Shown piece after piece: positions 1 to 64,000 of a stretch of DNA of 64,000 bases (its first letter is position 1; every line of letters starts with the position of its first letter). Source of the stretch: Cryptosporangium aurantiacum. GTDB lineage: Bacteria; Actinomycetota; Actinomycetes; Mycobacteriales; Cryptosporangiaceae. The stretch lies in NCBI RefSeq assembly GCF_900143005.1, contig NZ_FRCS01000001.1, forward strand, positions 620,001-684,000. The letters run 5' to 3'. The position numbers and the translations under genes are program-made. The notes beneath the pieces were generated by a model, which was not told the origin of the DNA, made no database searches, and saw only the letters and a list, made by a program, of their open reading frames with translations.

Positions 1-1428
1 ACCGGTCTTCAGGCCCGCCTTGTCGGCCGCGGAACCGCTGGTCACCTGGGCGATCTGGGCGCCGGTGCCGCTCTGGGTGTCCTGCGCGCTGACGCCGAGC
101 GTGGCGTGCTCGGCGGTGCCGTCCTCGATCAGCTGCTTGGCGACGTTCAGCGCCGTGTCGGAGGGGATCGCGAAGCCGACGCCGATGTTGCCGGACTGGG
201 ACTCCTGCTGGCCGAAGCCGGACGAACCGCTGGAGACCGTGGCGATCGCGGAGTTGATGCCGATCACGCGGCCGGAGAGGTCGACGAGGGCGCCACCGGA
301 GTTGCCCGGGTTGATCGCCGCGTCGGTCTGCACCGCGTCGAGGACCGTGTTCTGGTCGGCGGTGCTCCCGGTGCGCACCGGGCGGTTGAGTGCGCTGACG
401 ATGCCCTCGGTGACGGTGTTGGAGAGACCCAGCGGGGCGCCGATCGCGAGCACGGTCTGGCCGGTCTTGACCGTGGACGAGGCGGCGAACGTCGCCGGAG
501 TGAGCCCGCTCGCGTCGCTGACCTTGATCACCGCGATGTCGGAGGACGGGTCGCGGCCGACGATCGTCGCGGAGCGGGTCTCGCCGTTCGCGAGCGTCAC
601 GGTGATCGTGCCGCCGTCCGCGGCCGCTTCGACCACGTGGTTGTTCGTGATGATGTGGCCGGAGCTGTCGAGCACCACGCCGGAGCCGGTGCCTGCGCCC
701 GAGCTCGCGGTGACCGCGATCGTGACGACGCTCTTCAGCGCGGTCGCGGCGGCCTTCTCGACGCTGCCGGTGTCGCTGGCCCTGGTGGCGGCGGTCGACG
801 TCTCCTGGTTGATCGTGACGCCGTTGCCGCTGTTGCGGTCGCTGACCGCGACGCCCACGGCGGCGCCGGTGCCACCGGCGACCAGCGCGAGGACCAGCGC
901 GCCGCCGGCGATCGCGAGCGCGAGGGGGCCGCGGCGACGGGCGGGCGCCGGGGCCGGCGTGCCGAGCGGGGTGGTCGGGTGGCTCGCGCCACCGGCCGTC
1001 CACGCCGGGAACGGCCCGGTCTGATGCGGCCCGGTCTGATGCGGCCCGGTCTGATGCGGCCCGCCCGGCGCGGACCCGAAGTGCCCGGGCTGGCCGAACT
1101 GCCCGGTGACGCCCGGGGCAGCCGGGCCGCCGGCGGCGTGCGCGGCGCTCGGGGCGCCCTGCACGTGCGCGGCGCCGGGCGCGGGAACCGCGCCGGTCGC
1201 GGCGGCCGGGGCCGCCGAGGCGCTCGGCGCGGGGGCGGGCGTTGGCTGTGAGGAGGGGGACTGGGACGGGGCGGGCGCCTGGGGCGCCGCCCACGGGGAG
1301 GACGCGTCCGAGGGGCGCGAGCTCGGCTGCTGAGCACCCGAGGGGAGCACGCGAGAGGGATCGGTCGGCGGCGTGCCGGCCTGGTCACCGCCGGTGCCGG
1401 CTGCGGAGGAGCGGTGCGATTCGTCCAT
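1..1428 (-). CDS. HtrA/DegP-like S1C serine protease with PDZ domain (3' end outside window)
   Basis: The frame is open from an ATG at 1428 to the window edge, so the C-terminus is missing. Residues 1-160 are a Pro/Ala/Ser/Gln-rich cytoplasmic-type tail, 166-190 one membrane helix after a run of Arg, then a trypsin-like domain with the triad His264 (NNHVV), Asp297 (SSDIAV) and Ser377 (GNSGG). A PDZ domain begins near residue 430. This is the membrane-anchored HtrA layout common in actinobacteria, where the enzyme degrades misfolded envelope proteins. The tail contains a three-fold HQTGP repeat. The gene follows the cysH terminator at 1480-1500, so it is probably its own unit. Confidence 0.9.
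   Translation of the reverse strand, partial: MDESHRSSAAGTGGDQAGTPPTDPSRVLPSGAQQPSSRPSDASSPWAAPQAPAPSQSPSSQPTPAPAPSASAAPAAATGAVPAPGAAHVQGAPSAAHAAGGPAAPGVTGQFGQPGHFGSAPGGPHQTGPHQTGPHQTGPFPAWTAGGASHPTTPLGTPAPAPARRRGPLALAIAGGALVLALVAGGTGAAVGVAVSDRNSGNGVTINQETSTAATRASDTGSVEKAAATALKSVVTIAVTASSGAGTGSGVVLDSSGHIITNNHVVEAAADGGTITVTLANGETRSATIVGRDPSSDIAVIKVSDASGLTPATFAASSTVKTGQTVLAIGAPLGLSNTVTEGIVSALNRPVRTGSTADQNTVLDAVQTDAAINPGNSGGALVDLSGRVIGINSAIATVSSGSSGFGQQESQSGNIGVGFAIPSDTALNVAKQLIEDGTAEHATLGVSAQDTQSGTGAQIAQVTSGSAADKAGLKTG
1012..1062. repeat. 15-bp tandem repeat inside the protease tail
   Basis: Three perfect copies of CGGCCCGGTCTGATG (1012-1026, 1027-1041, 1042-1056) and a 6-base partial fourth copy. 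On the minus strand they encode a repeated HQTGP pentapeptide in the disordered N-terminal tail. The in-frame 15-bp unit can gain or lose copies without a frameshift. Confidence 0.9.
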
Positions 1429-1479
1429 GTAATGAACGGTCGCTCCGAAACCTGTGCGCTCGCTGTGCCGATCCTGAGG

Positions 1480-1500
1480 GCTCTGTGTGCATCACAGAGC
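1480..1500 (-). terminator. hairpin downstream of cysH
   Basis: Perfect 8-bp arms GCTCTGTG / CACAGAGC around a 5-base loop, about 50 bases past the cysH stop and before the protease start. There is no U-run, as is usual for high-GC actinobacterial terminators. Confidence 0.55.
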
Positions 1501-1550
1501 GCCATTTCCGCAGGTCGGCGAACCAGCTTAAGTACCGCGCGCAAGCCCGC

Positions 1551-2276
1551 TCAGAGGTGAATACCGCACTCCGTCTTCTCGGACTCCGACCACCGACCGG
1601 CCCGCCGGTCCTCGCCCAGCTGGACCGGACGCGTGCACGGCGCGCACCCGATCGACAGGAATCCGCGGTCCACCAGCGGGTTGACGATCACGTTCCGCTC
1701 GGCGACGAACCGGTCGACGTCGTCCTGGGTCCAGCACGCCAGCGGGTTCACCTTGATCTTGTTGCGACGCGTGTCGACGCCGATCACCGGCGTGTGGCGC
1801 CGGGCGAACGACTCGTCACGCCGCAGCCCCGAGGCCCAGGCGTCGTACGGCGCCAGCCCGCGGTCGAGCGGTTCGACCTTGCGCATCGCGCAGCAGGAGT
1901 CCGAGTCGCGCGCGTACAGGCTCTGGCCGTACTGGATGTTCTGCTGGGCGACGGTCAGCTCCGGCTTCACGGTGACGACCGTGACGTCGAGCTCGGCCGC
2001 GACCCGGTCACGCGTCTGGAGCGTCTCCGCGAAGTGGTAACCGGTGTCCAGGAACACCACGTCGATCCCCGGCACGGCCTCGGCGGCGAGCGTCGCGAGG
2101 ACGGCGTCGCCCATCGAGGACGTCAAGCAGAGCCGGTCGCCGAACGTGTCGCCCGCCCAGCGGAGCACCTCCACCGGGTGGGCACCTTCGAGCGCGGCCG
2201 ATGCTTCTTCGGCCAGCGCGCGGAGAGCCGACAGATCCCGTACCTCGACGTCCGGCCTTGCGAGCATGTCGGTCAT
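1551..2276 (-). CDS. cysH: APS/PAPS reductase CysH, iron-sulfur type
   Basis: 241 aa. It reduces adenylylsulfate (or PAPS) to sulfite with thioredoxin or a similar donor. Cys128-Cys129 and Cys211/Cys214 (CAPC) form the pattern that binds a [4Fe-4S] cluster in assimilatory APS reductases. Cys237 in the C-terminal ECGIH motif is the nucleophile that carries the S-sulfo intermediate. The CC/CxxC cluster pattern favours APS over PAPS as substrate, an inference from the family. It is the last gene of the leftward operon, 4 bases after the zinc ribbon gene stop, with a hairpin downstream. Confidence 0.95.
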   Translation of the reverse strand: MTDMLARPDVEVRDLSALRALAEEASAALEGAHPVEVLRWAGDTFGDRLCLTSSMGDAVLATLAAEAVPGIDVVFLDTGYHFAETLQTRDRVAAELDVTVVTVKPELTVAQQNIQYGQSLYARDSDSCCAMRKVEPLDRGLAPYDAWASGLRRDESFARRHTPVIGVDTRRNKIKVNPLACWTQDDVDRFVAERNVIVNPLVDRGFLSIGCAPCTRPVQLGEDRRAGRWSESEKTECGIHL

Positions 2277-2280
2277 CGCG

Positions 2281-2526
2281 TCACCTCTCTGAGTCCGCAG
2301 CTGCGTCTGCCCACGCAGCCGTCCCGGTCCGGCCGGAAGGGCCGGACGGGTCGTCGTCTAATTCGGTGGTCGCTCCTGCCGCGCCACGGCGGCCTAGACC
2401 GACGTACTTCAACGTCCACACCCGTGTGCAGGCGTCACAGCGCCACTGGCCGTGGTGCTCACCGTCGGGACGGATGTCCTCCTCGCCGCAGTAGGGGCAA
2501 TAGAAGGGGGCCGCCCGCTCGGTCAC
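2281..2526 (-). CDS. small zinc ribbon protein of the sulfite reductase operon
   Basis: 81 aa from the GTG at 2526, whose GTGA overlaps the sulfite reductase stop; another GTG at 2535 is possible. Two CxxC pairs (CPYC and CDAC) about 20 residues apart, with conserved aromatic residues between, form a zinc ribbon. The C-terminal half is acidic and probably disordered. Small proteins of this type sit between the sulfite reductase and cysH genes in many actinobacteria. The function is unknown; a role in metal or cluster delivery or in electron transfer to either neighbour is a guess from position. Confidence 0.8.
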   Translation of the reverse strand: MTERAAPFYCPYCGEEDIRPDGEHHGQWRCDACTRVWTLKYVGLGRRGAAGATTELDDDPSGPSGRTGTAAWADAAADSER

Positions 2527-4232
2527 TGCAACCACGCCTCGTCGGCGCGGGCGACGTAGCCGGCGAAGCGCTCGTTCGGTTCGCGGCGTTCCAGATAGCC
2601 GCGGAGGATCCGCTCGACGTAGTCGGGCATCTCGTCCGCGGTGACCTTCAAACCACGGAACTTCCGGCCGAACGCGGCGTTCGCGCCGAAGTGGCCGCCC
2701 AGATGGACCTGGAAGCCCTCGACCTGGTTGCCCTCGTCGTCACGGACGATCGAGCCCTTGAAACCGACGTCAGCGGTCTGGAACCGGGCGCACGAGTTCG
2801 GACAGCCGTTGATGTTGATCGTGATCGGCTCGTCGAACTCCGGGAGCCGCTTCTCCAGCTCCCGGTAGAGCGTGTCGGCGCGACCCTTGGTCTCGACGAT
2901 CGCCAGCTTGCAGAACTCGATGCCGGTGCAAGCCATCGTGCCGCGCCGGAACGCGCTGGGTTTGACCTGCAGGTCGTGGGTGGCCAGCTCGTCGATGGCC
3001 GCCTCGACGTCCGCGGGGTCGACGCCGAGGAGCACGAGCTTCTGCTGTGCGGTGGCCGCGATCCGGCCGTCACCGAGCCGGTCGGCCAGCTCGGCGACCG
3101 CGCTCAGCGTCGTACCGGACAGCCGGCCCGCGCGCGGGGCGAAGCCGAGCGCGACGTTGCCGTCGCGCATCGGGGTGATCCCGACGTGGTCGCGCTGGTC
3201 CTGGATCGGGACGCCGGGCGGCGGGCCGTCGGGGAGCTTCTGCTTCAGGTACTCGGTCTCGAGCACCTCGCGGAACTTCTCCGGGCCCCAGTCGGCCAGC
3301 AGGAACTTGAGCCGGGCGTGCGTGCGCGACCGCCGGTAGCCGTAGTCGCGGAAGATGCCGACGACGCCTGCCCAGGCGGCCTCCACCTGGTCGGGCCGGA
3401 TGAAGACGCCGAGCCGCTCGGCGAAGCGCGGGTTCGTCGACAGACCGCCGCCGACCCAGAGGTCGTAGCCGCGCTCGCCGTCGGCGTTCACCACGCCGAC
3501 GAACGCCACGTCGTTGATCTCGTGGTTCGTGCAGTGCTCGGCGCAGCCGGAGATCGAGCTCTTGAACTTGCGCGGCAGGTTCGAGAACGCCGGGTCGCCG
3601 ATGTACCGGTCGACCACGGCGCGCAGCGGCTCGGTCGCGTCGAGGATCTCGGTCTCCAGCTCGCCGGCGAGCGGGCAGCCGAGGATCACGCGCGGCGTGT
3701 CACCGCAGGCTTCGGTGGTGGAGAGCCCGACACCCTCGAGCCGGCGCCAGATCTCCGGCACGTTCTCGATCTCGATCCAGTGCAGCTGGATGTTCTGCCG
3801 GTCGGTGACGTCGGCCACGTCGCGGCCGAACTCGGTCGCGATCCCGGCGATCACCCGCAGCTGCTCGGACGTGAGCCGCCCGCCGTCGATCCGGACGCGC
3901 AGCATGAAGTAGCGGTCGTCGAGCTCCTCCGGCTCCAGGATCGCGGTCTTGCCGCCGGGGATGCCGGGAGCGCGCTGGGTGTAGAGCCCGAACCAGCGCA
4001 TCCGGCCGCGCAGGTCTTGCGGGTCGATCGAGTCGAAGCCGCCGCGTGCGTAGATGGTTTCGATGCGCTCGCGGACGGTGAGCCCGTCCGCGTCCTTCTT
4101 CATCTGTTCGTTCTTGTTGAGCGGCTCGCGGTAGCCCAGGGCCCACTGGCCCTGGCCGCGAGGACGGCCGCTGCCGGCGCGGGCGGCGCGCGCGGGCCGG
4201 GGACTGTCCGGCGTGCTGGTCGGCACGGCCAT
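2523..4232 (-). CDS. sirA: ferredoxin-dependent sulfite reductase (SirA/NirA type)
   Basis: 569 aa. Six-electron reduction of sulfite to sulfide, with siroheme and a [4Fe-4S] cluster. Two ferrite-reductase half domains precede the cluster ligands Cys435, Cys441 (ACTGIEFC), Cys477 and Cys481 (NGCPNSC). Tyr84 and Cys176 lie 92 residues apart, the same spacing as the covalent Tyr69-Cys161 pair of the Mycobacterium tuberculosis enzyme, which supports sulfite over nitrite as substrate. The position beside cysH points the same way. It is the first structural gene of the leftward operon, 108 bases after a leader peptide. The first 30 residues are basic and disordered. Confidence 0.95.
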   Translation of the reverse strand: MAVPTSTPDSPRPARAARAGSGRPRGQGQWALGYREPLNKNEQMKKDADGLTVRERIETIYARGGFDSIDPQDLRGRMRWFGLYTQRAPGIPGGKTAILEPEELDDRYFMLRVRIDGGRLTSEQLRVIAGIATEFGRDVADVTDRQNIQLHWIEIENVPEIWRRLEGVGLSTTEACGDTPRVILGCPLAGELETEILDATEPLRAVVDRYIGDPAFSNLPRKFKSSISGCAEHCTNHEINDVAFVGVVNADGERGYDLWVGGGLSTNPRFAERLGVFIRPDQVEAAWAGVVGIFRDYGYRRSRTHARLKFLLADWGPEKFREVLETEYLKQKLPDGPPPGVPIQDQRDHVGITPMRDGNVALGFAPRAGRLSGTTLSAVAELADRLGDGRIAATAQQKLVLLGVDPADVEAAIDELATHDLQVKPSAFRRGTMACTGIEFCKLAIVETKGRADTLYRELEKRLPEFDEPITININGCPNSCARFQTADVGFKGSIVRDDEGNQVEGFQVHLGGHFGANAAFGRKFRGLKVTADEMPDYVERILRGYLERREPNERFAGYVARADEAWLQ

Positions 4233-4340
4233 AGCTGGTTACCTCACAGGGGTCGGACCGCGCCCGCGGCGCTCACCCCGGTGGTTCGGGGGCGCAAGGG
4301 CAGAAAGCGGTCGGGAGACGGACGAGGGGCGTCTGTACGG

Positions 4341-4421
4341 TCAGGCCGGACAGGCGGCGCTGATCACCCGCTGCAGGTCTACATGCAGGCGGGCGACCAA
4401 GAGGGTGCCTCGCGTCGTCAC
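4341..4421 (-). CDS. leader peptide of the sulfite reductase operon (putative cysteine attenuator)
   Basis: 26 codons from GTG 4421 (or 30 from ATG 4433) to TGA at 4341-4343. The peptide carries Arg11, His13-Val14-Asp15, Arg18-Val19, Ser21-Ala22 and Cys24, the RxHVDxxRVxSAxC pattern of actinobacterial leader peptides found before sulfur metabolism genes. It has no convincing Shine-Dalgarno, so it may be read from a leaderless transcript. It ends 108 bases before the sulfite reductase start. In the known family, ribosome stalling at the Cys codon when cysteine is scarce is thought to relieve attenuation. Confidence 0.8.
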   Translation of the reverse strand: MTTRGTLLVARLHVDLQRVISAACPA

Positions 4422-4478
4422 GTCTAAAAGCATCGCACAGCGCGCCGACAGTAGCCAGATGTTGGGAAACGGTGCTCA

Positions 4479-4495
4479 CCTACTGGAATAGTAGG
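4479..4495. promoter_or_regulatory. 17-bp palindrome between the divergent sulfur operons
   Basis: Perfect 6-bp arms CCTACT and AGTAGG around GGAAT. A second, overlapping inverted repeat pairs GGAAT (4485-4489) with ATTCC (4497-4501). The site lies midway between the two leader peptides, about 15 bases upstream of a candidate rightward -35 box. It is a likely operator for a dimeric regulator controlling both operons. The regulator is not identified. Confidence 0.6.
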
Positions 4496-4509
4496 CATTC
4501 CGCTACCGG

Positions 4510-4538
4510 TTGGCCGGGGCGTTTTGCTGTGTCATCAT
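4510..4538 (+). promoter_or_regulatory. candidate promoter of the cysC operon
   Basis: TTGGCC (4510-4515), a 17-base spacer and CATCAT (4533-4538), each 4 of 6 matches to the vegetative consensus. The -10 ends 8 bases before the leader peptide ATG, which would make the transcript leaderless. Confidence 0.4.
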
Positions 4539-4546
4539 CGGCAACC

Positions 4547-4642
4547 ATGACCGGCCGTACCCGCCCTGCTTCGGCGATGCTGACCACGCGTCGGCACGTC
4601 GACTTCCTGCGCGTCTCCAGCGCAGTGTGTCGCCTGAGCTGA
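4547..4642 (+). CDS. leader peptide of the cysC-cysD-cysN operon (putative cysteine attenuator)
   Basis: 31 codons from ATG 4547 to TGA 4640-4642; an internal ATG at 4577 would give 21. Arg15, His17-Val18-Asp19, Arg22-Val23, Ser25-Ala26 and Cys28 repeat the RxHVDxxRVxSAxC pattern of the leftward leader at identical spacing. There is no ribosome binding site upstream; a candidate -10 box lies 8 bases before the ATG. About 260 bases of potentially structured RNA separate it from cysC. The shared motif on both sides of one divergent promoter region makes chance very unlikely. Confidence 0.85.
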   Translation: MTGRTRPASAMLTTRRHVDFLRVSSAVCRLS

Positions 4643-4826
4643 GCGCGGCTTCTGGCGTTCCGCGAAGGCGGCTTTTGGGTGGGTTTCCCCTCCTGGCCTT
4701 CGGTCGGCTCCGGTCCGACCACGTCCGGCTCGCGCAGACGGATCGTTTCCCCTGGGTAGACGTGCGATGAGACCCCTTTGCGGGCGCTCGGACGCGCGGT
4801 CGTGCCCCCGTTGCGGAACGTCCGGC

Positions 4827-4862
4827 GGACAATGCAGATGTCCAATGCCTGCACATCTGTCC
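4827..4862 (+). other. hairpin in the cysC leader RNA
   Basis: CAGATGT (4835-4841) pairs with ACATCTG (4853-4859), and the outer GGA (4827-4829) can pair with TCC (4860-4862) across an asymmetric bulge. It lies between the leader peptide and the cysC Shine-Dalgarno (AGGAGA near 4891), where an attenuator or anti-attenuator would be expected. No U-run is present. Confidence 0.4.
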
Positions 4863-4903
4863 GTTGGGCCGGAGTTCCTCCCCCAGGTCAGGAGAATCGC
4901 GCG

Positions 4904-5509
4904 ATGCCGACCGCATCGACTGCCGCTCGCACAGAGAGTGGCCCCGTCGGTACCGTAGCTGTGGCAGATCCCACAGTGGCCGGTGCCACAGTCTGGCTCA
5001 CCGGGCTGCCGAGTGCAGGCAAGACCACCGTGGCGACCGCGGTCGCCGCGCGCCTGCGCGACACCGGTCGCCGGGTCGAGGTCCTCGACGGGGACGCCGT
5101 GCGCGAGCACCTCTCCGCCGGACTCGGTTTCAGCCGCGCCGACCGGGACACGAACGTGGCGCGGATCGGCTTCGTCGCCGAGCTGCTCGCGCGCAACGGC
5201 GTCCTGGTGTTCGCCGCCGTCATCTCGCCCTACGCCGCCGCCAGGGACGCCGTCCGCGCCCGGCACGTCGCGAGCGGCACCCCGTACCTCGAGGTCCACG
5301 TCGCCACGCCGGTCGAGGTGTGCAGCGTCCGGGACGTCAAGGGCCTCTACGCCAAGCAGCGTGCCGGTGAGATCGCCGGCCTCACCGGGGTGGACGACGC
5401 CTACGAGGCGCCCACCGCGCCGGAGCTCGTGCTCCGCACCGAATCGTCCGCTCTCGACGCGTCCGTGGACGCGGTGCTCGCCGCGTTGTCCGAAAGGGGC
5501 CTGCTGTGA
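4904..5509 (+). CDS. cysC: adenylylsulfate kinase CysC
   Basis: 201 aa. Phosphorylates APS to PAPS with ATP. The P-loop GLPSAGKTT lies near residues 34-42, followed by the LDGD motif typical of APS kinases. ATG 4904 was chosen because AGGAGA lies about 7 bases upstream; an in-frame ATG at 4778 would add an arginine-rich stretch with no similarity to the family. It is a stand-alone kinase, not fused to CysN. It overlaps cysD by GTGA. With an APS-type CysH next door, PAPS may mainly serve sulfotransferases, an inference from the gene set. Confidence 0.95.
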   Translation: MPTASTAARTESGPVGTVAVADPTVAGATVWLTGLPSAGKTTVATAVAARLRDTGRRVEVLDGDAVREHLSAGLGFSRADRDTNVARIGFVAELLARNGVLVFAAVISPYAAARDAVRARHVASGTPYLEVHVATPVEVCSVRDVKGLYAKQRAGEIAGLTGVDDAYEAPTAPELVLRTESSALDASVDAVLAALSERGLL

Positions 5510-6444
5510 CCACCCTCTCGACCGAGTTGAACCTCCAGCACCTCGAGGACGCGCGGGACGCAGCGCTCACCGCGCTCGAGGACGAGTCGATCCACATCCT
5601 CCGCGAGGTGGTCGGCAGCTTCGAGCGTCCGGTGCTGCTGTTCTCCGGCGGCAAGGACTCGATCGTCATGCTGCGGCTGGCGGAGAAGGCGTTCTCGCCG
5701 GGCCGGATCCCGTTCCCGGTGATGCACGTCGACACCGGCCACAACTTCCCCGAGGTCATCGAGTTCCGCGACCGGCGCGCGGCCGAGCTGGGCCTCGACC
5801 TCGTCGTCGCCTCGGTGCAGGACGCGATCGACCGCGGCCGGGTCAGCGAGCGTCCGGGCCAGTCCCGCAACCCGCTGCAGACGGTTCCGCTGCTCGACGC
5901 GATCACCGACAACAAGTTCGACGCCGTCCTCGGCGGCGCCCGCCGGGACGAGGAGAAGGCCCGCGCCAAGGAGCGGGTGTTCTCGATCCGCGACGAGTTC
6001 GGCCAGTGGGACCCGCGCAACCAGCGTCCGGAGCTCTGGGACCTCTACAACGGGCGGATCGCCCCGGGCGAGCACGTGCGGATCTTCCCGCTGTCGAACT
6101 GGACCGAGCTGGACATCTGGCGCTACATCGCGCGGGACGGCATCGAGGTGCCGAGCATCTACTACGCGCACGAGCGCGAGGTCTTCGACCGCGACGGCAT
6201 GGTGCTCGCGGTGACGCCGTTCACCCCGCCGCGCGACGGCGAGCAGGTCCGGGTCGAAACCGTCCGGTACCGCACGGTCGGCGACGCCACCTGCACCGGA
6301 GCGGTCCGCTCGACCGCCCGCACGGTGGACGAGGTCATCGCCGAGACCGCGACCAGCCGGTTGACCGAGCGCGGCGCCACCCGCGCCGACGACCGCGCGA
6401 GCGAGGCCGCCATGGAGGACCGCAAGCGCGAGGGATACTTCTAG
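5506..6444 (+). CDS. cysD: sulfate adenylyltransferase small subunit CysD
   Basis: 312 aa. The catalytic subunit of ATP sulfurylase makes APS from ATP and sulfate with CysN. The PP-loop SGGKDS is at residues 47-52, and the family's HVDTGHNFPE stretch follows. The C-terminal region ends in the basic KREGYF tail typical of CysD. The GTG start overlaps the cysC stop, and cysN begins 2 bases after the cysD stop, so the four genes are probably one transcript under the Cys leader. Confidence 0.97.
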   Translation: MTTLSTELNLQHLEDARDAALTALEDESIHILREVVGSFERPVLLFSGGKDSIVMLRLAEKAFSPGRIPFPVMHVDTGHNFPEVIEFRDRRAAELGLDLVVASVQDAIDRGRVSERPGQSRNPLQTVPLLDAITDNKFDAVLGGARRDEEKARAKERVFSIRDEFGQWDPRNQRPELWDLYNGRIAPGEHVRIFPLSNWTELDIWRYIARDGIEVPSIYYAHEREVFDRDGMVLAVTPFTPPRDGEQVRVETVRYRTVGDATCTGAVRSTARTVDEVIAETATSRLTERGATRADDRASEAAMEDRKREGYF

Positions 6445-6446
6445 AC

Positions 6447-7703
6447 ATGTCTGATCTGCTACGCGTCGCCACCGCAGGGTCGGTGGACGACGGTAAGAGC
6501 ACGCTGATCGGACGCCTGCTCCACGACTCGAAGAACGTGTTCGCCGACCAGTTCGACGCGGTCGAGGCGGCGTCCCGGCGCCGTGGTCTGGACGCCGCCG
6601 ACCTGGCGCTGCTCACCGACGGCCTGCGCGCCGAGCGGGAGCAGGGCATCACGATCGACGTCGCCTACCGCTATTTCGCGACGCCGCGTCGGACGTTCGT
6701 GCTCGCCGACACCCCCGGCCACGTCCAGTACACCCGGAACATGGTGACCGGGGCGTCCACCGCCGACGTGGCCGTCGTCCTGGTCGACGCCCGGCACGGC
6801 CTGGTCGAGCAGTCCCACCGGCACGCCGCGGTGGCCGCGCTGCTCGGCGTCGGGCACGTGGTCCTCGCGGTCAACAAGATGGACCTGGTCGACTTCTCCG
6901 AGGAGGTCTACGACCGGATCGTCGCCGACTTCGACGTGCTCGCCGACGAGCTTGGCATCCGCTCGGTGACCGCGATCCCGGTCTCGGCGCTGCACGGCGA
7001 CAACATCGTCGAGCCGTCCGAGAACCTGAGCTGGTACGCGGGGCAGACGCTGCTCGAGCACCTGGAGACCGTGCCGGTGCCGCCCCGCGGTGGCCAGGTC
7101 GGCGCGCGGTTCCCGGTCCAGCTCGTCATCCGGCCCCGCTCGGCCGAGCACCCGGACTACCGGGCCTACGCCGGGCGGGTCGCGGCAGGCGTCCTGCGGG
7201 TCGGCGACGAGGTGGTCGTGCTGCCCTCGGGCCGGAAATCCCGGATCGCCGGCATCGACACCCACGACGGTTCGCTGGACGAGGCGGCAACCGGCCGCTC
7301 GGTGGCGGTACGGCTGGAAGACGACGTCGACGTGGCCCGCGGTGACCTGCTGGCCGCGGCGCCGGACGCCCCGGAGCCGGTACGGCAGCTCACCGGCCGA
7401 GTCTGTGTTCTCGCCGAGCGTCAGGTGCGGGCCGGCGACCGGTTCCGTCTGCGGGCGGGGACCCGGGAGGTCCGTGCGATCGTCGGCTCGGTCGCCGACC
7501 GGCTCGACGTCACCACGCTCAAGCGTGAAGACGCCGACGCCCTCGAGCTCAACGACATCGGCGACGTGACTCTGCGGCTGGCCGAGCCGGTCGCCGTCGA
7601 CCCGTACGCGCTGTCCCGGGGCACCGGCTCGTTCCTGCTAATCGACGAGGCCACCGGCGCCACCGTTGCGGCCGGCATGGTCGAGCAGCCACCGGCGGTG
7701 TGA
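6447..7703 (+). CDS. cysN: sulfate adenylyltransferase GTPase subunit CysN
   Basis: 418 aa. An EF-Tu-like GTPase that drives APS synthesis by CysD. G1 GSVDDGKST (11-19), G3 DTPGH (88-92) and G4 NKMD (143-146) are present, followed by two beta-barrel domains. ATG 6447, 2 bases after cysD, starts directly at the GTPase fold; the frame is open far upstream but that part is a shadow of cysC and cysD. There is no fused APS kinase domain, matching the separate cysC. Confidence 0.96.
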   Translation: MSDLLRVATAGSVDDGKSTLIGRLLHDSKNVFADQFDAVEAASRRRGLDAADLALLTDGLRAEREQGITIDVAYRYFATPRRTFVLADTPGHVQYTRNMVTGASTADVAVVLVDARHGLVEQSHRHAAVAALLGVGHVVLAVNKMDLVDFSEEVYDRIVADFDVLADELGIRSVTAIPVSALHGDNIVEPSENLSWYAGQTLLEHLETVPVPPRGGQVGARFPVQLVIRPRSAEHPDYRAYAGRVAAGVLRVGDEVVVLPSGRKSRIAGIDTHDGSLDEAATGRSVAVRLEDDVDVARGDLLAAAPDAPEPVRQLTGRVCVLAERQVRAGDRFRLRAGTREVRAIVGSVADRLDVTTLKREDADALELNDIGDVTLRLAEPVAVDPYALSRGTGSFLLIDEATGATVAAGMVEQPPAV

Positions 7704-8545
7704 GGGTGCCTGACCCGGTCCTGCTCGCGGTGGCGCACGGCACGTCGTACGCCCCCGGTATCGCGACGCTGCACGCGTTGCTGGAGCGGGTCCGGGAACT
7801 GGCGCCCGGGCTGCGGGTCGAGCTGGCGTTCGTCGACCACGAACCACCGTCCGTGCGCGGGGCGTTGAACGCTTTTGCCACCGACGGCGTCCCGGTAGCC
7901 ACGCTCCCGCTGCTGCTGACCGCGGCGTCGCACAGCAAGGGCGACATCGCGGGCACGGTGCGGCTGGTCCGGGACGAGCGGCCCGGTTTCGCGGTGAGTT
8001 ACGGGCGACCGCTGGGGCCGGATCCACTGCTGCTGCAGGCGCTGGCCGACCGGGTGGCCGAGGCGGGCGCCGGACCGGACACCGCGCTCGTGCTGGCCTC
8101 GGCGGGCGCCGCCGACCCGGACGCGAACGCCGAGATCTGGCGCGCGGCCCGGCTGTTCTGGGAGTACCGCGGTGGAGGTGCGCCAGTGGAGGTCGCGTAC
8201 GCCAGCGCGACGACACCGACCGTGACCGACGCGGTACGGCGGCTCCGGACCCTCGGCCACGACGACGTCCTGGTCGTGCCGTACTTCCTCGCGCCGGGCA
8301 AGCTTCCGTCCGGTGTCCGCCGGGACGCGCAGGACGCCGGCGCCCGCGCCGCCGACGTGCTCGGCGCGCACGACGCGGTGGCCCGCCTGGTGCTCGCGCG
8401 GTACGCCGAGGCGGTCGGCGGCACCGTGCTGATGAACTGCGATACGTGCCAGTACCGGTCGCCGTGGCCGGGCCGGGAGAACAAGGTCGGCCAGCTCCAG
8501 CAGCCGCACACGCATCCCGCCGACGAGGCTGTGTCAGCGGGCTGA
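7700..8545 (+). CDS. cbiX: sirohydrochlorin chelatase-like protein (CbiX/SirB family)
   Basis: 281 aa. Two tandem half domains of the CbiX fold. The first opens with VAHGT, whose His is the metal-inserting residue of the family. The second has the VVPYFLAPG strand typical of ferrochelatases. A C-terminal CDTCQYR motif and nearby histidines may hold metal. It probably inserts iron into sirohydrochlorin to make siroheme for the divergent sulfite reductase, which explains its place in the operon. GTG 7700 overlaps the cysN stop (GTGA); GTG 7706 is an alternative. Confidence 0.9.
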   Translation: MRVPDPVLLAVAHGTSYAPGIATLHALLERVRELAPGLRVELAFVDHEPPSVRGALNAFATDGVPVATLPLLLTAASHSKGDIAGTVRLVRDERPGFAVSYGRPLGPDPLLLQALADRVAEAGAGPDTALVLASAGAADPDANAEIWRAARLFWEYRGGGAPVEVAYASATTPTVTDAVRRLRTLGHDDVLVVPYFLAPGKLPSGVRRDAQDAGARAADVLGAHDAVARLVLARYAEAVGGTVLMNCDTCQYRSPWPGRENKVGQLQQPHTHPADEAVSAG

Positions 8546-8591
8546 CGCAGGGTGTGTGCGCACGGATTCTCCGGCGCTCCGGAACCTGACC

Positions 8592-8597
8592 TAACCT
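8592..8597 (+). promoter_or_regulatory. -10 box of a probable leaderless map transcript
   Basis: TAACCT ends 7 bases before the map ATG, so transcription would start at or next to the start codon. No Shine-Dalgarno is present. Confidence 0.55.
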
Positions 8598-8604
8598 GGA
8601 ATGC

Positions 8605-9456
8605 ATGCGTGCACCCCTGGTCCCCGGCAGGCAGTCACCTCGGCGCGAGGTCCCTGCCCACATCCCGCGTCCGGAGTACGTCGGCCGTCCGGCTCCCCGG
8701 CGCTGGACCGGCTCGGACGTGCAGACCCCGGAGACGATCGAGAAGATGCGGTTCGCCGGGCGTCTCGCTGCCCAGGCGCTGCAACTGGGCGGCAAGCACG
8801 TCGCGCCGGGTGTCTCCACCGACGAGATCGACCGGGTCATCCATGAGTTCCTGATCGAGCACGACGCGTACCCGTCGACGCTCGGTTACCGCGGTTTCCC
8901 AAAGTCGTGCTGCACCTCGCTCAACGAGGTGATCTGCCACGGGATCCCGGACAGCACGGTGATCGAGGACGGGGACATCGTCAACATCGACGTCACCGCG
9001 TTCATCGGCGGCGTGCACGGTGACTGCAACGCGACGTTCTTCGCGGGCGAGCCCGCGGAGGAGATCCGGCTGCTGGTCGAGCGGACCGAGGAGGCCACCC
9101 GCCGGGCGATCAACGCGGTGAAGCCCGGGCGGCAGCTCAACGTCGTCGGGCGGGTCATCGAGTCGTACGCCAAGCGGTTCGGGTACGGCGTGGTGCGGGA
9201 CTTCACCGGCCACGGCATCGGCGAGACGTTCCACTCCGGGCTGCACGTGCCGCACTACGACGACCCGGATCTGCTGGTCGAGATCGAGCCGGGGATGACG
9301 TTCACGATCGAGCCGATGATCACGCTCGGCACGTACCAGTGGGACATGTGGCCGGACCGCTGGACGGTGCTGACCAAGGATCGCAAGTGGACGGCCCAGT
9401 TCGAGCACACCTTGGTCGTCACCGACTCCGGCGCCGAAATCCTCACGCTGCCGTAG
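8605..9456 (+). CDS. map: type I methionine aminopeptidase with N-terminal extension
   Basis: 283 aa. Removes the initiator methionine from nascent proteins. The five metal ligands are Asp129, Asp140, His203, Glu236 and Glu267, with substrate-contacting His112. About 38 residues rich in Pro and Arg precede the catalytic core, as in the longer actinobacterial MetAPs, and may contact the ribosome. ATG 8605 is supported by a -10 box 7 bases upstream. A hairpin at 9475-9514 separates it from the convergent yaaA. Confidence 0.96.
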
Positions 9457-9474
9457 TGCGTGGCTGGTTGGAGT

Positions 9475-9514
9475 GGGCCCGTTCGGGCTAGCTATGACGC
9501 GCTGGAACGGGCCC
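9475..9514. terminator. bidirectional hairpin between map and yaaA
   Basis: GGGCCCGTTC (9475-9484) and GAACGGGCCC (9505-9514) are perfect 10-bp arms around a 20-base loop. The right arm lies within the last codons of yaaA, so the element can serve both convergent genes. Confidence 0.6.
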
Positions 9515-10331
9515 GCTTCAGTGCCGCCGGAGTGCCGGCGGGGGGCTCGTGGAGGAGCACGTCGACGCCGTGGGTGCCGTGGCGCTCGGCGGGGAGGCCG
9601 GCCTTCGCGGCCACCCGGACGACGTCGTCGGGGCTCTCGACGTTGGCGGTGGTGGTGGCCAGGGCGCGGGCGAGTAGGCCCTTGGCGTGCTTGTTGAAAT
9701 GGCTCACCACCGAGCGGCTGCCGTCCGGCGCGACGTACAGGACCCGCACGGTGACCGCACCGCGTACCGGTGCGAGCGCGGCGTAGGCCCCGGAACGCAG
9801 GTCGACGACGAGCCCGGGCAGTTCGGCCAGCGCCGGACCGAGCACCGGCTTCCAGAGCGCGGTGAGCGTCCCGAAGCCGGGCAGACGCGACCCGGCCGAG
9901 AACCGGTAGGCCGGGATCGGGTCACCGCCCCGGACGGCACCGAACAGCGCGGACGCGACCACGACCCGGTCGGCGGCCCGTTTGCGCTGGGCCGGGGTCA
10001 GCCCGGACGGGTCGAACGCGTCGTACAGCACGCCGGTGTAGCGGAACAGCGCCGGGCTGGTCGGCGCGGTCGCCAGCACCGCGTCGAGCTCCAGTTGATC
10101 CCGCTGGCCCGCGGAGAGACCGAGAGCCTTCAGCGCGGGCGCCGGATCGCCGGCCAGTGCGTCCGTGGCCAGCGCGGTGAGGGCGGTGACCAGGCGTTCG
10201 CGCACCGGCCGGAGCGCGGGAAAGGCGAGCGCGCTCAGATCCAGCGCGGGCCCGTCGCCACCCGGCCGCTTCGTCTCCGACGGAGGAAGCAACAGGGTGA
10301 GGGGAGCCTTCTCCCGGGGCGTGCGCGACAT
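9492..10331 (-). CDS. yaaA: peroxide stress protein YaaA family
   Basis: 279 aa. The family's LLPPSETKR N-terminal motif, the FRYTGVLYDAFD segment and the SHFNKHAKG stretch mark it as YaaA (DUF328/UPF0246). In E. coli YaaA binds DNA and lowers free iron under peroxide stress. ATG 10331 starts at MSRTPREK, close to the conserved domain; an upstream ATG at 10349 would add six residues. The neighbouring VIT-family transporter may also handle iron, a possible functional link. Confidence 0.9.
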   Translation of the reverse strand: MSRTPREKAPLTLLLPPSETKRPGGDGPALDLSALAFPALRPVRERLVTALTALATDALAGDPAPALKALGLSAGQRDQLELDAVLATAPTSPALFRYTGVLYDAFDPSGLTPAQRKRAADRVVVASALFGAVRGGDPIPAYRFSAGSRLPGFGTLTALWKPVLGPALAELPGLVVDLRSGAYAALAPVRGAVTVRVLYVAPDGSRSVVSHFNKHAKGLLARALATTTANVESPDDVVRVAAKAGLPAERHGTHGVDVLLHEPPAGTPAALKRARSSAS

Positions 10332-10390
10332 GCGGCGAGACTGACACACGTGCCCCGGCCCGGGAGGCCCGGGGGAGGAGGGAAGTGAGC

Positions 10391-11131
10391 ATGGACGAGA
10401 CCCCGCCCACCGGGACCGCGGGTCAGATCGACGACGAGTTGTTGCTGGTGCCGCACCATGGCGACGTCTCCGGCGGATGGCTGCGCGCGGCGGTGTTCGG
10501 CGCGATGGACGGCCTGGTCACGAACATCTCGCTGATCGCCGGTGTCGGCGGTGGCGGCGTCGACCGGCACACGATCATCCTGACCGGCATCGCCGGTACG
10601 GTCGCCGGCGCGGTCTCGATGGCGCTCGGCGAGTACACGTCGGTGCGCACGCAGAACGAGCAACTCGACGCCGAGGTGGCCAAGGAGCGCCGCGAGCTGC
10701 GTCTGCACGGTGCCGCCGAACAACGCGAGCTGGTGCTGCTGCTCCAGCGTGCCGGTCTGTCGCCGGGCGTCTCGCAGCGGATCGCCGACGAGGCCGCCGG
10801 CAACCCCGACCTGGAGCTGCGTCTGCACGCGCTCACCGAGCTCGGCGTCATTCCGGAGGAGAAGCCGTCGCCGTGGACGGCGGCCGCGTCCTCGTTCGTG
10901 TGCTTCGCGGTCGGCGCGCTGATCCCGCTGCTGTCGTTCCTGCTCGGCTCGGACGAGTTGTGGCTCGCGCTGCTGATCGGCGGCGCCGGGTTGTTCGTCG
11001 CGGGCGTGCTGGCCACCAGGGCGACGGCCGGGCGGTGGTGGGTCGGCGGGCTCCGTCAGTTGCTCCTCGGTGCGGCGGCGGCAGGCGTGACGTACCTCGT
11101 CGGGCGCCTGATCGGGGCCACGGTGAGCTGA
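10391..11131 (+). CDS. VIT1/CCC1-family iron/manganese transporter-like membrane protein
   Basis: 246 aa. Five membrane helices: two before and three after a soluble, Glu-rich metal-binding-type segment of about 90 residues, as in the family. FGAMDGLVTNISLI in helix 1 and ALGEYTSVRTQNE at the end of helix 2 are diagnostic. Family members move Fe2+ or Mn2+ across a membrane in exchange for protons. ATG 10391 has AGGAGG 9 bases upstream, better placed than for the GTG at 10385. It is divergent from yaaA. Confidence 0.88.
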   Translation: MDETPPTGTAGQIDDELLLVPHHGDVSGGWLRAAVFGAMDGLVTNISLIAGVGGGGVDRHTIILTGIAGTVAGAVSMALGEYTSVRTQNEQLDAEVAKERRELRLHGAAEQRELVLLLQRAGLSPGVSQRIADEAAGNPDLELRLHALTELGVIPEEKPSPWTAAASSFVCFAVGALIPLLSFLLGSDELWLALLIGGAGLFVAGVLATRATAGRWWVGGLRQLLLGAAAAGVTYLVGRLIGATVS

Positions 11132-11228
11132 CGCGGAGCGGACGCCCGACGGGGCGGAGGCGAGGAGCGCGTCGGAAACCAGTGATGCAGGAGCGGGCAT
11201 GCCTGCGGTGGTTCGCCGGGCGGCGTGA

Positions 11229-11924
11229 TCACAAAACCGGGGCGTCCACCGGGCAGCCGCGTCGGGTGAGTTCGGTGGCCTGTCGTTCGAGGCGGTCGCG
11301 GACCTCGACGAGGTCGAGGCCGGCGACGCCGGACCGGCGGGCCGCGTCGGCGGGGCCGCGGAAGTAGGCGCGGGTCAGCAGGCCCTCGGTGAGTGCGGTG
11401 GCGATTCTGGCCTCGGCGAGCAGGAGGAGTGCGCCGTCCTCGTCGTGCCACTGTCCGGCGTGGACGGCGTCGGTCAGCAGCGACCAGGCGGCGCCCCAGG
11501 CCTCCCGGGCCAGCGCGCTGAACTCGCGAGGCGTGGCCTCGGCGAGCCGGGTGAGGTGGGTGTCGCGGAGTCCGGCGAACCAGTTGGCGTCGTCGTCGAG
11601 CGGGCGGACGTGGAGGAAGCGGTCAGCGTGCAGTGGCCAGTCGGTGGTCAGCGTGCGGGCGCGGGCCAGTAGTTCCTGCTGGGACGTGACCGTGAGGTGC
11701 AGCAGCTGTCCGTCGATCCGGCGCCGGGTGGGCTGTGGACCGGCGCCCGGCCGGTAGGTGACGACGAGCAGCGCGACGTCGGTGCCGTCCCGGTCGTCGT
11801 CGTGGGCGAGCGCACCGGTCGCACCGATCGCGGCGACGTCCGCGCGCCAGCGGCGGCGGATGCGGCGTGCGAGGTCGGCGGCGAGAGCGTGGCGGGGATC
11901 GGTGGTCTCGAGGGGAAGGGCCAC
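11229..11924 (-). CDS. nucleotidyltransferase-like protein
   Basis: 231 aa from GTG 11924, which has AGGA 7 bases upstream; a start at 12035 would add an Arg-rich stretch. The N-terminal GATGALAHDDDRDGTDVALL resembles the GS-x-DxD core of polymerase-beta-type nucleotidyltransferases, but the position of the second catalytic Asp appears to be Ala. The remaining 150 residues look all-helical, as in the substrate-binding half of aminoglycoside-type nucleotidyltransferases. The substrate is unknown and activity is doubtful if the Asp is really absent. Confidence 0.55.
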   Translation of the reverse strand: MALPLETTDPRHALAADLARRIRRRWRADVAAIGATGALAHDDDRDGTDVALLVVTYRPGAGPQPTRRRIDGQLLHLTVTSQQELLARARTLTTDWPLHADRFLHVRPLDDDANWFAGLRDTHLTRLAEATPREFSALAREAWGAAWSLLTDAVHAGQWHDEDGALLLLAEARIATALTEGLLTRAYFRGPADAARRSGVAGLDLVEVRDRLERQATELTRRGCPVDAPVL

Positions 11925-12145
11925 GCGGTCATCCTGCCGTGCGCGCCGGGAGCCCCGATAGTCTCCCCGGAACCGCGGCCGGACTATCTGAGCCGGTTTC
12001 ACGTTCCGCTTGAGATCCCGACCGATTGTGCCCACTATATGGTGACGAAGACGACCACTCGGCTGTCGGCGGGCCGACTCGTGCGATTAGGAAGCCGAAG
12101 GCGACCATGACGGGATCCGGGTCGGCGTCAGCCGTCTCGCACCGC

Positions 12146-12166
12146 GCCTCAGCAGGCTGCTGAGGC
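12146..12166 (+). promoter_or_regulatory. hairpin abutting the MFS start codon
   Basis: GCCTCAGCA (12146-12154), loop GGC, TGCTGAGGC (12158-12166). The perfect 9-bp stem ends one base before the ATG at 12168 and buries the only GAGG in its 3' arm. It could block ribosome access. Confidence 0.5.
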
Positions 12167-12167
12167 G

Positions 12168-13358
12168 ATGGAATCCACCACCGAGGCGGTGCCCGCCGGA
12201 TATCGTGCGGTGCTCCGGCACCCGGTCGCCGGGCGGCTCGTCGCCGTCAAGACGATCTCCGAACTCGGCGACTACGTGGGGCTCGCCGCGCTGCTGCTCC
12301 TCGGGTACCAGCAGACCGGGTCGCTGCTCGGCGCCGCCGCGGTCTACACGGCGCGGGCGCTGCCGGCGATCCTGGTGGCCACGCTGTTCAGCGGGTGGCT
12401 GGACGTGGCGCCGCGCCGTCCGATGCTGAGTCTGCTCGCGCTCGGCGGTGCTGCTGCGCTGCTGCTCCCGGCGGCGTGGCCGGCCGCGTCGACCGCGCTG
12501 GCGGCGTCAGCGATCCTCGGCGCCGTGCGCGCGGCGTACGTGGCGGTGACCACGGCGGTGGTCGCGGAGTCCGTGGACCGGACGATTCAGCTGCCGTACT
12601 TCGGGCTCACCGCGGCGATCAACCTCTTCGTGCAGGTGGGCGGCATCGCAGTGGGGTCGGGGCTGTCCGTGGCGATGGGGCCGCGGGTGGCGCTGCTCCT
12701 CGATGTGGCGTCGTTCCTGATCGCGGCCGCGATGCTGGCGCTGCTGCCGATCGGCGGTCGTCGCGAGCGGCGGGACCGGCTGCCGCCCGGTGCCGGGTTC
12801 GTGCTGATCTGGCAGCAGCCGATGCTGCGCGTGCTCGCGTTGCTGACCTGGGCGACGTTGATCTGCAGCGTGCTGCCCGAGACCGTGGCGACGCACGCGC
12901 CGGACGGGTGGATACCGGCGGTGATGGCGTCGTCGGCGCTGGGCGGCGCGCTGTTCGTGTCGGTGATGGGACGGCGGCGGTTCCTGGAGCTGCCGTTGAA
13001 CCAGAACCGGACCGCTGCGGTGTTGGGGTGTGCGCTGGTGGTCGGCGGGTTGGTGCTCTTCACCGGGGAGCATCCGCTGCTGTTGGTGCTGGTCAACCTC
13101 GTGATCGGGGGAGCGTCCGGGTGGACGGTGGGGGCACAGGCCACGTTCGCGCGGCTCGCTCCCAGAGGTCGGATGGGGCAGGTGGAGGCGTCGATGGTGG
13201 CCTCCAACGTGTTCCTCGAGGGCGTCGGGGTGATGTTGTTGAGCCTGGTGGCGGTGGCGGTGGGGTCGGACGGGGCGGCGTACCTGGTGGCCGGGGTGCT
13301 GGTGCTGGCTGCGGTGATGGCGGCCGAGCGGCCGCTCCGGGTGCTGGGGCGAGCCTGA
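12168..13358 (+). CDS. MFS transporter, probable exporter
   Basis: 396 aa, about 10-12 predicted membrane helices in two halves with a basic cytoplasmic loop (GGRRERRDR) between them. The ISELGDY start of helix 1 and the GWLDVAPRRP loop 2-3 motif fit the EntS/MFS_3 group of small-molecule exporters. The substrate is unknown. The start overlaps the foot of a 9-bp hairpin; a GTG at 12189 is an alternative. No regulator is adjacent. Confidence 0.8.
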   Translation: MESTTEAVPAGYRAVLRHPVAGRLVAVKTISELGDYVGLAALLLLGYQQTGSLLGAAAVYTARALPAILVATLFSGWLDVAPRRPMLSLLALGGAAALLLPAAWPAASTALAASAILGAVRAAYVAVTTAVVAESVDRTIQLPYFGLTAAINLFVQVGGIAVGSGLSVAMGPRVALLLDVASFLIAAAMLALLPIGGRRERRDRLPPGAGFVLIWQQPMLRVLALLTWATLICSVLPETVATHAPDGWIPAVMASSALGGALFVSVMGRRRFLELPLNQNRTAAVLGCALVVGGLVLFTGEHPLLLVLVNLVIGGASGWTVGAQATFARLAPRGRMGQVEASMVASNVFLEGVGVMLLSLVAVAVGSDGAAYLVAGVLVLAAVMAAERPLRVLGRA

Positions 13359-13458
13359 GCGGTGCTGTGGGTCGTGGGGGCGTCGGCGCGGGTTGCCGCT
13401 GTTTCGGCGGCGCAGCGGTCGCGTGGGAAGTGTCGTACCCGCGTGCGAAAGTGGCGGA

Positions 13459-14181
13459 ATGGTGAAGGCGGTTCTCTTCGACTGGGGCGGCACGCTCACG
13501 CCCTGGCACACGGTTGACGCGAAGGAGCTCTGGCGCACGATCGCCACCGAGAGTGCGATCAGTGCGGCGGCTGAATCGGAGCCCGTACCGACCATCGAGC
13601 AACTGGTCGACGCGCTCCTGGCCGCGGAGGACGCCGCGTGGGCGCGCTCCCGCGACGAGCACACGTCCACTTCGATGGCCGACGTCTGTGCGGCGGCGGG
13701 CATCGCGCTCACGGCCGAGCTGCTGGCCGCACACGAGCGGCACTGGGAGCCGCACACGTACACCGATCCGGACGCCGTGACCGTGCTCGCCGAGCTGCGG
13801 AACCGTGGGCTCCGGGTCGGGCTGCTCTCCAACACCGTGTGGAGCCGGGAGCACCACGAGCGCATCCTCCGCCGGGACGGCGTCCTCGACCTGTTCGACG
13901 GTGCGGTCTACACCAGCGAGATCCCGTGGACGAAGCCGCACCCGGAGGCATTCCGGGCGGCGATGGACGCGGTCGGCGTCGACGACCCGAGCGCCTGCGT
14001 GTACGTCGGCGACCGGCTGTTCGACGACATCTACGGTGCCCAGGCGGCCGGTATGCGGGCGGTGCACGTCCCGCACAGCGCGGTACCACCGCAGCAGGTC
14101 GGGCACACGGTGGGTGAGCCCGACGCGGTGATCCAGCGACTCACCGACCTGGTCCCGGTCGTCGACCGCTGGCGCGCCTGA
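13459..14181 (+). CDS. HAD-superfamily hydrolase, DWGGTL variant
   Basis: 240 aa from ATG 13459. HAD motif I reads VLFDWGGTL: the nucleophile Asp is present, but the usual Asp two residues later is Gly. Motif II is LLSNT, the Lys is in WTKPHPEAF, and motif IV is VGDRLFDD. A helical cap of about 70 residues lies between motifs I and II. Loss of the acid/base Asp usually lowers phosphatase activity, so another reaction is possible. It is an isolated gene convergent with the DUF4439 gene. Confidence 0.8.
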   Translation: MVKAVLFDWGGTLTPWHTVDAKELWRTIATESAISAAAESEPVPTIEQLVDALLAAEDAAWARSRDEHTSTSMADVCAAAGIALTAELLAAHERHWEPHTYTDPDAVTVLAELRNRGLRVGLLSNTVWSREHHERILRRDGVLDLFDGAVYTSEIPWTKPHPEAFRAAMDAVGVDDPSACVYVGDRLFDDIYGAQAAGMRAVHVPHSAVPPQQVGHTVGEPDAVIQRLTDLVPVVDRWRA

Positions 14182-14191
14182 GCGCCGTGCA

Positions 14192-14623
14192 CTACGTGCC
14201 GCCGGGCCAGGTGACGGTGGGGGACTTTCCCGGCTCTGCGACCGACCGCCACTGCGCCCCGCGCACCGCGGAGCCGACCAGCGCGTCGAGTGCCACCTCG
14301 CGGGCCGTGCCGGACAGCGAACCGAGCGCCGAGCGCCACACCGCGGCGGCGCGGGTCTCGACCTGGACGCCGAGCGCGAGCGCACCCGCCCGATCGGTCA
14401 CCGGTTTCGGGAGCTGGTAGGCGGGCGCAGCGGGAGCCGGCGTGGCGCTCGCGGTCGTGATCAGGTCGGCGACCGCGTCGCGCTGCTGGCGGTGCGCGAG
14501 GTCACCGGCCCTGGCCCAGGCGAGCTCGTCGCCGGTCAGGTGGGCGCCGAGCACCCCGTAGGCGTAGATCGCGGCGTGCTCCGCGGCCAGCGCGAGCTGG
14601 AGGCGCTCGGTGGAGGCGCTCAT
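14192..14623 (-). CDS. DUF4439 ferritin-like protein
   Basis: 143 aa, mostly helical. An early LAAEHAAIYAYGVLG segment and AHRQQRDAV follow the Glu/His spacing of a ferritin-like four-helix bundle, the DUF4439 family. Homologous genes lie next to rimP in mycobacteria. No enzymatic role is established. It overlaps the upstream lipoprotein gene by ATGA, so the two products probably act together at the membrane. Confidence 0.8.
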   Translation of the reverse strand: MSASTERLQLALAAEHAAIYAYGVLGAHLTGDELAWARAGDLAHRQQRDAVADLITTASATPAPAAPAYQLPKPVTDRAGALALGVQVETRAAAVWRSALGSLSGTAREVALDALVGSAVRGAQWRSVAEPGKSPTVTWPGGT

Positions 14624-15213
14624 GCCAGAGCCACCTCGTGCGACGCCTCCGCGGCGCAGATGCTGCCGAGCACCACGACCCGCTCCGCGGCGCCCGCCGC
14701 GTCACCGGCCCCGGCCCCGGCCCCGGTCACCGCCAGGCACGCCGAGCGCGACCGCGCGGACGCCGTCCGTTCGGCCTGCCGGAGCGCGACCAGCGCCGAC
14801 GCCGGATCACCGCTGACGGCAGGCGCCGCCGACGTGCCCGTGGACGGCCCTGGCACCGGCGGGGTGGCCCGCGCCAGCGCCGCCCGGCGGCGGGCGTCCA
14901 GGAGTTCCAGCAGCGCGTCCCGGTGCTCGCGGTGTGCGTCGCGGAGCGGGGTGATCCGGGCAGCCAGATCGCGGTGCGCGGCGAGCGTCGCCTCGTAGAG
15001 GTCCAGCATGGTCTGTTTCTCGGTGACCAGCGCTTCCAGCGGGTCCGCGGCGACCGCGGGCACCGACGGGCCGGGGTCGACCAGGCCGCAGCCGGCGATC
15101 GACCCGGCCGCGCCCGCGACGAGCAACCCGCCGAGCAGCTGCCGCCGGTTCACGCGTCTGCGCACGGAGGGTTCGTACGGAGATCCGGAGGGGGACGGTG
15201 AGAGCCGGGGCAC
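14620..15213 (-). CDS. lipoprotein with Tat-like signal, partner of DUF4439 protein
   Basis: 197 aa. RRRVNRRQLLG followed by a hydrophobic stretch and the lipobox SIAGC (Cys near residue 42) indicate a lipoprotein signal with a twin-arginine-like region. The mature part is helical and Ala/Arg-rich with heptad-like spacing, then a Pro/Thr-rich linker. It may itself be a degenerate ferritin-like fold. It is divergent from rimP; the 150-base gap holds the rimP promoter. Confidence 0.75.
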   Translation of the reverse strand: MPRLSPSPSGSPYEPSVRRRVNRRQLLGGLLVAGAAGSIAGCGLVDPGPSVPAVAADPLEALVTEKQTMLDLYEATLAAHRDLAARITPLRDAHREHRDALLELLDARRRAALARATPPVPGPSTGTSAAPAVSGDPASALVALRQAERTASARSRSACLAVTGAGAGAGDAAGAAERVVVLGSICAAEASHEVALA

Positions 15214-15274
15214 CCCGACAGTTTCCCAGTCGGCCGGACGCGCGCCGGATGGAGGGCCGCTCGTTTCGAACCGT

Positions 15275-15280
15275 TAGGCT
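15275..15280 (+). promoter_or_regulatory. -10 box of the rimP-nusA-infB operon
   Basis: TAGGCT, a frequent actinobacterial -10 hexamer, 82 bases before the rimP start. No good -35 is seen 17 bases upstream. Confidence 0.4.
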
Positions 15281-15362
15281 GTGACCAGCGCGCCGACGCT
15301 CGTCGGCCCGTATGCGCAGAGTGCCCCACAACTGCACAGTGACCACCGCTCGGAGGTGTCGG

Positions 15363-15866
15363 ATGCCAGCCCCGCAGGCGATGCGCTCCCGGATCGTCGC
15401 GTTGGTCGAACCCGTGGTCAACGCCGCCGGCTACGACCTGGAAGAAGTCGCGGTCAATCAAGCAGGTCGCCGGACCGTGGTCCGGGTCGTCGTCGACACC
15501 GATGGTGGCATCACGCTCGACGACATCGCCGCTGTGTCGCGTGACGTCTCCTCGGCGTTGGATGAGGACGGCTCCTCGTTCGGTAGCGGTCCGTACACGC
15601 TCGAGGTCACCTCGCCGGGCGTCGACCGGCCGCTGACCGAGCCGCGCCACTGGCGCCGGAACGTCGGCCGTCTCGTCACGGTCCGTATCGGCGACAAGAG
15701 CCTGACCGCCCGCATCACCGAGGTCGACGACCAGGGCGTGCACCTCACCGACGACCGGGGCGTGCGGACGGCGACGTTTGCCGAGCTGGGTCCGGGCAAG
15801 GTGCAGGTGGAGTTCGCCCGCCCCAAGGCAGGCACCGACGAGGCAGCAGAAGGAGGAGACCGATGA
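15363..15866 (+). CDS. rimP: ribosome maturation factor RimP
   Basis: 167 aa. Needed for 30S subunit maturation. The N-terminal alpha/beta domain contains GYDLEEVAV, and [14 protein letters not shown] joins it to the C-terminal SH3-like barrel. ATG 15363 has GGAGG six bases upstream. It overlaps nusA by ATGA, the conserved rimP-nusA-infB operon. Confidence 0.95.
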
Positions 15867-16918
15867 ACATCGACATCGCGGCCTTGCGCGCGGTCGAGCG
15901 GGAGCGCGAGATCTCCTTCGACACGATCATCGAAGCGATCGAGACCGCGCTCCTGACCGCGTACAAGCACACCGGTCACGCACACCCGGACGCCCGGGTG
16001 GAGGTGAACCGGAAGACCGGCGCCGCCACGGTGTGGGCCGCCGAGCGCAACGAGGACGGCACGGTCCTGCGTGAGTACGACGACACGCCGGACGACTTCG
16101 GCCGGATCGCGACGATGACCGCGAAGCAGGTGATCCTGCAGCGGCTCCGGGACGCCCAGGACGAGATGACGTTCGGGGAGTTCGCCAGCCGCGAGGGCGA
16201 GGTCGTCGCCGGCGTGATCCAGGCGCACGAGTCGAGGGCCGAGCGCGGCATCGTCTCGGTCAGCCTGGGCAAGATCGAGGCCACGCTGCCGCCCGCCGAG
16301 CAAGTGCCGGGGGAGAGCTACCAGCACGGCGCGCGGATCAAGGCGCTCGTCGTCCATGTCGCCAAGGGCATGCGCGGCCCGCAAGTCACGCTGAGCCGGA
16401 CCCACCCGAACCTGGTGCGGAAGCTGTTCGCGCTGGAGGTTCCGGAGATCGCCGACGGCACGGTGGAGATCGCCGCGGTCGCGCGTGAGGCCGGTCACCG
16501 GTCGAAGATCGCAGTCCGTGCCACGGTGGCGGGCGTCAACCCGAAGGGCGCGTGCATCGGCCCGCTCGGGGCACGCGTCCGCGCGGTGATGAGCGAGCTG
16601 CACGGCGAGAAGATCGACATCGTCGACTGGGCCGAGGACCCGGCCCGGTTCGTTGCCAACGCGCTCTCGCCGGCGCAGGTGCGGGCGGTCGAGGTCGTCG
16701 ACGCCGAAGCGCGGTCGGCGCGGGTGACCGTGCCGGACTTCCAGCTGTCGCTGGCGATCGGCAAGGAAGGTCAGAACGCCCGGCTGGCGGCGCGGCTGAC
16801 CGGCTGGCGGATCGACATCCACAGCGACGCCGAGCAGACCAGTACCGATGAGCAGGATGAGACCCCTGCGGCAACAGTGGGGGAACCGGACGCTTCGGTC
16901 CCAGGCAGCGCGGGGTAG
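15863..16918 (+). CDS. nusA: transcription termination/antitermination factor NusA
   Basis: 351 aa. Binds RNA polymerase and RNA to modulate pausing, termination and antitermination. An N-terminal polymerase-binding domain (1-125), an S1 domain (about 130-200) and two KH domains are visible, with GxxG-type loops in IGPLGARVR and [10 protein letters not shown]. The acidic tail after residue 325 replaces the long C-terminal repeats of proteobacterial NusA, as usual in actinobacteria. Confidence 0.97.
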
Positions 16919-16921
16919 ACT
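16916..16921 (+). promoter_or_regulatory. possible internal promoter before ylxR
   Basis: TAGACT overlaps the nusA stop codon and ends 5 bases before the ylxR GTG, close to leaderless spacing. No clear -35 box is seen. Confidence 0.3.
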
Positions 16922-16926
16922 GGCCT

Positions 16927-17271
16927 GTGGTTCGCCGCAACCGTCCGGCGCCGTCCCCGCATGACCGCTCCCCGACGCGGACCTGTGTGGGATGTCGACA
17001 ACGAGCGGCAGCCACCGAGCTGCTGCGCGTCGTCGCGGTCGAACGTGGGGTCACCCGCGTCACCGTCCCCGATCCGGCGCGTCGGCTACCGGGGCGGGGC
17101 GCTTGGCTGCACCCCGACCCAGCGTGTTTCGTATTGGCGGAACGGCGCCGCGCCTTCGGGCGTGCGCTCCGGGTCCCCGGTGTCCCGGACGCCGAGGAGG
17201 TCCGCGAGTATTTGACGCGGCTCGAGAACGAGGGACCGGGCAACCCGCCCGGACCCACGGACGAAAAGTAG
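16927..17271 (+). CDS. ylxR: YlxR/RnpM-family RNA-binding protein (DUF448)
   Basis: 114 aa. The family signature RTCVGCRQR is followed by the basic RLPGRGAWLHP and a Cys further on. YlxR binds RNA, and in Bacillus the homologue RnpM modulates RNase P. It sits at its conserved place between nusA and infB. The 103-base gap to infB contains no further gene. Confidence 0.92.
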   Translation: MVRRNRPAPSPHDRSPTRTCVGCRQRAAATELLRVVAVERGVTRVTVPDPARRLPGRGAWLHPDPACFVLAERRRAFGRALRVPGVPDAEEVREYLTRLENEGPGNPPGPTDEK

Positions 17272-17374
17272 GTCTCCCGGTATGAGCGTGCGATGAAGTC
17301 TCTGCGATGAGCAAGCTTCAGGAGTAACCAGAAGGTCGAGCGGGTGTGCCGCCCGGCCTCGGAAGAGGAGAGCA

Positions 17375-20300
17375 GTGGCAGGCAAGGCCCGCGTACACGA
17401 ACTCGCCAAGGAACTCGGCGTCCCCAGCAAAGATGTGCTGAACAAGCTGAAAGAGCTCGGGGAGTTCGTGAAATCCGCCTCGTCGACGATCGAGGCGCCA
17501 GTGGCGCGTCGATTGCGAGAGGCGTACACCTCACCGTCCTCCGGTAATAACGGAGGACGTAAGCCGGGTCCCCCGAGTGGACCCCGGCCGCCGCGGAACG
17601 TTCCGTCCCCGGCATCGATGGCCCGCCCGCAGGGCACGGCCAGCGCCCAGGACATCGAAGTCAAGGCCGAGCAGGCTCGGGCTGCCGAGTTGAAGCGCGC
17701 CCAGCAGGCCGCTGCCGCGCGTGCGGCGTCCACGACGCCGACCGACCGGCCGACTCCCGGACCGCGTCCGGGTCCGCGTCCGAGCCCGGCGGCGCCCGCG
17801 GCGTCCCCGGAGCCCGCGCCGACGCAGCAGCCCGGCCCGGCCCAGAGCGGTCCGCGTCCCGGCCCGCGTCCGGCCGGTCCAGGCGCGCGTCCGGCACGTC
17901 CCGGCAACAACCCGTTCGGCGTCGGCCCCGGCACCCCCACGCAGCCGGCGCCGCGTCCCGGCCCCCGGCCGGCTCCGGCCGCTGCGAGCGGACAGGCTCC
18001 GGCCGGTCCGTCCAACGCACCGCGTCCCGGCCCCGCCGGTCCGCGTCCGGGCCCGCGTCCCGGCCCCCAGCAGGGCGGTGACCGTCCGGGTGGCCCGCGT
18101 CAGGGTGGCCCCGGTGGTCCGCGTCCGGGTCCGGGCGGACCTCGTCCCGGCGGGCAGTCGGGTGGCCCTGGTGGTCCGCGTCCCGGCGGTTCGTCCGGTG
18201 GTCCCGGCGGCCCGCGTCCTAACCCCGGCATGATGCCGCCGCGGCCGAACCCGGGCATGATGCCCGGTCGTCCGGCCGGTGGCCCCGGCCGTGGTGGCCC
18301 CGGTGGCGGTCGTCCGGCCGGCCCTGGTGGTGGCGGCGGCGGTCGTCCCGGTGGCGGCGGCGGTGGCTTCCGCGGCGGTCCCGGTGGTGGCGGCGGCGGT
18401 GGCGGTCGTCCCGGCGGCGGTGGCGGTTTCCGCCCCGGCGGCGGTGGCGGCGGTACCGGTGCTCCCGGTGGCGGTTTCCGCCCCGGCGGTGGCGGCGGCG
18501 GTGGCCGTCCCGGTGGTGGCGGTCGTGGTCGCGGCGGTGCCGCGGGTGCGTTCGGCCGTCCGGGTGGACGCGGTCCGGTCCGTGGCCGGAAGTCGAAGAA
18601 GCAGCGGCGTCAAGAGTTCGACAACCTCTCCGCGCCGACGATGGGCTCGGGTGCCCCGCGCGGCAACGGCGAGGTCATCCGGCTCCCGCGTGGCGCGTCG
18701 CTCTCCGACTTCGCCGACCGGATCAACGCGAACCCCGGTTCGCTGGTCCAGGAGGCGTTCGGCCTCGGCGAGATGGTGACCGCGACCCAGTCGTGCACCG
18801 ACGAGACGCTGCAGCTGCTCGGTGTGCACCTCGGCTACGAGGTCCAGATCGTCAGCCCCGAGGACGAGGACCGTGCCCTGCTGGCCCGGTTCGACATCGA
18901 CCTCGACCAGGAGTACGACGACGAGAAGCTCGTCACGCGGCCTCCGGTGGTCACGGTCATGGGCCACGTCGACCACGGTAAGACCAAGCTGCTGGACGCC
19001 ATCCGGCACACGAAGGTCGCCGAGGGTGAGGCCGGTGGCATCACCCAGCACATCGGTGCCTACCAGGTCGAAGCGCACGTCAACGACGAAGACCGGCTGA
19101 TCACGTTCATCGACACCCCGGGTCACGAGGCGTTCACCGCCATGCGTGCTCGTGGTGCGAAGTCGACGGACATCGCGATCCTCGTGGTCGCGGCCGACGA
19201 CGGTGTGAAGCCGCAGACGATCGAGGCGCTCAACCACGCCCAGGCGGCCGACGTGCCGATCGTGGTCGCGGTGAACAAGATCGACAAGGAAGGCGCGAAC
19301 CCGGCGAAGGTGCGGCAGCAGCTCACCGAGTACGGGCTGGTCGCCGAGGAGTACGGCGGCGACACGATGTTCGTCGACATCTCCGCGAAGGCCCGGATCA
19401 ACATCGACGGGCTGCTCGAGGCCGTCTGCCTGACCGCGGACGCCTCGCTGGACCTGCGGGCTCCGGTGGACGTGCCGGCCCAGGGTGTCGCGATCGAGGG
19501 TCACCTCGACCGTGGCCGCGGTCCGATCGCCACCGTCCTGGTCCAGCGCGGAACGCTCCGCGTCGGTGACTCGATCGTCGCCGGTGAGGCGCACGGTCGC
19601 GTCCGGGCGATGCTCGACGACAGCGGTGCCCAGGTCGCCGAGGCGGGCCCGTCCCGTCCGGTGCAGGTGCTCGGCTTCACCGCCGTGCCCGGCGCGGGCG
19701 ACACGTTCCTGGAGGTCTCCGAGGACCGGGTGGCCCGGCAGATCGCCGAGCAGCGGCAGGCGCGCGAGCGTAATGCCCAGCTCGCGGCGAGCCGTGGACG
19801 CCCGACGCTGGAGACGCTGCTCGAGCGGATGAAGGAGGGCGAGAAGACTCAGCTCAACCTCATCCTCAAGGGCGACGGTTCCGGTGCGGTCGAGGCACTC
19901 GAGGACGCGCTGGCGAAGATCGAGATCTCCGACGAGGTCTCGCTGCGGATCATCGACCGCGGTGTCGGTGCGATCACCGAGACCAACGTCATGCTGGCGT
20001 CGGCCTCCGACGCGGTCATCATCGGCTTCAACGTCCGGCCCCAGGGCAAGGCGAGCGAGCTGGCCGACCGCGAAGGCGTCGACATCCGCTACTACTCGGT
20101 CATCTACGCGGCGATCGAGGACATCGAGAATGCCCTCAAGGGCATGCTCAAGCCCGAGTACGAAGAGGTGCAGCTGGGTACCGCGGAGATCCGTGAGGTC
20201 TTCCGCTCCAGCAAGTTCGGCAACATTGCCGGTGTGCTCGTCCGCAGTGGCGACATCCGCCGCAACTCCAAGGCTCGTCTGGTGCGGGACGGCAGTGTCA

Positions 20301-20461
20301 TCCAGGACAACCTCACGATCCACTCGCTCAAGAGGTTCAAGGACGACGTCACCGAGGTCCGCGAGGGCTACGAGGCCGGTATCGGTCTCGGCTCCTTCAA
20401 CGACATCAAGGTCGACGACGTCATCGAGACCTTCGAGATGCGGGAGAAGCCCCGGGCGTGA
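17375..20461 (+). CDS. infB: translation initiation factor IF-2
   Basis: 1028 aa, GTG start preceded by GGAGAG. Recruits fMet-tRNA to the 30S subunit. Residues 1-55 are the IF-2N domain. Residues 60-410 are an extremely Gly/Pro/Arg-rich low-complexity region (GPRPGPRPG and [11 protein letters not shown] types). The IF-2N2 domain lies at 440-490, and the GTPase carries GHVDHGKT (530-537), DTPGH (580-584) and NKID (634-637). Domains II, III and IV follow. The low-complexity segment is long even for an actinobacterium. Confidence 0.98.
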
Positions 20462-20473
20462 GCCGGTACGGGC

Positions 20474-20501
20474 GGCCGGTCGGGATTCGTCCCGGCCGGC
20501 C
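20474..20501 (+). terminator. hairpin after infB
   Basis: 12-bp stem (20474-20485 with 20490-20501, one G-U pair) closed by a TTCG tetraloop, 13 bases past the infB stop. No U-run. It may end or attenuate the nusA-infB transcript before ylxP and rbfA. Confidence 0.65.
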
Positions 20502-20532
20502 GTCCGGCTGGTTGCTCGGAGAAGGGTTTTGA

Positions 20533-20829
20533 GTGTTCACCGGGACGTTGGAATTCGACGTGGTGCTGCCCCCGGACAGCCGCAGCCTCAAGGCCAAGCG
20601 GGCGTACGTCCGACCCGTGGTCGCCGCACTCCGGCGGCTGGAGGTGTCCGCGGCGGAAGTCGGCGACCAAGAACTGCACGGCCGCACGGCGATCGGGGTG
20701 GCGGCGGTGGCCGGCACCGCTCACCACGTCGGCGAGGTACTGGACGCCTGCGAGCGATTGGTTGCCGGGCGTCCGGAGTTGGAGCTTCTGTCGGTGCGTC
20801 GTCGGCTGCATTCCAGCGACGACGATTGA
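20533..20829 (+). CDS. ylxP: YlxP-like protein (DUF503)
   Basis: 98 aa with a GTG start behind GGAGAAGGG. The family pattern of an LPPDSRSLKAKR motif and alternating strands is clear (DUF503). It is always found between infB and rbfA in actinobacteria. No biochemical function is established; a link to ribosome assembly is inferred from position. Confidence 0.9.
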   Translation: MFTGTLEFDVVLPPDSRSLKAKRAYVRPVVAALRRLEVSAAEVGDQELHGRTAIGVAAVAGTAHHVGEVLDACERLVAGRPELELLSVRRRLHSSDDD

Positions 20830-20877
20830 CCCCTGCGTACTGGCCGGGCCGCTGCGCCCGGTGAGGAGTGAGACACG

Positions 20878-21354
20878 ATGGCTGACGCAGCACGGGCGAG
20901 GAAGCTCGCCGTCCGGATCCGGGAGATCGTCGCGGAGACCCTCCGGACGCAGGTGAAGGACCCGCGGCTCGGCATGGTGACGGTGACCGACGCGAAGGTC
21001 ACTGCCGACCTGCACGACGCGACCGTCTACTACACCGTCTACGGGGACGACGCCGAGCGCGCCGCCACCGCGGCGGCACTGGAGAGCGCGCGGGGCGTCC
21101 TGCGCAGCGCGGTCGGGCGGCAGACCGGGGTGCGGTTCACCCCGACGCTGACGTTCAGCCCCGACGAGGTCCCCGACACCGCCAAACACATCGACGACCT
21201 GCTGGCCGAGGCCCGCCGGGCGGACGCCGAGGTGCAGCGGCAGGCCGTCGGCGCGAACTACGCCGGCGAGGCCGACCCCTACAAGCACGAGGACGACGAC
21301 GAGGACGCGCCGGCCGAGGAGCCGGTCGACGTCCCCGACCGGAGCGGCCGGTGA
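20878..21354 (+). CDS. rbfA: ribosome-binding factor A
   Basis: 158 aa. A KH-like fold protein that binds immature 30S subunits near the 16S 5' end. The ARKLAVRIREIVAETL helix and DPRLGMVTVTDA strand are typical. The C-terminal 40 residues are an acidic, probably disordered tail. It overlaps nrnA by GTGA. Confidence 0.95.
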   Translation: MADAARARKLAVRIREIVAETLRTQVKDPRLGMVTVTDAKVTADLHDATVYYTVYGDDAERAATAAALESARGVLRSAVGRQTGVRFTPTLTFSPDEVPDTAKHIDDLLAEARRADAEVQRQAVGANYAGEADPYKHEDDDEDAPAEEPVDVPDRSGR

Positions 21355-22481
21355 AGCCGTCCGCGGCGTCCCGGACCGTGCTGCGCTCCGGTCGGCCCCA
21401 CCGCCGGACGGCCACGACGCGTCCGGTGTACGGTCCGGACGTGCAGCCCAGCCGGAGTGCGGCGGACGGTGCCGGAATCACCGGCGCGATTACCGAGGAC
21501 GCCTGGGACCGGGCGCTAACGCTGCTGCGTGGCGACAGCAAGATCGTGCTGGCCTGCCACCTCAACCCGGACGGCGACGCGCTGGGCAGCATGCTCGCCA
21601 CCGGCCTGGGGCTGCGTCAGCTCGGTATCTCGGTGCAGGCCTCGTTCAGCAACCCGTTCCGGCTGCCGCAGTCGCTGACCCAGCTCGCGGGCCGGGAACT
21701 GCTGGTGCCGCCGGAGCAGGTCGTCGCCGAGCCGGACGTCCTGGTGACGTTCGACACCGGCAGCGTGGACCGGCTCGGTGACCTGGCGCCGCTGGTGGCC
21801 GCGGCCGGCGACGTGATCGTCGTCGACCACCACATCACCAACGGCGGGTTCGGCACCCACAACCTGATCGACCCGCAGGCGGCCGCGACGGCCGTCGTCG
21901 TCGACGATCTGCTCGCCCGGCTGGGGGTCCGGCTCGACGCTGCGATCGCCGAGTGCCTCTACGTCGGCCTGTCCACCGACACCGCCTCGTTCCGTGGTGC
22001 GGCGACCTCGCCGTCGACGCACGAGCTGGCGGCGCGGCTGCTCGCGACCGGCATCCGCCCGGACGAGATCAGCCGCCGTCTCTACGACGCCCGTCCGGTG
22101 CGGTCCCTGCACCTGCTCGCCGACGTGCTCGGCCGGGTGGTGCTGGAGCCGGGCGCGGCCGGTGGGGCGGGGCTGAGCTGGTCCTACGTCACCCAGGACG
22201 ACCTGGCCCGGCACGGGGTGGGCATGGAGTGGGTGGAGGGCGTCGTGGACATGATCCGCGGCGCCGAAGAGAGCACGGTCGCGATGGTCGCCAAGCAGAC
22301 CGGGCCCGGCGAGTGGTCGATCTCGTTGCGCTCGCGTGGCCCGGTCGACGTCGGCGCGCTGTCCGTACGGCTCGGCGGCGGCGGCCACCGGCTCGCGGCG
22401 GGATTCACCGGGCGCGGGCCGCTCGAGGGTGTCGTGGACGCCCTGCGCACGGCCCTCGACGCGGTTCCGGTGACGAGCTGA
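21351..22481 (+). CDS. nrnA: DHH/DHHA1 phosphoesterase (NrnA / c-di-AMP phosphodiesterase type)
   Basis: 376 aa. Metal ligands lie in LNPDGDALG and VVDHH (the DHH motif), with a further Asp in STDTASF. The DHHA1 domain ends in LGGGGH. Homologues degrade nanoRNAs, pAp and cyclic dinucleotides; the mycobacterial one (CnpB) cleaves c-di-AMP/pApA. pAp removal would also fit the sulfur locus upstream. The first 35 residues are basic and may be an over-extension, although the GTG overlaps the rbfA stop; a GTG at 21426 is an alternative. Confidence 0.9.
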   Translation: MKPSAASRTVLRSGRPHRRTATTRPVYGPDVQPSRSAADGAGITGAITEDAWDRALTLLRGDSKIVLACHLNPDGDALGSMLATGLGLRQLGISVQASFSNPFRLPQSLTQLAGRELLVPPEQVVAEPDVLVTFDTGSVDRLGDLAPLVAAAGDVIVVDHHITNGGFGTHNLIDPQAAATAVVVDDLLARLGVRLDAAIAECLYVGLSTDTASFRGAATSPSTHELAARLLATGIRPDEISRRLYDARPVRSLHLLADVLGRVVLEPGAAGGAGLSWSYVTQDDLARHGVGMEWVEGVVDMIRGAEESTVAMVAKQTGPGEWSISLRSRGPVDVGALSVRLGGGGHRLAAGFTGRGPLEGVVDALRTALDAVPVTS

Positions 22482-23392
22482 GCGCGAACCGGACCCCCGC
22501 GACCAGCGGTCTGGTCGTCGTCGACAAGCCGTCCGGGATGACCTCGCACGACGTCGTCGGCCGGATGCGACGGATCGCGAAGACCCGCAAGATCGGGCAC
22601 GCCGGGACGCTCGACCCGATGGCCACCGGCGTGCTGGTGCTCGGCGTCGAGCGGGCGACGAAGCTGCTCGGCCACCTGACGCTGACCGCGAAGACCTACG
22701 TCGCCACGATCCGCCTCGGCTACGCCACGGTGACCGACGACCGGGAGGGCGCGCGGCTGGACGGTGGCAGCGCCGCCGACGTGCCGTTGGACGCCGTCCG
22801 CGCCGGCATGGTCGCGCTCACCGGCTCGATCGAACAGGTGCCGTCCGCCGTGTCCGCCGTGAAGGTGGACGGGCGGCGCGCCTACGACCGGGTGCGATCC
22901 GGCGAGGAGGTGGCGCTGGCGGCCCGTCGGGTGACCGTGTCGCGCTTCGACCTGCTCGCCGAACGGCGTCCGGAGCCGGAGTTGCTCGACCTGGACGTCA
23001 TCGTCGAATGCTCGTCCGGCACGTACATCCGGGCGCTCGCCCGTGACCTCGGCCGGACCCTCGGGACCGGCGGTCACCTGACCGCGCTACGCCGGACCCG
23101 GGTCGGCCCGTTCACCGATCGGGACGCCCGGACGCTCGACGAACTGGCCGACGCGGCCGACGCGGGAGAGGATCCCGTCACACTCGATCTCGACCGCGCC
23201 GTGAACGCGGCGTTTCCGCGGCGCGACGTCGACGCGGCGACCGCCACCGTGCTGGGGCACGGCGGACGGCTGTCGACGACCGGTCTGACCGGCCCGTACG
23301 GCGTCTTCGGGCCGGACGGGCGGGTGGTGGCGCTGGTGGTGGAGCGGGACGGTGCGGCGCGTCCGGAGGTCGTGCTGCGGCCGTCCGGCTGA
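22478..23392 (+). CDS. truB: tRNA pseudouridine-55 synthase TruB, probable CTG start
   Basis: 304 aa. Modifies U55 in the T-loop of tRNAs. The catalytic Asp46 lies in GHAGTLDPMATG, and GLVVVDKPSGMTSHDVV is the family N-terminus. No ATG, GTG or TTG lies in frame just before this motif. CTG 22478 overlaps the nrnA stop as CTGA, exactly like the GTGA overlaps of the neighbouring genes, and has GGTGA five bases upstream. The next ATG would delete the conserved KPSG. A C-terminal PUA-like domain follows. Confidence 0.93.
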   Translation: MSANRTPATSGLVVVDKPSGMTSHDVVGRMRRIAKTRKIGHAGTLDPMATGVLVLGVERATKLLGHLTLTAKTYVATIRLGYATVTDDREGARLDGGSAADVPLDAVRAGMVALTGSIEQVPSAVSAVKVDGRRAYDRVRSGEEVALAARRVTVSRFDLLAERRPEPELLDLDVIVECSSGTYIRALARDLGRTLGTGGHLTALRRTRVGPFTDRDARTLDELADAADAGEDPVTLDLDRAVNAAFPRRDVDAATATVLGHGGRLSTTGLTGPYGVFGPDGRVVALVVERDGAARPEVVLRPSG

Positions 23393-23427
23393 GCGACCGC
23401 GCCTCCGGGGCATTCCGACCGACGAAC

Positions 23428-23433
23428 TAGGCT
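23428..23433 (+). promoter_or_regulatory. -10 box before ribF
   Basis: TAGGCT, 55 bases before the ribF GTG, in the 96-base gap after truB. The gap also carries GAGGAGAGG as the ribosome site. The -35 region is not convincing. Confidence 0.4.
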
Positions 23434-23488
23434 GAAGCCGGACCGGGCTCTGAAGGCGTACTGGGGCCCCGAGGAGAGGCAGGCGGGC

Positions 23489-24502
23489 GTGCTGCGGTGG
23501 CGCGGGCTGGCGGAAAGCGCGCCGGACTGGAACCGGACAGTCGTCACGATCGGGGTCTTCGACGGCGTCCACCGGGGCCATCGGGCACTGATCGACGCGA
23601 CGGTGCGAGAGGCGGCGGCGCTCCTGCCGGTGCCGAGGCCGTCCGGGGCTGAACCGCCGGAGGCTCCGCCGGTGGTGGTCGTGACGTTCGACCCGCACCC
23701 GGCCGCGATTCTCCGCCCGGACGCCGTGCCGGACCGGCTCACCACGCTCGACCACCGCGCGGTGCTGATCGAGGGCCTGGCCGCCGACGGTCTCACCGTG
23801 GACGGGCTGTGCACGCTGCCGTTCACCACGGAGCTGTCCCGGCTCGCGCCGGAGGACTTCGTCCGCTCGGTGCTCGTCGAGCACCTGCGCGCGGCGGCGG
23901 TCGTCGTCGGCGAGGGTTTCCGGTTCGGGTTCCGCGCGGCGGGTGACGTCGCGCTGCTCCGGACGCTCGGCGCCGAGCACGGTTTCGAGGTGCGCAGCGT
24001 CCCGCTGCTGACCGACGCCGACGGCGCGGTGTCCAGTAGCCGCATCCGGGCCGACGTCGCCGAGGGCGAGGTCGAGCGCGCCGCAGCGGCCCTGGGGCGT
24101 CCGCATCGGGTCGAGGGTGTGGTCGTCCGTGGCGACCAGCGTGGCCGTGAGCTCGGCTTCCCGACCGCGAACCTGTCGTCGCCGCGGTACACCGCGGTGC
24201 CCGAGGACGGCGTCTACGCCGGTTGGCTGGTGCGCGACCCGGCTCGGCGCGCCGGGGAGCGCGAGACGCCGTTGCCGGCGGCGATCAGCATCGGCACCAA
24301 CCCGACCTTCGCCGGTGAGCGGGCGCGCCGGGTGGAGGCGTTCATCCTCGACTTCGACGCCGACATCTACGACGAGACCGTCGCGGTCGACTTCGCCGCG
24401 CGGCTCCGGCCGACGGTCGCGTTCTCGTCGGTGGATGCGCTCATCACCCAGATGAACGCCGACGTCGCGCGGGTGCGGGAATTGCTGCTCGGCGGCGCCT
24501 GA
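23489..24502 (+). CDS. ribF: bifunctional riboflavin kinase/FAD synthetase RibF
   Basis: 337 aa, GTG start. Makes FMN then FAD. The N-terminal adenylyltransferase has GVFDGVHRGH and SSSRIR; the C-terminal kinase has GFPTAN with the metal-binding Thr and Asn, and ISIGTNPTF. A Pro-rich insert of about 15 residues follows the first helix. The place between truB and rpsO is conserved. Confidence 0.96.
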   Translation: MLRWRGLAESAPDWNRTVVTIGVFDGVHRGHRALIDATVREAAALLPVPRPSGAEPPEAPPVVVVTFDPHPAAILRPDAVPDRLTTLDHRAVLIEGLAADGLTVDGLCTLPFTTELSRLAPEDFVRSVLVEHLRAAAVVVGEGFRFGFRAAGDVALLRTLGAEHGFEVRSVPLLTDADGAVSSSRIRADVAEGEVERAAAALGRPHRVEGVVVRGDQRGRELGFPTANLSSPRYTAVPEDGVYAGWLVRDPARRAGERETPLPAAISIGTNPTFAGERARRVEAFILDFDADIYDETVAVDFAARLRPTVAFSSVDALITQMNADVARVRELLLGGA

Positions 24503-24526
24503 TTCGTCGTTAAGTGACCCGGCTGG

Positions 24527-24558
24527 TAGCGTTGTGCCGACGCCGGGTGCACCCGGCG
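24527..24558 (+). promoter_or_regulatory. rpsO promoter and 5' leader palindrome
   Basis: A candidate -10 TAGCGT (24527-24532) is followed by the 18-bp perfect palindrome CGCCGGGTGCACCCGGCG at 24541-24558. Transcription would start near 24539, putting the palindrome at the very 5' end of the rpsO mRNA. Confidence 0.4.
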
Positions 24559-24618
24559 GTGTGCAGGCTGCCCTCGTGACCACGACCGGGGGCCACACCG
24601 AAGAGATCAGGAGAGTCA

Positions 24619-24888
24619 GTGGCGCTCGCTGCAGACGTCAAGAAGCAGATCATCGCCGAATACTCGACGGTGGACAACGACACCGGCTCCCCCGAGGTCC
24701 AGGTCGCTCTGCTGTCTCGGCGTATCAACGACCTGACCGAGCACATGAAGGCGCACAAGCACGACCACCACAGCCGCCGTGGGCTGCTGCTGCTGGTCGG
24801 CCGTCGTCGTCGGCTGCTCAACTACCTCGCCAAGACCGACATCAACCGCTACCGGTCGCTGATCGAGCGACTCGGCCTGCGGCGCTGA
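24619..24888 (+). CDS. rpsO: 30S ribosomal protein S15
   Basis: 89 aa, the usual length. Binds 16S rRNA at the platform early in assembly. The [12 protein letters not shown] segment, [12 protein letters not shown] and the C-terminal [12 protein letters not shown] are conserved. GTG start behind AGGAGA. A strong hairpin follows at 24896-24922, and pnp lies next, the classical rpsO-pnp pair. Confidence 0.98.
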
Positions 24889-24895
24889 CGTCGGC

Positions 24896-24922
24896 GGGGA
24901 GCGGCCTACCGGGCCGCTCCCC
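24896..24922 (+). terminator. rpsO terminator hairpin
   Basis: GGGGAGCGGCC (24896-24906) and GGCCGCTCCCC (24912-24922) form a perfect 11-bp stem with a 5-base loop, 7 bases past the rpsO stop. No U-run. Confidence 0.7.
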
Positions 24923-25002
24923 GTTCCGCAGCAGTACCGTTGGCTAAAACCGGAGTACCGGACGATCCGCGGGCCCGTGCTGAGCCGGTCCTCGGTAGTA
25001 CG

Positions 25003-25027
25003 CACTTGTGACGTTCGGTCACAAGTG
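25003..25027 (+). promoter_or_regulatory. pnp 5' leader hairpin
   Basis: CACTTGTGAC (25003-25012), loop GTTCG, GTCACAAGTG (25018-25027). The perfect 10-bp stem is only half G/C and lies 77 bases before the pnp ATG. In E. coli a leader stem cut by RNase III allows PNPase to repress its own mRNA; the position here is analogous. Confidence 0.55.
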
Positions 25028-25104
25028 GGTTCGATCGAAGACCGGCACGAGATGCCGCTCGGGTCCTCCGCATCGCCTGGTACCACAACCAGGAGGATCT
25101 AAAT

Positions 25105-27348
25105 ATGTCAGAACACACCGTGACCGAGGTCGTCGCGACCATCGACAACGGCAACCACCCGTCGCGCGAGATCCGGTTCAGCACCGGCCGGTTCGCCCGG
25201 CAGGCAGCCGGCTCCGTGACCGCCCAGCTCGGCGACACGCTCGTGCTGTCGGCGACCACCGCGTCGAAGAGCCCGAAGGAGCACTTCGACTTCTTCCCGC
25301 TCACGGTCGACGTCGAGGAGCGGATGTACGCCGCGGGTCGCATCCCCGGCTCGTTCTTCCGCCGTGAGGGCCGCCCCAGCGAGGACGCGATCCTCACCTG
25401 CCGTCTGATCGACCGCCCGCTGCGCCCGACGTTCGTCAAGGGCCTGCGCAACGAGGTCCAGGTCGTCGTGACGGTCATGTCGCTCGACCCCGACACGCTC
25501 TACGACGTCGTGGCGATCAACGCCGCGTCGCTCTCCACCCAGCTCGCCGGCCTGCCGTTCAACGGCCCGATCGGCGCGACCCGGATGGCGTTCGTCGGCG
25601 GCGACTGGATCGCGTTCCCGACCCACACCGAGCTGGCCACCGCCACGTTCGACATGGTCGTCGCCGGCCGTGTCACCGAGGCGGGCGAGGTCGCGATCAT
25701 GATGGTCGAGGCCGAGGCCACCGAGGGCACCGTCGCGCTGATCGCGGGCGGCGCTCCGGCGCCGACCGAGGAGGTCGTCGCCGCCGGTCTCGAGGCCGCG
25801 AAGCCGGCCATCCGGAAGCTGGTCGAGGCGCAGGCCGAGGTCGCCGCCAAGGCCGCGAAGCCGACCGCCGAGTACCCGGTCTTCCTCGACTACCAGGACG
25901 ACGCCTACGACGCCGTCGCCGCCGCGGTGACCACCGAGCTGGACGCCGCACTGCGGATCGCGGGCAAGCAGGAGCGCGAGGCCGAGCTCGACCGGGTCAA
26001 GGGCCTGGCGATCGAGCGGGTCGCGGCGCAGTTCGAGGGTCGCGAGAAGGAGGTCGGCGGCGCGCTCAAGGCGCTGACCAAGAAGCTCATCCGTCAGCGC
26101 GTGCTGCGCGACAAGGTCCGCATCGACGGCCGTGGGCTCACCGACATCCGGACGCTCTCCGCCGAGGTCGAGGTACTCCCGCGGGTGCACGGCTCGGCGC
26201 TGTTCGAGCGCGGCGAGACCCAGATCCTGGGCGTCACGACGCTGAACATGCTCCGGATGGAGCAGCAGCTGGACACGCTCGCGCCGGAGACCCGCAAGCG
26301 CTACATGCACAACTACAACTTCCCGCCGTACTCGACCGGTGAGACCGGCCGGGTGGGCTCGCCGAAGCGCCGCGAGATCGGCCACGGCGCGCTGGCCGAG
26401 CGGGCGCTGGTGCCGGTGCTGCCGAGCCGCGAGGAGTTCCCCTACGCGATCCGGCAGGTCTCCGAGGCGCTGGGCTCCAACGGCTCGACGTCGATGGGGT
26501 CGGTCTGCGCCTCGACGATGTCGCTGCTCAACGCCGGTGTTCCGCTGAAGGCGCCGGTCGCGGGCATCGCGATGGGCCTGATCAGCGACACCGTCGACGG
26601 CAAGACCGAGTACGTCGCGCTGACCGACATCCTCGGTGCCGAGGACGCGTACGGCGACATGGATTTCAAGGTCGCCGGCACCAAGGAGTTCGTGACCGCG
26701 CTCCAGCTCGACACGAAGCTCGACGGCATCCCGTCCGAGGTGCTCGCCGGTGCGCTCACCCAGGCCAAGGACGCCCGCCTGACCATCCTCGAGGTGATGG
26801 GCGAGGCGATCGACGGCCCGGACGAGATGAGCCCGTTCGCGCCGCGCGTCACCACCGTGACGATCCCGGTCGACAAGATCGGCGCGGTCATCGGCCCGAA
26901 GGGCCAGATGATCAACTCGATCCAGGACGACACCGGCGCCGACATCACGATCGAGGACGACGGCACGATCTACGTCGGCGCCTCGGACGGCCCGTCGGCG
27001 CAGGCCGCGGTCGACCGGATCAACGCGATCGCGAACCCGACGATGCCGAAGATCGGCGAGCGGTACCTCGGCACGGTCGTCAAGACCGCCGCCTTCGGTG
27101 CGTTCGTCTCGCTGGTCCCCGGCAAGGACGGTCTGGTCCACATCTCGAAGCTCGGCAACGGGAAGCGGATCGGCAAGGTCGAGGACGTCGTCAAGGTCGG
27201 TGACAAGATCCAGGTCGAGATCACCGACATCGACGCCCGCGGCAAGATCAGCCTGGTTCCGGTGCGGGAAGAGGCGGCGAAGCCCGCCGACGCCCCCGCC
27301 GAGGCCCCGGCCGACGCCGAGCCCGCAGCGCCCGCGGCGACTTCGTGA
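25105..27348 (+). CDS. pnp: polynucleotide phosphorylase
   Basis: 747 aa. Phosphorolytic 3'-5' exoribonuclease, which in actinobacteria also adds 3' tails. Two RNase PH-like domains flank a helical linker (about 245-340). [12 protein letters not shown] and [13 protein letters not shown] are catalytic-core motifs. A KH domain begins near residue 585 (IGAVIGPKG) and an S1 domain near 651. The Ala/Pro/Glu tail is disordered. AGGAGG lies just before the ATG. Confidence 0.98.
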
Positions 27349-27358
27349 TCGTCCGCCA

Positions 27359-29526
<2,168 letters not shown>

Positions 29527-29527
29527 C

Positions 29528-30016
29528 ATGAAGATCAAGGCCATCGTCGCCGTCCTGGTCGTGGTCCTCGCCGTCTACCTGGCGATCGCCGTGAACCGGG
29601 GGCTCGTCCTGCTTCGGACCGGCGACCTGCTGCTGGTCGGGCTCGGCGTCGCGATGCTGGCGCTGCCGCTGCTGGCGTCCTGGCTGGTCTGGCTCGAGAT
29701 CAAGTTCGGCCGCGCCGCGCAGCGGCTGGCCGACGAACTCGCGGACGAGGGCGGGCTCCCCGTCGACGACCTGCCGCGACGGCCGTCCGGCCGTCCGGTG
29801 CGGGAGGCCGCGGACGAGCGGTTCGCGGTCCGGCAGGCCGAGCTGGAGGAGGACCCGGAGGACTGGCGGCGCTGGTTCCGGCTCAGCCTGGCGTACGACG
29901 ACTCCGGCGATCGGCGCCGGGCGCGGGCGGCGCTGCGCCGGTCGATTTCGCTGCACGACGGCGGATCGACCGGGCCGTTGTCCCCCGGGGATGCGCGGAC
30001 GGGGCAGAATCTCTAG
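29528..30016 (+). CDS. two-helix membrane protein of the pnp-dapB cluster
   Basis: 162 aa. Two membrane helices in residues 1-60, then a cytoplasmic charged region (RLADELADEGG, EEDPEDWRRWFRLSLAYDD) resembling a single TPR-like helical pair. Similar proteins follow dapB in related actinobacteria, but no function is known. It starts 1 base after the dapB stop, so it is co-transcribed. Confidence 0.75.
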   Translation: MKIKAIVAVLVVVLAVYLAIAVNRGLVLLRTGDLLLVGLGVAMLALPLLASWLVWLEIKFGRAAQRLADELADEGGLPVDDLPRRPSGRPVREAADERFAVRQAELEEDPEDWRRWFRLSLAYDDSGDRRRARAALRRSISLHDGGSTGPLSPGDARTGQNL

Positions 30017-30022
30017 CGGAAC

Positions 30023-30049
30023 CTATGAACGGTGACTAACCGTTCATAG
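30023..30049. promoter_or_regulatory. 27-bp inverted repeat, candidate operator
   Basis: CTATGAACGGT and ACCGTTCATAG are perfect 11-bp arms around GACTA. The size and geometry fit a TetR- or GntR-type operator. It lies 33 bases before the zinc ribbon gene start; the outer AACCTATGA recurs at 30059-30067 next to the ribosome site. It could also terminate the dapB operon. Confidence 0.5.
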
Positions 30050-30082
30050 TGCGCCAGCAACCTATGAGGAGGCCTCCCGGTC

Positions 30083-30463
30083 ATGATCTGTCCGAAGTGC
30101 CAGGCACCGATGCGACAGTACGAGCGAGCCGGCGTGACCATCGACCAGTGCAGCGAGTGCCGGGGAATCTTCCTCGACCGCGGTGAGCTGGAGCGGTTGG
30201 TCGACGCGGAGGACAAGTACTCCCGGGGCTCGCACGGGGCGCCCAGCGCGCCGCCGCCCGCGCCGGGGTATCCGGCCCAGGGGTACCCGACGCACGGCCA
30301 GCCCGGTTACGCACAGCCCGGTTACGGGCAGCAGCAGCCGTATCCCACCCACTCGTCGCACTCGGCGCGGTACGGGACGCACGGTTCCTACGGCCACCAC
30401 GGCCACCGTCGCCACCGCGGTCACCGCCGCAACAAGTCTTTTTTTGATGACCTTTTCGGCTGA
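30083..30463 (+). CDS. zf-TFIIB zinc ribbon protein with His/Tyr/Gly-rich tail
   Basis: 126 aa. The N-terminal zinc ribbon has CPKC and CSEC pairs followed by GIFLDRGELERL, the signature of the zf-TFIIB family. The rest is a disordered tail with repeated GYPAQGYP/GQPGYAQPGY units and an HHGHRRHRGHRR patch that could bind metal or nucleic acid. It ends in KSFFDDLFG. GAGGAGG lies about 10 bases before the ATG. Function unknown. Confidence 0.8.
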   Translation: MICPKCQAPMRQYERAGVTIDQCSECRGIFLDRGELERLVDAEDKYSRGSHGAPSAPPPAPGYPAQGYPTHGQPGYAQPGYGQQQPYPTHSSHSARYGTHGSYGHHGHRRHRGHRRNKSFFDDLFG

Positions 30464-30475
30464 GTAGTCCGCCGA

Positions 30476-30511
30476 CCGAATCCGCTCCCACCTTCGTGGG
30501 GGCGGATTCGG
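30476..30511. terminator. bidirectional terminator between convergent genes
   Basis: A 16-bp stem (30476-30491 with 30496-30511, one G-U pair) with a CTTC loop fills most of the gap between two convergent stop codons. Confidence 0.75.
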
Positions 30512-30513
30512 CG

Positions 30514-31101
30514 TTACTGGGGGTCGGCGGGGGTGAGGTCGGTGACCAGGCGGATCTCGGCGACTTCGGTGCCGTCCATGTCCAGGACGCGGCCGACGCC
30601 GTCGGGAGCCCAACCGGTCGACTCCAGCAGGCTGCGGGTGGCCTGGTCGGCCTCCAGTACCCAGGCCACCGCCCGGGTGAAGCCCTGCTGCCGCGCGAGG
30701 TCGGCGACGGCGGCGAGCAGGCGGCTGCCGTGGCCGCGCCGCCCCCAGCGCGGCTCGACCAGCAGCGTGTTGACCAGTAGCGCGGTGGCGTCCCACTCGC
30801 CGGCCGCGGTCGGTGCCTCGGACGCGTACCCGGGGCCGACGAGGTCCTCGCCCGAGGCGGGTCCGATCGCCGCGAACCCGACGATCTCCGCGCCCTCGTA
30901 GGCCACGAGCAACCGATGCCGCGGTGTCGGCGGCTCGACGATCGCCGAATGCCACTGCGCGGCGACCTCGTCCTCTTCCAACGCATCGAGAACGGTCGCC
31001 GGGATCACCTGGGCGTAGGCAATACGCCAGGTGGCGAGTTGGAGGCGGGCCACGGCGACGGCATCATCCGGCCGCGCCGGCCGGACAAACGCGTCGACCA
31101 T
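30514..31101 (-). CDS. GNAT family N-acetyltransferase
   Basis: 195 aa. The acetyl-CoA site is VEPRWGRRGHGSRLL (the Q/RxxGxG/A pattern). The N-terminal VRPARPDDAVAVARLQ is the usual first strand and helix of GNATs. The substrate is unknown. ATG 31101 is supported by a TAGGCT box 7 bases upstream (leaderless). It follows the 31112-31765 gene on the same strand. Confidence 0.85.
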   Translation of the reverse strand: MVDAFVRPARPDDAVAVARLQLATWRIAYAQVIPATVLDALEEDEVAAQWHSAIVEPPTPRHRLLVAYEGAEIVGFAAIGPASGEDLVGPGYASEAPTAAGEWDATALLVNTLLVEPRWGRRGHGSRLLAAVADLARQQGFTRAVAWVLEADQATRSLLESTGWAPDGVGRVLDMDGTEVAEIRLVTDLTPADPQ

Positions 31102-31108
31102 GGCGGGA

Positions 31109-31114
31109 AGCCTA
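31109..31114 (-). promoter_or_regulatory. -10 box of a leaderless GNAT transcript
   Basis: On the minus strand TAGGCT is separated from the ATG at 31101 by 7 bases. The box overlaps the stop codon of the upstream gene. Confidence 0.55.
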
Positions 31115-31765
31115 GTACCCGTCGCCGGCGCCGGGTTCGATCGCCCGCGGTGCCTGCTGGATCGTGGCCCGACGGGCGGCGATCGCGGCGACGAGGGGCG
31201 CGAACCCGGGCATCTCCAGCCCACGCGGGCCGTACACCAGCCAGGAGACCGCGACCGCGAACCACGGTGCGGCCGGACCGTGCAGCATCAGCGCTGCGCC
31301 TACCTCGAAGCGCAGCACGAACGCCCAGCGGGTGAGGTCGACGACGAGTTCCTGCGCCCCTTCGTGCCAGAAGCTCAGCCACTCTCCGCCGTGGTCGCAC
31401 AGGATCCGCTGGTCGGTCAGCGCGGTCCGGACCAGAGCGTGATCACGCCACTGGACCGCCGCCATCGCCGCCGCCCGGTTTCTCGCCTGCTGGTTGGTGA
31501 TCGCTTCCACCGCGAGCCCTCCGAGCACGAACGCGGGCGAACCGAACCAGAGACTGCTGCTCTGCTGGTACTCGACCGTCGTGCCGTAGAAACGCGCGTA
31601 TCCCAGAACCGCGGTGGCGTAGTGGTTTTCGTCCGGCCGCAGACGCAGTGGCGTGCGCGGATCGGCGCGCAGCGTCCCACCCTGGCTCAGGTGCTCGTAG
31701 AGGCCGCAGGCGCTGGACCAGCCCGCCCGCAGCGTTGCGTCGGCGGCCGGATCGGAAGACGTCAC
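31112..31765 (-). CDS. uncharacterised membrane protein
   Basis: 217 aa from GTG 31765, which overlaps the stop of the upstream gene (GTGA). The N-terminal half is soluble (DENHYATAVLGYARFYG); a hydrophobic segment (FGSPAFVLGGLAVEAI) and two C-terminal ones (FEVGAALMLHG, PWFAVAVSWLVYG) suggest membrane association. I do not recognise a family. Translational coupling to the TM protein upstream suggests a shared envelope function. Confidence 0.65.
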   Translation of the reverse strand: MTSSDPAADATLRAGWSSACGLYEHLSQGGTLRADPRTPLRLRPDENHYATAVLGYARFYGTTVEYQQSSSLWFGSPAFVLGGLAVEAITNQQARNRAAAMAAVQWRDHALVRTALTDQRILCDHGGEWLSFWHEGAQELVVDLTRWAFVLRFEVGAALMLHGPAAPWFAVAVSWLVYGPRGLEMPGFAPLVAAIAARRATIQQAPRAIEPGAGDGY

Positions 31766-32910
31766 TTGTCGCTCTTCGGGAGCCGGGGTGCCATCCGGGT
31801 CGCCATCGCGACCGCATAGCGTTGGTAGCTGACGGACTTCTGATGGGCGTCGACCGCGAGCACCAGGACACTCTGGCCGGAGCGGACGACGATGACGGCG
31901 GTTGCCTCGTTGATGGTCGCCGTGTGCCCGAATGCCGCGAACGACTCGTCGCCCAGTGCCGGGACGCTGAACTCCTGCCAGCCGCACTCCTGGGCGTGCG
32001 CGCGCACCTGTCCGAAGTACTCGGCGCTGTAGCGACCGTAGAAGCCGGCGACCGCGGAGGAGATCCCGACGGCGTCCTCCACGCCGACGATGCCGAGCCC
32101 GTTGGCGTCCTGGGAACCGATTCCGTCGCCGGCCACCGACCCCGTGTCACAGAGCTGGAACGGCGAGAGCGTGACGACGCGATCCGGTGGCCAGGTCGCG
32201 GTGCTGTCGACCCGCGAGCCGGTGGCGGCCAGCGCGTCCTCCGGGGTGACGAGCGCCCTGGCGATCACGTCGGCGGCTGGCGGCGGCGTCGACCGGTCGA
32301 CGGATCGTGTCGGCGAGGCAGCGAGCACATCCGTGCGATCGGACTCGGAGGACGAGAACGACAGGAACGCGCAGCAGCCTAAAACCAGGAGCAGGGGGAG
32401 GACGACGGCGAGCCCGACGATCAGGCCGGTGCGCTTCTTCCTCGGGGGCACTGCGGGTGCGCCGGGGAAGATCCACGGCGAACCGCCCGATGCCGGATGG
32501 ACCGAGGGTGGCATCGGGTAGTCGACGGACGGCGGCGGATGCTGATCGGACGGCACGTCAGGCCCTCGGAGGGCGCCGGCCTGCAGCGCCTCGTGCATGC
32601 CCGAACCGGCGATCCACGCCCGCACGACGTAGAGCCGCTGACGCGTCGAATCGCCCCGCGCCGGAGCGAGGAACACTTCGCGGACGTCAGCCGGCGCCGG
32701 ATGGATGCGCGAGCGCCATCCGTCGGAGTCCTCGGCGTCGAGGATCGTGATCGCGTACTGCGACTCCGCGCCGGCGGCGTCAACCCCGCGAGCCCGCCAG
32801 ACTTCGCCGTCCCCATTGTCCGCAGCGAGTACGAGCAACTCGTACCGCCGGGACGCCTCCGCCGGGCCTACGAACCACGAGTCGCCAGCAGCCACGCGCA
32901 TGATTCGCAT
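31762..32910 (-). CDS. single-pass membrane protein with kinase-N-lobe-like start
   Basis: 382 aa from ATG 32910. Residues 23-40 (YELLVLAADNGDGEVWRAR) resemble the Gly-rich loop strand of Ser/Thr kinases, and YAITILDAED has the place of the next strand, but no catalytic loop follows. A Pro-rich linker (120-157), a membrane helix after KKR (162-184) and an extracellular domain of about 190 residues follow. The architecture is like a PknB-type receptor that has lost the kinase C-lobe. This is an inference from short similarities. Confidence 0.6.
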   Translation of the reverse strand: MRIMRVAAGDSWFVGPAEASRRYELLVLAADNGDGEVWRARGVDAAGAESQYAITILDAEDSDGWRSRIHPAPADVREVFLAPARGDSTRQRLYVVRAWIAGSGMHEALQAGALRGPDVPSDQHPPPSVDYPMPPSVHPASGGSPWIFPGAPAVPPRKKRTGLIVGLAVVLPLLLVLGCCAFLSFSSSESDRTDVLAASPTRSVDRSTPPPAADVIARALVTPEDALAATGSRVDSTATWPPDRVVTLSPFQLCDTGSVAGDGIGSQDANGLGIVGVEDAVGISSAVAGFYGRYSAEYFGQVRAHAQECGWQEFSVPALGDESFAAFGHTATINEATAVIVVRSGQSVLVLAVDAHQKSVSYQRYAVAMATRMAPRLPKSDK

Positions 32911-33017
32911 CTTGTCAGAAGCGTCAGCAGTGGCTCCCGGGACGACTGCCCGGACAGAATTGTCGGAGGCGCAGAGCACACTGGCCCGGACTGTCGACGA
33001 TCCGGAAGGCGACTCGC

Positions 33018-34340
33018 GTGAGCAGCACCTTGCCGGCCGCACGCCGGCCGGGCCCCACCCAGACTCTGTCGGCCGCGGAGGCCCGGCGTGCCGCGCTCGC
33101 GGCGCAGGGCTTCGCCGACCCACGTCCGGCCGGCCGCCCCGGTCCCCGGGCGCTACGCCGGGTGCTCGACCGGGTCGGCCTGTTCCAGATCGACTCGGTG
33201 AACGTGCTGGTTCGCTCCCACTACCTCCCGCTCTTCAGCAGGCTCGGCGCCTACCCGGTCGAGCTGTTGGAGCGCGCCGCCTACCGGCCGCAACGACAGC
33301 TGTTCGAGTACTGGGCGCACGAGGCGTCGCTGCTGCCGGTCGAGGTCCAGCCGCTGCTGCGCTGGCGGATGGCGCAGGCAGCCGACCACGCCTGGGGTGG
33401 CATGCGGCGGATCGCCGCGGAGAAGCCCGAGGTGGTGGCGAACGTCCGGGCGACGATCGCCGAGCGCGGCCCGATGACCGCGGGCGAACTGGAAGCGGAG
33501 AACGGGCCTCGTGCGCCCCGCTCCGGGCCGTGGTGGGACTGGCGGGAGTCCAAGCTCGCGCTGGAGTACCTGTTCTGGGCCGGTGAGGTCACCACCGTCG
33601 ATCGGCGCAACTTCGAGCGCCGCTACGACCTCACCGAACGGGTCCTGCCGCCCGAGGTGATCGCGACCCCCACGCCCGAACCCGCCGACGCCTACCGCGA
33701 ACTGATCCGCATCTCCGCTCGCGCGCTCGGCGTCGCCACCGAACCCGACCTGCGCGACTACTTCCGGCTCAAACCCGCTCAGTCCAAGCCGGCGGTCGCC
33801 GAACTCGTCGAGGAGGGTGCGCTGGTCCCGGTGTCGGTGGAGGGCTGGCGCGACGTGGCCTACCTCGCCGCGGACGCCCGGGTGCCCCGCCGGGTGGGCG
33901 CCACCGCGCTGCTCTCGCCATTCGACTCGCTGGTCTGGTTCCGGCCGCGCACCGAGCGGCTGTTCGACTTCCACTACCGGCTGGAGATCTACACGCCGGC
34001 CGAGCGCCGAATCCACGGCTACTACGTGCTGCCGTTCCTGTTCCGCGGGCAGCTCGTCGGCCGCGTCGACCTCAAGGCCGACCGGGCGGCAGGCGTGCTC
34101 CGGGTGCCGGGGGTGTTCGGCGAACCGGTGGTCCTGGCCGATCCGCTGGTGCCGGACGGCGACGGCGAGACACCCGCGCGGGGAGCGGCCGCGCGTCGGC
34201 GGGCGTTCGCGGCCGACGCCGTGGCCGCGCTCGCCGTCGAGCTGCGTTCGCTCGCGGGCTGGCTGGGCCTCGACAGCGTTCAGGTGGCGCCGAACGGCGA
34301 CCTCGCGGTTCCGCTGACGGCGGCGCTGGCCGCCGGCTGA
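33018..34340 (+). CDS. YcaQ/AlkZ-family DNA glycosylase (DUF1006, HTH_42)
   Basis: 440 aa. Three winged-helix domains with the catalytic QxD motif (Gln57-Ile-Asp59 in GLFQIDSVNVL) followed by RSHYLPLFSRLG. E. coli YcaQ, with the same QxD, removes alkylated bases and unhooks interstrand crosslinks; the QxQ type (AlkZ) protects Streptomyces from azinomycin. GTG start, divergent from the membrane protein pair. No toxin or antibiotic cluster is adjacent, so general repair is more likely than self-resistance. Confidence 0.9.
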   Translation: MSSTLPAARRPGPTQTLSAAEARRAALAAQGFADPRPAGRPGPRALRRVLDRVGLFQIDSVNVLVRSHYLPLFSRLGAYPVELLERAAYRPQRQLFEYWAHEASLLPVEVQPLLRWRMAQAADHAWGGMRRIAAEKPEVVANVRATIAERGPMTAGELEAENGPRAPRSGPWWDWRESKLALEYLFWAGEVTTVDRRNFERRYDLTERVLPPEVIATPTPEPADAYRELIRISARALGVATEPDLRDYFRLKPAQSKPAVAELVEEGALVPVSVEGWRDVAYLAADARVPRRVGATALLSPFDSLVWFRPRTERLFDFHYRLEIYTPAERRIHGYYVLPFLFRGQLVGRVDLKADRAAGVLRVPGVFGEPVVLADPLVPDGDGETPARGAAARRRAFAADAVAALAVELRSLAGWLGLDSVQVAPNGDLAVPLTAALAAG

Positions 34341-34389
34341 TCCCGATCCCGAGCCGGACGAGCGAGGGACTGCGGTCGCTTCGCGCGTG

Positions 34390-34395
34390 TATCGT
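34390..34395 (+). promoter_or_regulatory. -10 box before the DUF2752 gene
   Basis: TATCGT 27 bases before the ATG, with GGAGGAG (34411-34417) as the ribosome site downstream of the expected start of transcription. Confidence 0.45.
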
Positions 34396-34422
34396 CGCCA
34401 CAGAGGGAGCGGAGGAGAACGG

Positions 34423-34980
34423 ATGCTCGAGCAAGCCGGGGCGCCGGGGCCGTTGGCGCCGGCAGGTGCACCGGTGCCGCCGCCCCACGAGGGCACGCAC
34501 CCCCACGACGCGTACATGTGGCAGGAGGCCCCGCCAAGCCGGATCGAGCGGCTGGCGCTGGCGGCCTGGACCAAGCCGTCGTGGCTGGCTCCGCTGACGA
34601 TCCTCGGATGCATCGGTGCCGCGAGCACCTACGTGCTGACCAACGATCCGACCGACACGCGGCTCGACCCGCTCGGTCCGTGCGCGTTCAAGATGCTCAC
34701 CGGCTTCGACTGCCCGGGGTGCGGCGGTACCCGGATGGTCTGGTACCTGCTGCACGGTGACGTCCTGCAGGCCGCCCGCCACCACCTCGTCGCGTTGATC
34801 GCGGTGCCGATCCTCGCCTGGGCGTACGTGGTCCTCGCCGCGAAGCGGTTCTTCGGCGTCCAGCTGCCGAGCAAGCGGATCCCGCTGGTCGCGATCCTCG
34901 GGTTCCTCGGGTTCTGGGTCGTGTTCGCCGTATTGCGGAACCTGCCCTGGGCGCCGTTCTCCTGGTTCTTCGTATCCTGA
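34423..34980 (+). CDS. DUF2752 membrane protein
   Basis: 185 aa from ATG 34423, behind GGAGGAG. The family signature is CAFKMLTGFDCPGCGGTR, followed by a His-rich turn (ARHH) at the start of a helix. Three membrane helices. The N-terminal 50 residues are Pro/Gly-rich and cytoplasmic. The CPGCGG motif may bind metal. No role is established. Confidence 0.85.
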   Translation: MLEQAGAPGPLAPAGAPVPPPHEGTHPHDAYMWQEAPPSRIERLALAAWTKPSWLAPLTILGCIGAASTYVLTNDPTDTRLDPLGPCAFKMLTGFDCPGCGGTRMVWYLLHGDVLQAARHHLVALIAVPILAWAYVVLAAKRFFGVQLPSKRIPLVAILGFLGFWVVFAVLRNLPWAPFSWFFVS

Positions 34981-35015
34981 TCTTCTTCGTATGCTGACGG
35001 GGAACCCCGATGAAC

Positions 35016-35076
35016 CTTTTTCGACCTCCGGCCTTCTTACCGGTCAAACGACCTCAGTAAGCGCCGGTCGAAAAAG
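35016..35076 (+). promoter_or_regulatory. long-range inverted repeat in the thyX leader
   Basis: CTTTTTCGACC (35016-35026) and GGTCGAAAAAG (35066-35076), 11-bp perfect arms 39 bases apart, between the DUF2752 stop and thyX. The 3' arm ends 27 bases before the thyX GTG. It could form a leader stem or be a paired binding site; read leftward it resembles an intrinsic terminator. Confidence 0.45.
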
Positions 35077-35103
35077 ATTCACTCCGAACAGCAGGGAGAC
35101 ACC

Positions 35104-35862
35104 GTGGCCGAGATCGTGCCGCTGACTGTCCGCGCGATCGCCTGGACGCACTTCGAGCCTCCGGCCGACGTCGACTGGTCGACCGACGCCGAGGGTGGCG
35201 AGGCACTCGCCGAGTTCGCCGGCCGGGCCTGCTACCAGTCGTGGCGCAAGCCGAACCCGGCCACCGCGACGAACGCGGGTTACCTTCGGCACATCCTGGA
35301 CGTCGGCCACCTCTCCGTGCTCGAGCACGGCAGCGTCACGTTCTACCTGACCGGTGTCTCCCGGTCGCTGACCCACGAGCTGATCCGGCACCGTCACTTC
35401 TCGTACAGCCAGCTCTCCCAGCGGTACGTGCCGGAGCGGGACGCGGCGATGGTCGAGCCGGACATCATCGCGGCCGACCCGGAGCTGCACGAGGCGTTCA
35501 CGAAGGCCGCGGAGGCCAGCGTCGCTGCCTACACGACGCTGCTCGAAGGGCTGGAGAAGAAGTTCGCCGAGGAAGGCGCGACCAACCGGACGCTGGCCCG
35601 CAAGCAGGCCCGCCAGGCCGCCCGGTCGGTGCTGCCGAACGCGACCGAGACGCGCATCGTCGTGACCGGCAATTACCGTGCGTGGCGGCATTTCATCGCG
35701 ATGCGGGCCACCGAGGCCGCCGACGTGGAGATCCGTGCGCTGGCCATCGCGTGCCTGCGGGAGCTGCAGCGGATCGCGGCCAACGCGTTCGCCGACTTCA
35801 CGATCGACACGCTCCCGGACGGCACCGAGGTCGCGACCAGTCCGCTGGTCACCGAGGGCTGA
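35104..35862 (+). CDS. thyX: flavin-dependent thymidylate synthase ThyX
   Basis: 252 aa, GTG start behind AGGGAG. Makes dTMP from dUMP with FAD, NADPH and methylene-tetrahydrofolate. The ThyX motif [13 protein letters not shown] is at residues 95-107, and the conserved second half [14 protein letters not shown] is present. It lies just before dapA, as in many actinobacteria. Confidence 0.97.
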
Positions 35863-35893
35863 GTCCCCCGACGCGTTCCGGCCGTCGGGACGG

Positions 35894-35899
35894 TAGCGT
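35894..35899 (+). promoter_or_regulatory. -10 box of a leaderless dapA transcript
   Basis: TAGCGT followed by 7 bases and the ATG at 35907. It decides this start over the in-frame GTG at 35898, which overlaps the box. Confidence 0.55.
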
Positions 35900-35906
35900 G
35901 AGCAGC

Positions 35907-36821
35907 ATGAGCGCCGAACTACGGCGGCCGTTCGGCCGCTTCCTCACCGCCATGATCACGCCCTTCACGGCGGACGGATCGCTCGACCTCAAAGGCGCCC
36001 AGAAGGTCGCAGAACACCTCATCGACGTGGCGGGCAACGACGGCCTGATCGTCAACGGAACCACCGGCGAGGCGCCGACGATGACCGATGCCGAGAAGGA
36101 GTCGGTGCTCCGCGCGGTCGTCGAGGCCGTCGGCGACCGGGCGACGATCGTCGCCGGGGCCGGCAACAACGACACCCGCCACTCGGTGGAGCTCGCCCGG
36201 ACCGCGGAGAAGGCGGGTGCCGACGGGCTCCTCGTCGTCTCGCCGTACTACAACAAGCCGCCGCAGGCGGGTCTGGAACGGCACGTCCGCACGATCGCGG
36301 ACGCGACCGGCCTGCCGGTGATGCTGTACGACATCCCGCACCGCACCGGCGTGGCGTTCGCCACCGAGACGCTGATCGCGCTCGCCGAGCACCCGCGGGT
36401 GGTCGCGGTGAAGGACGCCAAGGGCGACCTCGCCGCGAGTGCCGAGGTGATCGCCGGGTCCGACCTGGCGTACTACAGCGGCGACGACATCCTGACGCTG
36501 CCGCTGCTCTCGGTCGGCGCGGTGGGTGTCGTCAGCGTGACCGGGCACCTGGTCGGTCCACGCATCCGCGAGATGATCGACGCGTTCGAGCGCGGCGACG
36601 TGGCGGCCGCGCGCACGCTGCACCAGGGCATGCTCCCGGTCGACGTCGGCGTGTTCCGCACCCAGGCGGCGATCCTGACGAAGGCTGCTTACAACTTGCT
36701 CGGCCTGCCCGCCGGGTCCGTGCGTTCGCCGCTCGTCGATGCGACCGCAGAACAAATCGCGACGCTTCGCAGTGACCTCGCCCGTGGCGGCGTGGTGCTC
36801 GGCGATGAGGAGGCCGCATGA
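35907..36821 (+). CDS. dapA: 4-hydroxy-tetrahydrodipicolinate synthase DapA
   Basis: 304 aa. Condenses pyruvate with aspartate semialdehyde in lysine/diaminopimelate synthesis. A TIM barrel with GTTGE (51-55), Tyr141 (YDIPHRTG) and Schiff-base Lys169 (VAVKDAKGD). The frame is open upstream, but that part is a shadow of thyX. It overlaps rnj by ATGA, a pairing widespread in actinobacteria. Confidence 0.97.
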   Translation: MSAELRRPFGRFLTAMITPFTADGSLDLKGAQKVAEHLIDVAGNDGLIVNGTTGEAPTMTDAEKESVLRAVVEAVGDRATIVAGAGNNDTRHSVELARTAEKAGADGLLVVSPYYNKPPQAGLERHVRTIADATGLPVMLYDIPHRTGVAFATETLIALAEHPRVVAVKDAKGDLAASAEVIAGSDLAYYSGDDILTLPLLSVGAVGVVSVTGHLVGPRIREMIDAFERGDVAAARTLHQGMLPVDVGVFRTQAAILTKAAYNLLGLPAGSVRSPLVDATAEQIATLRSDLARGGVVLGDEEAA

Positions 36822-38578
36822 CCGTTGCATCCCCCGACAAAGGCTCGCGGCGAGGCCGGGGTGGTCCAGCAGCGGTCGGAGGTGTCGAGGCGATGACGGT
36901 TCCGGCGGACCTCGGCCCGCCGCCGCCGCTTCCGGCCGGAGGGCTGCGTGTGCTGCCGCTCGGTGGCCTGGGCGCGATCGGCCGCAACATGACGGTGTTC
37001 GAGGCCGAGGGGCGGTTGCTGATCGTCGACTGCGGTGTCCTCTTCCCGGAAGCGGACCAGCCGGGCGTCGACCTGATCCTGCCGGACTTCACGCCGATCG
37101 CCGACCGCCTGGACGACGTCGAGGCGATCGTCCTCACGCACGGACACGAGGACCACATCGGCGGGGTGCCGTACCTGCTGCGCCTCAAGCCGGACATCCC
37201 GCTGGTGGGCTCGCGCTTCACGCTCGCGCTGATCGAGGCCAAGCTCCGCGAACACCGGATCGAGCCGTACAGCCTGACCGTGCGGGAGGGGCAGGCCGAG
37301 CAGCTCGGCCCGTTCGGCTGCGAGTTCTTCGCGGTCAACCACTCGATTCCGGACGCGCTTGCGGTGGCGATCCGGACGGCGGCGGGCACCGTGCTGCACA
37401 CCGGTGACTTCAAGATGGACCAGCTGCCGCTCGACGGCAGGCTGACCGACCTCGGCGGCTTCCACCGAATCGGACGCGAGGGCGTCGACCTGCTGCTCTC
37501 GGACTCGACGAACGCCGAGGTGCCGGGCTTCGTCACCGCGGAGCGCGAGATCGGTCCGGTCCTCGATGACCTGTTCCGGAACGCCACCAAGCGCATCATC
37601 GTGGCGAGCTTCGCGTCTCACGTCCACCGTGTGCAGCAGGTGCTGGACGCGGCGCACGCGCACGGCAGGCGGGTCGCGTTCGTCGGCCGGTCGATGGTGC
37701 GGAACATGGGCGTGGCCCGTGACCTCAAGCTGCTCCGGATCCCCGAGGGCCTGGTCGTGTCGCTCGACGACGCGGCCAGCCTGCCGCCGGAGCGGGTCGT
37801 GTTCATGTCGACCGGCTCCCAGGGCGAACCGATGAGCGCGCTCGGACGGATGGCGTCCCGCGACCACCGGCACATCACGATCGAGCCCGGCGACACGATC
37901 ATCTTGGCGTCGTCGTTGGTGCCCGGTAACGAGTCGGCGGTCTACCGCGTCATCAACGGGCTGGCCCGGTGGGGCGCGAACGTGATCCACAAGGAAGTGG
38001 CCAAGGTTCACGTCTCGGGTCATGCGCCGGCCGGTGAGCTGCTGTACCTGCTGAACGCGGTGCGGCCGCGCAACTTCATGCCGGTGCACGGCGAGTGGCG
38101 GCACCTGCAGGCGCATGCGCGCCTGGCGGGCCAGACCGGTGTGCCGGACGACCGGATCGTGCTCTGTGCGGACGGTGACGTCGTCGACCTGGTGGACGGC
38201 GTCGCGCGGATCACCGGCCACGTCGAGAACCACTACGTCTACGTGGACGGTCTGGCGGTCGGCGACGTCGGCGAGACCGCGCTGACCGAGCGGCGGATCC
38301 TCGGTGACGAGGGTTTCATCGCGGTGACCGTGGTCGTGGACGAGGCCACCGGCAAGGTCGTCGGCGGCCCGTTCGTCGCCGCCCGTGGGTTCGCCGACGA
38401 CCCGACGGCGTTCGACCCGGTGCTACCGCTGATCGAGCAGGCGTTGGACTCCGCCGCGGCCGACGGAGTCATCGAGCCTCGCCAGCTGCAGCAGACCGTG
38501 CGCCGCACGGTCGGGCGCTGGGTGTCGGACACCTATCGGCGCCGCCCCATGATCGTCCCGACCGTGCTCGAGGTGTGA
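36818..38578 (+). CDS. rnj: ribonuclease J
   Basis: 586 aa. Metallo-beta-lactamase/beta-CASP nuclease with 5'-3' exo- and endonuclease activity on mRNA and pre-rRNA. The zinc motif HGHEDH is at residues 108-113. About 25 extra N-terminal basic residues precede a second Met at residue 26, a possible alternative start. The C-terminal domain ends in the conserved RRPMIVPTVLEV. The last 48 bases are partly duplicated downstream. Confidence 0.97.
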   Translation: MTVASPDKGSRRGRGGPAAVGGVEAMTVPADLGPPPPLPAGGLRVLPLGGLGAIGRNMTVFEAEGRLLIVDCGVLFPEADQPGVDLILPDFTPIADRLDDVEAIVLTHGHEDHIGGVPYLLRLKPDIPLVGSRFTLALIEAKLREHRIEPYSLTVREGQAEQLGPFGCEFFAVNHSIPDALAVAIRTAAGTVLHTGDFKMDQLPLDGRLTDLGGFHRIGREGVDLLLSDSTNAEVPGFVTAEREIGPVLDDLFRNATKRIIVASFASHVHRVQQVLDAAHAHGRRVAFVGRSMVRNMGVARDLKLLRIPEGLVVSLDDAASLPPERVVFMSTGSQGEPMSALGRMASRDHRHITIEPGDTIILASSLVPGNESAVYRVINGLARWGANVIHKEVAKVHVSGHAPAGELLYLLNAVRPRNFMPVHGEWRHLQAHARLAGQTGVPDDRIVLCADGDVVDLVDGVARITGHVENHYVYVDGLAVGDVGETALTERRILGDEGFIAVTVVVDEATGKVVGGPFVAARGFADDPTAFDPVLPLIEQALDSAAADGVIEPRQLQQTVRRTVGRWVSDTYRRRPMIVPTVLEV

Positions 38579-38663
38579 CTCAGGGTGTGACTCAGTAGGG
38601 GCGGGCGGCTGTCGGCGCCGCCCCATACTGAGTCGCGCGGACCGTGCTCGAGGTGTGACCCAG
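38536..38663. repeat. partial duplication of the rnj 3' end
   Basis: TCGGCGCCGCCCCAT and ACCGTGCTCGAGGTGTGAC each occur at the end of rnj (38536-38550, 38561-38579) and again past the stop (38612-38626, 38641-38659). The bases between the two blocks differ in length (10 and 14). GTGTGACTCAG is also repeated in tandem just after the stop. Confidence 0.8.
38589..38634. terminator. bidirectional hairpin after rnj
   Basis: Arms 38589-38604 (GACTCAGTAGGGGCGG) and 38618-38634, complementary except for one bulged base, around a 13-base loop. It lies between rnj and a convergent small gene and is embedded in the duplicated sequence. Confidence 0.6.
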
Positions 38664-38677
38664 TAGGGGTCGGCGGC

Positions 38678-38848
38678 TCAGTATGGCCGGCGGCCGCCGC
38701 TGCTTCCGCCGCCGCGGAGACGGTCGGTGAGCTTGCGGAGCTTCTGCTGGTTGCCCGGCTTCGACAGCTCGCGCTGGGCCTGGTTCATCAGTTTCTGGCC
38801 CTGCGGGGTCCGAGCGAACGACTTGAGCTTGTTGATTATCGACGCCAT
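38678..38848 (-). CDS. small basic protein, conserved downstream of rnj
   Basis: 56 aa from ATG 38848, with AGGAGG upstream. MASIINKLKSFARTPQGQ starts a mostly helical Lys/Arg/Gln-rich protein ending in a Gly/Ser/Arg tail. Small proteins of this kind (ASIINKLKxFxRSPQG) are frequent in actinobacteria. No function is known; a nucleic-acid-binding role is a guess from composition. Confidence 0.75.
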   Translation of the reverse strand: MASIINKLKSFARTPQGQKLMNQAQRELSKPGNQQKLRKLTDRLRGGGSSGGRRPY

Positions 38849-39031
38849 CGTGGTGCCTCCTGTGGTGGAGCGGGTGGGTTCCGCTGCTCCGATCGCGGTG
38901 CAGCAGGGTTTCCCGCTTTCCAGGAAACAACGCTCGAACAACTCGTAATCGTTCCACTACCCAGCGTGGTATGACGCGGGGACCGGCGCGGCAGCGCGGC
39001 ACACGGGTGTCGGCACGATACGGTCGTCACC

Positions 39032-41635
39032 ATGGCTGGTGGTGGTTCCCGCGCGTCCGGATCGAATACGGTCGGAGCGAAGAACGGATCCGCGAAGAAG
39101 GCTGCCCCCCGGAAGGCCACCACCGGTAAAGCCGCCCCGCGCAAGGCGTCCGGACGGCCCGCCGCCGCCCGCAACGGCGCCAAGGCCCCGGCGAAGCGGA
39201 CGTCCGCGCGCGCCAAGGCTCCGTCCCGGGTACCCGGCCCGGGCCAGGCCGCCGGAAAGATCCTCGTCAACACCTGGCTGTTCGCCGCCCGCGGCGTCGG
39301 GGGAGCCGTCCGGGCCGCCGGGCGCCAGGCGTCCACGGCCCGCGACCTCCCGGCCGAGCATCGCCGCGACGGTGCGGGCCTCGTCGTCCTGGCCATCGCG
39401 ATCGTCGCGGCCGCCGCACTCTGGTTCGACGCGGGCGGCCCGACCGGCGAGCTGACCCGGATGGCAGTCCGGTGGCTGTTCGGCTCGCTCGCGGTCGCGC
39501 TGCCGGTGCTGTTCGGCGCCGCCGCGGTCCGGATGATGCGGACACCGGCCGACCCCGAGCACCGCGGCCGGATGATCGTCGGTTGGTCCGCGCTGACGAT
39601 CGGTTTACTGGGCCTGTTCCACCTGGGCGCCGGTGACGCCGCCGACCGCGACACCTGGACGCACGCCGGCGGCGTGATCGGCCGGTTCGCCGCCGGTCCG
39701 CTGGTCACCGCGGTCACCGCCTGGGTGGCGATCCCGATCCTGGTCCTCGTCGTGATCTTCGGCGTGCTGGTGATCACCGCGACGCCGATCGCCGCGATCC
39801 CCGCTCGCCTCGACCAGCTCTGGGGCCTGACCCAGGGCCGGGTGCGCGCGCTGCCGCCGGACCTCGAAGGCGAGGACGTCGGCCTGGACGTCGTCGACGA
39901 CGTCGTGACGCCCCGGCCACGGCGCCGCAGGCGCGCCGCCGACGGCATGTCGCCGGACACCGGCCCCGTCGGCGACCCGGAGGAGACCGGAGCGGTCCGC
40001 CGGACCGGTCCGGACAGCGTCCCCGCGCCGCGCGCCGGAGCCAAGCGCGCCACCGCACCGGTCTCGCCGGCGGACGTGCCGGCCACCCCGCCGCGCGCGG
40101 TCCCGGAGCACACCCCGGCGCCCACCCGCTCCGAGCAGCTCGCGCTCAGCGCCACCGAGGGCGACTACCGGCTGCCGCCACCGACGCTGCTCTCTTCTGG
40201 CCCGCCCGCGAAGACCCGCAGCCGCGCCAACGACACCGTGATCGCGGCGCTGACCGGCGTGTTCGAACAGTTCGACGTGGACGCTGCGGTCACCGGCTTC
40301 ACCCGCGGCCCGACCGTGACCCGGTACGAGATCGAGCTCGGTCCGGCCGTGAAGGTCGAACGCATCACGCAGCTCTCCCGGAACATCGCGTACGCGGTCA
40401 AGTCGCCGGACGTCCGGATCATCAGCCCGATCCCCGGGAAGTCGGCGGTCGGCGTCGAGATCCCGAACACCGACCGGGAGACCGTCGCGCTCGGCGACGT
40501 CCTGCGCAGCCACGTGGCGACCAGTGACGAGCACCCGATGCTGGTCGGTCTCGGTAAGGACATCGAGGGCGGCTACGTGGTGGCCAACCTCGCGAAGATG
40601 CCGCACCTGCTGGTCGCGGGCGCCACCGGCGCCGGTAAGTCGAGCTTCATCAACTGCCTGATCACCAGCATTCTGTCGCGCGCCACCCCGGATGAGGTGC
40701 GGCTGGTCCTGATCGACCCGAAGCGGGTCGAGCTGACGCTGTACGAGGGCGTGCCGCACCTGGTGACGCCGATCATCACGAACGCGAAGAAGGCCGCGGA
40801 CGCGCTGCAGTGGGTCGTCCGCGAGATGGACATGCGGTACGAGGACCTGGCCGCGAACGGTGTCCGCCACATCGACGACTTCAACAAGCGGGTGAAGAGC
40901 GGCAAGATCGTCGCCCCTCCCGGCAGCGAGCGGGTCTACCGCCCGTACCCGTACCTGCTGGTGATCGTCGACGAGTTGGCCGACCTGATGATGGTGGCGC
41001 CGCGCGACGTCGAGGACGCGATCGTGCGGATCACGCAGCTCGCGCGTGCCGCCGGTATCCACTTGGTACTGGCCACACAGCGGCCGTCGGTGGACGTCGT
41101 CACGGGTCTGATCAAGGCGAACGTGCCGTCGCGGCTGGCGTTCTCGACGTCGTCGCTGGCCGACTCCCGGGTCATCATCGACCAGCCGGGCGCGGAGAAG
41201 CTGGTCGGCCGCGGTGACGGGCTGTTCCTGCCGATGGGCGCGAGCAAGCCGATCCGGATCCAGGGCGCCTGGGTCACCGAGAACGAGACCGCGGCTGTCG
41301 TCAAGTTCTGCAAGGAGCAGCGCGAGCCGGAGTTCCGGGAGGACGTCACCGCGCCGACGGCGTCCAAGAAGGAGATCGACGAGGACATCGGCGACGACCT
41401 CGACCTGCTCTGCCAGGCGGTGGAGCTGGTCGTGACGACGCAGTTCGGGTCGACGTCGATGCTGCAGCGCAAGCTGCGCGTCGGGTTCGCCAAGGCGGGC
41501 CGGCTGATGGACCTGATGGAGACGCGTGGTGTGGTCGGGCCGTCGGAAGGGTCGAAGGCCCGTGACGTCCTGGTGAAGCCCGACGAGCTGGACTCGGTCC
41601 TCACGATCCTCCGCGGCGGGGCCGCGGAGGAATGA
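39032..41635 (+). CDS. ftsK: DNA translocase FtsK/SpoIIIE
   Basis: 867 aa. Pumps chromosomal DNA during division. A Lys/Ala-rich histone-tail-like N-terminus (1-70), four membrane helices (about 110-260), a variable Pro/Arg linker (280-370), then alpha/beta motor domains with Walker A GATGAGKS (about 530-537) and Walker B LLVIVDELADLM. The C-terminal gamma winged helix (TSMLQRKLRVGFAKAGRL) reads KOPS-type sequences. Confidence 0.96.
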   Translation: MAGGGSRASGSNTVGAKNGSAKKAAPRKATTGKAAPRKASGRPAAARNGAKAPAKRTSARAKAPSRVPGPGQAAGKILVNTWLFAARGVGGAVRAAGRQASTARDLPAEHRRDGAGLVVLAIAIVAAAALWFDAGGPTGELTRMAVRWLFGSLAVALPVLFGAAAVRMMRTPADPEHRGRMIVGWSALTIGLLGLFHLGAGDAADRDTWTHAGGVIGRFAAGPLVTAVTAWVAIPILVLVVIFGVLVITATPIAAIPARLDQLWGLTQGRVRALPPDLEGEDVGLDVVDDVVTPRPRRRRRAADGMSPDTGPVGDPEETGAVRRTGPDSVPAPRAGAKRATAPVSPADVPATPPRAVPEHTPAPTRSEQLALSATEGDYRLPPPTLLSSGPPAKTRSRANDTVIAALTGVFEQFDVDAAVTGFTRGPTVTRYEIELGPAVKVERITQLSRNIAYAVKSPDVRIISPIPGKSAVGVEIPNTDRETVALGDVLRSHVATSDEHPMLVGLGKDIEGGYVVANLAKMPHLLVAGATGAGKSSFINCLITSILSRATPDEVRLVLIDPKRVELTLYEGVPHLVTPIITNAKKAADALQWVVREMDMRYEDLAANGVRHIDDFNKRVKSGKIVAPPGSERVYRPYPYLLVIVDELADLMMVAPRDVEDAIVRITQLARAAGIHLVLATQRPSVDVVTGLIKANVPSRLAFSTSSLADSRVIIDQPGAEKLVGRGDGLFLPMGASKPIRIQGAWVTENETAAVVKFCKEQREPEFREDVTAPTASKKEIDEDIGDDLDLLCQAVELVVTTQFGSTSMLQRKLRVGFAKAGRLMDLMETRGVVGPSEGSKARDVLVKPDELDSVLTILRGGAAEE

Positions 41636-41673
41636 GCGGCGGCGCCGCCGGAGTCAGCGGCGCCACCCGGGAG

Positions 41674-42336
41674 TCACGCGGGGCGGGCTGCCGCCAGAGC
41701 CGCGGCGCGCGCGCCCACCTCCGCCGGGGTGAGGACCTCGCCGGCCACGACGACGGCCTCGAACTGCGTCAGCGGGATGCGCTCGAACAGGGGCGATCCG
41801 AGCGTCTCGAAGACGTCCTGCGGCACGATCCGGTCCGGCGTCGTGACCACGACCGTCGGCAGACGCTCCGCCAGGTCACGCGTGCCGACGATGTTGAGGA
41901 TCTCGGTGGGCCCCACGGCGTCGGCCCCGGCAAGCCCGGTGGCCGCCGCCTCGGGCCGGTTCTCCGGTGCGCCGCCCAGCCGGGCCAGCAGACGCCGGGT
42001 GGTCCCGCTGCTCGGTGCGCTGACGAACCCCCCGTCTCGTCCGGCCAGGAGCCGGTATGCGGTGTCCACCGCCGCCTGGGCGTCCCGCTCCAGACGTGCG
42101 GCGAACCGAGGTAGCTCGATGCGCGGGTCGCCGGTCTCGAGCAGGCGCTCCAGATGCCACAGGCTCGCGTAGCCGGACAGCTCGCGCCGCAGAAAACGAA
42201 GACAATGCGCTACGAGTTCTGAATGATCCGCGATTTCTTCGAGTTCGGAAATGGCGCGCAATGTGACTCCGGTACAGCCGACGTCGCGGACCGAGGTCAG
42301 TGCGACAAGTCTCGGGGGAATATTTTCCACTGTCAC
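41674..42336 (-). CDS. IF2B/MtnA-like fold protein, shortened (function unknown)
   Basis: 220 aa, GTG start. A helical N-terminal half (1-105) precedes FVSAPSSGTTRRLLARL and GADAVGPTEILNIVGTRDLA, which match the phosphate-binding SS and GADAV-N-GT segments of eIF2B-alpha, MtnA and ribose-1,5-bisphosphate isomerases. The usual ESRP strand and catalytic Cys region between them are missing. Family members isomerise sugar phosphates or sense nucleotides. It is divergent from the NDK-like gene across a region with paired inverted repeats. The assignment is remote. Confidence 0.55.
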   Translation of the reverse strand: MTVENIPPRLVALTSVRDVGCTGVTLRAISELEEIADHSELVAHCLRFLRRELSGYASLWHLERLLETGDPRIELPRFAARLERDAQAAVDTAYRLLAGRDGGFVSAPSSGTTRRLLARLGGAPENRPEAAATGLAGADAVGPTEILNIVGTRDLAERLPTVVVTTPDRIVPQDVFETLGSPLFERIPLTQFEAVVVAGEVLTPAEVGARAAALAAARPA

Positions 42337-42399
42337 CCTGCGACCTTTCCGATCAGGTAGGAGTTCGCCGGGGAACTAAGCTACCGTCGAGGGTGACAG
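42330..42399. promoter_or_regulatory. paired 10-bp inverted repeats in a divergent promoter region
   Basis: CTGTCACCCT (42330-42339) and AGGGTGACAG (42390-42399), perfect and 50 bases apart. The left copy covers the start codon of the IF2B-like gene. The right copy lies just past TACCGT (42382-42387), a candidate -10 of the NDK-like gene, and includes the GTG of a 9-codon ORF (42393-42422). They are likely half-sites for one regulator, or the shared 5' ends of two transcripts. Confidence 0.5.
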
Positions 42400-42505
42400 C
42401 GACTTCATCCACCGTCGACTAAAGCCGATGCTGCCCGAATACGTGAACGCATCGCGCCGGGTCGACTCCTCGGCGCGACGAGCTTCCCCGCGCTGTGCTG
42501 GGACG

Positions 42506-43546
42506 ATGACACTGTTCACTCTGGACACCCACCGACCTGTCTGGGAGGTCACGGTGGCTCAGCCGGACGAATTCGGCTCCACTCCGGTATCAGAAATCGT
42601 GCATCTGGACTCCGTTGTTATTCCGGCTCCGGTGGACGCGCGATTGGCTCGGTCAACCGGTAAACGGCGACTCTATTCCGTCGACACCTATTACCGGGAC
42701 TCGTGGGAGGATTTATTGCGTATCGGCGGTTCGGATGCGGTCGGAATCGCGGCACGCCACGCGTTTCTCCTGCTCAAGCCCGACGCGGTGGTGCGGAGGA
42801 GGCTGGTGCCCGCGCTGGAATGGCTGACGGCGCGTGGATGGCGGGTCGTGCACGCTCGGCGGTTCCGCGTTCACCGCTGGGCGGTCCGTGCGTTCTGGCA
42901 GTACCAGTGGAACACCGCGTCCCGTGATCGCCGGGAGATGGCCGACCTCTACATGTCCGCGACCGACTCGCTGGTGCTCCTGCTCCGGGCGCCGCACGAC
43001 GACGAGTGGGCGTCCACGATCCTCACCGGGGACAAGGGGTCCTCCGACCCGGCACGCTGCCGGCCCGGTCAGCTCCGGCACACCCTGGGGACGCTCAACC
43101 AGCAGCTGAACCTCGTGCACAGCGCGGACGAGCCGGTGGATCTCGTCCGGGAGGTCGGGATCTGCTGCACCGCCTCGGAACGCACCGCCGTCTACCGCGC
43201 GCTCGTCGACGGGGTGGACGCGGTCGACGGCGCCCTCGACCTGGCTCGCCGGATGGAGGCCGAGCACGAGCCGCTCGACCTGTCGCTGGCCGGAACCGTC
43301 GCCCGCCTGGCCGGCCGCGTGGACGGCACCGGAGAGCGCGCGCTGCTCCACCGCCGGCTCACCGGGTTGCTGGACGGGCGGCCGAGCGACTGGCGCGAAC
43401 TCATCACCCTCGCCGACCGGGCCGGGGTGGCGCTGTCCCGCTGGGACCGGGTGGTGCTGGGCACGTACCTGCTGGTTCCGACGCTGCCGGGCGTCGTCCC
43501 GCTGGTGCCGGACGCGTCGGCGACCGGCGTCGCCGTGCCTCAGTAG
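42506..43546 (+). CDS. protein with nucleoside-diphosphate-kinase-like domain (function unknown)
   Basis: 346 aa from ATG 42506; ATG 42428 would add 26 residues. Residues 85-222 read like NDK: LLLKPDAV at 88-95, a Phe/Val-rich core, the TGDKGSSDP and GQLRHTLG segments, and NLVHSAD with His205 at the place of the phosphorylated His. About 85 N-terminal residues and 125 C-terminal helical residues are not part of NDK. Codon 70 is TTA and third-position G/C is low over the first 80 codons, unlike the neighbours. It ends 7 bases inside the convergent deformylase gene. Confidence 0.65.
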   Translation: MTLFTLDTHRPVWEVTVAQPDEFGSTPVSEIVHLDSVVIPAPVDARLARSTGKRRLYSVDTYYRDSWEDLLRIGGSDAVGIAARHAFLLLKPDAVVRRRLVPALEWLTARGWRVVHARRFRVHRWAVRAFWQYQWNTASRDRREMADLYMSATDSLVLLLRAPHDDEWASTILTGDKGSSDPARCRPGQLRHTLGTLNQQLNLVHSADEPVDLVREVGICCTASERTAVYRALVDGVDAVDGALDLARRMEAEHEPLDLSLAGTVARLAGRVDGTGERALLHRRLTGLLDGRPSDWRELITLADRAGVALSRWDRVVLGTYLLVPTLPGVVPLVPDASATGVAVPQ

Positions 43547-44076
43547 TTTCCGGCCGCCTCGGTGGCGCGGTAGTGCTCGACCGGCATGAGCACGTCGGTC
43601 GCCGCCATCCGGTCGCAGTACAGGACGCCGTCCAGGTGATCGATCTCGTGCGCGACCAGCCGGGCGAGGCTGCCCTCGAAGCGGGTGGTGCGCGGCGTCC
43701 CGTCCAGAGCCTGTGATTCGACCACGAGGTGCACCGGACGCCGGACCTTGCCACGCACGTCGAAGAAGCTCAAGCACCCCTCGAACCGCACCTCGTCGGC
43801 CGCCGATCGGTGCACCACCCGCGGGTTGAGCAGGACGATCGGGCCGCGGACGTCGGGCGTGTGCACGATCGCCACCCGGCGGCCGAAGCCGATCTGTGGC
43901 GCGGCCAGTCCCATCCCCTTGCGGAAGGCGTGAACGGCCCGGACGTCAGCGGCCCGAGCCCGCAGCTCGGCCACGATCCGGCGGGCCACCGCCACCTCGG
44001 CGGGCAGGTTGAACTCGACGGTCGGCTCCCGGAGCAGCGGGTCGTCGTCGAGCTGGGCGATCCCCAGCCTCCGCAT
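43540..44076 (-). CDS. def: peptide deformylase (accessory type)
   Basis: 178 aa from ATG 44076; GTGs at 44133 and 44160 would extend it. Removes the formyl group from nascent proteins. All three motifs are present: GMGLAAPQ (54-61), EGCLS (99-103) and HEIDH (143-147), with metal ligands Cys101, His143 and His147. RFEGCLSFFDVRG and the Phe-containing loop resemble the second deformylases often found in actinobacterial accessory regions rather than the fmt-linked one. It overlaps the NDK-like gene tail to tail. Confidence 0.92.
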   Translation of the reverse strand: MRRLGIAQLDDDPLLREPTVEFNLPAEVAVARRIVAELRARAADVRAVHAFRKGMGLAAPQIGFGRRVAIVHTPDVRGPIVLLNPRVVHRSAADEVRFEGCLSFFDVRGKVRRPVHLVVESQALDGTPRTTRFEGSLARLVAHEIDHLDGVLYCDRMAATDVLMPVEHYRATEAAGNY

Positions 44077-44316
44077 GTCCCCACTGGATGCCGAGAGGTG
44101 GGGGAGGACCGGAGCCGGTCGAAAAGAATTCACTGTGACGCGGGAGGCGGGTGAGGTCACGGAAAGGCAGATTAGCGCCCCGATGTCGGGTCTCGCTGCC
44201 GCCCCACCGCCGCCCGGGGGGTCGTTCCGGACGCGAGAGGCGGATTCTCACGCATTCTCATGCCGCTGAGCACCCGGAGCGATTGCCTCCGATCGGCGAG
44301 CAAATCACTCTGGGGT

Positions 44317-45021
44317 GTGTCGCACTTGCCGGGAAGTGAGGAAAGCCCACAGGACGACGTCGCGTTACGAGCAGTGCTGTTCGATATGGACGGCACGCTG
44401 GTCGCGAGCGACGGTGTGTGGGACCAGGCCATGACCGAAATGGCAGCCGCTCACGGCGGCGAACTTCCACCCGACTTCTTCGTCCGCAGCGTCGGATTGG
44501 CCGTCTCCGAGGCGCTCCTGCTCGCGCACGAGTTGCTGGGCCTCTCCGACGAGCATCTCGACCGCAATCTGAGCTGGGTGCTCGACCGGGCGCGCATGCT
44601 GCTCGACGAGGCGCCACCGCTGTGGTTCGACGGCGCCAGGGAGCTGGTCCGGGCGGTACGGACCGCCGGGCTGCACACCGGCCTCGTGACGTCGTCCGGC
44701 CGGACGCACGTGGAGGCGGCGCTGGTCGAGACCGACCGGTCCTGGTTCGACGTCATCGTGTCCGGCGACGACGTGGTCGCGCCGAAACCGAGCCCCGAGC
44801 CGTACCTGCGCGCCGCGGACGCCCTGGGCGTCGAGCCGGGGGAGTGCGCGGTGGTCGAGGACTCCGCGATCGGGGTGGCCAGCGCGCTCGCGGCCGGCTG
44901 CCGGGTGGTCGTGGTGGCGCCGGTGACCACCGCCTGCCTCACGGTCGGCGGGATCGCGGCGGTCGACCTCGACCTCCTGCGCTCACTGCAGCACGGCCGG
45001 CCGTCGGCGGTTCAGGGCTGA
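44317..45021 (+). CDS. HAD-superfamily phosphatase (subfamily IA, beta-phosphoglucomutase-like)
   Basis: 234 aa from GTG 44317. VLFDMDGTL carries both catalytic Asp residues; VTSSGR is motif II, KPSPEPYL the Lys motif and VVEDSAIGV motif IV. The alpha-helical cap suits small sugar or nucleotide phosphates. A TTA codon at 44365-44367 lies within the short region before the HAD fold; a GTG at 44374 would exclude it. The 3' end overlaps the convergent XRE regulator by 39 bases. Confidence 0.85.
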   Translation: MSHLPGSEESPQDDVALRAVLFDMDGTLVASDGVWDQAMTEMAAAHGGELPPDFFVRSVGLAVSEALLLAHELLGLSDEHLDRNLSWVLDRARMLLDEAPPLWFDGARELVRAVRTAGLHTGLVTSSGRTHVEAALVETDRSWFDVIVSGDDVVAPKPSPEPYLRAADALGVEPGECAVVEDSAIGVASALAAGCRVVVVAPVTTACLTVGGIAAVDLDLLRSLQHGRPSAVQG

Positions 45022-46035
45022 GCGACGGGCGCTGGCTCTGCCAGGGTGGTCGAGCCGATCGGAACGCTCCGGCCGGCTCGACTGCTCGGGCCGCTCGGCC
45101 GCGCGGCCGGCCGCCCGCTCGCCGGCCCCCGGCCCGTTCTGGAACTGCCAGTGCAGGCGGTAGCGCGCGTTGAGCTGTGGGTGCGGAACCTCCCAGAACC
45201 ACTCCGACTCTCCGTCGGGTGAGTGGGTGATCCGCGGCGTCGCGGCCAGCGGTGCGCCGTCCGCGGTCATCGACGTCTCGGTGCCCCAGACCCGGGGCTC
45301 GAGGTGCGTCGGGAACCGCAACCGGACCGACAGGTAGCGGGTGGGCAGCCGGATCGCCCGCTGGAACCAGTGGCCCCAGGTGCCCTCGGCGACCGTGTAC
45401 GAGTACTCGATCCAGGCCCGGTCGCCCGGGTAGAGCGGGAACTCGTAGTCGCCGTTCCGGAACTGCAGCCAGACCTGCTTGGCGTACGGCTGGTCGGCGG
45501 CGACCCGCCAGTCCATCGGCTCGCCGTTGCAGTTGGCCTTCAGATCGATCATGTCCCAGGTCAGCGGCTGCTGGGAATCGTCGGCGCTGGCGATCTTGAT
45601 CCAGTACAGCGTCACCGGCTTCGTGCCGACGTTGTGCAGGTGGCGCCGGATCGTCATCACGTAGTTGCGCCCGTCGAACCGCATCGCGGCCTCTTCGCGC
45701 TCGACCACGAGGTCGGAGTGCGGGTCGGCGTTGGCGGCGACCGGCACGGCCGTACCGGCGACAGACTCCTGCCGCGAGCGGTCGTACTCGCGCCAGAGCA
45801 GCCAGAGCCGGCCACCGGAGCCGAGGACGTCGTCCGCGCGGCGCGCGAAGTCCTCGGTCGGACGGTGGCGTCCGCTCTCGATGTGGCTGACGTAGGACGG
45901 GTCGAACGACATCCGGCGCGCCAGGGCCTTCTTCGATAAGCCCGCCTCGACACGGCGTCTCGTCAACTCCGTGCGAAACGCGTCCATCGTCGCTGTCACC
46001 TGCGTCACCGGGGTCGTCGTGACGTCATGGTCCAT
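44983..46035 (-). CDS. XRE-family regulator with large C-terminal sensory domain
   Basis: 350 aa. Helix-turn-helix at residues 20-75 (GLSKKALARRMSFDPSYVS, then HIESGRHRPT). Residues 110-295 form a mainly beta domain rich in Trp and Tyr (LQFRNGDYEFPLYPGDRAW), without membrane segments, which I do not recognise beyond similarity to other actinobacterial XRE proteins. The tail is Arg/Ser-rich. A palindrome 17-39 bases upstream suggests autoregulation. The ligand is unknown. Confidence 0.8.
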   Translation of the reverse strand: MDHDVTTTPVTQVTATMDAFRTELTRRRVEAGLSKKALARRMSFDPSYVSHIESGRHRPTEDFARRADDVLGSGGRLWLLWREYDRSRQESVAGTAVPVAANADPHSDLVVEREEAAMRFDGRNYVMTIRRHLHNVGTKPVTLYWIKIASADDSQQPLTWDMIDLKANCNGEPMDWRVAADQPYAKQVWLQFRNGDYEFPLYPGDRAWIEYSYTVAEGTWGHWFQRAIRLPTRYLSVRLRFPTHLEPRVWGTETSMTADGAPLAATPRITHSPDGESEWFWEVPHPQLNARYRLHWQFQNGPGAGERAAGRAAERPEQSSRPERSDRLDHPGRASARRSALNRRRPAVLQ

Positions 46036-46051
46036 GTGCGCACCTCACTGA

Positions 46052-46074
46052 GTGCGTGGACATACTCCACACAC
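46052..46074. promoter_or_regulatory. palindromic operator of the XRE gene
   Basis: GTGCGTGGA (46052-46060), spacer CATAC, TCCACACAC (46066-46074): 9-bp arms with one mismatch, directly upstream of the regulator's start at 46035. Confidence 0.5.
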
Positions 46075-46251
46075 TGTAAGCCGTGTGAGAGTCAGGTGGC
46101 GTTGTCTATGCGGACGTCGCCCGGTATCGGACGATTGAGGGCCGATTTCGGGTGTGGCATCTGTCACCTTCGTACCTATCGAGTCCGCTCAGCGCCCGCC
46201 CGAGCGCTTGTCCCGGCTCCCCGTCCGGCGGGAGAACCCCGCCGGGGCCGG

Positions 46252-46257
46252 TAGGCT
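46252..46257 (+). promoter_or_regulatory. -10 box of a leaderless rimO transcript
   Basis: TAGGCT ends 6 bases before the ATG at 46264, and no Shine-Dalgarno is near the start. Confidence 0.6.
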
Positions 46258-46263
46258 CGCCGC

Positions 46264-47772
46264 ATGCCTCGGAATGCCGGCGACCGACGCGTCGCCCTCG
46301 TCACGCTGGGCTGCGCGCGCAACGAGGTCGACTCCGAAGAGCTCGCCGGTCGGCTCGCCGGTGACGGCTGGGAACTGGTCGACGCAGCGGACGACGCCGA
46401 CGTGGTCCTCGTCAACACCTGCGGGTTCGTCGAGCAGGCCAAGAAGGACTCGGTCGACACCCTGCTCACGGCGTCCGACAGCGGCGCGAAGGTGGTGGCC
46501 GCCGGCTGCATGGCCGAGCGGTACGGCGCCGAGCTGGCGACCGCGCTGCCCGAGGCCGACGCCGTACTCGGTTTCGACGACTACGCGCAGATCTCCGATC
46601 GGCTGAATCGGGTGCTGGCCGGCGAGGAACTCTCCGCGCACACCCCGGTCGACCGGCGCACGCTGCTGCCGATCACGCCGGTGGAGCGGTCCTCGCACGC
46701 GGTGGCGATCCCCGGGCACGCGGACCTCCCGGAAGGCGTCTCGCCTGCCTCGGGCCCGAGGGTCCTGCGACGGCGGCTCGAGGGCGGCCCGGTCGCCCCG
46801 CTCAAGCTCGCCAGCGGCTGCGACCGGCGGTGCGCGTTCTGCGCGATCCCCTCGTTCCGCGGCGCGTTCGTCTCCCGGCGCCCGACCGAGATCCTCGAGG
46901 AGGCCCGCTGGCTCGCCTCGCAGGGCGTCCGCGAGGTGGTCCTGGTCAGCGAGAACTCCTCCTCGTACGGCAAGGACCTCGGCGACCCCCGGCTGCTGGA
47001 GACGCTGCTGCCCGAGCTCGCCGCGGTGCCCGGCATCGTCCGGGTCCGCGTCTCCTACCTGCAGCCGGCCGAAACCCGTCCGTCGCTGATCAAGGTCATC
47101 GCGACGACCCCCGGCGTGGTGCCGTACTTCGACCTGTCGTTCCAGCACTCCAGCGAACCGGTGCTGCGCCGGATGCGTCGCTTCGGGTCGACCGAGCGCT
47201 TCCTGGAGCTGCTGGCCGCGGCCCGTGAGCTGGCGCCGGAGGCAGGCGTCCGGTCGAACTTCATCGTCGGTTTCCCCGGCGAGACGAAGGCCGACGTCGC
47301 CGAGCTGGCCCGGTTCCTCACCGAAGCCCGGCTGGACGCCGTCGGCGTCTTCGGCTACTCCGACGAGGACGGCACCGAGGCGGCGACGCTGCCCGGCAAG
47401 ATCCGCCGGGACACGATCGACCGGCGGTACGACCGGATCTCCCGGCTCGCCGAGGAGCTCACCGCGCAGCGCGCGGAGGAGCGGCACGGCCAGGTCGTCG
47501 AGGTGCTGGTGGAGTCGGTCGACTCGGATTCCGCCGAGGGGCGCGCCGAGCACCAGGCCCCCGAGGTCGATGGTTCGGTGACGCTCCGCGGTGACTGCCC
47601 CGTGCTCGGCCGACTCGCGGTGGGCGACCTGGTGCGTGCCCGGGTGACCGGCAGCCTCGGCGTTGATCTGGACGCCGAGGTGCTGGGCGTCGTGGACCGG
47701 GTGGGCGTCGACCCCGCAGTGCTGGACCGGGGCCCGAACCGCGTACCGGCGCCCGCAGGCTCTGGCGGATGA
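46264..47772 (+). CDS. rimO: ribosomal protein S12 methylthiotransferase RimO
   Basis: 502 aa. Radical SAM enzyme that thiomethylates Asp of ribosomal protein S12. The MTTase domain carries Cys residues in [21 protein letters not shown] and [10 protein letters not shown]; the radical SAM cluster is Cys186, Cys190, Cys193 (CDRRCAFC). A TRAM domain ends the protein. LGCARN rather than the MiaB LGCxMN pattern supports RimO. It overlaps pgsA by ATGA. Confidence 0.96.
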
Positions 47773-48404
47773 GCGGCGTGGCGACCGGCGCCGATTCGCC
47801 AGTGCCTCCTGACAGCGGCGAGGCGTCCGGTGCCGTTCCGAAGCGGCCCGCCCCGCTGCTGAACGCGGCCAACGTGCTCACCGTCCTCCGGATCGTGCTC
47901 GTCCCGGTGTTCGTCGCCGCGCTCGTGGTGTCCGACGGGACGCACTCCGGCTGGCTGCTGGCCTCCGCCGTGCTGTTCGCGATCGCGTCGATCACCGACT
48001 ACTGGGACGGGCGGATCGCCCGCGCCCACGACCTCGTGACGCCGTTCGGCGCGGTCGCCGACCCGATCGCCGACAAGGCCCTCACCGGCGCCGCGCTGAT
48101 CGGGCTCTCGGCCTACGCGCTGCTGCCGTGGTGGGTCACGGTGGTGATCCTCGTCCGCGAGCTGGGCGTCACCGCGTTGCGGTTCTGGGTGATCCGGCAC
48201 GGCGTGATCGCGGCCAGCCGCGGCGGGAAGCTCAAGACGCTGCTGCAGATCGCGGCGATCATCTGGTACCTGTGCCCGATCCCCGACCCGGTGGATCACG
48301 TCGGCACCGTCGTGATGGGAGCGGCGGTACTGGCCACCGTGGTCACCGGTGGCGACTACCTCGTCCGCGCGCTGTCGCTGCGCCGGACGGGCCGCGAGCG
48401 GTGA
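47769..48404 (+). CDS. pgsA: CDP-diacylglycerol-glycerol-3-phosphate 3-phosphatidyltransferase
   Basis: 211 aa. Makes phosphatidylglycerol phosphate. The CDP-alcohol phosphotransferase motif DYWDGRIAR, followed by [10 protein letters not shown], gives all four Asp metal ligands. Five or six membrane helices; a disordered N-terminus of 30 residues. The rimO-pgsA-cinA-clgR order is conserved in actinobacteria. Confidence 0.95.
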
Positions 48405-48414
48405 TTCCCGAGCG

Positions 48415-48900
48415 ATGATCCCTGAGCCGACCGCCGCGGGTGTGCTGGCGGCGTTGCGGGCACGCGGAGCCACGCTCGCGACCGCCGAGTCGCTGACCGG
48501 CGGGATGCTCGCCGCTCGCCTCGTCGACGTGCCGGGGGCGTCCGCGGTGTTCCGCGGGGGCCTGGTGGCCTACGCGACCGACCTCAAGGCGACGCTGGTC
48601 GGCGTCGAGAGCGCGCTCCTCGATCGGCTCGGACCGGTCGCGGGCGAGGTGGCCGCCGCGCTCGCCGAGGGCGCGCGGCAGCGGTGCGGCGCCGACTGGG
48701 GGCTGGGAACGACCGGCGTCGCCGGCCCCGACCCGCAGGACGGCAAGCCGGCCGGGACCGTCTTCATCGGCGTCGCCGGGCCGGGCGGTGCGCCGGCGGT
48801 CCGGGAGCTGCACCTGACCGGCGATCGGCCCGCGATCCGCGCGGCGACCGTGGACGCCGTGCTGTCGCTGCTCGCCGAACGCCTCACCGCCGAGCGGTGA
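48415..48900 (+). CDS. cinA: CinA C-terminal domain nicotinamide-nucleotide amidohydrolase
   Basis: 161 aa from ATG 48415. Deamidates NMN in the NAD salvage pathway (PncC activity). ATAESLTGG with the catalytic Ser, YATDLKATLVGV and GTTGVAGPDP are the family signatures. It lacks the N-terminal MoaB-like domain of long CinA proteins. It begins 10 bases after pgsA. Confidence 0.94.
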   Translation: MIPEPTAAGVLAALRARGATLATAESLTGGMLAARLVDVPGASAVFRGGLVAYATDLKATLVGVESALLDRLGPVAGEVAAALAEGARQRCGADWGLGTTGVAGPDPQDGKPAGTVFIGVAGPGGAPAVRELHLTGDRPAIRAATVDAVLSLLAERLTAER

Positions 48901-49021
48901 ACGCCGCGCCGTAAACGCCGCCTGCGGCGGGAAGCCCGGCGGCGTCCGGGACGTTTGTGTCGTTGATGACCGATGCAGACGAAATCCGACCGGTACCTGA
49001 CTCCCGGGTAAACGGCGAGCG

Positions 49022-49039
49022 GTTACGCCCTCGGCAAAC
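49022..49039. promoter_or_regulatory. possible ClgR box
   Basis: An imperfect dyad, GTTACGCC facing GGCAAAC, centred about 60 bases before the predicted -10 of clgR. It resembles the GTTCGC/GCGAAC half-sites known for ClgR, which often regulates itself. Weak evidence. The rest of the 238-base gap holds no further gene apart from the short upstream ORF. Confidence 0.25.
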
Positions 49040-49088
49040 GCGGGCGCCCCGACGGCCCGTCACCGTGCCTCGGGCTGGCTGCCCGGAG

Positions 49089-49094
49089 TACGGT
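49089..49094 (+). promoter_or_regulatory. -10 box before the clgR upstream ORF
   Basis: TACGGT ends 6 bases before the ATG at 49101, the spacing of a leaderless start. Confidence 0.5.
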
Positions 49095-49100
49095 GAGCCC

Positions 49101-49139
49101 ATGCCTGATCCCTGGCAGCTGCGCGAGAGGGGTGCCTGA
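49101..49139 (+). CDS. 12-codon leaderless upstream ORF coupled to clgR
   Basis: ATG at 49101 follows a -10-like TACGGT by 6 bases. Its TGA (49137-49139) overlaps the clgR ATG as TGATG. The peptide is [20 protein letters not shown] inside the ORF can serve as the clgR ribosome site. The arrangement suggests clgR is translated by termination-reinitiation. Confidence 0.55.
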
Positions 49140-49585
49140 TGGTCCTGCTGCGCCGGATCCTCGGCGACACGCTGCGGGCGCAGCGGCTCGCCCAGCAACG
49201 CACTCTTCGTGAGGTGTCCACGGCCGCGAAGGTGAGCCTCGGGTACCTCTCCGAGGTGGAGCGTGGGCAGAAGGAGGCTTCCTCCGAGCTGCTCTCCTCG
49301 ATCTGCGAGGCGCTCGGCGTCCCGCTCTCCGAGGTATTGCGCGACGTCAGCGACACGCTCGAGGTCGCCGAGACCACGCCCGCCGCCAGCGCGAGCGTCC
49401 TCAACGCGGTCGAGCCGGTCGCCGCGCTCAGCGGGTCCGCCCTCGGGGGCGACGGCGCCGAGCTCGAGGTCGTCGGTGCCGGGGTCGGGGGCAACGGGCC
49501 CAGCCGGCTCGAGGTCCATCTCGATCACCACCTGGACAGCCACCTGGACGCGCGCGGTCGCCACCGGGTGGTCGCGGCCGCGTGA
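49139..49585 (+). CDS. clgR: ClgR-type XRE regulator of Clp proteases and the psp module
   Basis: 148 aa. The helix-turn-helix at residues 15-70 ([31 protein letters not shown]) is nearly identical to the ClgR signature. In Streptomyces and Mycobacterium ClgR activates clp genes and, in mycobacteria, the adjacent pspA. The C-terminal 80 residues are Ala/Gly-rich, ending in a His-rich [11 protein letters not shown]. It overlaps tetR by GTGA. Confidence 0.92.
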
Positions 49586-50190
49586 CCGGCCGGGGCCCGG
49601 GCGAGCTTCCGCTCGATTGGAGCCTGGCCGAGCGTCCCCCGCTGCGCGGCACCCGCGTGCGCGCGGGCAACGCGATGGCGCGCACGCGAGCGTCCCTGCT
49701 GGACGCTGCGGTGCGCCTGGTCGCAGAGCGGGGCACCCGCCGCACGTCGATGACCGACATCGCGCAGGCGGCGGGCATCGCCAAAGGCACGCTCTACAAC
49801 CACTTCCGTAACAAGGACGAGGTTTTTGCCGCGCTCGTCGAGGCGGAGATCGTTCTGATCGCCGACGAGTGCCGCGGGCTCGAACTGGAGGACGCGCTGG
49901 CGGTCGCCGCGCTCCGGATCGACACTCACCCCGCGCTGCGTCGGGTTGCCGACGACGACCCGGCCGCGCTGGCGGCGCTGGTCGGCGCGGACCCCGAGGC
50001 CGCGGGGTGGCGTGCGGCACGGTCGGCCGCCGCCGACGTACTGGCTGCCAGCGGCCGTGACCCGCGCGGCGCTGAGCTCGTCGTCCGTTGGTTGACCAGC
50101 CACGTCGCCGCGCCGGACGCCGACGAGGCCGAAGCGGGCGCTCGACTGCTCGCCGCGGTTCTTCCGCTCAGGGCTCTGGCTACGGTCTGA
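49582..50190 (+). CDS. TetR-family regulator inserted in the clgR-psp module
   Basis: 202 aa. The HTH (residues 38-82) contains [21 protein letters not shown]. About 32 residues precede it, an unusually long start. The C-terminal ligand-binding domain is helical. GTG 49582 overlaps the clgR stop, so it is co-translated with clgR. In mycobacteria clgR is directly followed by pspA, so this gene is an addition; a repressor role for pspA or its own operon is an inference. Confidence 0.85.
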
Positions 50191-50373
50191 CCCTGACGCC
50201 TACCCTGAGGTTGACCCTGAGCCTGCCGTCGAGAAGGTGACGATGGTGCGCAGGCCTGAGACGATAGGGGAAACGCACCGCACGTCCAGGGTCGAGCACG
50301 ACTGGTCACCGGCCGGCTCAGCCGCGGCCGGCCCCGGCCTGGTCGCACGCGCCACAGGGAGTTGAGGACACCG

Positions 50374-51252
50374 ATGGCCAACCCGATCATCAAGGCCTGG
50401 AAGTACTTCATGGCGTCGTTGGGCGCCACGGTCGACGCACACGCCGACCCGAAGGTGCAGATCGAGCAGGCCATCGACGACGCGAAGAACCAGCACCGAG
50501 CGCTCGTCGAGCAGGCCGCCAACGTCATCGGCAACCAGCGTCAGCTCGAACTGAAGCTGTCCCGGCAGATGACGCAAGTCGAGAAGCTGCAGAGTTCGGC
50601 GCGCCAGGCGCTCGTCCTGGCCGACAAGGCACGCGCCGAGGGCAACGAGCAGCAGGCGACGCAGTACGAGAGCACTGCGCAGGCGTTCGCGACCCAGCTG
50701 GTCGCCGCCGAGCAATCCCTGGAGGACCTCAAGACGCTGCACGACCAGGCGCTGTCCGCCGCGCAGCAGGCGAAGCAGGCCGTCGACAGCAACGCGATGC
50801 TCCTGCAGCAGCGGCTCGCCGAGCGGGCCCAGCTCCTCAACCAACTGGAGCAGGCCAAGATGCAGGAGCGGGTCGCCGACTCGCTCCAGGGCATGTCGCA
50901 GCTCACCGCGTCCGGAAACGTCCCGAGCCTGGACGAGGTCCGGGAGAAGATCGAGAGCCGCTACGCGACCGCGATGGGCCGGTCGGAGCTCGCCCAGAGC
51001 TCGGTCGAAGGGCGGATGCTCGAGGTGCAGAAGTCGGCGCTCGACATGGCCGGCGCCAACCGCCTCGACCAGATCCGCGCGAGCATGTCCGGTGGCCAGC
51101 TCGGTCAGGGCCAGCCGAAGCCCGCCGTGCAGGCAGGCCAGGCCGCGTCCGCCCCGCCTGCCGCGGCTACGAACGGTTCGCTCCCCCTCGCCGAGCAGCG
51201 TCTGAAGGAACTGCGTGACGCCGACGCAGCCTCGGGCCGGCCGCCGGCATAA
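50374..51252 (+). CDS. pspA: phage shock protein A homologue (PspA/IM30)
   Basis: 292 aa from ATG 50374. A peripheral membrane ESCRT-III-like coiled-coil protein that stabilises the cytoplasmic membrane. [14 protein letters not shown] is the amphipathic helix; residues 25-220 are almost continuous coiled coil with Gln-rich heptads; a Pro/Ala/Gln tail of 60 residues follows. The gene lies 183 bases past tetR, so it may have its own stress promoter. It is followed 9 bases later by pspM. Confidence 0.95.
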
Positions 51253-51261
51253 GGAGGCCAC

Positions 51262-52032
51262 GTGTTCTCCTTCAATGGCCCCGACGCACGCGCACGGCAC
51301 CTCCGCGATCTGCGGAAGGCACGGAACCGCGCGCGGGCCTGGGGCGTGTGGGCCGCGACCGTGGGCGGGTCGGCCCTGGTCGCGGTGCCGTACGCGGGGC
51401 TGGGGCTGCCCGACATCCTGTGGGCGGGCGCCGCGGGCGGCGCCACCGCGATGGCCCTGCTGCGGCGGCGCGACCACCGGGAGCTAGCCGCGGCGCCGGT
51501 GCCCGAGCCGGAAGTGCGGCGAGCCTTGACGATCGGGCAGCGGCTGGCGCCGCTGCTCGGGCCCCGGTTCGGTGCACTGATCGACCATCCGCACCGGGTG
51601 GTGCTTCCGGCTGGTTCGCCGGGGGCCGAGGCCGCGCAGCGGCTCAACAACGCCGCGCGGGTGCTGCCGCAGATGCTCGACCGGTTGGGGCCCTACCGCG
51701 GGCAGCTACCGGCCGAGGCGGAGTCAGCCCACGTCGCGTTGCGCGATCTCGGCAACCGGCTCGCGCTGGTGGAGCGCACGCTCGCGTCCGCGGCTCCGGA
51801 GGCGCGTCCGGCTCTGCTCGCGGCGCGCGACGACCTCGTGGCCCGGTTCGTCGAGGGTGTAGACGCCTACGAGGCGCTCACGACGGCGGCGGCCGAGTGC
51901 GTCGCGGCAGTGTCGCGAGGCGGCGAGGACAGCGTGTCGGTGCGGCTCACCGAGGCCGCCGATCGCCTCGCCGGCATGTCCTACGGCCTCAACACCGTTC
52001 ATGAGACTACGCGCCAGTACGACGTCAACTGA
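51262..52032 (+). CDS. pspM: PspM-like membrane partner of PspA
   Basis: 256 aa. A basic N-terminus (ARHLRDLRKARNRARAWG), two adjacent membrane helices (about 26-65) and a long helical cytoplasmic domain, the layout of mycobacterial PspM (Rv2743c), which lies at the same place after pspA and binds it. No pspN follows here: the next gene is the convergent nei, which overlaps by 8 bases. Confidence 0.85.
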   Translation: MFSFNGPDARARHLRDLRKARNRARAWGVWAATVGGSALVAVPYAGLGLPDILWAGAAGGATAMALLRRRDHRELAAAPVPEPEVRRALTIGQRLAPLLGPRFGALIDHPHRVVLPAGSPGAEAAQRLNNAARVLPQMLDRLGPYRGQLPAEAESAHVALRDLGNRLALVERTLASAAPEARPALLAARDDLVARFVEGVDAYEALTTAAAECVAAVSRGGEDSVSVRLTEAADRLAGMSYGLNTVHETTRQYDVN

Positions 52033-52822
52033 CCGGTTGACATTTCGGGCACCAGAAGACTGTTCGTTGGGCGTCGGTGCCTTCGGCGCCGGAGCCGAGC
52101 GGCGCGGCGGTGACACGGCTGCCACAGCGGAGGCAGGGCCGCCCGCGCCGCCCGTAGACGTAACGCTCCTGGCCGCGGACCAGCGAACCGGTCGTGGACT
52201 GCTCCACGCGGGCGCGGTTCGCGTAGAGCAACCGCTGGGCGGTCGTGACCAGCGCCGGCAGGTCGGCGACCTCGCCGGTCGCGGTCGTCGGATGGACACC
52301 CCGGAGGAACAACACCTCCGCGCGGTACAGGTTGCCGATCCCGGCCAAGTTCCGCTGGTCGAGCAGCGCCAGGCCGATCGGGCGCTCCGGCGTCGCGCGC
52401 AGCCGTCGCACCGCTTCGTCCGGATCCCAGTCCGGGCCGAGCAAATCGGGCCCCAGGTGGCCGACCAGCGACGACTCGTCATCGGTCGACACCACCGCGA
52501 GGTCGTGCAGCCGGGAGCCGACGGCCACGATCTCCTCGGTGGTGAGCACCACCCTGACCTGGTGCCCGGGTGACCGCCAGCGCTCCCCGGGCCGGTACAG
52601 CCACCAGTTGCCGTCCATCTTCAGGTGACTGTGCAGCGTGATCCCGTCGGAGAGCCGGATCAGCAGGTGTTTCCCGCGGGCCAGGGCCTCGGTGACGGTG
52701 CGGCCGGACAGATCGACCAGCGCCAGCCGCGGGTGGCGGAGATCGGACGAGACGATCCGGCGACCGGCGAGGGCCTGGTGCAGCCGGGCGGCGGTCCGCC
52801 ACACCACGTCTCCCTCGGGCAT
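52025..52822 (-). CDS. nei: endonuclease VIII-family DNA glycosylase (Nei)
   Basis: 265 aa from ATG 52822. Pro2 and Glu3 after the initiator Met (MPEGDVVW) form the active site of the Fpg/Nei family; GKHLLIR has the conserved Lys. The helix-two-turn-helix is in NLAGIGNLYRAEVLF, and the C-terminal zinc finger has CLRCGSRV and CPKC. PEGDVVW rather than PELPEVE indicates Nei. It repairs oxidised pyrimidines or serves crosslink repair, as actinobacterial Nei2. Confidence 0.94.
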   Translation of the reverse strand: MPEGDVVWRTAARLHQALAGRRIVSSDLRHPRLALVDLSGRTVTEALARGKHLLIRLSDGITLHSHLKMDGNWWLYRPGERWRSPGHQVRVVLTTEEIVAVGSRLHDLAVVSTDDESSLVGHLGPDLLGPDWDPDEAVRRLRATPERPIGLALLDQRNLAGIGNLYRAEVLFLRGVHPTTATGEVADLPALVTTAQRLLYANRARVEQSTTGSLVRGQERYVYGRRGRPCLRCGSRVTAAPLGSGAEGTDAQRTVFWCPKCQPVS

Positions 52823-52954
52823 GCCCTCATCCTTCCAGCCCGGGATGAGCCGGGCGGCTGCGCATTCCGGACGTGGGCAGGGCACTATGGGAGACCGGCG
52901 GGGCGGCCGAGGTACTTCACCTGTGAGCGAGACGAGACGGAGAGCGACGTTCGA

Positions 52955-53872
52955 ATGCCCACCCAGCCTGGATACCGGTATCGCCGCTCCGCGGTAACGG
53001 AGGCTCGTCACGGCCAGGATCGCGTGGTCGCGGTCCGACGACGTCCGCGACGCAAGCTGATCGGCGTCCTGGTCGTCATCGTGCTGCTGGTGCCCGCCGG
53101 GTTGCTCGCGGCGAAGTCGCTCTACGGCACGATGACCGGCACCGTCGTCGATCCGGAGACCGCGGCGCAGTCGCCGGTCTCGCCGTCCCCCTCGCTGAAC
53201 CCGAACGACCCGTTCGACGGGACGCCCGCCGCCAAGTACCTCCCCGCCGACCAGGGCATCGTGGTGCCCACCGCGGTCAAGGCCGGTGTCTGGTCGGCGA
53301 AGGAAGTCGGGACCGTGCTCACGAAGACCAAAGAGGTCCTGCTCGCGGCCCGCACCGACCCGAAGGTGCTGGGCGGTGACCCGACGAGCTACGTCGAGGC
53401 GCTCGCTCCGAACGTGCGGGAGCAGGTCAAGGAAGCGATCGTGAGCGGCACCGACACGCTCGGGTACGTCACGAACCTCGGCGCTGGTTACACGCTCGGG
53501 GCACCGATCCGGGGCGTCGGGTCGCTCGCCGTCACCACCGGCTCGCTGAAGCAGCTGATCGTCCGGGCCGACGTCGTCTGGGTGTATCCGCTCGCCGGGC
53601 CGCTACCCGAGGAATCGACGGGTGCCGGCGTCCGCCTCGTCGTGCTGCACACGGTGGAGAGCTACGAGTGGTTCCCGTCCAAGGGCTTCGCGGACGAGGA
53701 CCAGGGCGCGCGGCCGGGCGAGGGGGAACGGGCCGTGTTCAACGCCGACTGCCCGAAGTACCTGAAGGGCGCGCTCGCGCTGCCGGCCACCCCGGTCCAG
53801 GATCCGGTCGAGGGCAACGAGGCCGTGTTCGTCGCCACGACCCCGCTCACCTCGTTCCCTACCGGCTGCTGA
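52955..53872 (+). CDS. single-pass, mainly extracellular protein of unknown function
   Basis: 305 aa from ATG 52955. An Arg-rich cytoplasmic start (VRRRPRRKLIG) precedes one membrane helix (about 33-52), then a Pro/Ser linker and an extracellular domain with two late Cys (ADCPKYLKG and the terminal TGC) that may form a disulfide. I do not recognise the family. It converges on the DUF4153 gene with a 14-base overlap. Confidence 0.7.
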   Translation: MPTQPGYRYRRSAVTEARHGQDRVVAVRRRPRRKLIGVLVVIVLLVPAGLLAAKSLYGTMTGTVVDPETAAQSPVSPSPSLNPNDPFDGTPAAKYLPADQGIVVPTAVKAGVWSAKEVGTVLTKTKEVLLAARTDPKVLGGDPTSYVEALAPNVREQVKEAIVSGTDTLGYVTNLGAGYTLGAPIRGVGSLAVTTGSLKQLIVRADVVWVYPLAGPLPEESTGAGVRLVVLHTVESYEWFPSKGFADEDQGARPGEGERAVFNADCPKYLKGALALPATPVQDPVEGNEAVFVATTPLTSFPTGC

Positions 53873-55904
53873 GCGTGCAGAGGCCCGGCGGACGGTCGCG
53901 GTAGATCTCGCGGGCCTCCGCGCGGCTGAGGTTCGCCGTGTACCACGCCTCGTCGGCGTCCACGTGGTACTCCAGCGTCGCGAGCGCGCACGACCGCAGG
54001 TCCGGGGGTAGCCGGTCGAGCGCGGGTGCGGCGTCCGCGGACAGGCCCGAGAGGTATCCGACGTCGATCCGGCCGGTCTCGGCATACCGGTCGACGCTGC
54101 GTTCGGCGATGAACGCGTCCGGGTTCAGCGCGGCGAGCGCGAGCAGCGTCAGCACTCCGGTCGCGATCACGGTCCGCGGCAGCCAGCGTCCTCGCAGCCG
54201 GATCCCGGCGATGCCCACCAGCACGAACACCAGCCCCAGCCAGACCTCGGTCGCCTGGACGAGCAACCGCAGGCGGGTGAAGCCGTAGGCGTCCTCGTAC
54301 AGCCACATCCGCCGCAGCGCGGACGCGACCACGAGGACGGCGAGCAGGCACAGCGCTCCGAGCAGTACCCGCAGCGTGAGCCGGTCACCGCGGGTCTCCC
54401 GCCGCGCGATCCGCACGACGACCGCGACGACCAGCAGCGTCAGCGCGGTCACCGCGAGCAACTGCCAGAAGCCCTGTCGGGCATATTCCGCGTACGTCAG
54501 GCCCGCGGTGCGCACGACGTGACGGTTCCCGTCAGCCAGAACGACGAGTTGGACGCCGACGAAGCAGGCGAAGAGGGCTACCAGCGCGCCCAGCGGGATC
54601 GCCCACTCGGCCCGGGGCCGTCCGGTGCCGCGCCGGGGGGCTAGCGCGTCGAAGTCCGGTGCCTGGTGGGACAGGCAGGCGCCGATCAGCGCGAGCGCGG
54701 CCACCACCGCGAACAGCACGAACCGGCCGATCCACTGCGCCGGGTCGATCTCCGGGACGAGGCCGCCGACCAGGTCCGCGAAGACCGGGTCCGCACCGGC
54801 GAAGAGCCCGCCGAACACCAGCAACAGGAGGACTGAGGCGGCCGTGATCGCGAGGGCGCGCCCGACCGGCAGGCGGCGGCCGCGGACGCGCGGGACGACG
54901 CCCCGGCCGGTCCAGCGGGCGGTGCGGCTGAACGCGCCCAGCGGGGAGAGCGTGCCGAGCAGGATCCCGGTCCAGGAGCGCCCGGCGGTGACCGCGAGGA
55001 TCGTGGCGAGCAGCCCGGCGAGGACGCAGAGCGTGAGGAGCCAGGCGGCGGTGCGGACGCTCGCCACCCCGAACAGCGCCACGGCCAGCACGGCGAACCC
55101 GATCTGCCGCGGCCGGACGGTCTGCGGGCGGGTCGCGAGGGCGGCGAGCAGCACGGCCAGGACGAGGAGCCCGATGCCGACGCCGAGGGCGTCCGCTACC
55201 AGGACGGAGGCACCGACAAGCCCCGCGCCTGCTGCTGCGACGAGGACGCCGAACGGGGCGCCGTCCTTCGTGAGCGGCCAGACCCGCGCTGACCACAGCG
55301 GCGGCACCGGCGCCGGAGGCGGCCCCCACGGCCCGTGCGCCCCTGTCTGCCCGGGGTTTCGGGGATAGCCCGGGCTCGTCGGCGGCCCTGGCCGCATGCC
55401 GGCGGGGACCGGCGCGGGCGGCGCCACGGTCGCCGTCCGCCCCGCCCCGGCCCCGCCCACAGCCACCGCCGGCCCGGCGGAAGCCGCCGCTGTCGGCCCG
55501 GCGGAAGCCGCTGTCGGGGTGGTGGCAGCCGCCGCGGGCGCGCCCGCCGCCGGCACGTCCGCGGCCGCTTGGGGCACGCCGGCAGCCGTTGGCGTGGCGC
55601 CCGCCGCTGGCGTGGAGGCAGCCGTTGGCGTGGAGGCAGCCGCCGGCGTGGCGCCCGCCGCTGGCGTGGCGGCTGGTTTCGGCGCGGCGGGTTCTCCTGC
55701 GGGCGGCTTCGGCGCGGCGGGTTTCGGTTCCGCCCGGCCGCCGGTAGCCGGTTGTTGTGCGCTCGGCGCAGGCTCGGCAGGCGTTGCTGCCGCCGGTTCC
55801 GTCGCGCTCGGATCGGGCTTGGCGGGCGTTGACGCCGCCGGTTTCGACCCGCTCGGCTCCGAATCGGGCGGGGGCGTGGACGGTGAGGGATCGGTCACGG
55901 TCAC
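53859..55904 (-). CDS. polytopic membrane protein, DUF4153/DUF4173 type
   Basis: 681 aa, GTG start. Residues 1-200 are a Pro/Ala/Thr-rich cytoplasmic tail with repeated AAST/PAAGATP units. About 12 membrane helices follow, with the conserved RTAGLTYAEYARQGFWQLLAV of DUF4153/4173 proteins. The last 70 residues are soluble with EYHVDADEAWYTANLSRAEA. Family members are uncharacterised and often lie near two-component genes, as here. Confidence 0.82.
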   Translation of the reverse strand: MTVTDPSPSTPPPDSEPSGSKPAASTPAKPDPSATEPAAATPAEPAPSAQQPATGGRAEPKPAAPKPPAGEPAAPKPAATPAAGATPAAASTPTAASTPAAGATPTAAGVPQAAADVPAAGAPAAAATTPTAASAGPTAAASAGPAVAVGGAGAGRTATVAPPAPVPAGMRPGPPTSPGYPRNPGQTGAHGPWGPPPAPVPPLWSARVWPLTKDGAPFGVLVAAAGAGLVGASVLVADALGVGIGLLVLAVLLAALATRPQTVRPRQIGFAVLAVALFGVASVRTAAWLLTLCVLAGLLATILAVTAGRSWTGILLGTLSPLGAFSRTARWTGRGVVPRVRGRRLPVGRALAITAASVLLLLVFGGLFAGADPVFADLVGGLVPEIDPAQWIGRFVLFAVVAALALIGACLSHQAPDFDALAPRRGTGRPRAEWAIPLGALVALFACFVGVQLVVLADGNRHVVRTAGLTYAEYARQGFWQLLAVTALTLLVVAVVVRIARRETRGDRLTLRVLLGALCLLAVLVVASALRRMWLYEDAYGFTRLRLLVQATEVWLGLVFVLVGIAGIRLRGRWLPRTVIATGVLTLLALAALNPDAFIAERSVDRYAETGRIDVGYLSGLSADAAPALDRLPPDLRSCALATLEYHVDADEAWYTANLSRAEAREIYRDRPPGLCTLSSR

Positions 55905-55982
55905 TCCGTCAGGTCGACGTCAAATTCGGGCAGGGTGGAGCAGCCGGGCAACCAGCGGTGGCTCGGCGGAGTACGGACGTGA

Positions 55983-57041
55983 TCAGGCGGGCAGCGTCAC
56001 CTGGATGCGGCAACCGGGGCCGGTGTCGGCGACCGAGATCGTGCCGTCGTGCAACTCGACCGCCCAGCGGGCGATCGCCAGCCCCAGCCCGGTGCCACCG
56101 TCGCGAGCGATGGCCGGCGTCGACCCGCGGCTGAACCGGTCGAACACGCGGGTGCGCTCCTCCGGCGGGATGCCCGGCCCCTCGTCGGTCACCTCGAGCA
56201 GCAACCCGGTGCCCGGTCGCTGCGCGCCCAGCGAGGGCAACCCGCGAGCCCGGATCAGCACACGTCCCCCGGGCGGGCTGTGCCGGGCGGCGTTATCGAG
56301 CAGGTTGGCCACCACCTGGTGCAGCCGCGCCTCGTCGGCGTTGATCTCGAGGTCCGAGGGCAAGACGTCGACCTCGATGTGCGCCTGGCTGACCCCCACG
56401 GCTGCTGCCTCGGCCGCCGCGGTGAGGAACGGCTCCAGCTTGACCGGGCTGCGGCGCAGCGGCTCCACCCCGGCGTCCAGACGGGAGAGGTCCAGCAACT
56501 CGGTCACCAGCCGCGACAGCCGCTCGGTCTGCCCGAGCGCGACCTTGAGCGTCGCCGGATCGGGCTCGGCCAGGCCGTCCACCAGGTTCTCCAGCACCGC
56601 CTGCAGCGCGGTGATCGGCGTCCGCAGCTCGTGCGAGACGTTCGCGATCAGCTCCCGGCGCTGCCGATCGGCGGTCTCCAGATCGGCTGCCATCCGGTTG
56701 AACGCCCGGGCGAGTTCCCCGACCTCGTCGCGGGACGTGGCCGGAACCCGCTGGCTGTAGTCGCCGCGGCTCATCGTCCGCGCGGCGGCGGTCATCGCCC
56801 GGAGCGGCGCGGTCGTGCCGTGGGCGAGCACCTGCGACATCACCAGCGACACCGTCAGAGCAGTGAACACCGTCCAGGGCGGCAGCCAGCCGATGCTCAG
56901 CACGAACACCGTGAATCCCGCCCCGCCGGAGCCGACCAGCAGGATCGCCAGCTTGAGCTTGATCGACCGGATCCGCCCGAGCGGCTGCGGAAGCCGCCGC
57001 AGTAGTCCGGCAACGATGTCCCAGAGGCGCCAGGGGCTCAT
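55983..57041 (-). CDS. sensor histidine kinase (HAMP-HisKA-HATPase)
   Basis: 352 aa from ATG 57041, whose ATGA overlaps the response regulator stop. Two membrane helices (about 30-75) with almost no extracellular loop, HAMP (75-130), His137 in SHELRTP, then N box (LLDNAARHSPPGG), G1 DEGPGIP and G2 GGTGLGLAI. The missing periplasmic domain suggests that it senses the membrane itself or a partner protein such as the neighbouring DUF4153 protein. Confidence 0.93.
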   Translation of the reverse strand: MSPWRLWDIVAGLLRRLPQPLGRIRSIKLKLAILLVGSGGAGFTVFVLSIGWLPPWTVFTALTVSLVMSQVLAHGTTAPLRAMTAAARTMSRGDYSQRVPATSRDEVGELARAFNRMAADLETADRQRRELIANVSHELRTPITALQAVLENLVDGLAEPDPATLKVALGQTERLSRLVTELLDLSRLDAGVEPLRRSPVKLEPFLTAAAEAAAVGVSQAHIEVDVLPSDLEINADEARLHQVVANLLDNAARHSPPGGRVLIRARGLPSLGAQRPGTGLLLEVTDEGPGIPPEERTRVFDRFSRGSTPAIARDGGTGLGLAIARWAVELHDGTISVADTGPGCRIQVTLPA

Positions 57042-57739
57042 CGGGACGTCTCCCACGCATAACCGACCCCGTGGACGGTGCGAATGCGGTCACCGCCGAG
57101 CTTCCGGCGCAGCGCCTTGATGTGGCTGTCGACGGTGCGGCTCCCGCTGCCGTCCGACCACCCCCAGACAGCGGTCAGCAACCGGTCCCGGGGAAGCACC
57201 GCCCGTGGCCGGGAGGCCAGGCAGACCAGCAGGTCGAACTCGGTCCGTGTCAGGTGCACCTCGTCACCGTCGACCCGCACCCGTCGTTCGGCGAGGCTGA
57301 TCTCGACGTCGTCGACGGTCAGCCGATCGGCGCCGACCGGTTCCGCGTCGAGGGCGGCCAGCTCCGCGGCACGGTCGACGCGGCGGAGCAGGGCGTGGGT
57401 CCGCGCGACGAGCTCCCGCATGCTGAACGGCTTGGTCAGGTAGTCGTCGGCGCCGACGGCAAGCCCGACCAGCACGTCGGTCTCGGCGTCCCGAGCAGTG
57501 AGCATGAGGACCGGAACCGCCCGCTCGGCCTGCAGCCGACGGCAGACCTCGAGCCCGTCGTAGCCGGGGAGCATGATGTCGAGGACGACGAGGTCGTGCG
57601 GGCGGGCGGTGAAGGCGGCCACCGCGGCGGGGCCGTCACCGGCCAGCTCGACCGAGAATCCCTCGGCCCGCAGCCGGGTCGCGATCGACTCGGCGATCGT
57701 CTGCTCGTCCTCGACCACGAGAACTCGGCGCTCGCTCAT
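57038..57739 (-). CDS. OmpR/PhoB-type response regulator
   Basis: 233 aa. Receiver domain with Asp54 (VVLDIMLPGYDG), the acidic pair EDE and Lys in DDYLTKPFS; the C-terminal winged helix contains TRTEFDLLVCLASRP and VDSHIKALRRKLG. It is the first gene of the operon with the sensor kinase. The 114-base gap to the ABC permease gene holds its promoter and a terminator hairpin. Confidence 0.95.
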   Translation of the reverse strand: MSERRVLVVEDEQTIAESIATRLRAEGFSVELAGDGPAAVAAFTARPHDLVVLDIMLPGYDGLEVCRRLQAERAVPVLMLTARDAETDVLVGLAVGADDYLTKPFSMRELVARTHALLRRVDRAAELAALDAEPVGADRLTVDDVEISLAERRVRVDGDEVHLTRTEFDLLVCLASRPRAVLPRDRLLTAVWGWSDGSGSRTVDSHIKALRRKLGGDRIRTVHGVGYAWETSR

Positions 57740-57815
57740 GGCGCTGACTGTAGGAGTCGTCGGTGGCGCTTACCGGCGGGGCTTCTGGAGATCCTGTGAA
57801 GATCGTGGTGAGGAG

Positions 57816-57847
57816 TCGTGGCCGACGAGGGGGCGCGCCGGCCACGA
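57816..57847 (-). terminator. hairpin after the ABC permease gene
   Basis: TCGTGGCCG (57816-57824) and CGGCCACGA (57839-57847), 9-bp perfect arms around 14 bases, just past the permease stop at 57855. Confidence 0.55.
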
Positions 57848-57854
57848 ACCTGCC

Positions 57855-58643
57855 TCAGGCGTCGCGGCGGACCAGCACGGCACCGCCCGCCACGAGCGTC
57901 ACGGCCACCCAGGCGGCGAGTACGACCGCACCGGCTGCCGGCGCGAGCAACTCGATCGGCACGCGGTCGGTGCTGACCGCGTACAGGCTCTGCGCGGCGG
58001 CGACCGGCGTGTACTTGAGGGTCGCGTCCTCGACCGACGTGGGCAGCGCGGCAGGCAGCACGGCCGGAATCACGAGGAACGCGGCGACGAACACCGTGAT
58101 CGCGCCTGCCGTGTGGCGCAGCGCCGTTCCGATGCCCAGTCCCAGCAGCGCTGCGGCGAGCGGATATACCGCAGCGCCCAGCACTGCCCTGGCGACGCCG
58201 TCGTCGGTCAGCGCCGCAGCGTCGTCTCTCAGAATGCCCTGCACGACGACGAAGGAGGCCAGGCAGACGAGCAGACCCAGCGGCGCCAGGACCGCGACGA
58301 GCACGGTGGCCTTGCCGACGAGCAGCGGCCACCGCCGCGGCACCGCGGTGAGGCTCGCGCGGATCAGACCGGACCCGTGCTCGCCGGTCGCCTGCAGGAC
58401 GCCGAACACGCCGAGCACCAGCGCCAGCAGATCGAGCCCGAGGAACGTCACGTCGACGGCCTCGGCGGCACCGGCGGTCTCCTCGCCGGATCGGAGCGCG
58501 CTCCGGTACGCGTAGCCGAACGCGGTGGCCAGCGCCACGGTCAGCACGGAGGCGGTGCCGAGCGTGACCCACGTCGACCGTAACGACCACAGCTTCGTCC
58601 ACTCGGAGCGTACGACCCGGCGCTGGGTGACGACCGTGCTCAT
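57855..58643 (-). CDS. ABC-2 type permease
   Basis: 262 aa. Six predicted membrane helices in the ABC-2 layout, with a cytoplasmic SEWTKLWSLRSTW start typical of the actinobacterial ABC-2 permeases that partner single-domain ATPases. Its ATG overlaps the ATPase stop (ATGA). The substrate is unknown; the divergent two-component system downstream of its promoter region resembles those that control bacitracin- or lantibiotic-type exporters. Confidence 0.85.
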   Translation of the reverse strand: MSTVVTQRRVVRSEWTKLWSLRSTWVTLGTASVLTVALATAFGYAYRSALRSGEETAGAAEAVDVTFLGLDLLALVLGVFGVLQATGEHGSGLIRASLTAVPRRWPLLVGKATVLVAVLAPLGLLVCLASFVVVQGILRDDAAALTDDGVARAVLGAAVYPLAAALLGLGIGTALRHTAGAITVFVAAFLVIPAVLPAALPTSVEDATLKYTPVAAAQSLYAVSTDRVPIELLAPAAGAVVLAAWVAVTLVAGGAVLVRRDA

Positions 58644-59548
58644 CGTGCAACCCCCTGGTACTCGACGGCGTCCCTGGTCAGCTCCATGTACGCCTCCTCC
58701 AGCGACGCCCGGCGCGGGGTGAGTTCGGACAGCACCAGCCGCCGGCCCGCAGCCACCTCGCCGATCTCCGCGGACGTCAGCCCGCTGACCGTGAGCGTTC
58801 CGGTGTCCTCGGCGACCACCGTGGCGCCGCGCCGAACCAGCGTTTCGTGGAGAGCGCCCGGGTCCGGGCCGCGCACCAGCACGCTCCCGACCCCCACCCG
58901 GGCGATCAGCTCGTCGAGCCCGGTGTCGGCGAGCAGCCGGCCGCGGCCGATGATCAGGAGGTGGTCGGCGGTAACGGCCATCTCGCTCATCAGGTGGCTG
59001 GAGACCAGCACGGTCCGGCCCTCGGACGCCAGCCCGCGCAGCAGCGTCCGCACCCAGAGCACACCGTCCGGATCGAGCCCGTTGATCGGTTCGTCGAGCA
59101 GGACGACGCTCGGGTCACCGAGCAGGGCCGCGGCGATGCCCAGCCGTTGCGCCATGCCGAGCGAGTACCGGCCGGCGCGGCGGCGAGCGACGTCCTGGAG
59201 GCCCACCATCGCCAGCACCTCCTCCACCCGGCTCACGGGCAGGCCGTGCGTCCGGGCGAGCGCGAGCAGATGCGCGTAGCCGCTCCGGCCCTTGTGCACG
59301 GCGCTCGCGTCCAGCAGGACGCCGACCTCGCGCAGCGGGGCGCGGTGCGAGGCGAACGGGCGGCCGTTGACGGTGGCGGAGCCGCTGGTCGGGCGGTCGA
59401 GCCCGACGATTATCCGCATCGTGGTGGACTTCCCGGCGCCGTTGGGGCCGAGGAAACCGGTGACCTGGCCCGGTTTCACGGTGAACGACAGTCCGTCCAC
59501 CGCGACCGTGCCGCCGAATTTCTTGGTGAGTGCGTCGAGTTCGATCAT
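58640..59548 (-). CDS. ABC transporter ATP-binding protein
   Basis: 302 aa. Walker A GPNGAGKST (34-42), signature YSLGMAQRLGIA, Walker B VVLLDEPINGLD and H-loop SSHLMSE. A DrrA-type C-terminal extension follows (VLVRGPDPGALHETLVRRG). It is the first gene of the exporter operon, divergent from a NarL-type two-component pair that probably regulates it. Confidence 0.95.
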   Translation of the reverse strand: MIELDALTKKFGGTVAVDGLSFTVKPGQVTGFLGPNGAGKSTTMRIIVGLDRPTSGSATVNGRPFASHRAPLREVGVLLDASAVHKGRSGYAHLLALARTHGLPVSRVEEVLAMVGLQDVARRRAGRYSLGMAQRLGIAAALLGDPSVVLLDEPINGLDPDGVLWVRTLLRGLASEGRTVLVSSHLMSEMAVTADHLLIIGRGRLLADTGLDELIARVGVGSVLVRGPDPGALHETLVRRGATVVAEDTGTLTVSGLTSAEIGEVAAGRRLVLSELTPRRASLEEAYMELTRDAVEYQGVAR

Positions 59549-59666
59549 GACGTCCAGTCGAGCCGACCGGCCCTGGTCGGCGGCAGCGCGTTACGTCGGC
59601 GATCGAGGCGACGAACGTCGGGCGGATACGACTTTCGTCGCCTTCCGCGGCCCGGTCGGGGCGACG

Positions 59667-59672
59667 TACGGT
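59667..59672 (+). promoter_or_regulatory. -10 box of a leaderless sensor kinase transcript
   Basis: TACGGT ends 6 bases before the GTG at 59679. The 130-base divergent region upstream contains CGACGAA/TTCGTCG half-sites (near 59609 and 59634) that could bind the cognate regulator. Confidence 0.5.
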
Positions 59673-59678
59673 CGCGAG

Positions 59679-60938
59679 GTGAGCCGGGTGCTGGATCCAG
59701 CACGGCGCGCAGCCGCCGGGGACGTCCTCGTGGCGGTGGCCGCGTCGGTCATCGCGCTGCTGATGGTGCGCGGCACGCCGTCGCTGCTGCTGCCACACGG
59801 CGGCGCGATGCTCGCCGGGCAACTCGTGCTCGCGCTCCTCCTGCTCCGGCGGCGACGCAGACCGGTTCTGGTGGCCTGGGTGACGACGGCCGCCGCGGCG
59901 GCGATCGCGGTGTGCGAAGCGCTGGCGCCGGGCACGCTGGTGACGCCGGGCCTGCTCAGCGAGCACGCGTACCCGTGGCTGCCGGCGGCGGCGCCGTTCG
60001 CCGCCTACGCCGCGACCGCGTTCGGTGGACGGCGCGGGCTGGTCCCGGCGGCGGTTCTGGTCGCGGTGGCAACGCACGCCTGGGCGCTGCCGCCCGACTC
60101 GCCCTGGTTCATCCAGGGACTCGTGTTCGCGGGCGGGCCAGCGCTGCTGGGGCTCTACACCGGCGCCCGGCGGCGGTTGCTCGAGTCGCTGACCGAGCGC
60201 ACCGAACGCGCCGAGCGGGAGCGTTATCTGCTCGCCGAACAGGCCAGGGCCGAGGAGCGATCGCGCCTCGCCGCGGAGATGCATGACCTGGTGACCCACC
60301 GGGTGAGCCTGATGGTGCTGCAAGCCGGAGCGCTCCGGGTCACGGCGTCCGACGAACCCACGCGGCTCGCGGCGGACGAGATCCGGGCCACCGGCTGCCA
60401 GGCGCTGGCGGAGTTACGGGACGCGATCGGCCTGCTGAAGGCACCGCCGGCTGTCTTGGTCGAGGCACCGGCGGGGAACCTGGCGGCGCTGGTGGACGAG
60501 TCGGGCTTGAACGTGGAGCTGGTCGAGGACGGCGATGCCGGGGTGCTCTCGCCGGTGGTCGGACGGACCGTGTACCGGGTGGTGCAGGAGGCGCTGACCA
60601 ACGTCCGCAAGCACGCGCCGAGCGCGGACGTCAGCGTGTGGGTGCGGTACGAGGCGGACGGTGTGCGGGTGAGCGTCCGCAACGGACCGCCGGAGGAGCC
60701 GCCCGACCCGACGCTCGCGGCCAGCGGCTCGGGGACCGGGCTGCTCGGGCTGGCGCAGCGGGTGGAACTGCTCGACGGTTCGCTGGACGCCGGGCCGGAT
60801 CGCGGCGGCGGGTTCCGGGTAGAGGCGCAGTTACCGGCCTACGTGCCGACCAGGGTTTCTGGGGTTTCTGGGGTTTCTGGGGTGGCTGGGGTTTCCGGGG
60901 CTGGCGGCGAAGCGGCGACCGGGGGTGAGGCCGCGTGA
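59679..60938 (+). CDS. NarL-family sensor histidine kinase (HisKA_3)
   Basis: 419 aa from GTG 59679. Four or five membrane helices with short loops (about 10-160), then a linker helix and HisKA_3 with His202 in RSRLAAEMHDLVTHRVSLMV, and a HATPase domain (GTGLLGLAQRVELL). The ATG at 59547 is also in frame but overlaps the divergent ATPase start; the -10 box favours 59679. The C-terminus ends in a VSG repeat encoded by a 9-bp tandem repeat. It overlaps the regulator gene by GTGA. Confidence 0.92.
   Translation: MSRVLDPARRAAAGDVLVAVAASVIALLMVRGTPSLLLPHGGAMLAGQLVLALLLLRRRRRPVLVAWVTTAAAAAIAVCEALAPGTLVTPGLLSEHAYPWLPAAAPFAAYAATAFGGRRGLVPAAVLVAVATHAWALPPDSPWFIQGLVFAGGPALLGLYTGARRRLLESLTERTERAERERYLLAEQARAEERSRLAAEMHDLVTHRVSLMVLQAGALRVTASDEPTRLAADEIRATGCQALAELRDAIGLLKAPPAVLVEAPAGNLAALVDESGLNVELVEDGDAGVLSPVVGRTVYRVVQEALTNVRKHAPSADVSVWVRYEADGVRVSVRNGPPEEPPDPTLAASGSGTGLLGLAQRVELLDGSLDAGPDRGGGFRVEAQLPAYVPTRVSGVSGVSGVAGVSGAGGEAATGGEAA
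60853..60897. repeat. 9-bp tandem repeat in the kinase 3' end
   Basis: Five units of the GGGTTTCTG type (three perfect copies, then GGGTGGCTG and GGGTTTCCG), encoding repeated Val-Ser-Gly in the kinase tail. In-frame copy changes only lengthen the tail. Confidence 0.85.
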
Positions 60939-61579
60939 TCAGGATCCTGGTCGTGGACGACGAACCGATGGTGTGCGCTCATCTGCGTACGATCCTCGGC
61001 TCGGCGCCCGACCTCGAGGTGGTCGACCAGGCCCACGACGGCGCGGCCGCGGTCGAAGCGGTGATCCGGCACCGGCCGGACGTCGTCCTGCTGGACCTGC
61101 GGATGCCCGGCGTGGACGGCCTGGCGGCGATCGAACGGCTTACTCGGCTCCCCGAACCCCCGGTGATCGTCGTGCTGACGACGTTCGACGCCGACCACTA
61201 CGTCACGCGTGCGTTGCAAGCCGGTGCGGCGGGCTTCCTGGTGAAGTCGACGCCCCCGGAGGACCTGATCGGGCTGGTCCGAGTCGCGGCCGACGGGCAC
61301 ACGGTGCTCTCGCCGATCGCGACCCAGCGACTACTGGCGGGAGCCGGAGCGCAACAGGCCGAGCGGGAACGCGTACGGGCGTTGCTCGCCGACCTGACCG
61401 AGCGCGAGACCGAGGTGCTGGCGTGTCTCGGCGCCGGCTTGTCGAACGCCCAGATCGGAGCCCGCCTGTACTTGGCCGAAGCCACGGTCAAGGGCTACGT
61501 CTCCCGCGTGCTCCTCAAACTGGGTTGCACCAACCGCACCCAAGCCGGCCTCTTGTGGGCGGGCCGGGCGGGGGCCTGA
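60935..61579 (+). CDS. NarL/LuxR-type response regulator
   Basis: 214 aa. Receiver with the acidic pair DDE, phosphoacceptor in VVLLDLRMPGVDG and Lys in FLVKSTPPEDL; the C-terminal LuxR HTH has LTERETEVLACLGAGLSN and TVKGYVSRVLLKLG. It is paired with the upstream kinase and probably controls the divergent ABC exporter. Confidence 0.96.
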   Translation: MIRILVVDDEPMVCAHLRTILGSAPDLEVVDQAHDGAAAVEAVIRHRPDVVLLDLRMPGVDGLAAIERLTRLPEPPVIVVLTTFDADHYVTRALQAGAAGFLVKSTPPEDLIGLVRVAADGHTVLSPIATQRLLAGAGAQQAERERVRALLADLTERETEVLACLGAGLSNAQIGARLYLAEATVKGYVSRVLLKLGCTNRTQAGLLWAGRAGA

Positions 61580-61626
61580 GCAGATTGCATTTGGAAGGCC
61601 TATAACCCTCGTAAATGCAATCTGCT
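61579..61626. terminator. A/T-rich 14-bp inverted repeat between convergent genes
   Basis: AGCAGATTGCATTT (61579-61592) and AAATGCAATCTGCT (61613-61626), perfect arms around a 20-base loop, directly after the response regulator stop and 17 bases from the convergent stop. It is a likely bidirectional terminator. Its base composition (about 36% G/C) is far from the local average. Confidence 0.6.
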
Positions 61627-61642
61627 TCGGCGGGAGCGCCGC

Positions 61643-62584
61643 TCAGATCCGGCAATTCGGGCCGCAGCGGGTGGGGGTTCCTGTCCAGCCGCGGGTGCGG
61701 AGGACGGTGGCTACCTCGGCCGCCACCGCGCACGGTCGCCGGCGCACGTCTTGCCAGCCGTAGCGGAGCGTCGCCTCGCCGCGTACCGCCGCCGCATTGT
61801 CGCGACTCATATCTCGCCGGGCCGCCGCCGTCGACTGGTGGACGGCGGCTCCGTCCAGCTCGATCGTGGTGCGGTACTCGCGATGGTGCACGTCCTGGAA
61901 GTTCCCGCCCACCGCCCGCTGGCGCTCTCCGACCGGGAGACCGTGCGCACGCTCCACGTCGACGAGGAAGCGCCGCTCCAGTGCGGAGTGCGCGCCACCG
62001 CCCGCGTCGTCGATCAGATCCAGAATGTCCCTGCGGCCGGGCAGGTTCCGACGCTCCAGCGCGAGCGCCCGCACGTCCGGAAGTGCCTCGGGGTACTGCT
62101 GCGCTACTCGGCCGAGCACGGCAGCGGCGTCGTCCGGCCGGCCCTTCGCCACTGCGCACAGCTCGAGAGCGGTGATCGCCACCGCCGTCCGCGGCGGATA
62201 GCCGGTGGGTACCGGCGTGTCGCGTGCGTGGTGCACGACGATGCCACGCCGGGAGCGGGTTCCGCGGTGCCTGGGCACGGTGACGTGGACCGCACGGAGG
62301 TTCCGGGCGGGCAACAGGCGCCAGAGCACGCCGGCCGTCTCGTGGCTGAGCACCGCGTCCGGGCCGGCGTGCAGGAGCGCGACCCAGATCCTGGTCAGGA
62401 AGGGCAGCGGGCCGGTGAAGGTTACGTAGATCCCCGGGATGGGGCGCTGCCAGCGTTTCGCGGCGAGGTTCGCGGCGATGTCGGCCGCACTCACCCCATG
62501 CGCCAGGAGCTGCGTACGTGACACGGCGCCCTGCTGGTGCGCGAGCAGCGTCTGCCAGCCCTGCCCGCTGAGCGCCGTACCCAT
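61643..62584 (-). CDS. AbiEi-like winged helix plus DUF559 nuclease-fold protein
   Basis: 313 aa from ATG 62584. Residues 1-60 resemble the N-terminal winged helix of AbiEi antitoxins (QQGAVSRTQLLAHGVS). The C-terminus (about 240-305) is a Vsr-like DUF559 fold with IELDGAAVHQS, RRDMSRDN and LRYGW, the PD-(D/E)xK pattern. Such proteins are abundant and variable in actinobacteria, and no AbiEii toxin gene is adjacent. A nuclease role is inferred from the fold. Confidence 0.75.
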   Translation of the reverse strand: MGTALSGQGWQTLLAHQQGAVSRTQLLAHGVSAADIAANLAAKRWQRPIPGIYVTFTGPLPFLTRIWVALLHAGPDAVLSHETAGVLWRLLPARNLRAVHVTVPRHRGTRSRRGIVVHHARDTPVPTGYPPRTAVAITALELCAVAKGRPDDAAAVLGRVAQQYPEALPDVRALALERRNLPGRRDILDLIDDAGGGAHSALERRFLVDVERAHGLPVGERQRAVGGNFQDVHHREYRTTIELDGAAVHQSTAAARRDMSRDNAAAVRGEATLRYGWQDVRRRPCAVAAEVATVLRTRGWTGTPTRCGPNCRI

Positions 62585-62720
62585 CCCGCCACGCTGACGG
62601 CGCCGAACAGCTCCGCGCAGTGGCGCCGCTCGGATCTGTGGACGAGCGCAACGCCTGTGGATGAGCGCGCGGCTCAAGCCCGACGGCAACAGCACAGCCT
62701 CCGCCCCCGCGGTCCGCCCC

Positions 62721-62860
62721 GCGCCCCGCGGGTCCGCGCCGCGCTCCCCGGCCCCGCGCCGCGCTCCCCGGTCCCGCGCCGCGCCCCGCGGGTCCGCGCC
62801 GCGCTCCCCGGCCCCGCGCCGCGCTCCCCGGCCCCGCGCCGCGCCCCGCGGGTCCGCGCC
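62721..62860. repeat. 20-bp minisatellite with 60-bp higher-order unit
   Basis: Seven consecutive 20-bp units in the order A B B A B B A. A is GCGCCCCGCGGGTCCGCGCC and B is GCGCTCCCCGGCCCCGCGCC, with one base change in the B at 62761. Degenerate copies continue to about 63050. It fills the 500-base gap between the Lhr and AbiEi-like genes; I see no supported gene there. Confidence 0.85.
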
Positions 62861-63084
62861 GCGCCCGGCGGGCCCCGCGCCGGCGCCGCGTCCGGCCTGT
62901 CCGCGCCGCGTCCGCCTGTCCGCGCCGCGCCCCGCGGGTCTGCGCCGCGCCCGGTGGGCCCGCGCCGCGCCCCGCGGGTCTGCGCCGCGCCCGGTGGGGG
63001 CCGTGCCGCGCCCCGCGGGCCCGCGCCGCGTGGGCCGCGTGCCGCGTGCGTCCGGCCGACCGGCGCTGCGCGAACGCGGGCGAG

Positions 63085-64000
63085 CTACCCGCGCAGGCGG
63101 AGGCCTCGTGGCGTCGGGCGGAAGCCGGCCGCTTCGAGGGCGTCGGCGAGCGGGCTTCCGCCCACGTGGGCGCCGTCGGCGCGCTCCACGGCGAGCCCGC
63201 CGAGGCGCCCCGCGTGCACCGCCTCCGCCAGCGCACCGGCAGCCAGCGTCAGTGCCGCCGGATCGTCGCGATAGGAGAGCAGCGTCTTGCCGCCCCGCTC
63301 CACATAGAGCGTCAGTGCCCCGTCGACCAGCACCACGACGGCACCGGCCTTCCGCCCGGGTTGGTGCCCCCGCGTCCGCCCCTTCGCCGGCGCGGTGTCC
63401 GCCGGCGCGGGCTCGCCGCCGGGCCCGCCGACTGCGCCAGCACTACCAAGACCGCCAGGCCCGCCGGGCCCGCCGAGGCCGCCAGAGCCGCCGGGCCCGC
63501 CGAGGCCGCCAGAGCCGCCGGGCCCACTGAGACCGCCGGGCCCGGCGAGGCCGCCGGGCCCGCCGGCCAAACCGGTGTCGCCGTTCCCCTCCCGGCCCGG
63601 CCACGGCAGCGCCGCGCCGTACGGGTTGGCCGGGTCGGTGGCCGCCAGCACGACGGCCTGCGGCTGCCGCTCGTCGGCCTCCAGCTCGGCCGCGACCGCG
63701 CGCAGCCGCTCGACTGCTCCCGGCTCGGCGAACTGCGCCCCACCGAGCCCTTCGACGAAATACCCGCGCCGCACTCGCCCGGTGTCCTCCGCGGCGCCGA
63801 GCACCCGGTACAACGCCCCGAACCCACCGGCCAACCGCTCGGGACCGACCGTGCCCCGCACGACGACCCCGTAGCGGTCGAGCATGACCTCGGCGGCGGC
63901 ATGGGTCCGGCGGGTCGTGTCCAGTTCGCGGTCGGGCACGAGTGACCACCGCCCGGCCATCGTCGGCGGACCGCTCCGGCTCGGCAGCGCGGGCCGTGGA
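63085..64000 (-). CDS. lhr: Lhr-family ATP-dependent helicase, C-terminal part (5' end outside window)
   Basis: The frame is open to the window edge; about 305 residues of the C-terminal domain are seen. AGRWSLVP, the RYGVVVRGTV segment, FGALYRVLGAAEDTGRVRRGYFVEGLGGAQFA and the final KAGAVVVLVDGALTLYVERGGKTLL match the Lhr C-terminus, the part linked to 3'-5' DNA translocation and repair. Between NPYGAALPWP and GRKAG lies a collagen-like GPGG-rich insert of about 60 residues. Lhr and Nei are often neighbours in actinobacteria; here nei is 10 kb away. Confidence 0.92.
   Translation of the reverse strand, partial: PRPALPSRSGPPTMAGRWSLVPDRELDTTRRTHAAAEVMLDRYGVVVRGTVGPERLAGGFGALYRVLGAAEDTGRVRRGYFVEGLGGAQFAEPGAVERLRAVAAELEADERQPQAVVLAATDPANPYGAALPWPGREGNGDTGLAGGPGGLAGPGGLSGPGGSGGLGGPGGSGGLGGPGGPGGLGSAGAVGGPGGEPAPADTAPAKGRTRGHQPGRKAGAVVVLVDGALTLYVERGGKTLLSYRDDPAALTLAAGALAEAVHAGRLGGLAVERADGAHVGGSPLADALEAAGFRPTPRGLRLRG
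63410..63595. repeat. Gly/Pro-rich repeat inside lhr
   Basis: A block with imperfect tandem copies of a unit of about 27 bases (CCGCCAGAGCCGCCGGGCCC and variants) encoding GGPGGSGGLGGPGG on the minus strand. It keeps the lhr frame. Confidence 0.75.

Follow-up and report, generated by a model that had tools for sequence, protein, structure and literature searches.

Cysteine-rich upstream ORFs are known from mycobacteria, where they have been proposed to act by attenuation (PMC4633059). The polycysteine attenuators of mycobacteria, which are leaderless, are referred to in four further articles (PMC9031893, PMC13236596, PMC9094748, PMC10117436). Leaders of the trp/leu/ilv type in Streptomyces lividans are short, mostly leaderless, and located before amino-acid genes (PMC8079986). 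A further leader family is already named in a database, namely NCBIfam NF042934, "putative leader peptide" (cis_reg_atten), which has a curated cut-off of 27 bits. Literature searches, which covered few subscription journals, listed no paper on a codon rule, a mechanism or a UGU rule for NF042934. What is new here is the bias toward UGU at the last cysteine codon of the motif carried by these leaders. Judging from comparisons of sequence, the family, which is widespread in actinobacteria, probably switches sulfur operons on when cysteine is short.

The window (the whole 64-kb stretch of DNA analyzed here) carries two such leaders, which are encoded on opposite strands within the 671 bases that extend from the ATG of nirA (4232) to the ATG of cysC (4904). 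The leaders and the adjoining genes are arranged as follows.

1551..2276, minus strand: cysH-type (P)APS reductase, with a Pfam PAPS reductase domain
2523..4232, minus strand: nirA/sir-type sulfite/nitrite reductase gene, identified by Pfam
4341..4421, minus strand: leader ORF before nirA, from GTG (4421) to TGA (4341), 26 codons plus TGA, peptide VTTRGTLLVARLHVDLQRVISAACPA
4350..4391, minus strand: 14-codon motif of this leader, RLHVDLQRVISAAC, with candidate sensor codon UGU at 4352-4350
4547..4642, plus strand: leader ORF before cysC, from ATG (4547) to TGA (4642), 31 codons plus TGA
4589..4630, plus strand: 14-codon motif of this leader, RRHVDFLRVSSAVC, with candidate sensor codon UGU at 4628-4630
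4904..5509, plus strand: cysC, APS kinase by Pfam, with Shine-Dalgarno (SD) sequence AGGAG at 4890-4894
5506..6444, plus strand: cysD-type protein with a PAPS_reduct domain by Pfam, taken from its position as the small subunit of sulfate adenylyltransferase
6441..7703, plus strand: cysN, GTPase subunit of sulfate adenylyltransferase, by Pfam (EF-Tu-like GTPase) and also NCBIfam

A first-pass annotation of this DNA had reported a 26-codon and a 31-codon ORF, each encoding RxHVDxxRVxSAxC ahead of a sulfur operon. Both ORFs are present as described, and the domains found by Pfam place nirA-cysH after the minus-strand leader and cysCDN after the plus-strand leader. Pfam also identifies a CbiX protein on the plus side, after cysC, cysD and cysN. 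The minus-strand leader has an in-frame ATG at 4433 as a possible alternative start, but GTG is the start kept in a more distant genome (G004).

A six-frame search of the window gives two occurrences of the RxHVDxxRVxSAxC motif, whereas 60 shuffled windows give none, and residue frequencies predict about 4e-6 occurrences per window. When compared with NF042934, the minus-strand leader scores 30.8 bits as a 25-aa piece and 30.1 bits in a 30-aa form, whereas the plus-strand leader scores 31.5 bits. All of these values are above the cut-off, and both peptides align over nearly the whole model. By our own reading, members of this family are short ORFs located directly before sulfur-related genes, and in the window it is nirA and cysC that follow. 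The first-pass annotation had stated that leaders of this pattern precede sulfur genes, which is borne out by the loci examined, where NF042934 members mostly lie before such genes. It had also proposed an alignment of this region across related genomes. Both ORFs are kept in three genus mates and in G004, and the minus-strand leader is conserved in 4/4 genus genomes. No Rfam family is found at either leader at the gathering threshold. Elsewhere in the window, an Actino-pnp RNA (RF01688) at positions 24984-25046 scores above its gathering score.

The genome that contains the window yields six matches at E<=0.01, five of which are above the cut-off, and its leaders recur at six places in five loci. 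At the same E-value, 141 of the 150 genomes in a sample of the order match (127 above the cut-off). For a sample of the class, 154 of 246 genomes match at E<=1e-4 (151 above the cut-off). None of the 14 control genomes matches in the order and class searches, and at a looser E<=1 six of the 14 match, none above the cut-off. Finally, 12 of the 198 genomes in a sample of the phylum match, all 12 of which belong to the class of the window. The leaders collected come from at least 33 families, as read from the genome tables. A leader with UGU also resides near the end of one IMG/VR viral contig (L273, positions 73-114, minus strand).

A match for nirA is found in 49 of 61 genomes. The window and the upstream regions from 40 of the other 48 genomes give 41 nirA regions for comparison, in which a leader is present on the nirA side in 35, pointing the other way in 12, in both orientations in 7, and in neither in 1. 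Thus, the divergent pair is a recurrent arrangement (7/41 nirA regions) that is not unique to the window. Among 80 cysC loci, nearly all from Streptomyces, no leader matching the pattern is found in the available stretch of at most 2.5 kb upstream, and in these loci cysC is presumably not the first gene.

Simple patterns for sulfur genes and the genes that usually adjoin them capture 113 of 140 distinct ORFs located downstream of the leaders. The patterns cover SiR, APS kinase, PAPS reductase, and, assigned by these patterns alone, rhodanese, DUF4395, CysO-like, CysM and cysteine-dioxygenase-like proteins. SiR represents 44 of the 113, a number that is inflated because 40 regions were fetched for nirA. 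Fourteen other downstream proteins (10 + 4) were put to Pfam. Sulfur supply is a fitting role for four of these, namely a sulfatase, a SiR-like protein and two LLM monooxygenases, and a possible one for a flavin reductase, a symporter and several solute-binding proteins. A POR domain, an FAD protein, a Trans_reg_C protein and Cons_hypoth698 are not plainly sulfur genes. One sub-threshold leader of 23.3 bits (L006, G000:C2:336335-336385) precedes a possibly cysteine-controlled regulator that has a Trans_reg_C domain at its C terminus.

The choice of cysteine codon is best evaluated in a collection of leaders that was assembled with codons left free. The collection patterns demand Cys at position 14, Asp at position 5, and Arg or Lys at position 8, and the loci are nirA neighborhoods plus the better-scoring family matches rather than a random sample. 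The order and class samples give 164 distinct leaders, in which the Cys at position 14 is encoded by UGU in 160 cases and by UGC in 4, and it is encoded by UGU in all 25 further leaders. Combined, the final Cys codon of the motif is UGU in 185 of 189 leaders, a total that leaves out three Cys-less members and two matches that end short of the Cys (G254 and G244). The leaders are related and taken from the best-scoring matches, such that tests are not independent, and no P value is given. All eight class loci missed by an earlier, stricter pattern also carry UGU. Hence the near-terminal Cys codon, which the first-pass annotation had regarded as the sensor, is indeed special.

This codon is otherwise infrequent. 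UGU constitutes 8.5% of the Cys codons in 30 nirA genes, 62 of 684 (~9%) in 191 neighboring ORFs, and 31 of 228 in class loci, where the latter two backgrounds used the ORF with the highest third-position GC and are therefore biased against UGU. The leaders themselves provide an internal control. In 150 leaders, Cys is encoded by UGC in 57/60 cases at position 7, in 36/45 cases at position 12, and in 136/171 cases at all positions other than 14. Among the Asp, His and other C/T-ending codons of these leaders, T accounts for 0 to 50% depending on the position. Cys residues past position 14, such as those of polycysteine tails, show a raised share of UGU (21/54), and so the enrichment is not confined to one place. 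Local folding was considered as a cause of the bias and rejected, since a change from UGU to UGC shifts the MFE about as control T to C changes do.

The four UGC exceptions (L072, L073, L074 and L078) all come from family f14, in which another genome carries UGU (L036), and they indicate that UGU is not strictly required. Three leader-like ORFs (L297, L298 at G203:C1:1355838-1355891, and L295) keep the motif without its Cys, with Ser, UGA and UAG found once each at this place. These members have perhaps decayed, or perhaps sense something else.

The base that follows UGU is C or U in 156 of the 164 leaders (149 of 157 for sense codons) and in 22 of the 25 further leaders, compared to 38% pyrimidine after Cys in ORFs. 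The next codon is CGN in 69 of the 164, and the pyrimidine may reflect a preference for Arg or Pro at this site. A pyrimidine also comes after other Cys codons of the motif (119 of 132), because the residues that follow these are fixed. For these two reasons, the pyrimidine is weaker evidence than UGU.

Conservation extends to the peptide. In a table of 69 leaders from the order (79 before near-duplicates were dropped), Arg at position 1 does not vary, although the pattern leaves it free, and neither do Asp 5 and Arg 8, which it demands or nearly demands. The third positions of the codons for these three residues vary. A looser scan that leaves the distance to the Cys free gives 160 matches, 150 of which have Cys at position 14, and the other ten look like chance, save one Cys-less leader. 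Ser 11 is encoded by AGY in 49 of 50 cases, which may be a result of ancestry because switches between AGY and TCN need two changes.

In arrest peptides, conserved residues are located at a constant distance from the codon at which the ribosome stalls, and these leaders have conserved residues at a constant distance from their Cys codon. RRxVDxxRVxSAx might stall the ribosome from within the exit tunnel, with free cysteine or Cys-tRNA as the effector and the codon being secondary. Residues that are kept while synonymous sites vary in the 69 leaders, the Cys that remains at position 14 even when spacing is not fixed, and the three Cys-less members that retain the motif peptide are all consistent with nascent-chain arrest. 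However, a single tRNA-Cys, with anticodon GCA, should read both UGC and, through a G-U wobble, UGU, and so arrest by the peptide alone gives no reason for the presence of UGU in 185 of 189 leaders, which leaves this explanation doubtful. A related proposal, which we put forward tentatively and at less than even chance, is that nascent RRxVDxxRVxSAx, retained within the exit tunnel in its fixed register, makes the ribosome hypersensitive at UGU, a weak codon with a pyrimidine usually next to it. If so, one Cys codon would report on Cys-tRNA throughout the class, and the polycysteine leaders of mycobacteria would be derived from this arrangement.

The RNA of the leaders is also more structured than dinucleotide shuffles. 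This is true both for the motif-coding stretch (-60..0; mean z -1.23, n=164) and for the first 60 nt from UGU (0..60; mean z -0.77, n=164). The excess fades in windows located further downstream (z -0.52 for 10..70 and -0.35 for 20..80, then near zero), and windows that span UGU have z near zero. Relative to synonymous recodings, structure within the ORF shows a slight excess (mean z -0.51, se 0.08). Both comparisons would fit a motif that is kept as a hairpin or pairing element, and not for its peptide or codon. This constraint at the level of RNA only is nevertheless very unlikely, given that the third positions of conserved residues drift, that folding fails to explain UGU, and that amino acids account for most of the structure. 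A common motif hairpin is, for this last reason, weakened as the main cause of conservation. In the nirA region of the genus, RNAalifold predicts 58 pairs with only three two-sided changes and an unfavorable covariation term (+1.19), which makes this structure weak evidence.

The leaders were also compared for pairing with the SD of the downstream gene. In the 145 of 164 leaders usable for this test, the segment from UGU to +30 has a mean of -11.41 with its own SD versus -10.36 with swapped SDs (sd of means 0.22, 50 swaps). No such excess is seen for the motif (-10.34 vs -10.15) or for +30..+60 (-9.60 vs -10.13). The gain is about 2 kcal/mol in the 50 leaders with spacers of up to 90 nt, and 0.3-0.7 in the 95 leaders with longer spacers. 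In a clear example (L182), GGCUCCUGA, located at the leader stop, is opposed by UCAGGAGCC at the SD, and L177, L157, L158 and L167 are further clear cases. SD pairing is an average effect, and the spacers in the window exceed 90 nt, which places them outside the range of clearest gain. The cysC leader of the window gives a predicted duplex of -17.2 kcal/mol with the cysC ribosome-binding site (RBS), and the nirA leader is not among the best 36 cases listed. Two short elements in the window are relevant to this pairing.

4643..4648, plus strand: GCGCGG directly after the stop of the plus-strand leader, identical in 4/4 genus genomes
4317..4329, minus strand: element CCCCTCGTCCGTC after the stop of the minus-strand leader, identical in 4/4 genus genomes, with variable flanks

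GCGCGG is part of a segment that is able to pair with the cysC RBS, and it presumably contributes to this interaction. The CCCCTCGTCCGTC element can pair with the 5′ end of its leader, and by eye its CCUC appears able to pair with GAGG of the nirA SD (4245-4242). It starts 23 nt after the UGU of the nirA leader, a distance at which a stalled ribosome would barely reach it or not reach it at all. When 136 of the 164 leaders are folded, modeled SD accessibility is 0.363, and a ribosome placed on UGU raises it slightly, to 0.402. A block on the stop codon gives 0.399 and a block elsewhere 0.374, and with the ribosome on UGU accessibility falls in some leaders (L118 and L135). By the comparison with swapped SDs, the signal favors RBS sequestration.

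Classical transcription attenuation, with a terminator and an antiterminator, is another candidate mechanism. The cysC leader of G004 (L014/L043) carries a textbook intrinsic terminator, GCCGGCCUA..UGGGCCGGC-UUUUU, the 5′ arm of which starts 5 nt downstream of the first base of UGU, and the structure enriched just after UGU (0..60) is also compatible with this mechanism. However, terminator-like sites are found in only 15 of 164 leaders versus 9.4 (range 4-16) in 20 shuffle rounds, and we reject U-run terminators as the general mechanism. No terminator-like site is found in window positions 4150-4950, and so attenuation by transcription termination, a form that the attenuators proposed in the first-pass annotation could have taken, is not supported for the window. 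As an account of the family, classical attenuation is unlikely.

Initiation of the leaders fits the expectations for leaderless translation. No SD-like GGAG, GAGG or AGGA is found in the 15 bases before either start in the window, as the first-pass annotation had noted, and its suggestion of leaderless starts agrees with -10-like hexamers located 7 or 8 nt upstream and with enrichment across the family. The sequences found between the two leaders are listed here.

4429..4434, minus strand: -10-like hexamer GATGCT, 7 nt before GTG, suggesting a leaderless start
4479..4495, strand-neutral: inverted repeat CCTACT-GGAAT-AGTAGG, halfway from one leader promoter to the other
4510..4538, plus strand: promoter-like TTGGCC-17-CATCAT, ending 8 nt before ATG, suggesting a leaderless start

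The minus-strand hexamer is identical in three of four genus genomes and reads CATGCT in the remaining one (G003), and for the plus-strand promoter TTGGC and the -10 stretch are identical in 4/4. A sigma-70 scan returns no promoter, TTGGCC-17-CATCAT on the plus strand included. Across the family, TAnnnT lies 6-8 nt before an in-frame ATG or GTG in 74 of 164 leaders (control 3%), and [TCG]AnnnT does so in 140 of 164 (control 20%), whereas an SD-like motif occurs at any candidate start in 30 of 164. The leaders of the window and of the family thus look leaderless.

The inverted repeat is a candidate for a shared operator, and a transcription factor bound there might co-regulate both arms and relegate the leaders to a minor role. 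Its position between the promoters and its identity in 3/4 genus genomes are in accord with such a role. Yet the repeat is not seen in G004, and a search of the genome that allows up to 3 mismatches gives only one copy of a 22-base pattern containing it, whereas the leaders are found at six places in five loci. We consider control mainly through this site to be quite improbable.

Taken together, we think it likely that both upstream ORFs are leaderless and sense cysteine in cis, with a stall at UGU that frees the downstream RBS. The transcript would begin with the start codon or very close to it, and translation of the leader by a 70S ribosome would follow immediately. The conserved RRxVDxxRVxSAx would then reside inside the ribosome as UGU enters the A site. 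A pyrimidine on the 3′ side has a weak effect on decoding, and UGU should be a slow codon because of its wobble reading and the pyrimidine that usually comes next. It would therefore be sensitive to the supply of Cys-tRNA, where the bias is observed and the kinetics are predicted. When cysteine is ample, the ribosome would finish, usually 2-4 codons past UGU, and leave, whereupon RNA around the leader stop would pair with the RBS of the gene and keep expression of the operon low. In some loci, the freed RNA would form a terminator instead. When cysteine is short, the ribosome would wait at UGU and mask this RNA, and the operon would be turned on. A common signal, rather than control of one arm by the other, would make the two arms respond together.

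These findings allow a precise prediction to be made for a family that a database names "putative leader peptide". If UGU is replaced by its synonym UGC in one of these leaders, which are about 30 codons long, the control of sulfur operons by cysteine should become weaker, and this prediction covers a class of bacteria that make many antibiotics. If true, then how does one codon suffice where textbook attenuators use runs, and why is the peptide conserved in a device thought to count codons?

Comparisons with known systems place these questions in context. The S. lividans leaders (PMC8079986) share with those of the window their short peptides and, in most cases, leaderless translation, the latter being predicted for the window. 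They differ in that the sensor codons are often repeated and that some have U-run terminators, and the text consulted describes no conserved peptide motif and calls none of the 8 leaders that it lists cysteine-dependent. The mycobacterial polycysteine attenuators are more similar in that they are short ORFs, leaderless (as is predicted here), and located before sulfur genes, but they have contiguous Cys codons, whereas the window peptides have one Cys each. Genomes of f8 carry LTKRRAVDLCRVAGCCCCCCSC, which exhibits the same RRxVDxxRV frame with UGU at position 14. Against the models for the polycysteine Ms4527A / Ms5788A types, the window leaders score 24.3-26.9 bits (NF042936), and the plus-strand leader alone gives 19.9 bits (NF042933), all below the cut-offs of 45 bits for these models. 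For the mycobacterial polycysteine attenuators, a model of RBS sequestration was reportedly presented by Canestrari in 2020. That model fits the phrase "translation attenuation" used in PMC13236596. A ribosome made hypersensitive at UGU by its nascent peptide would be a hybrid of codon-counting attenuation and arrest peptides.
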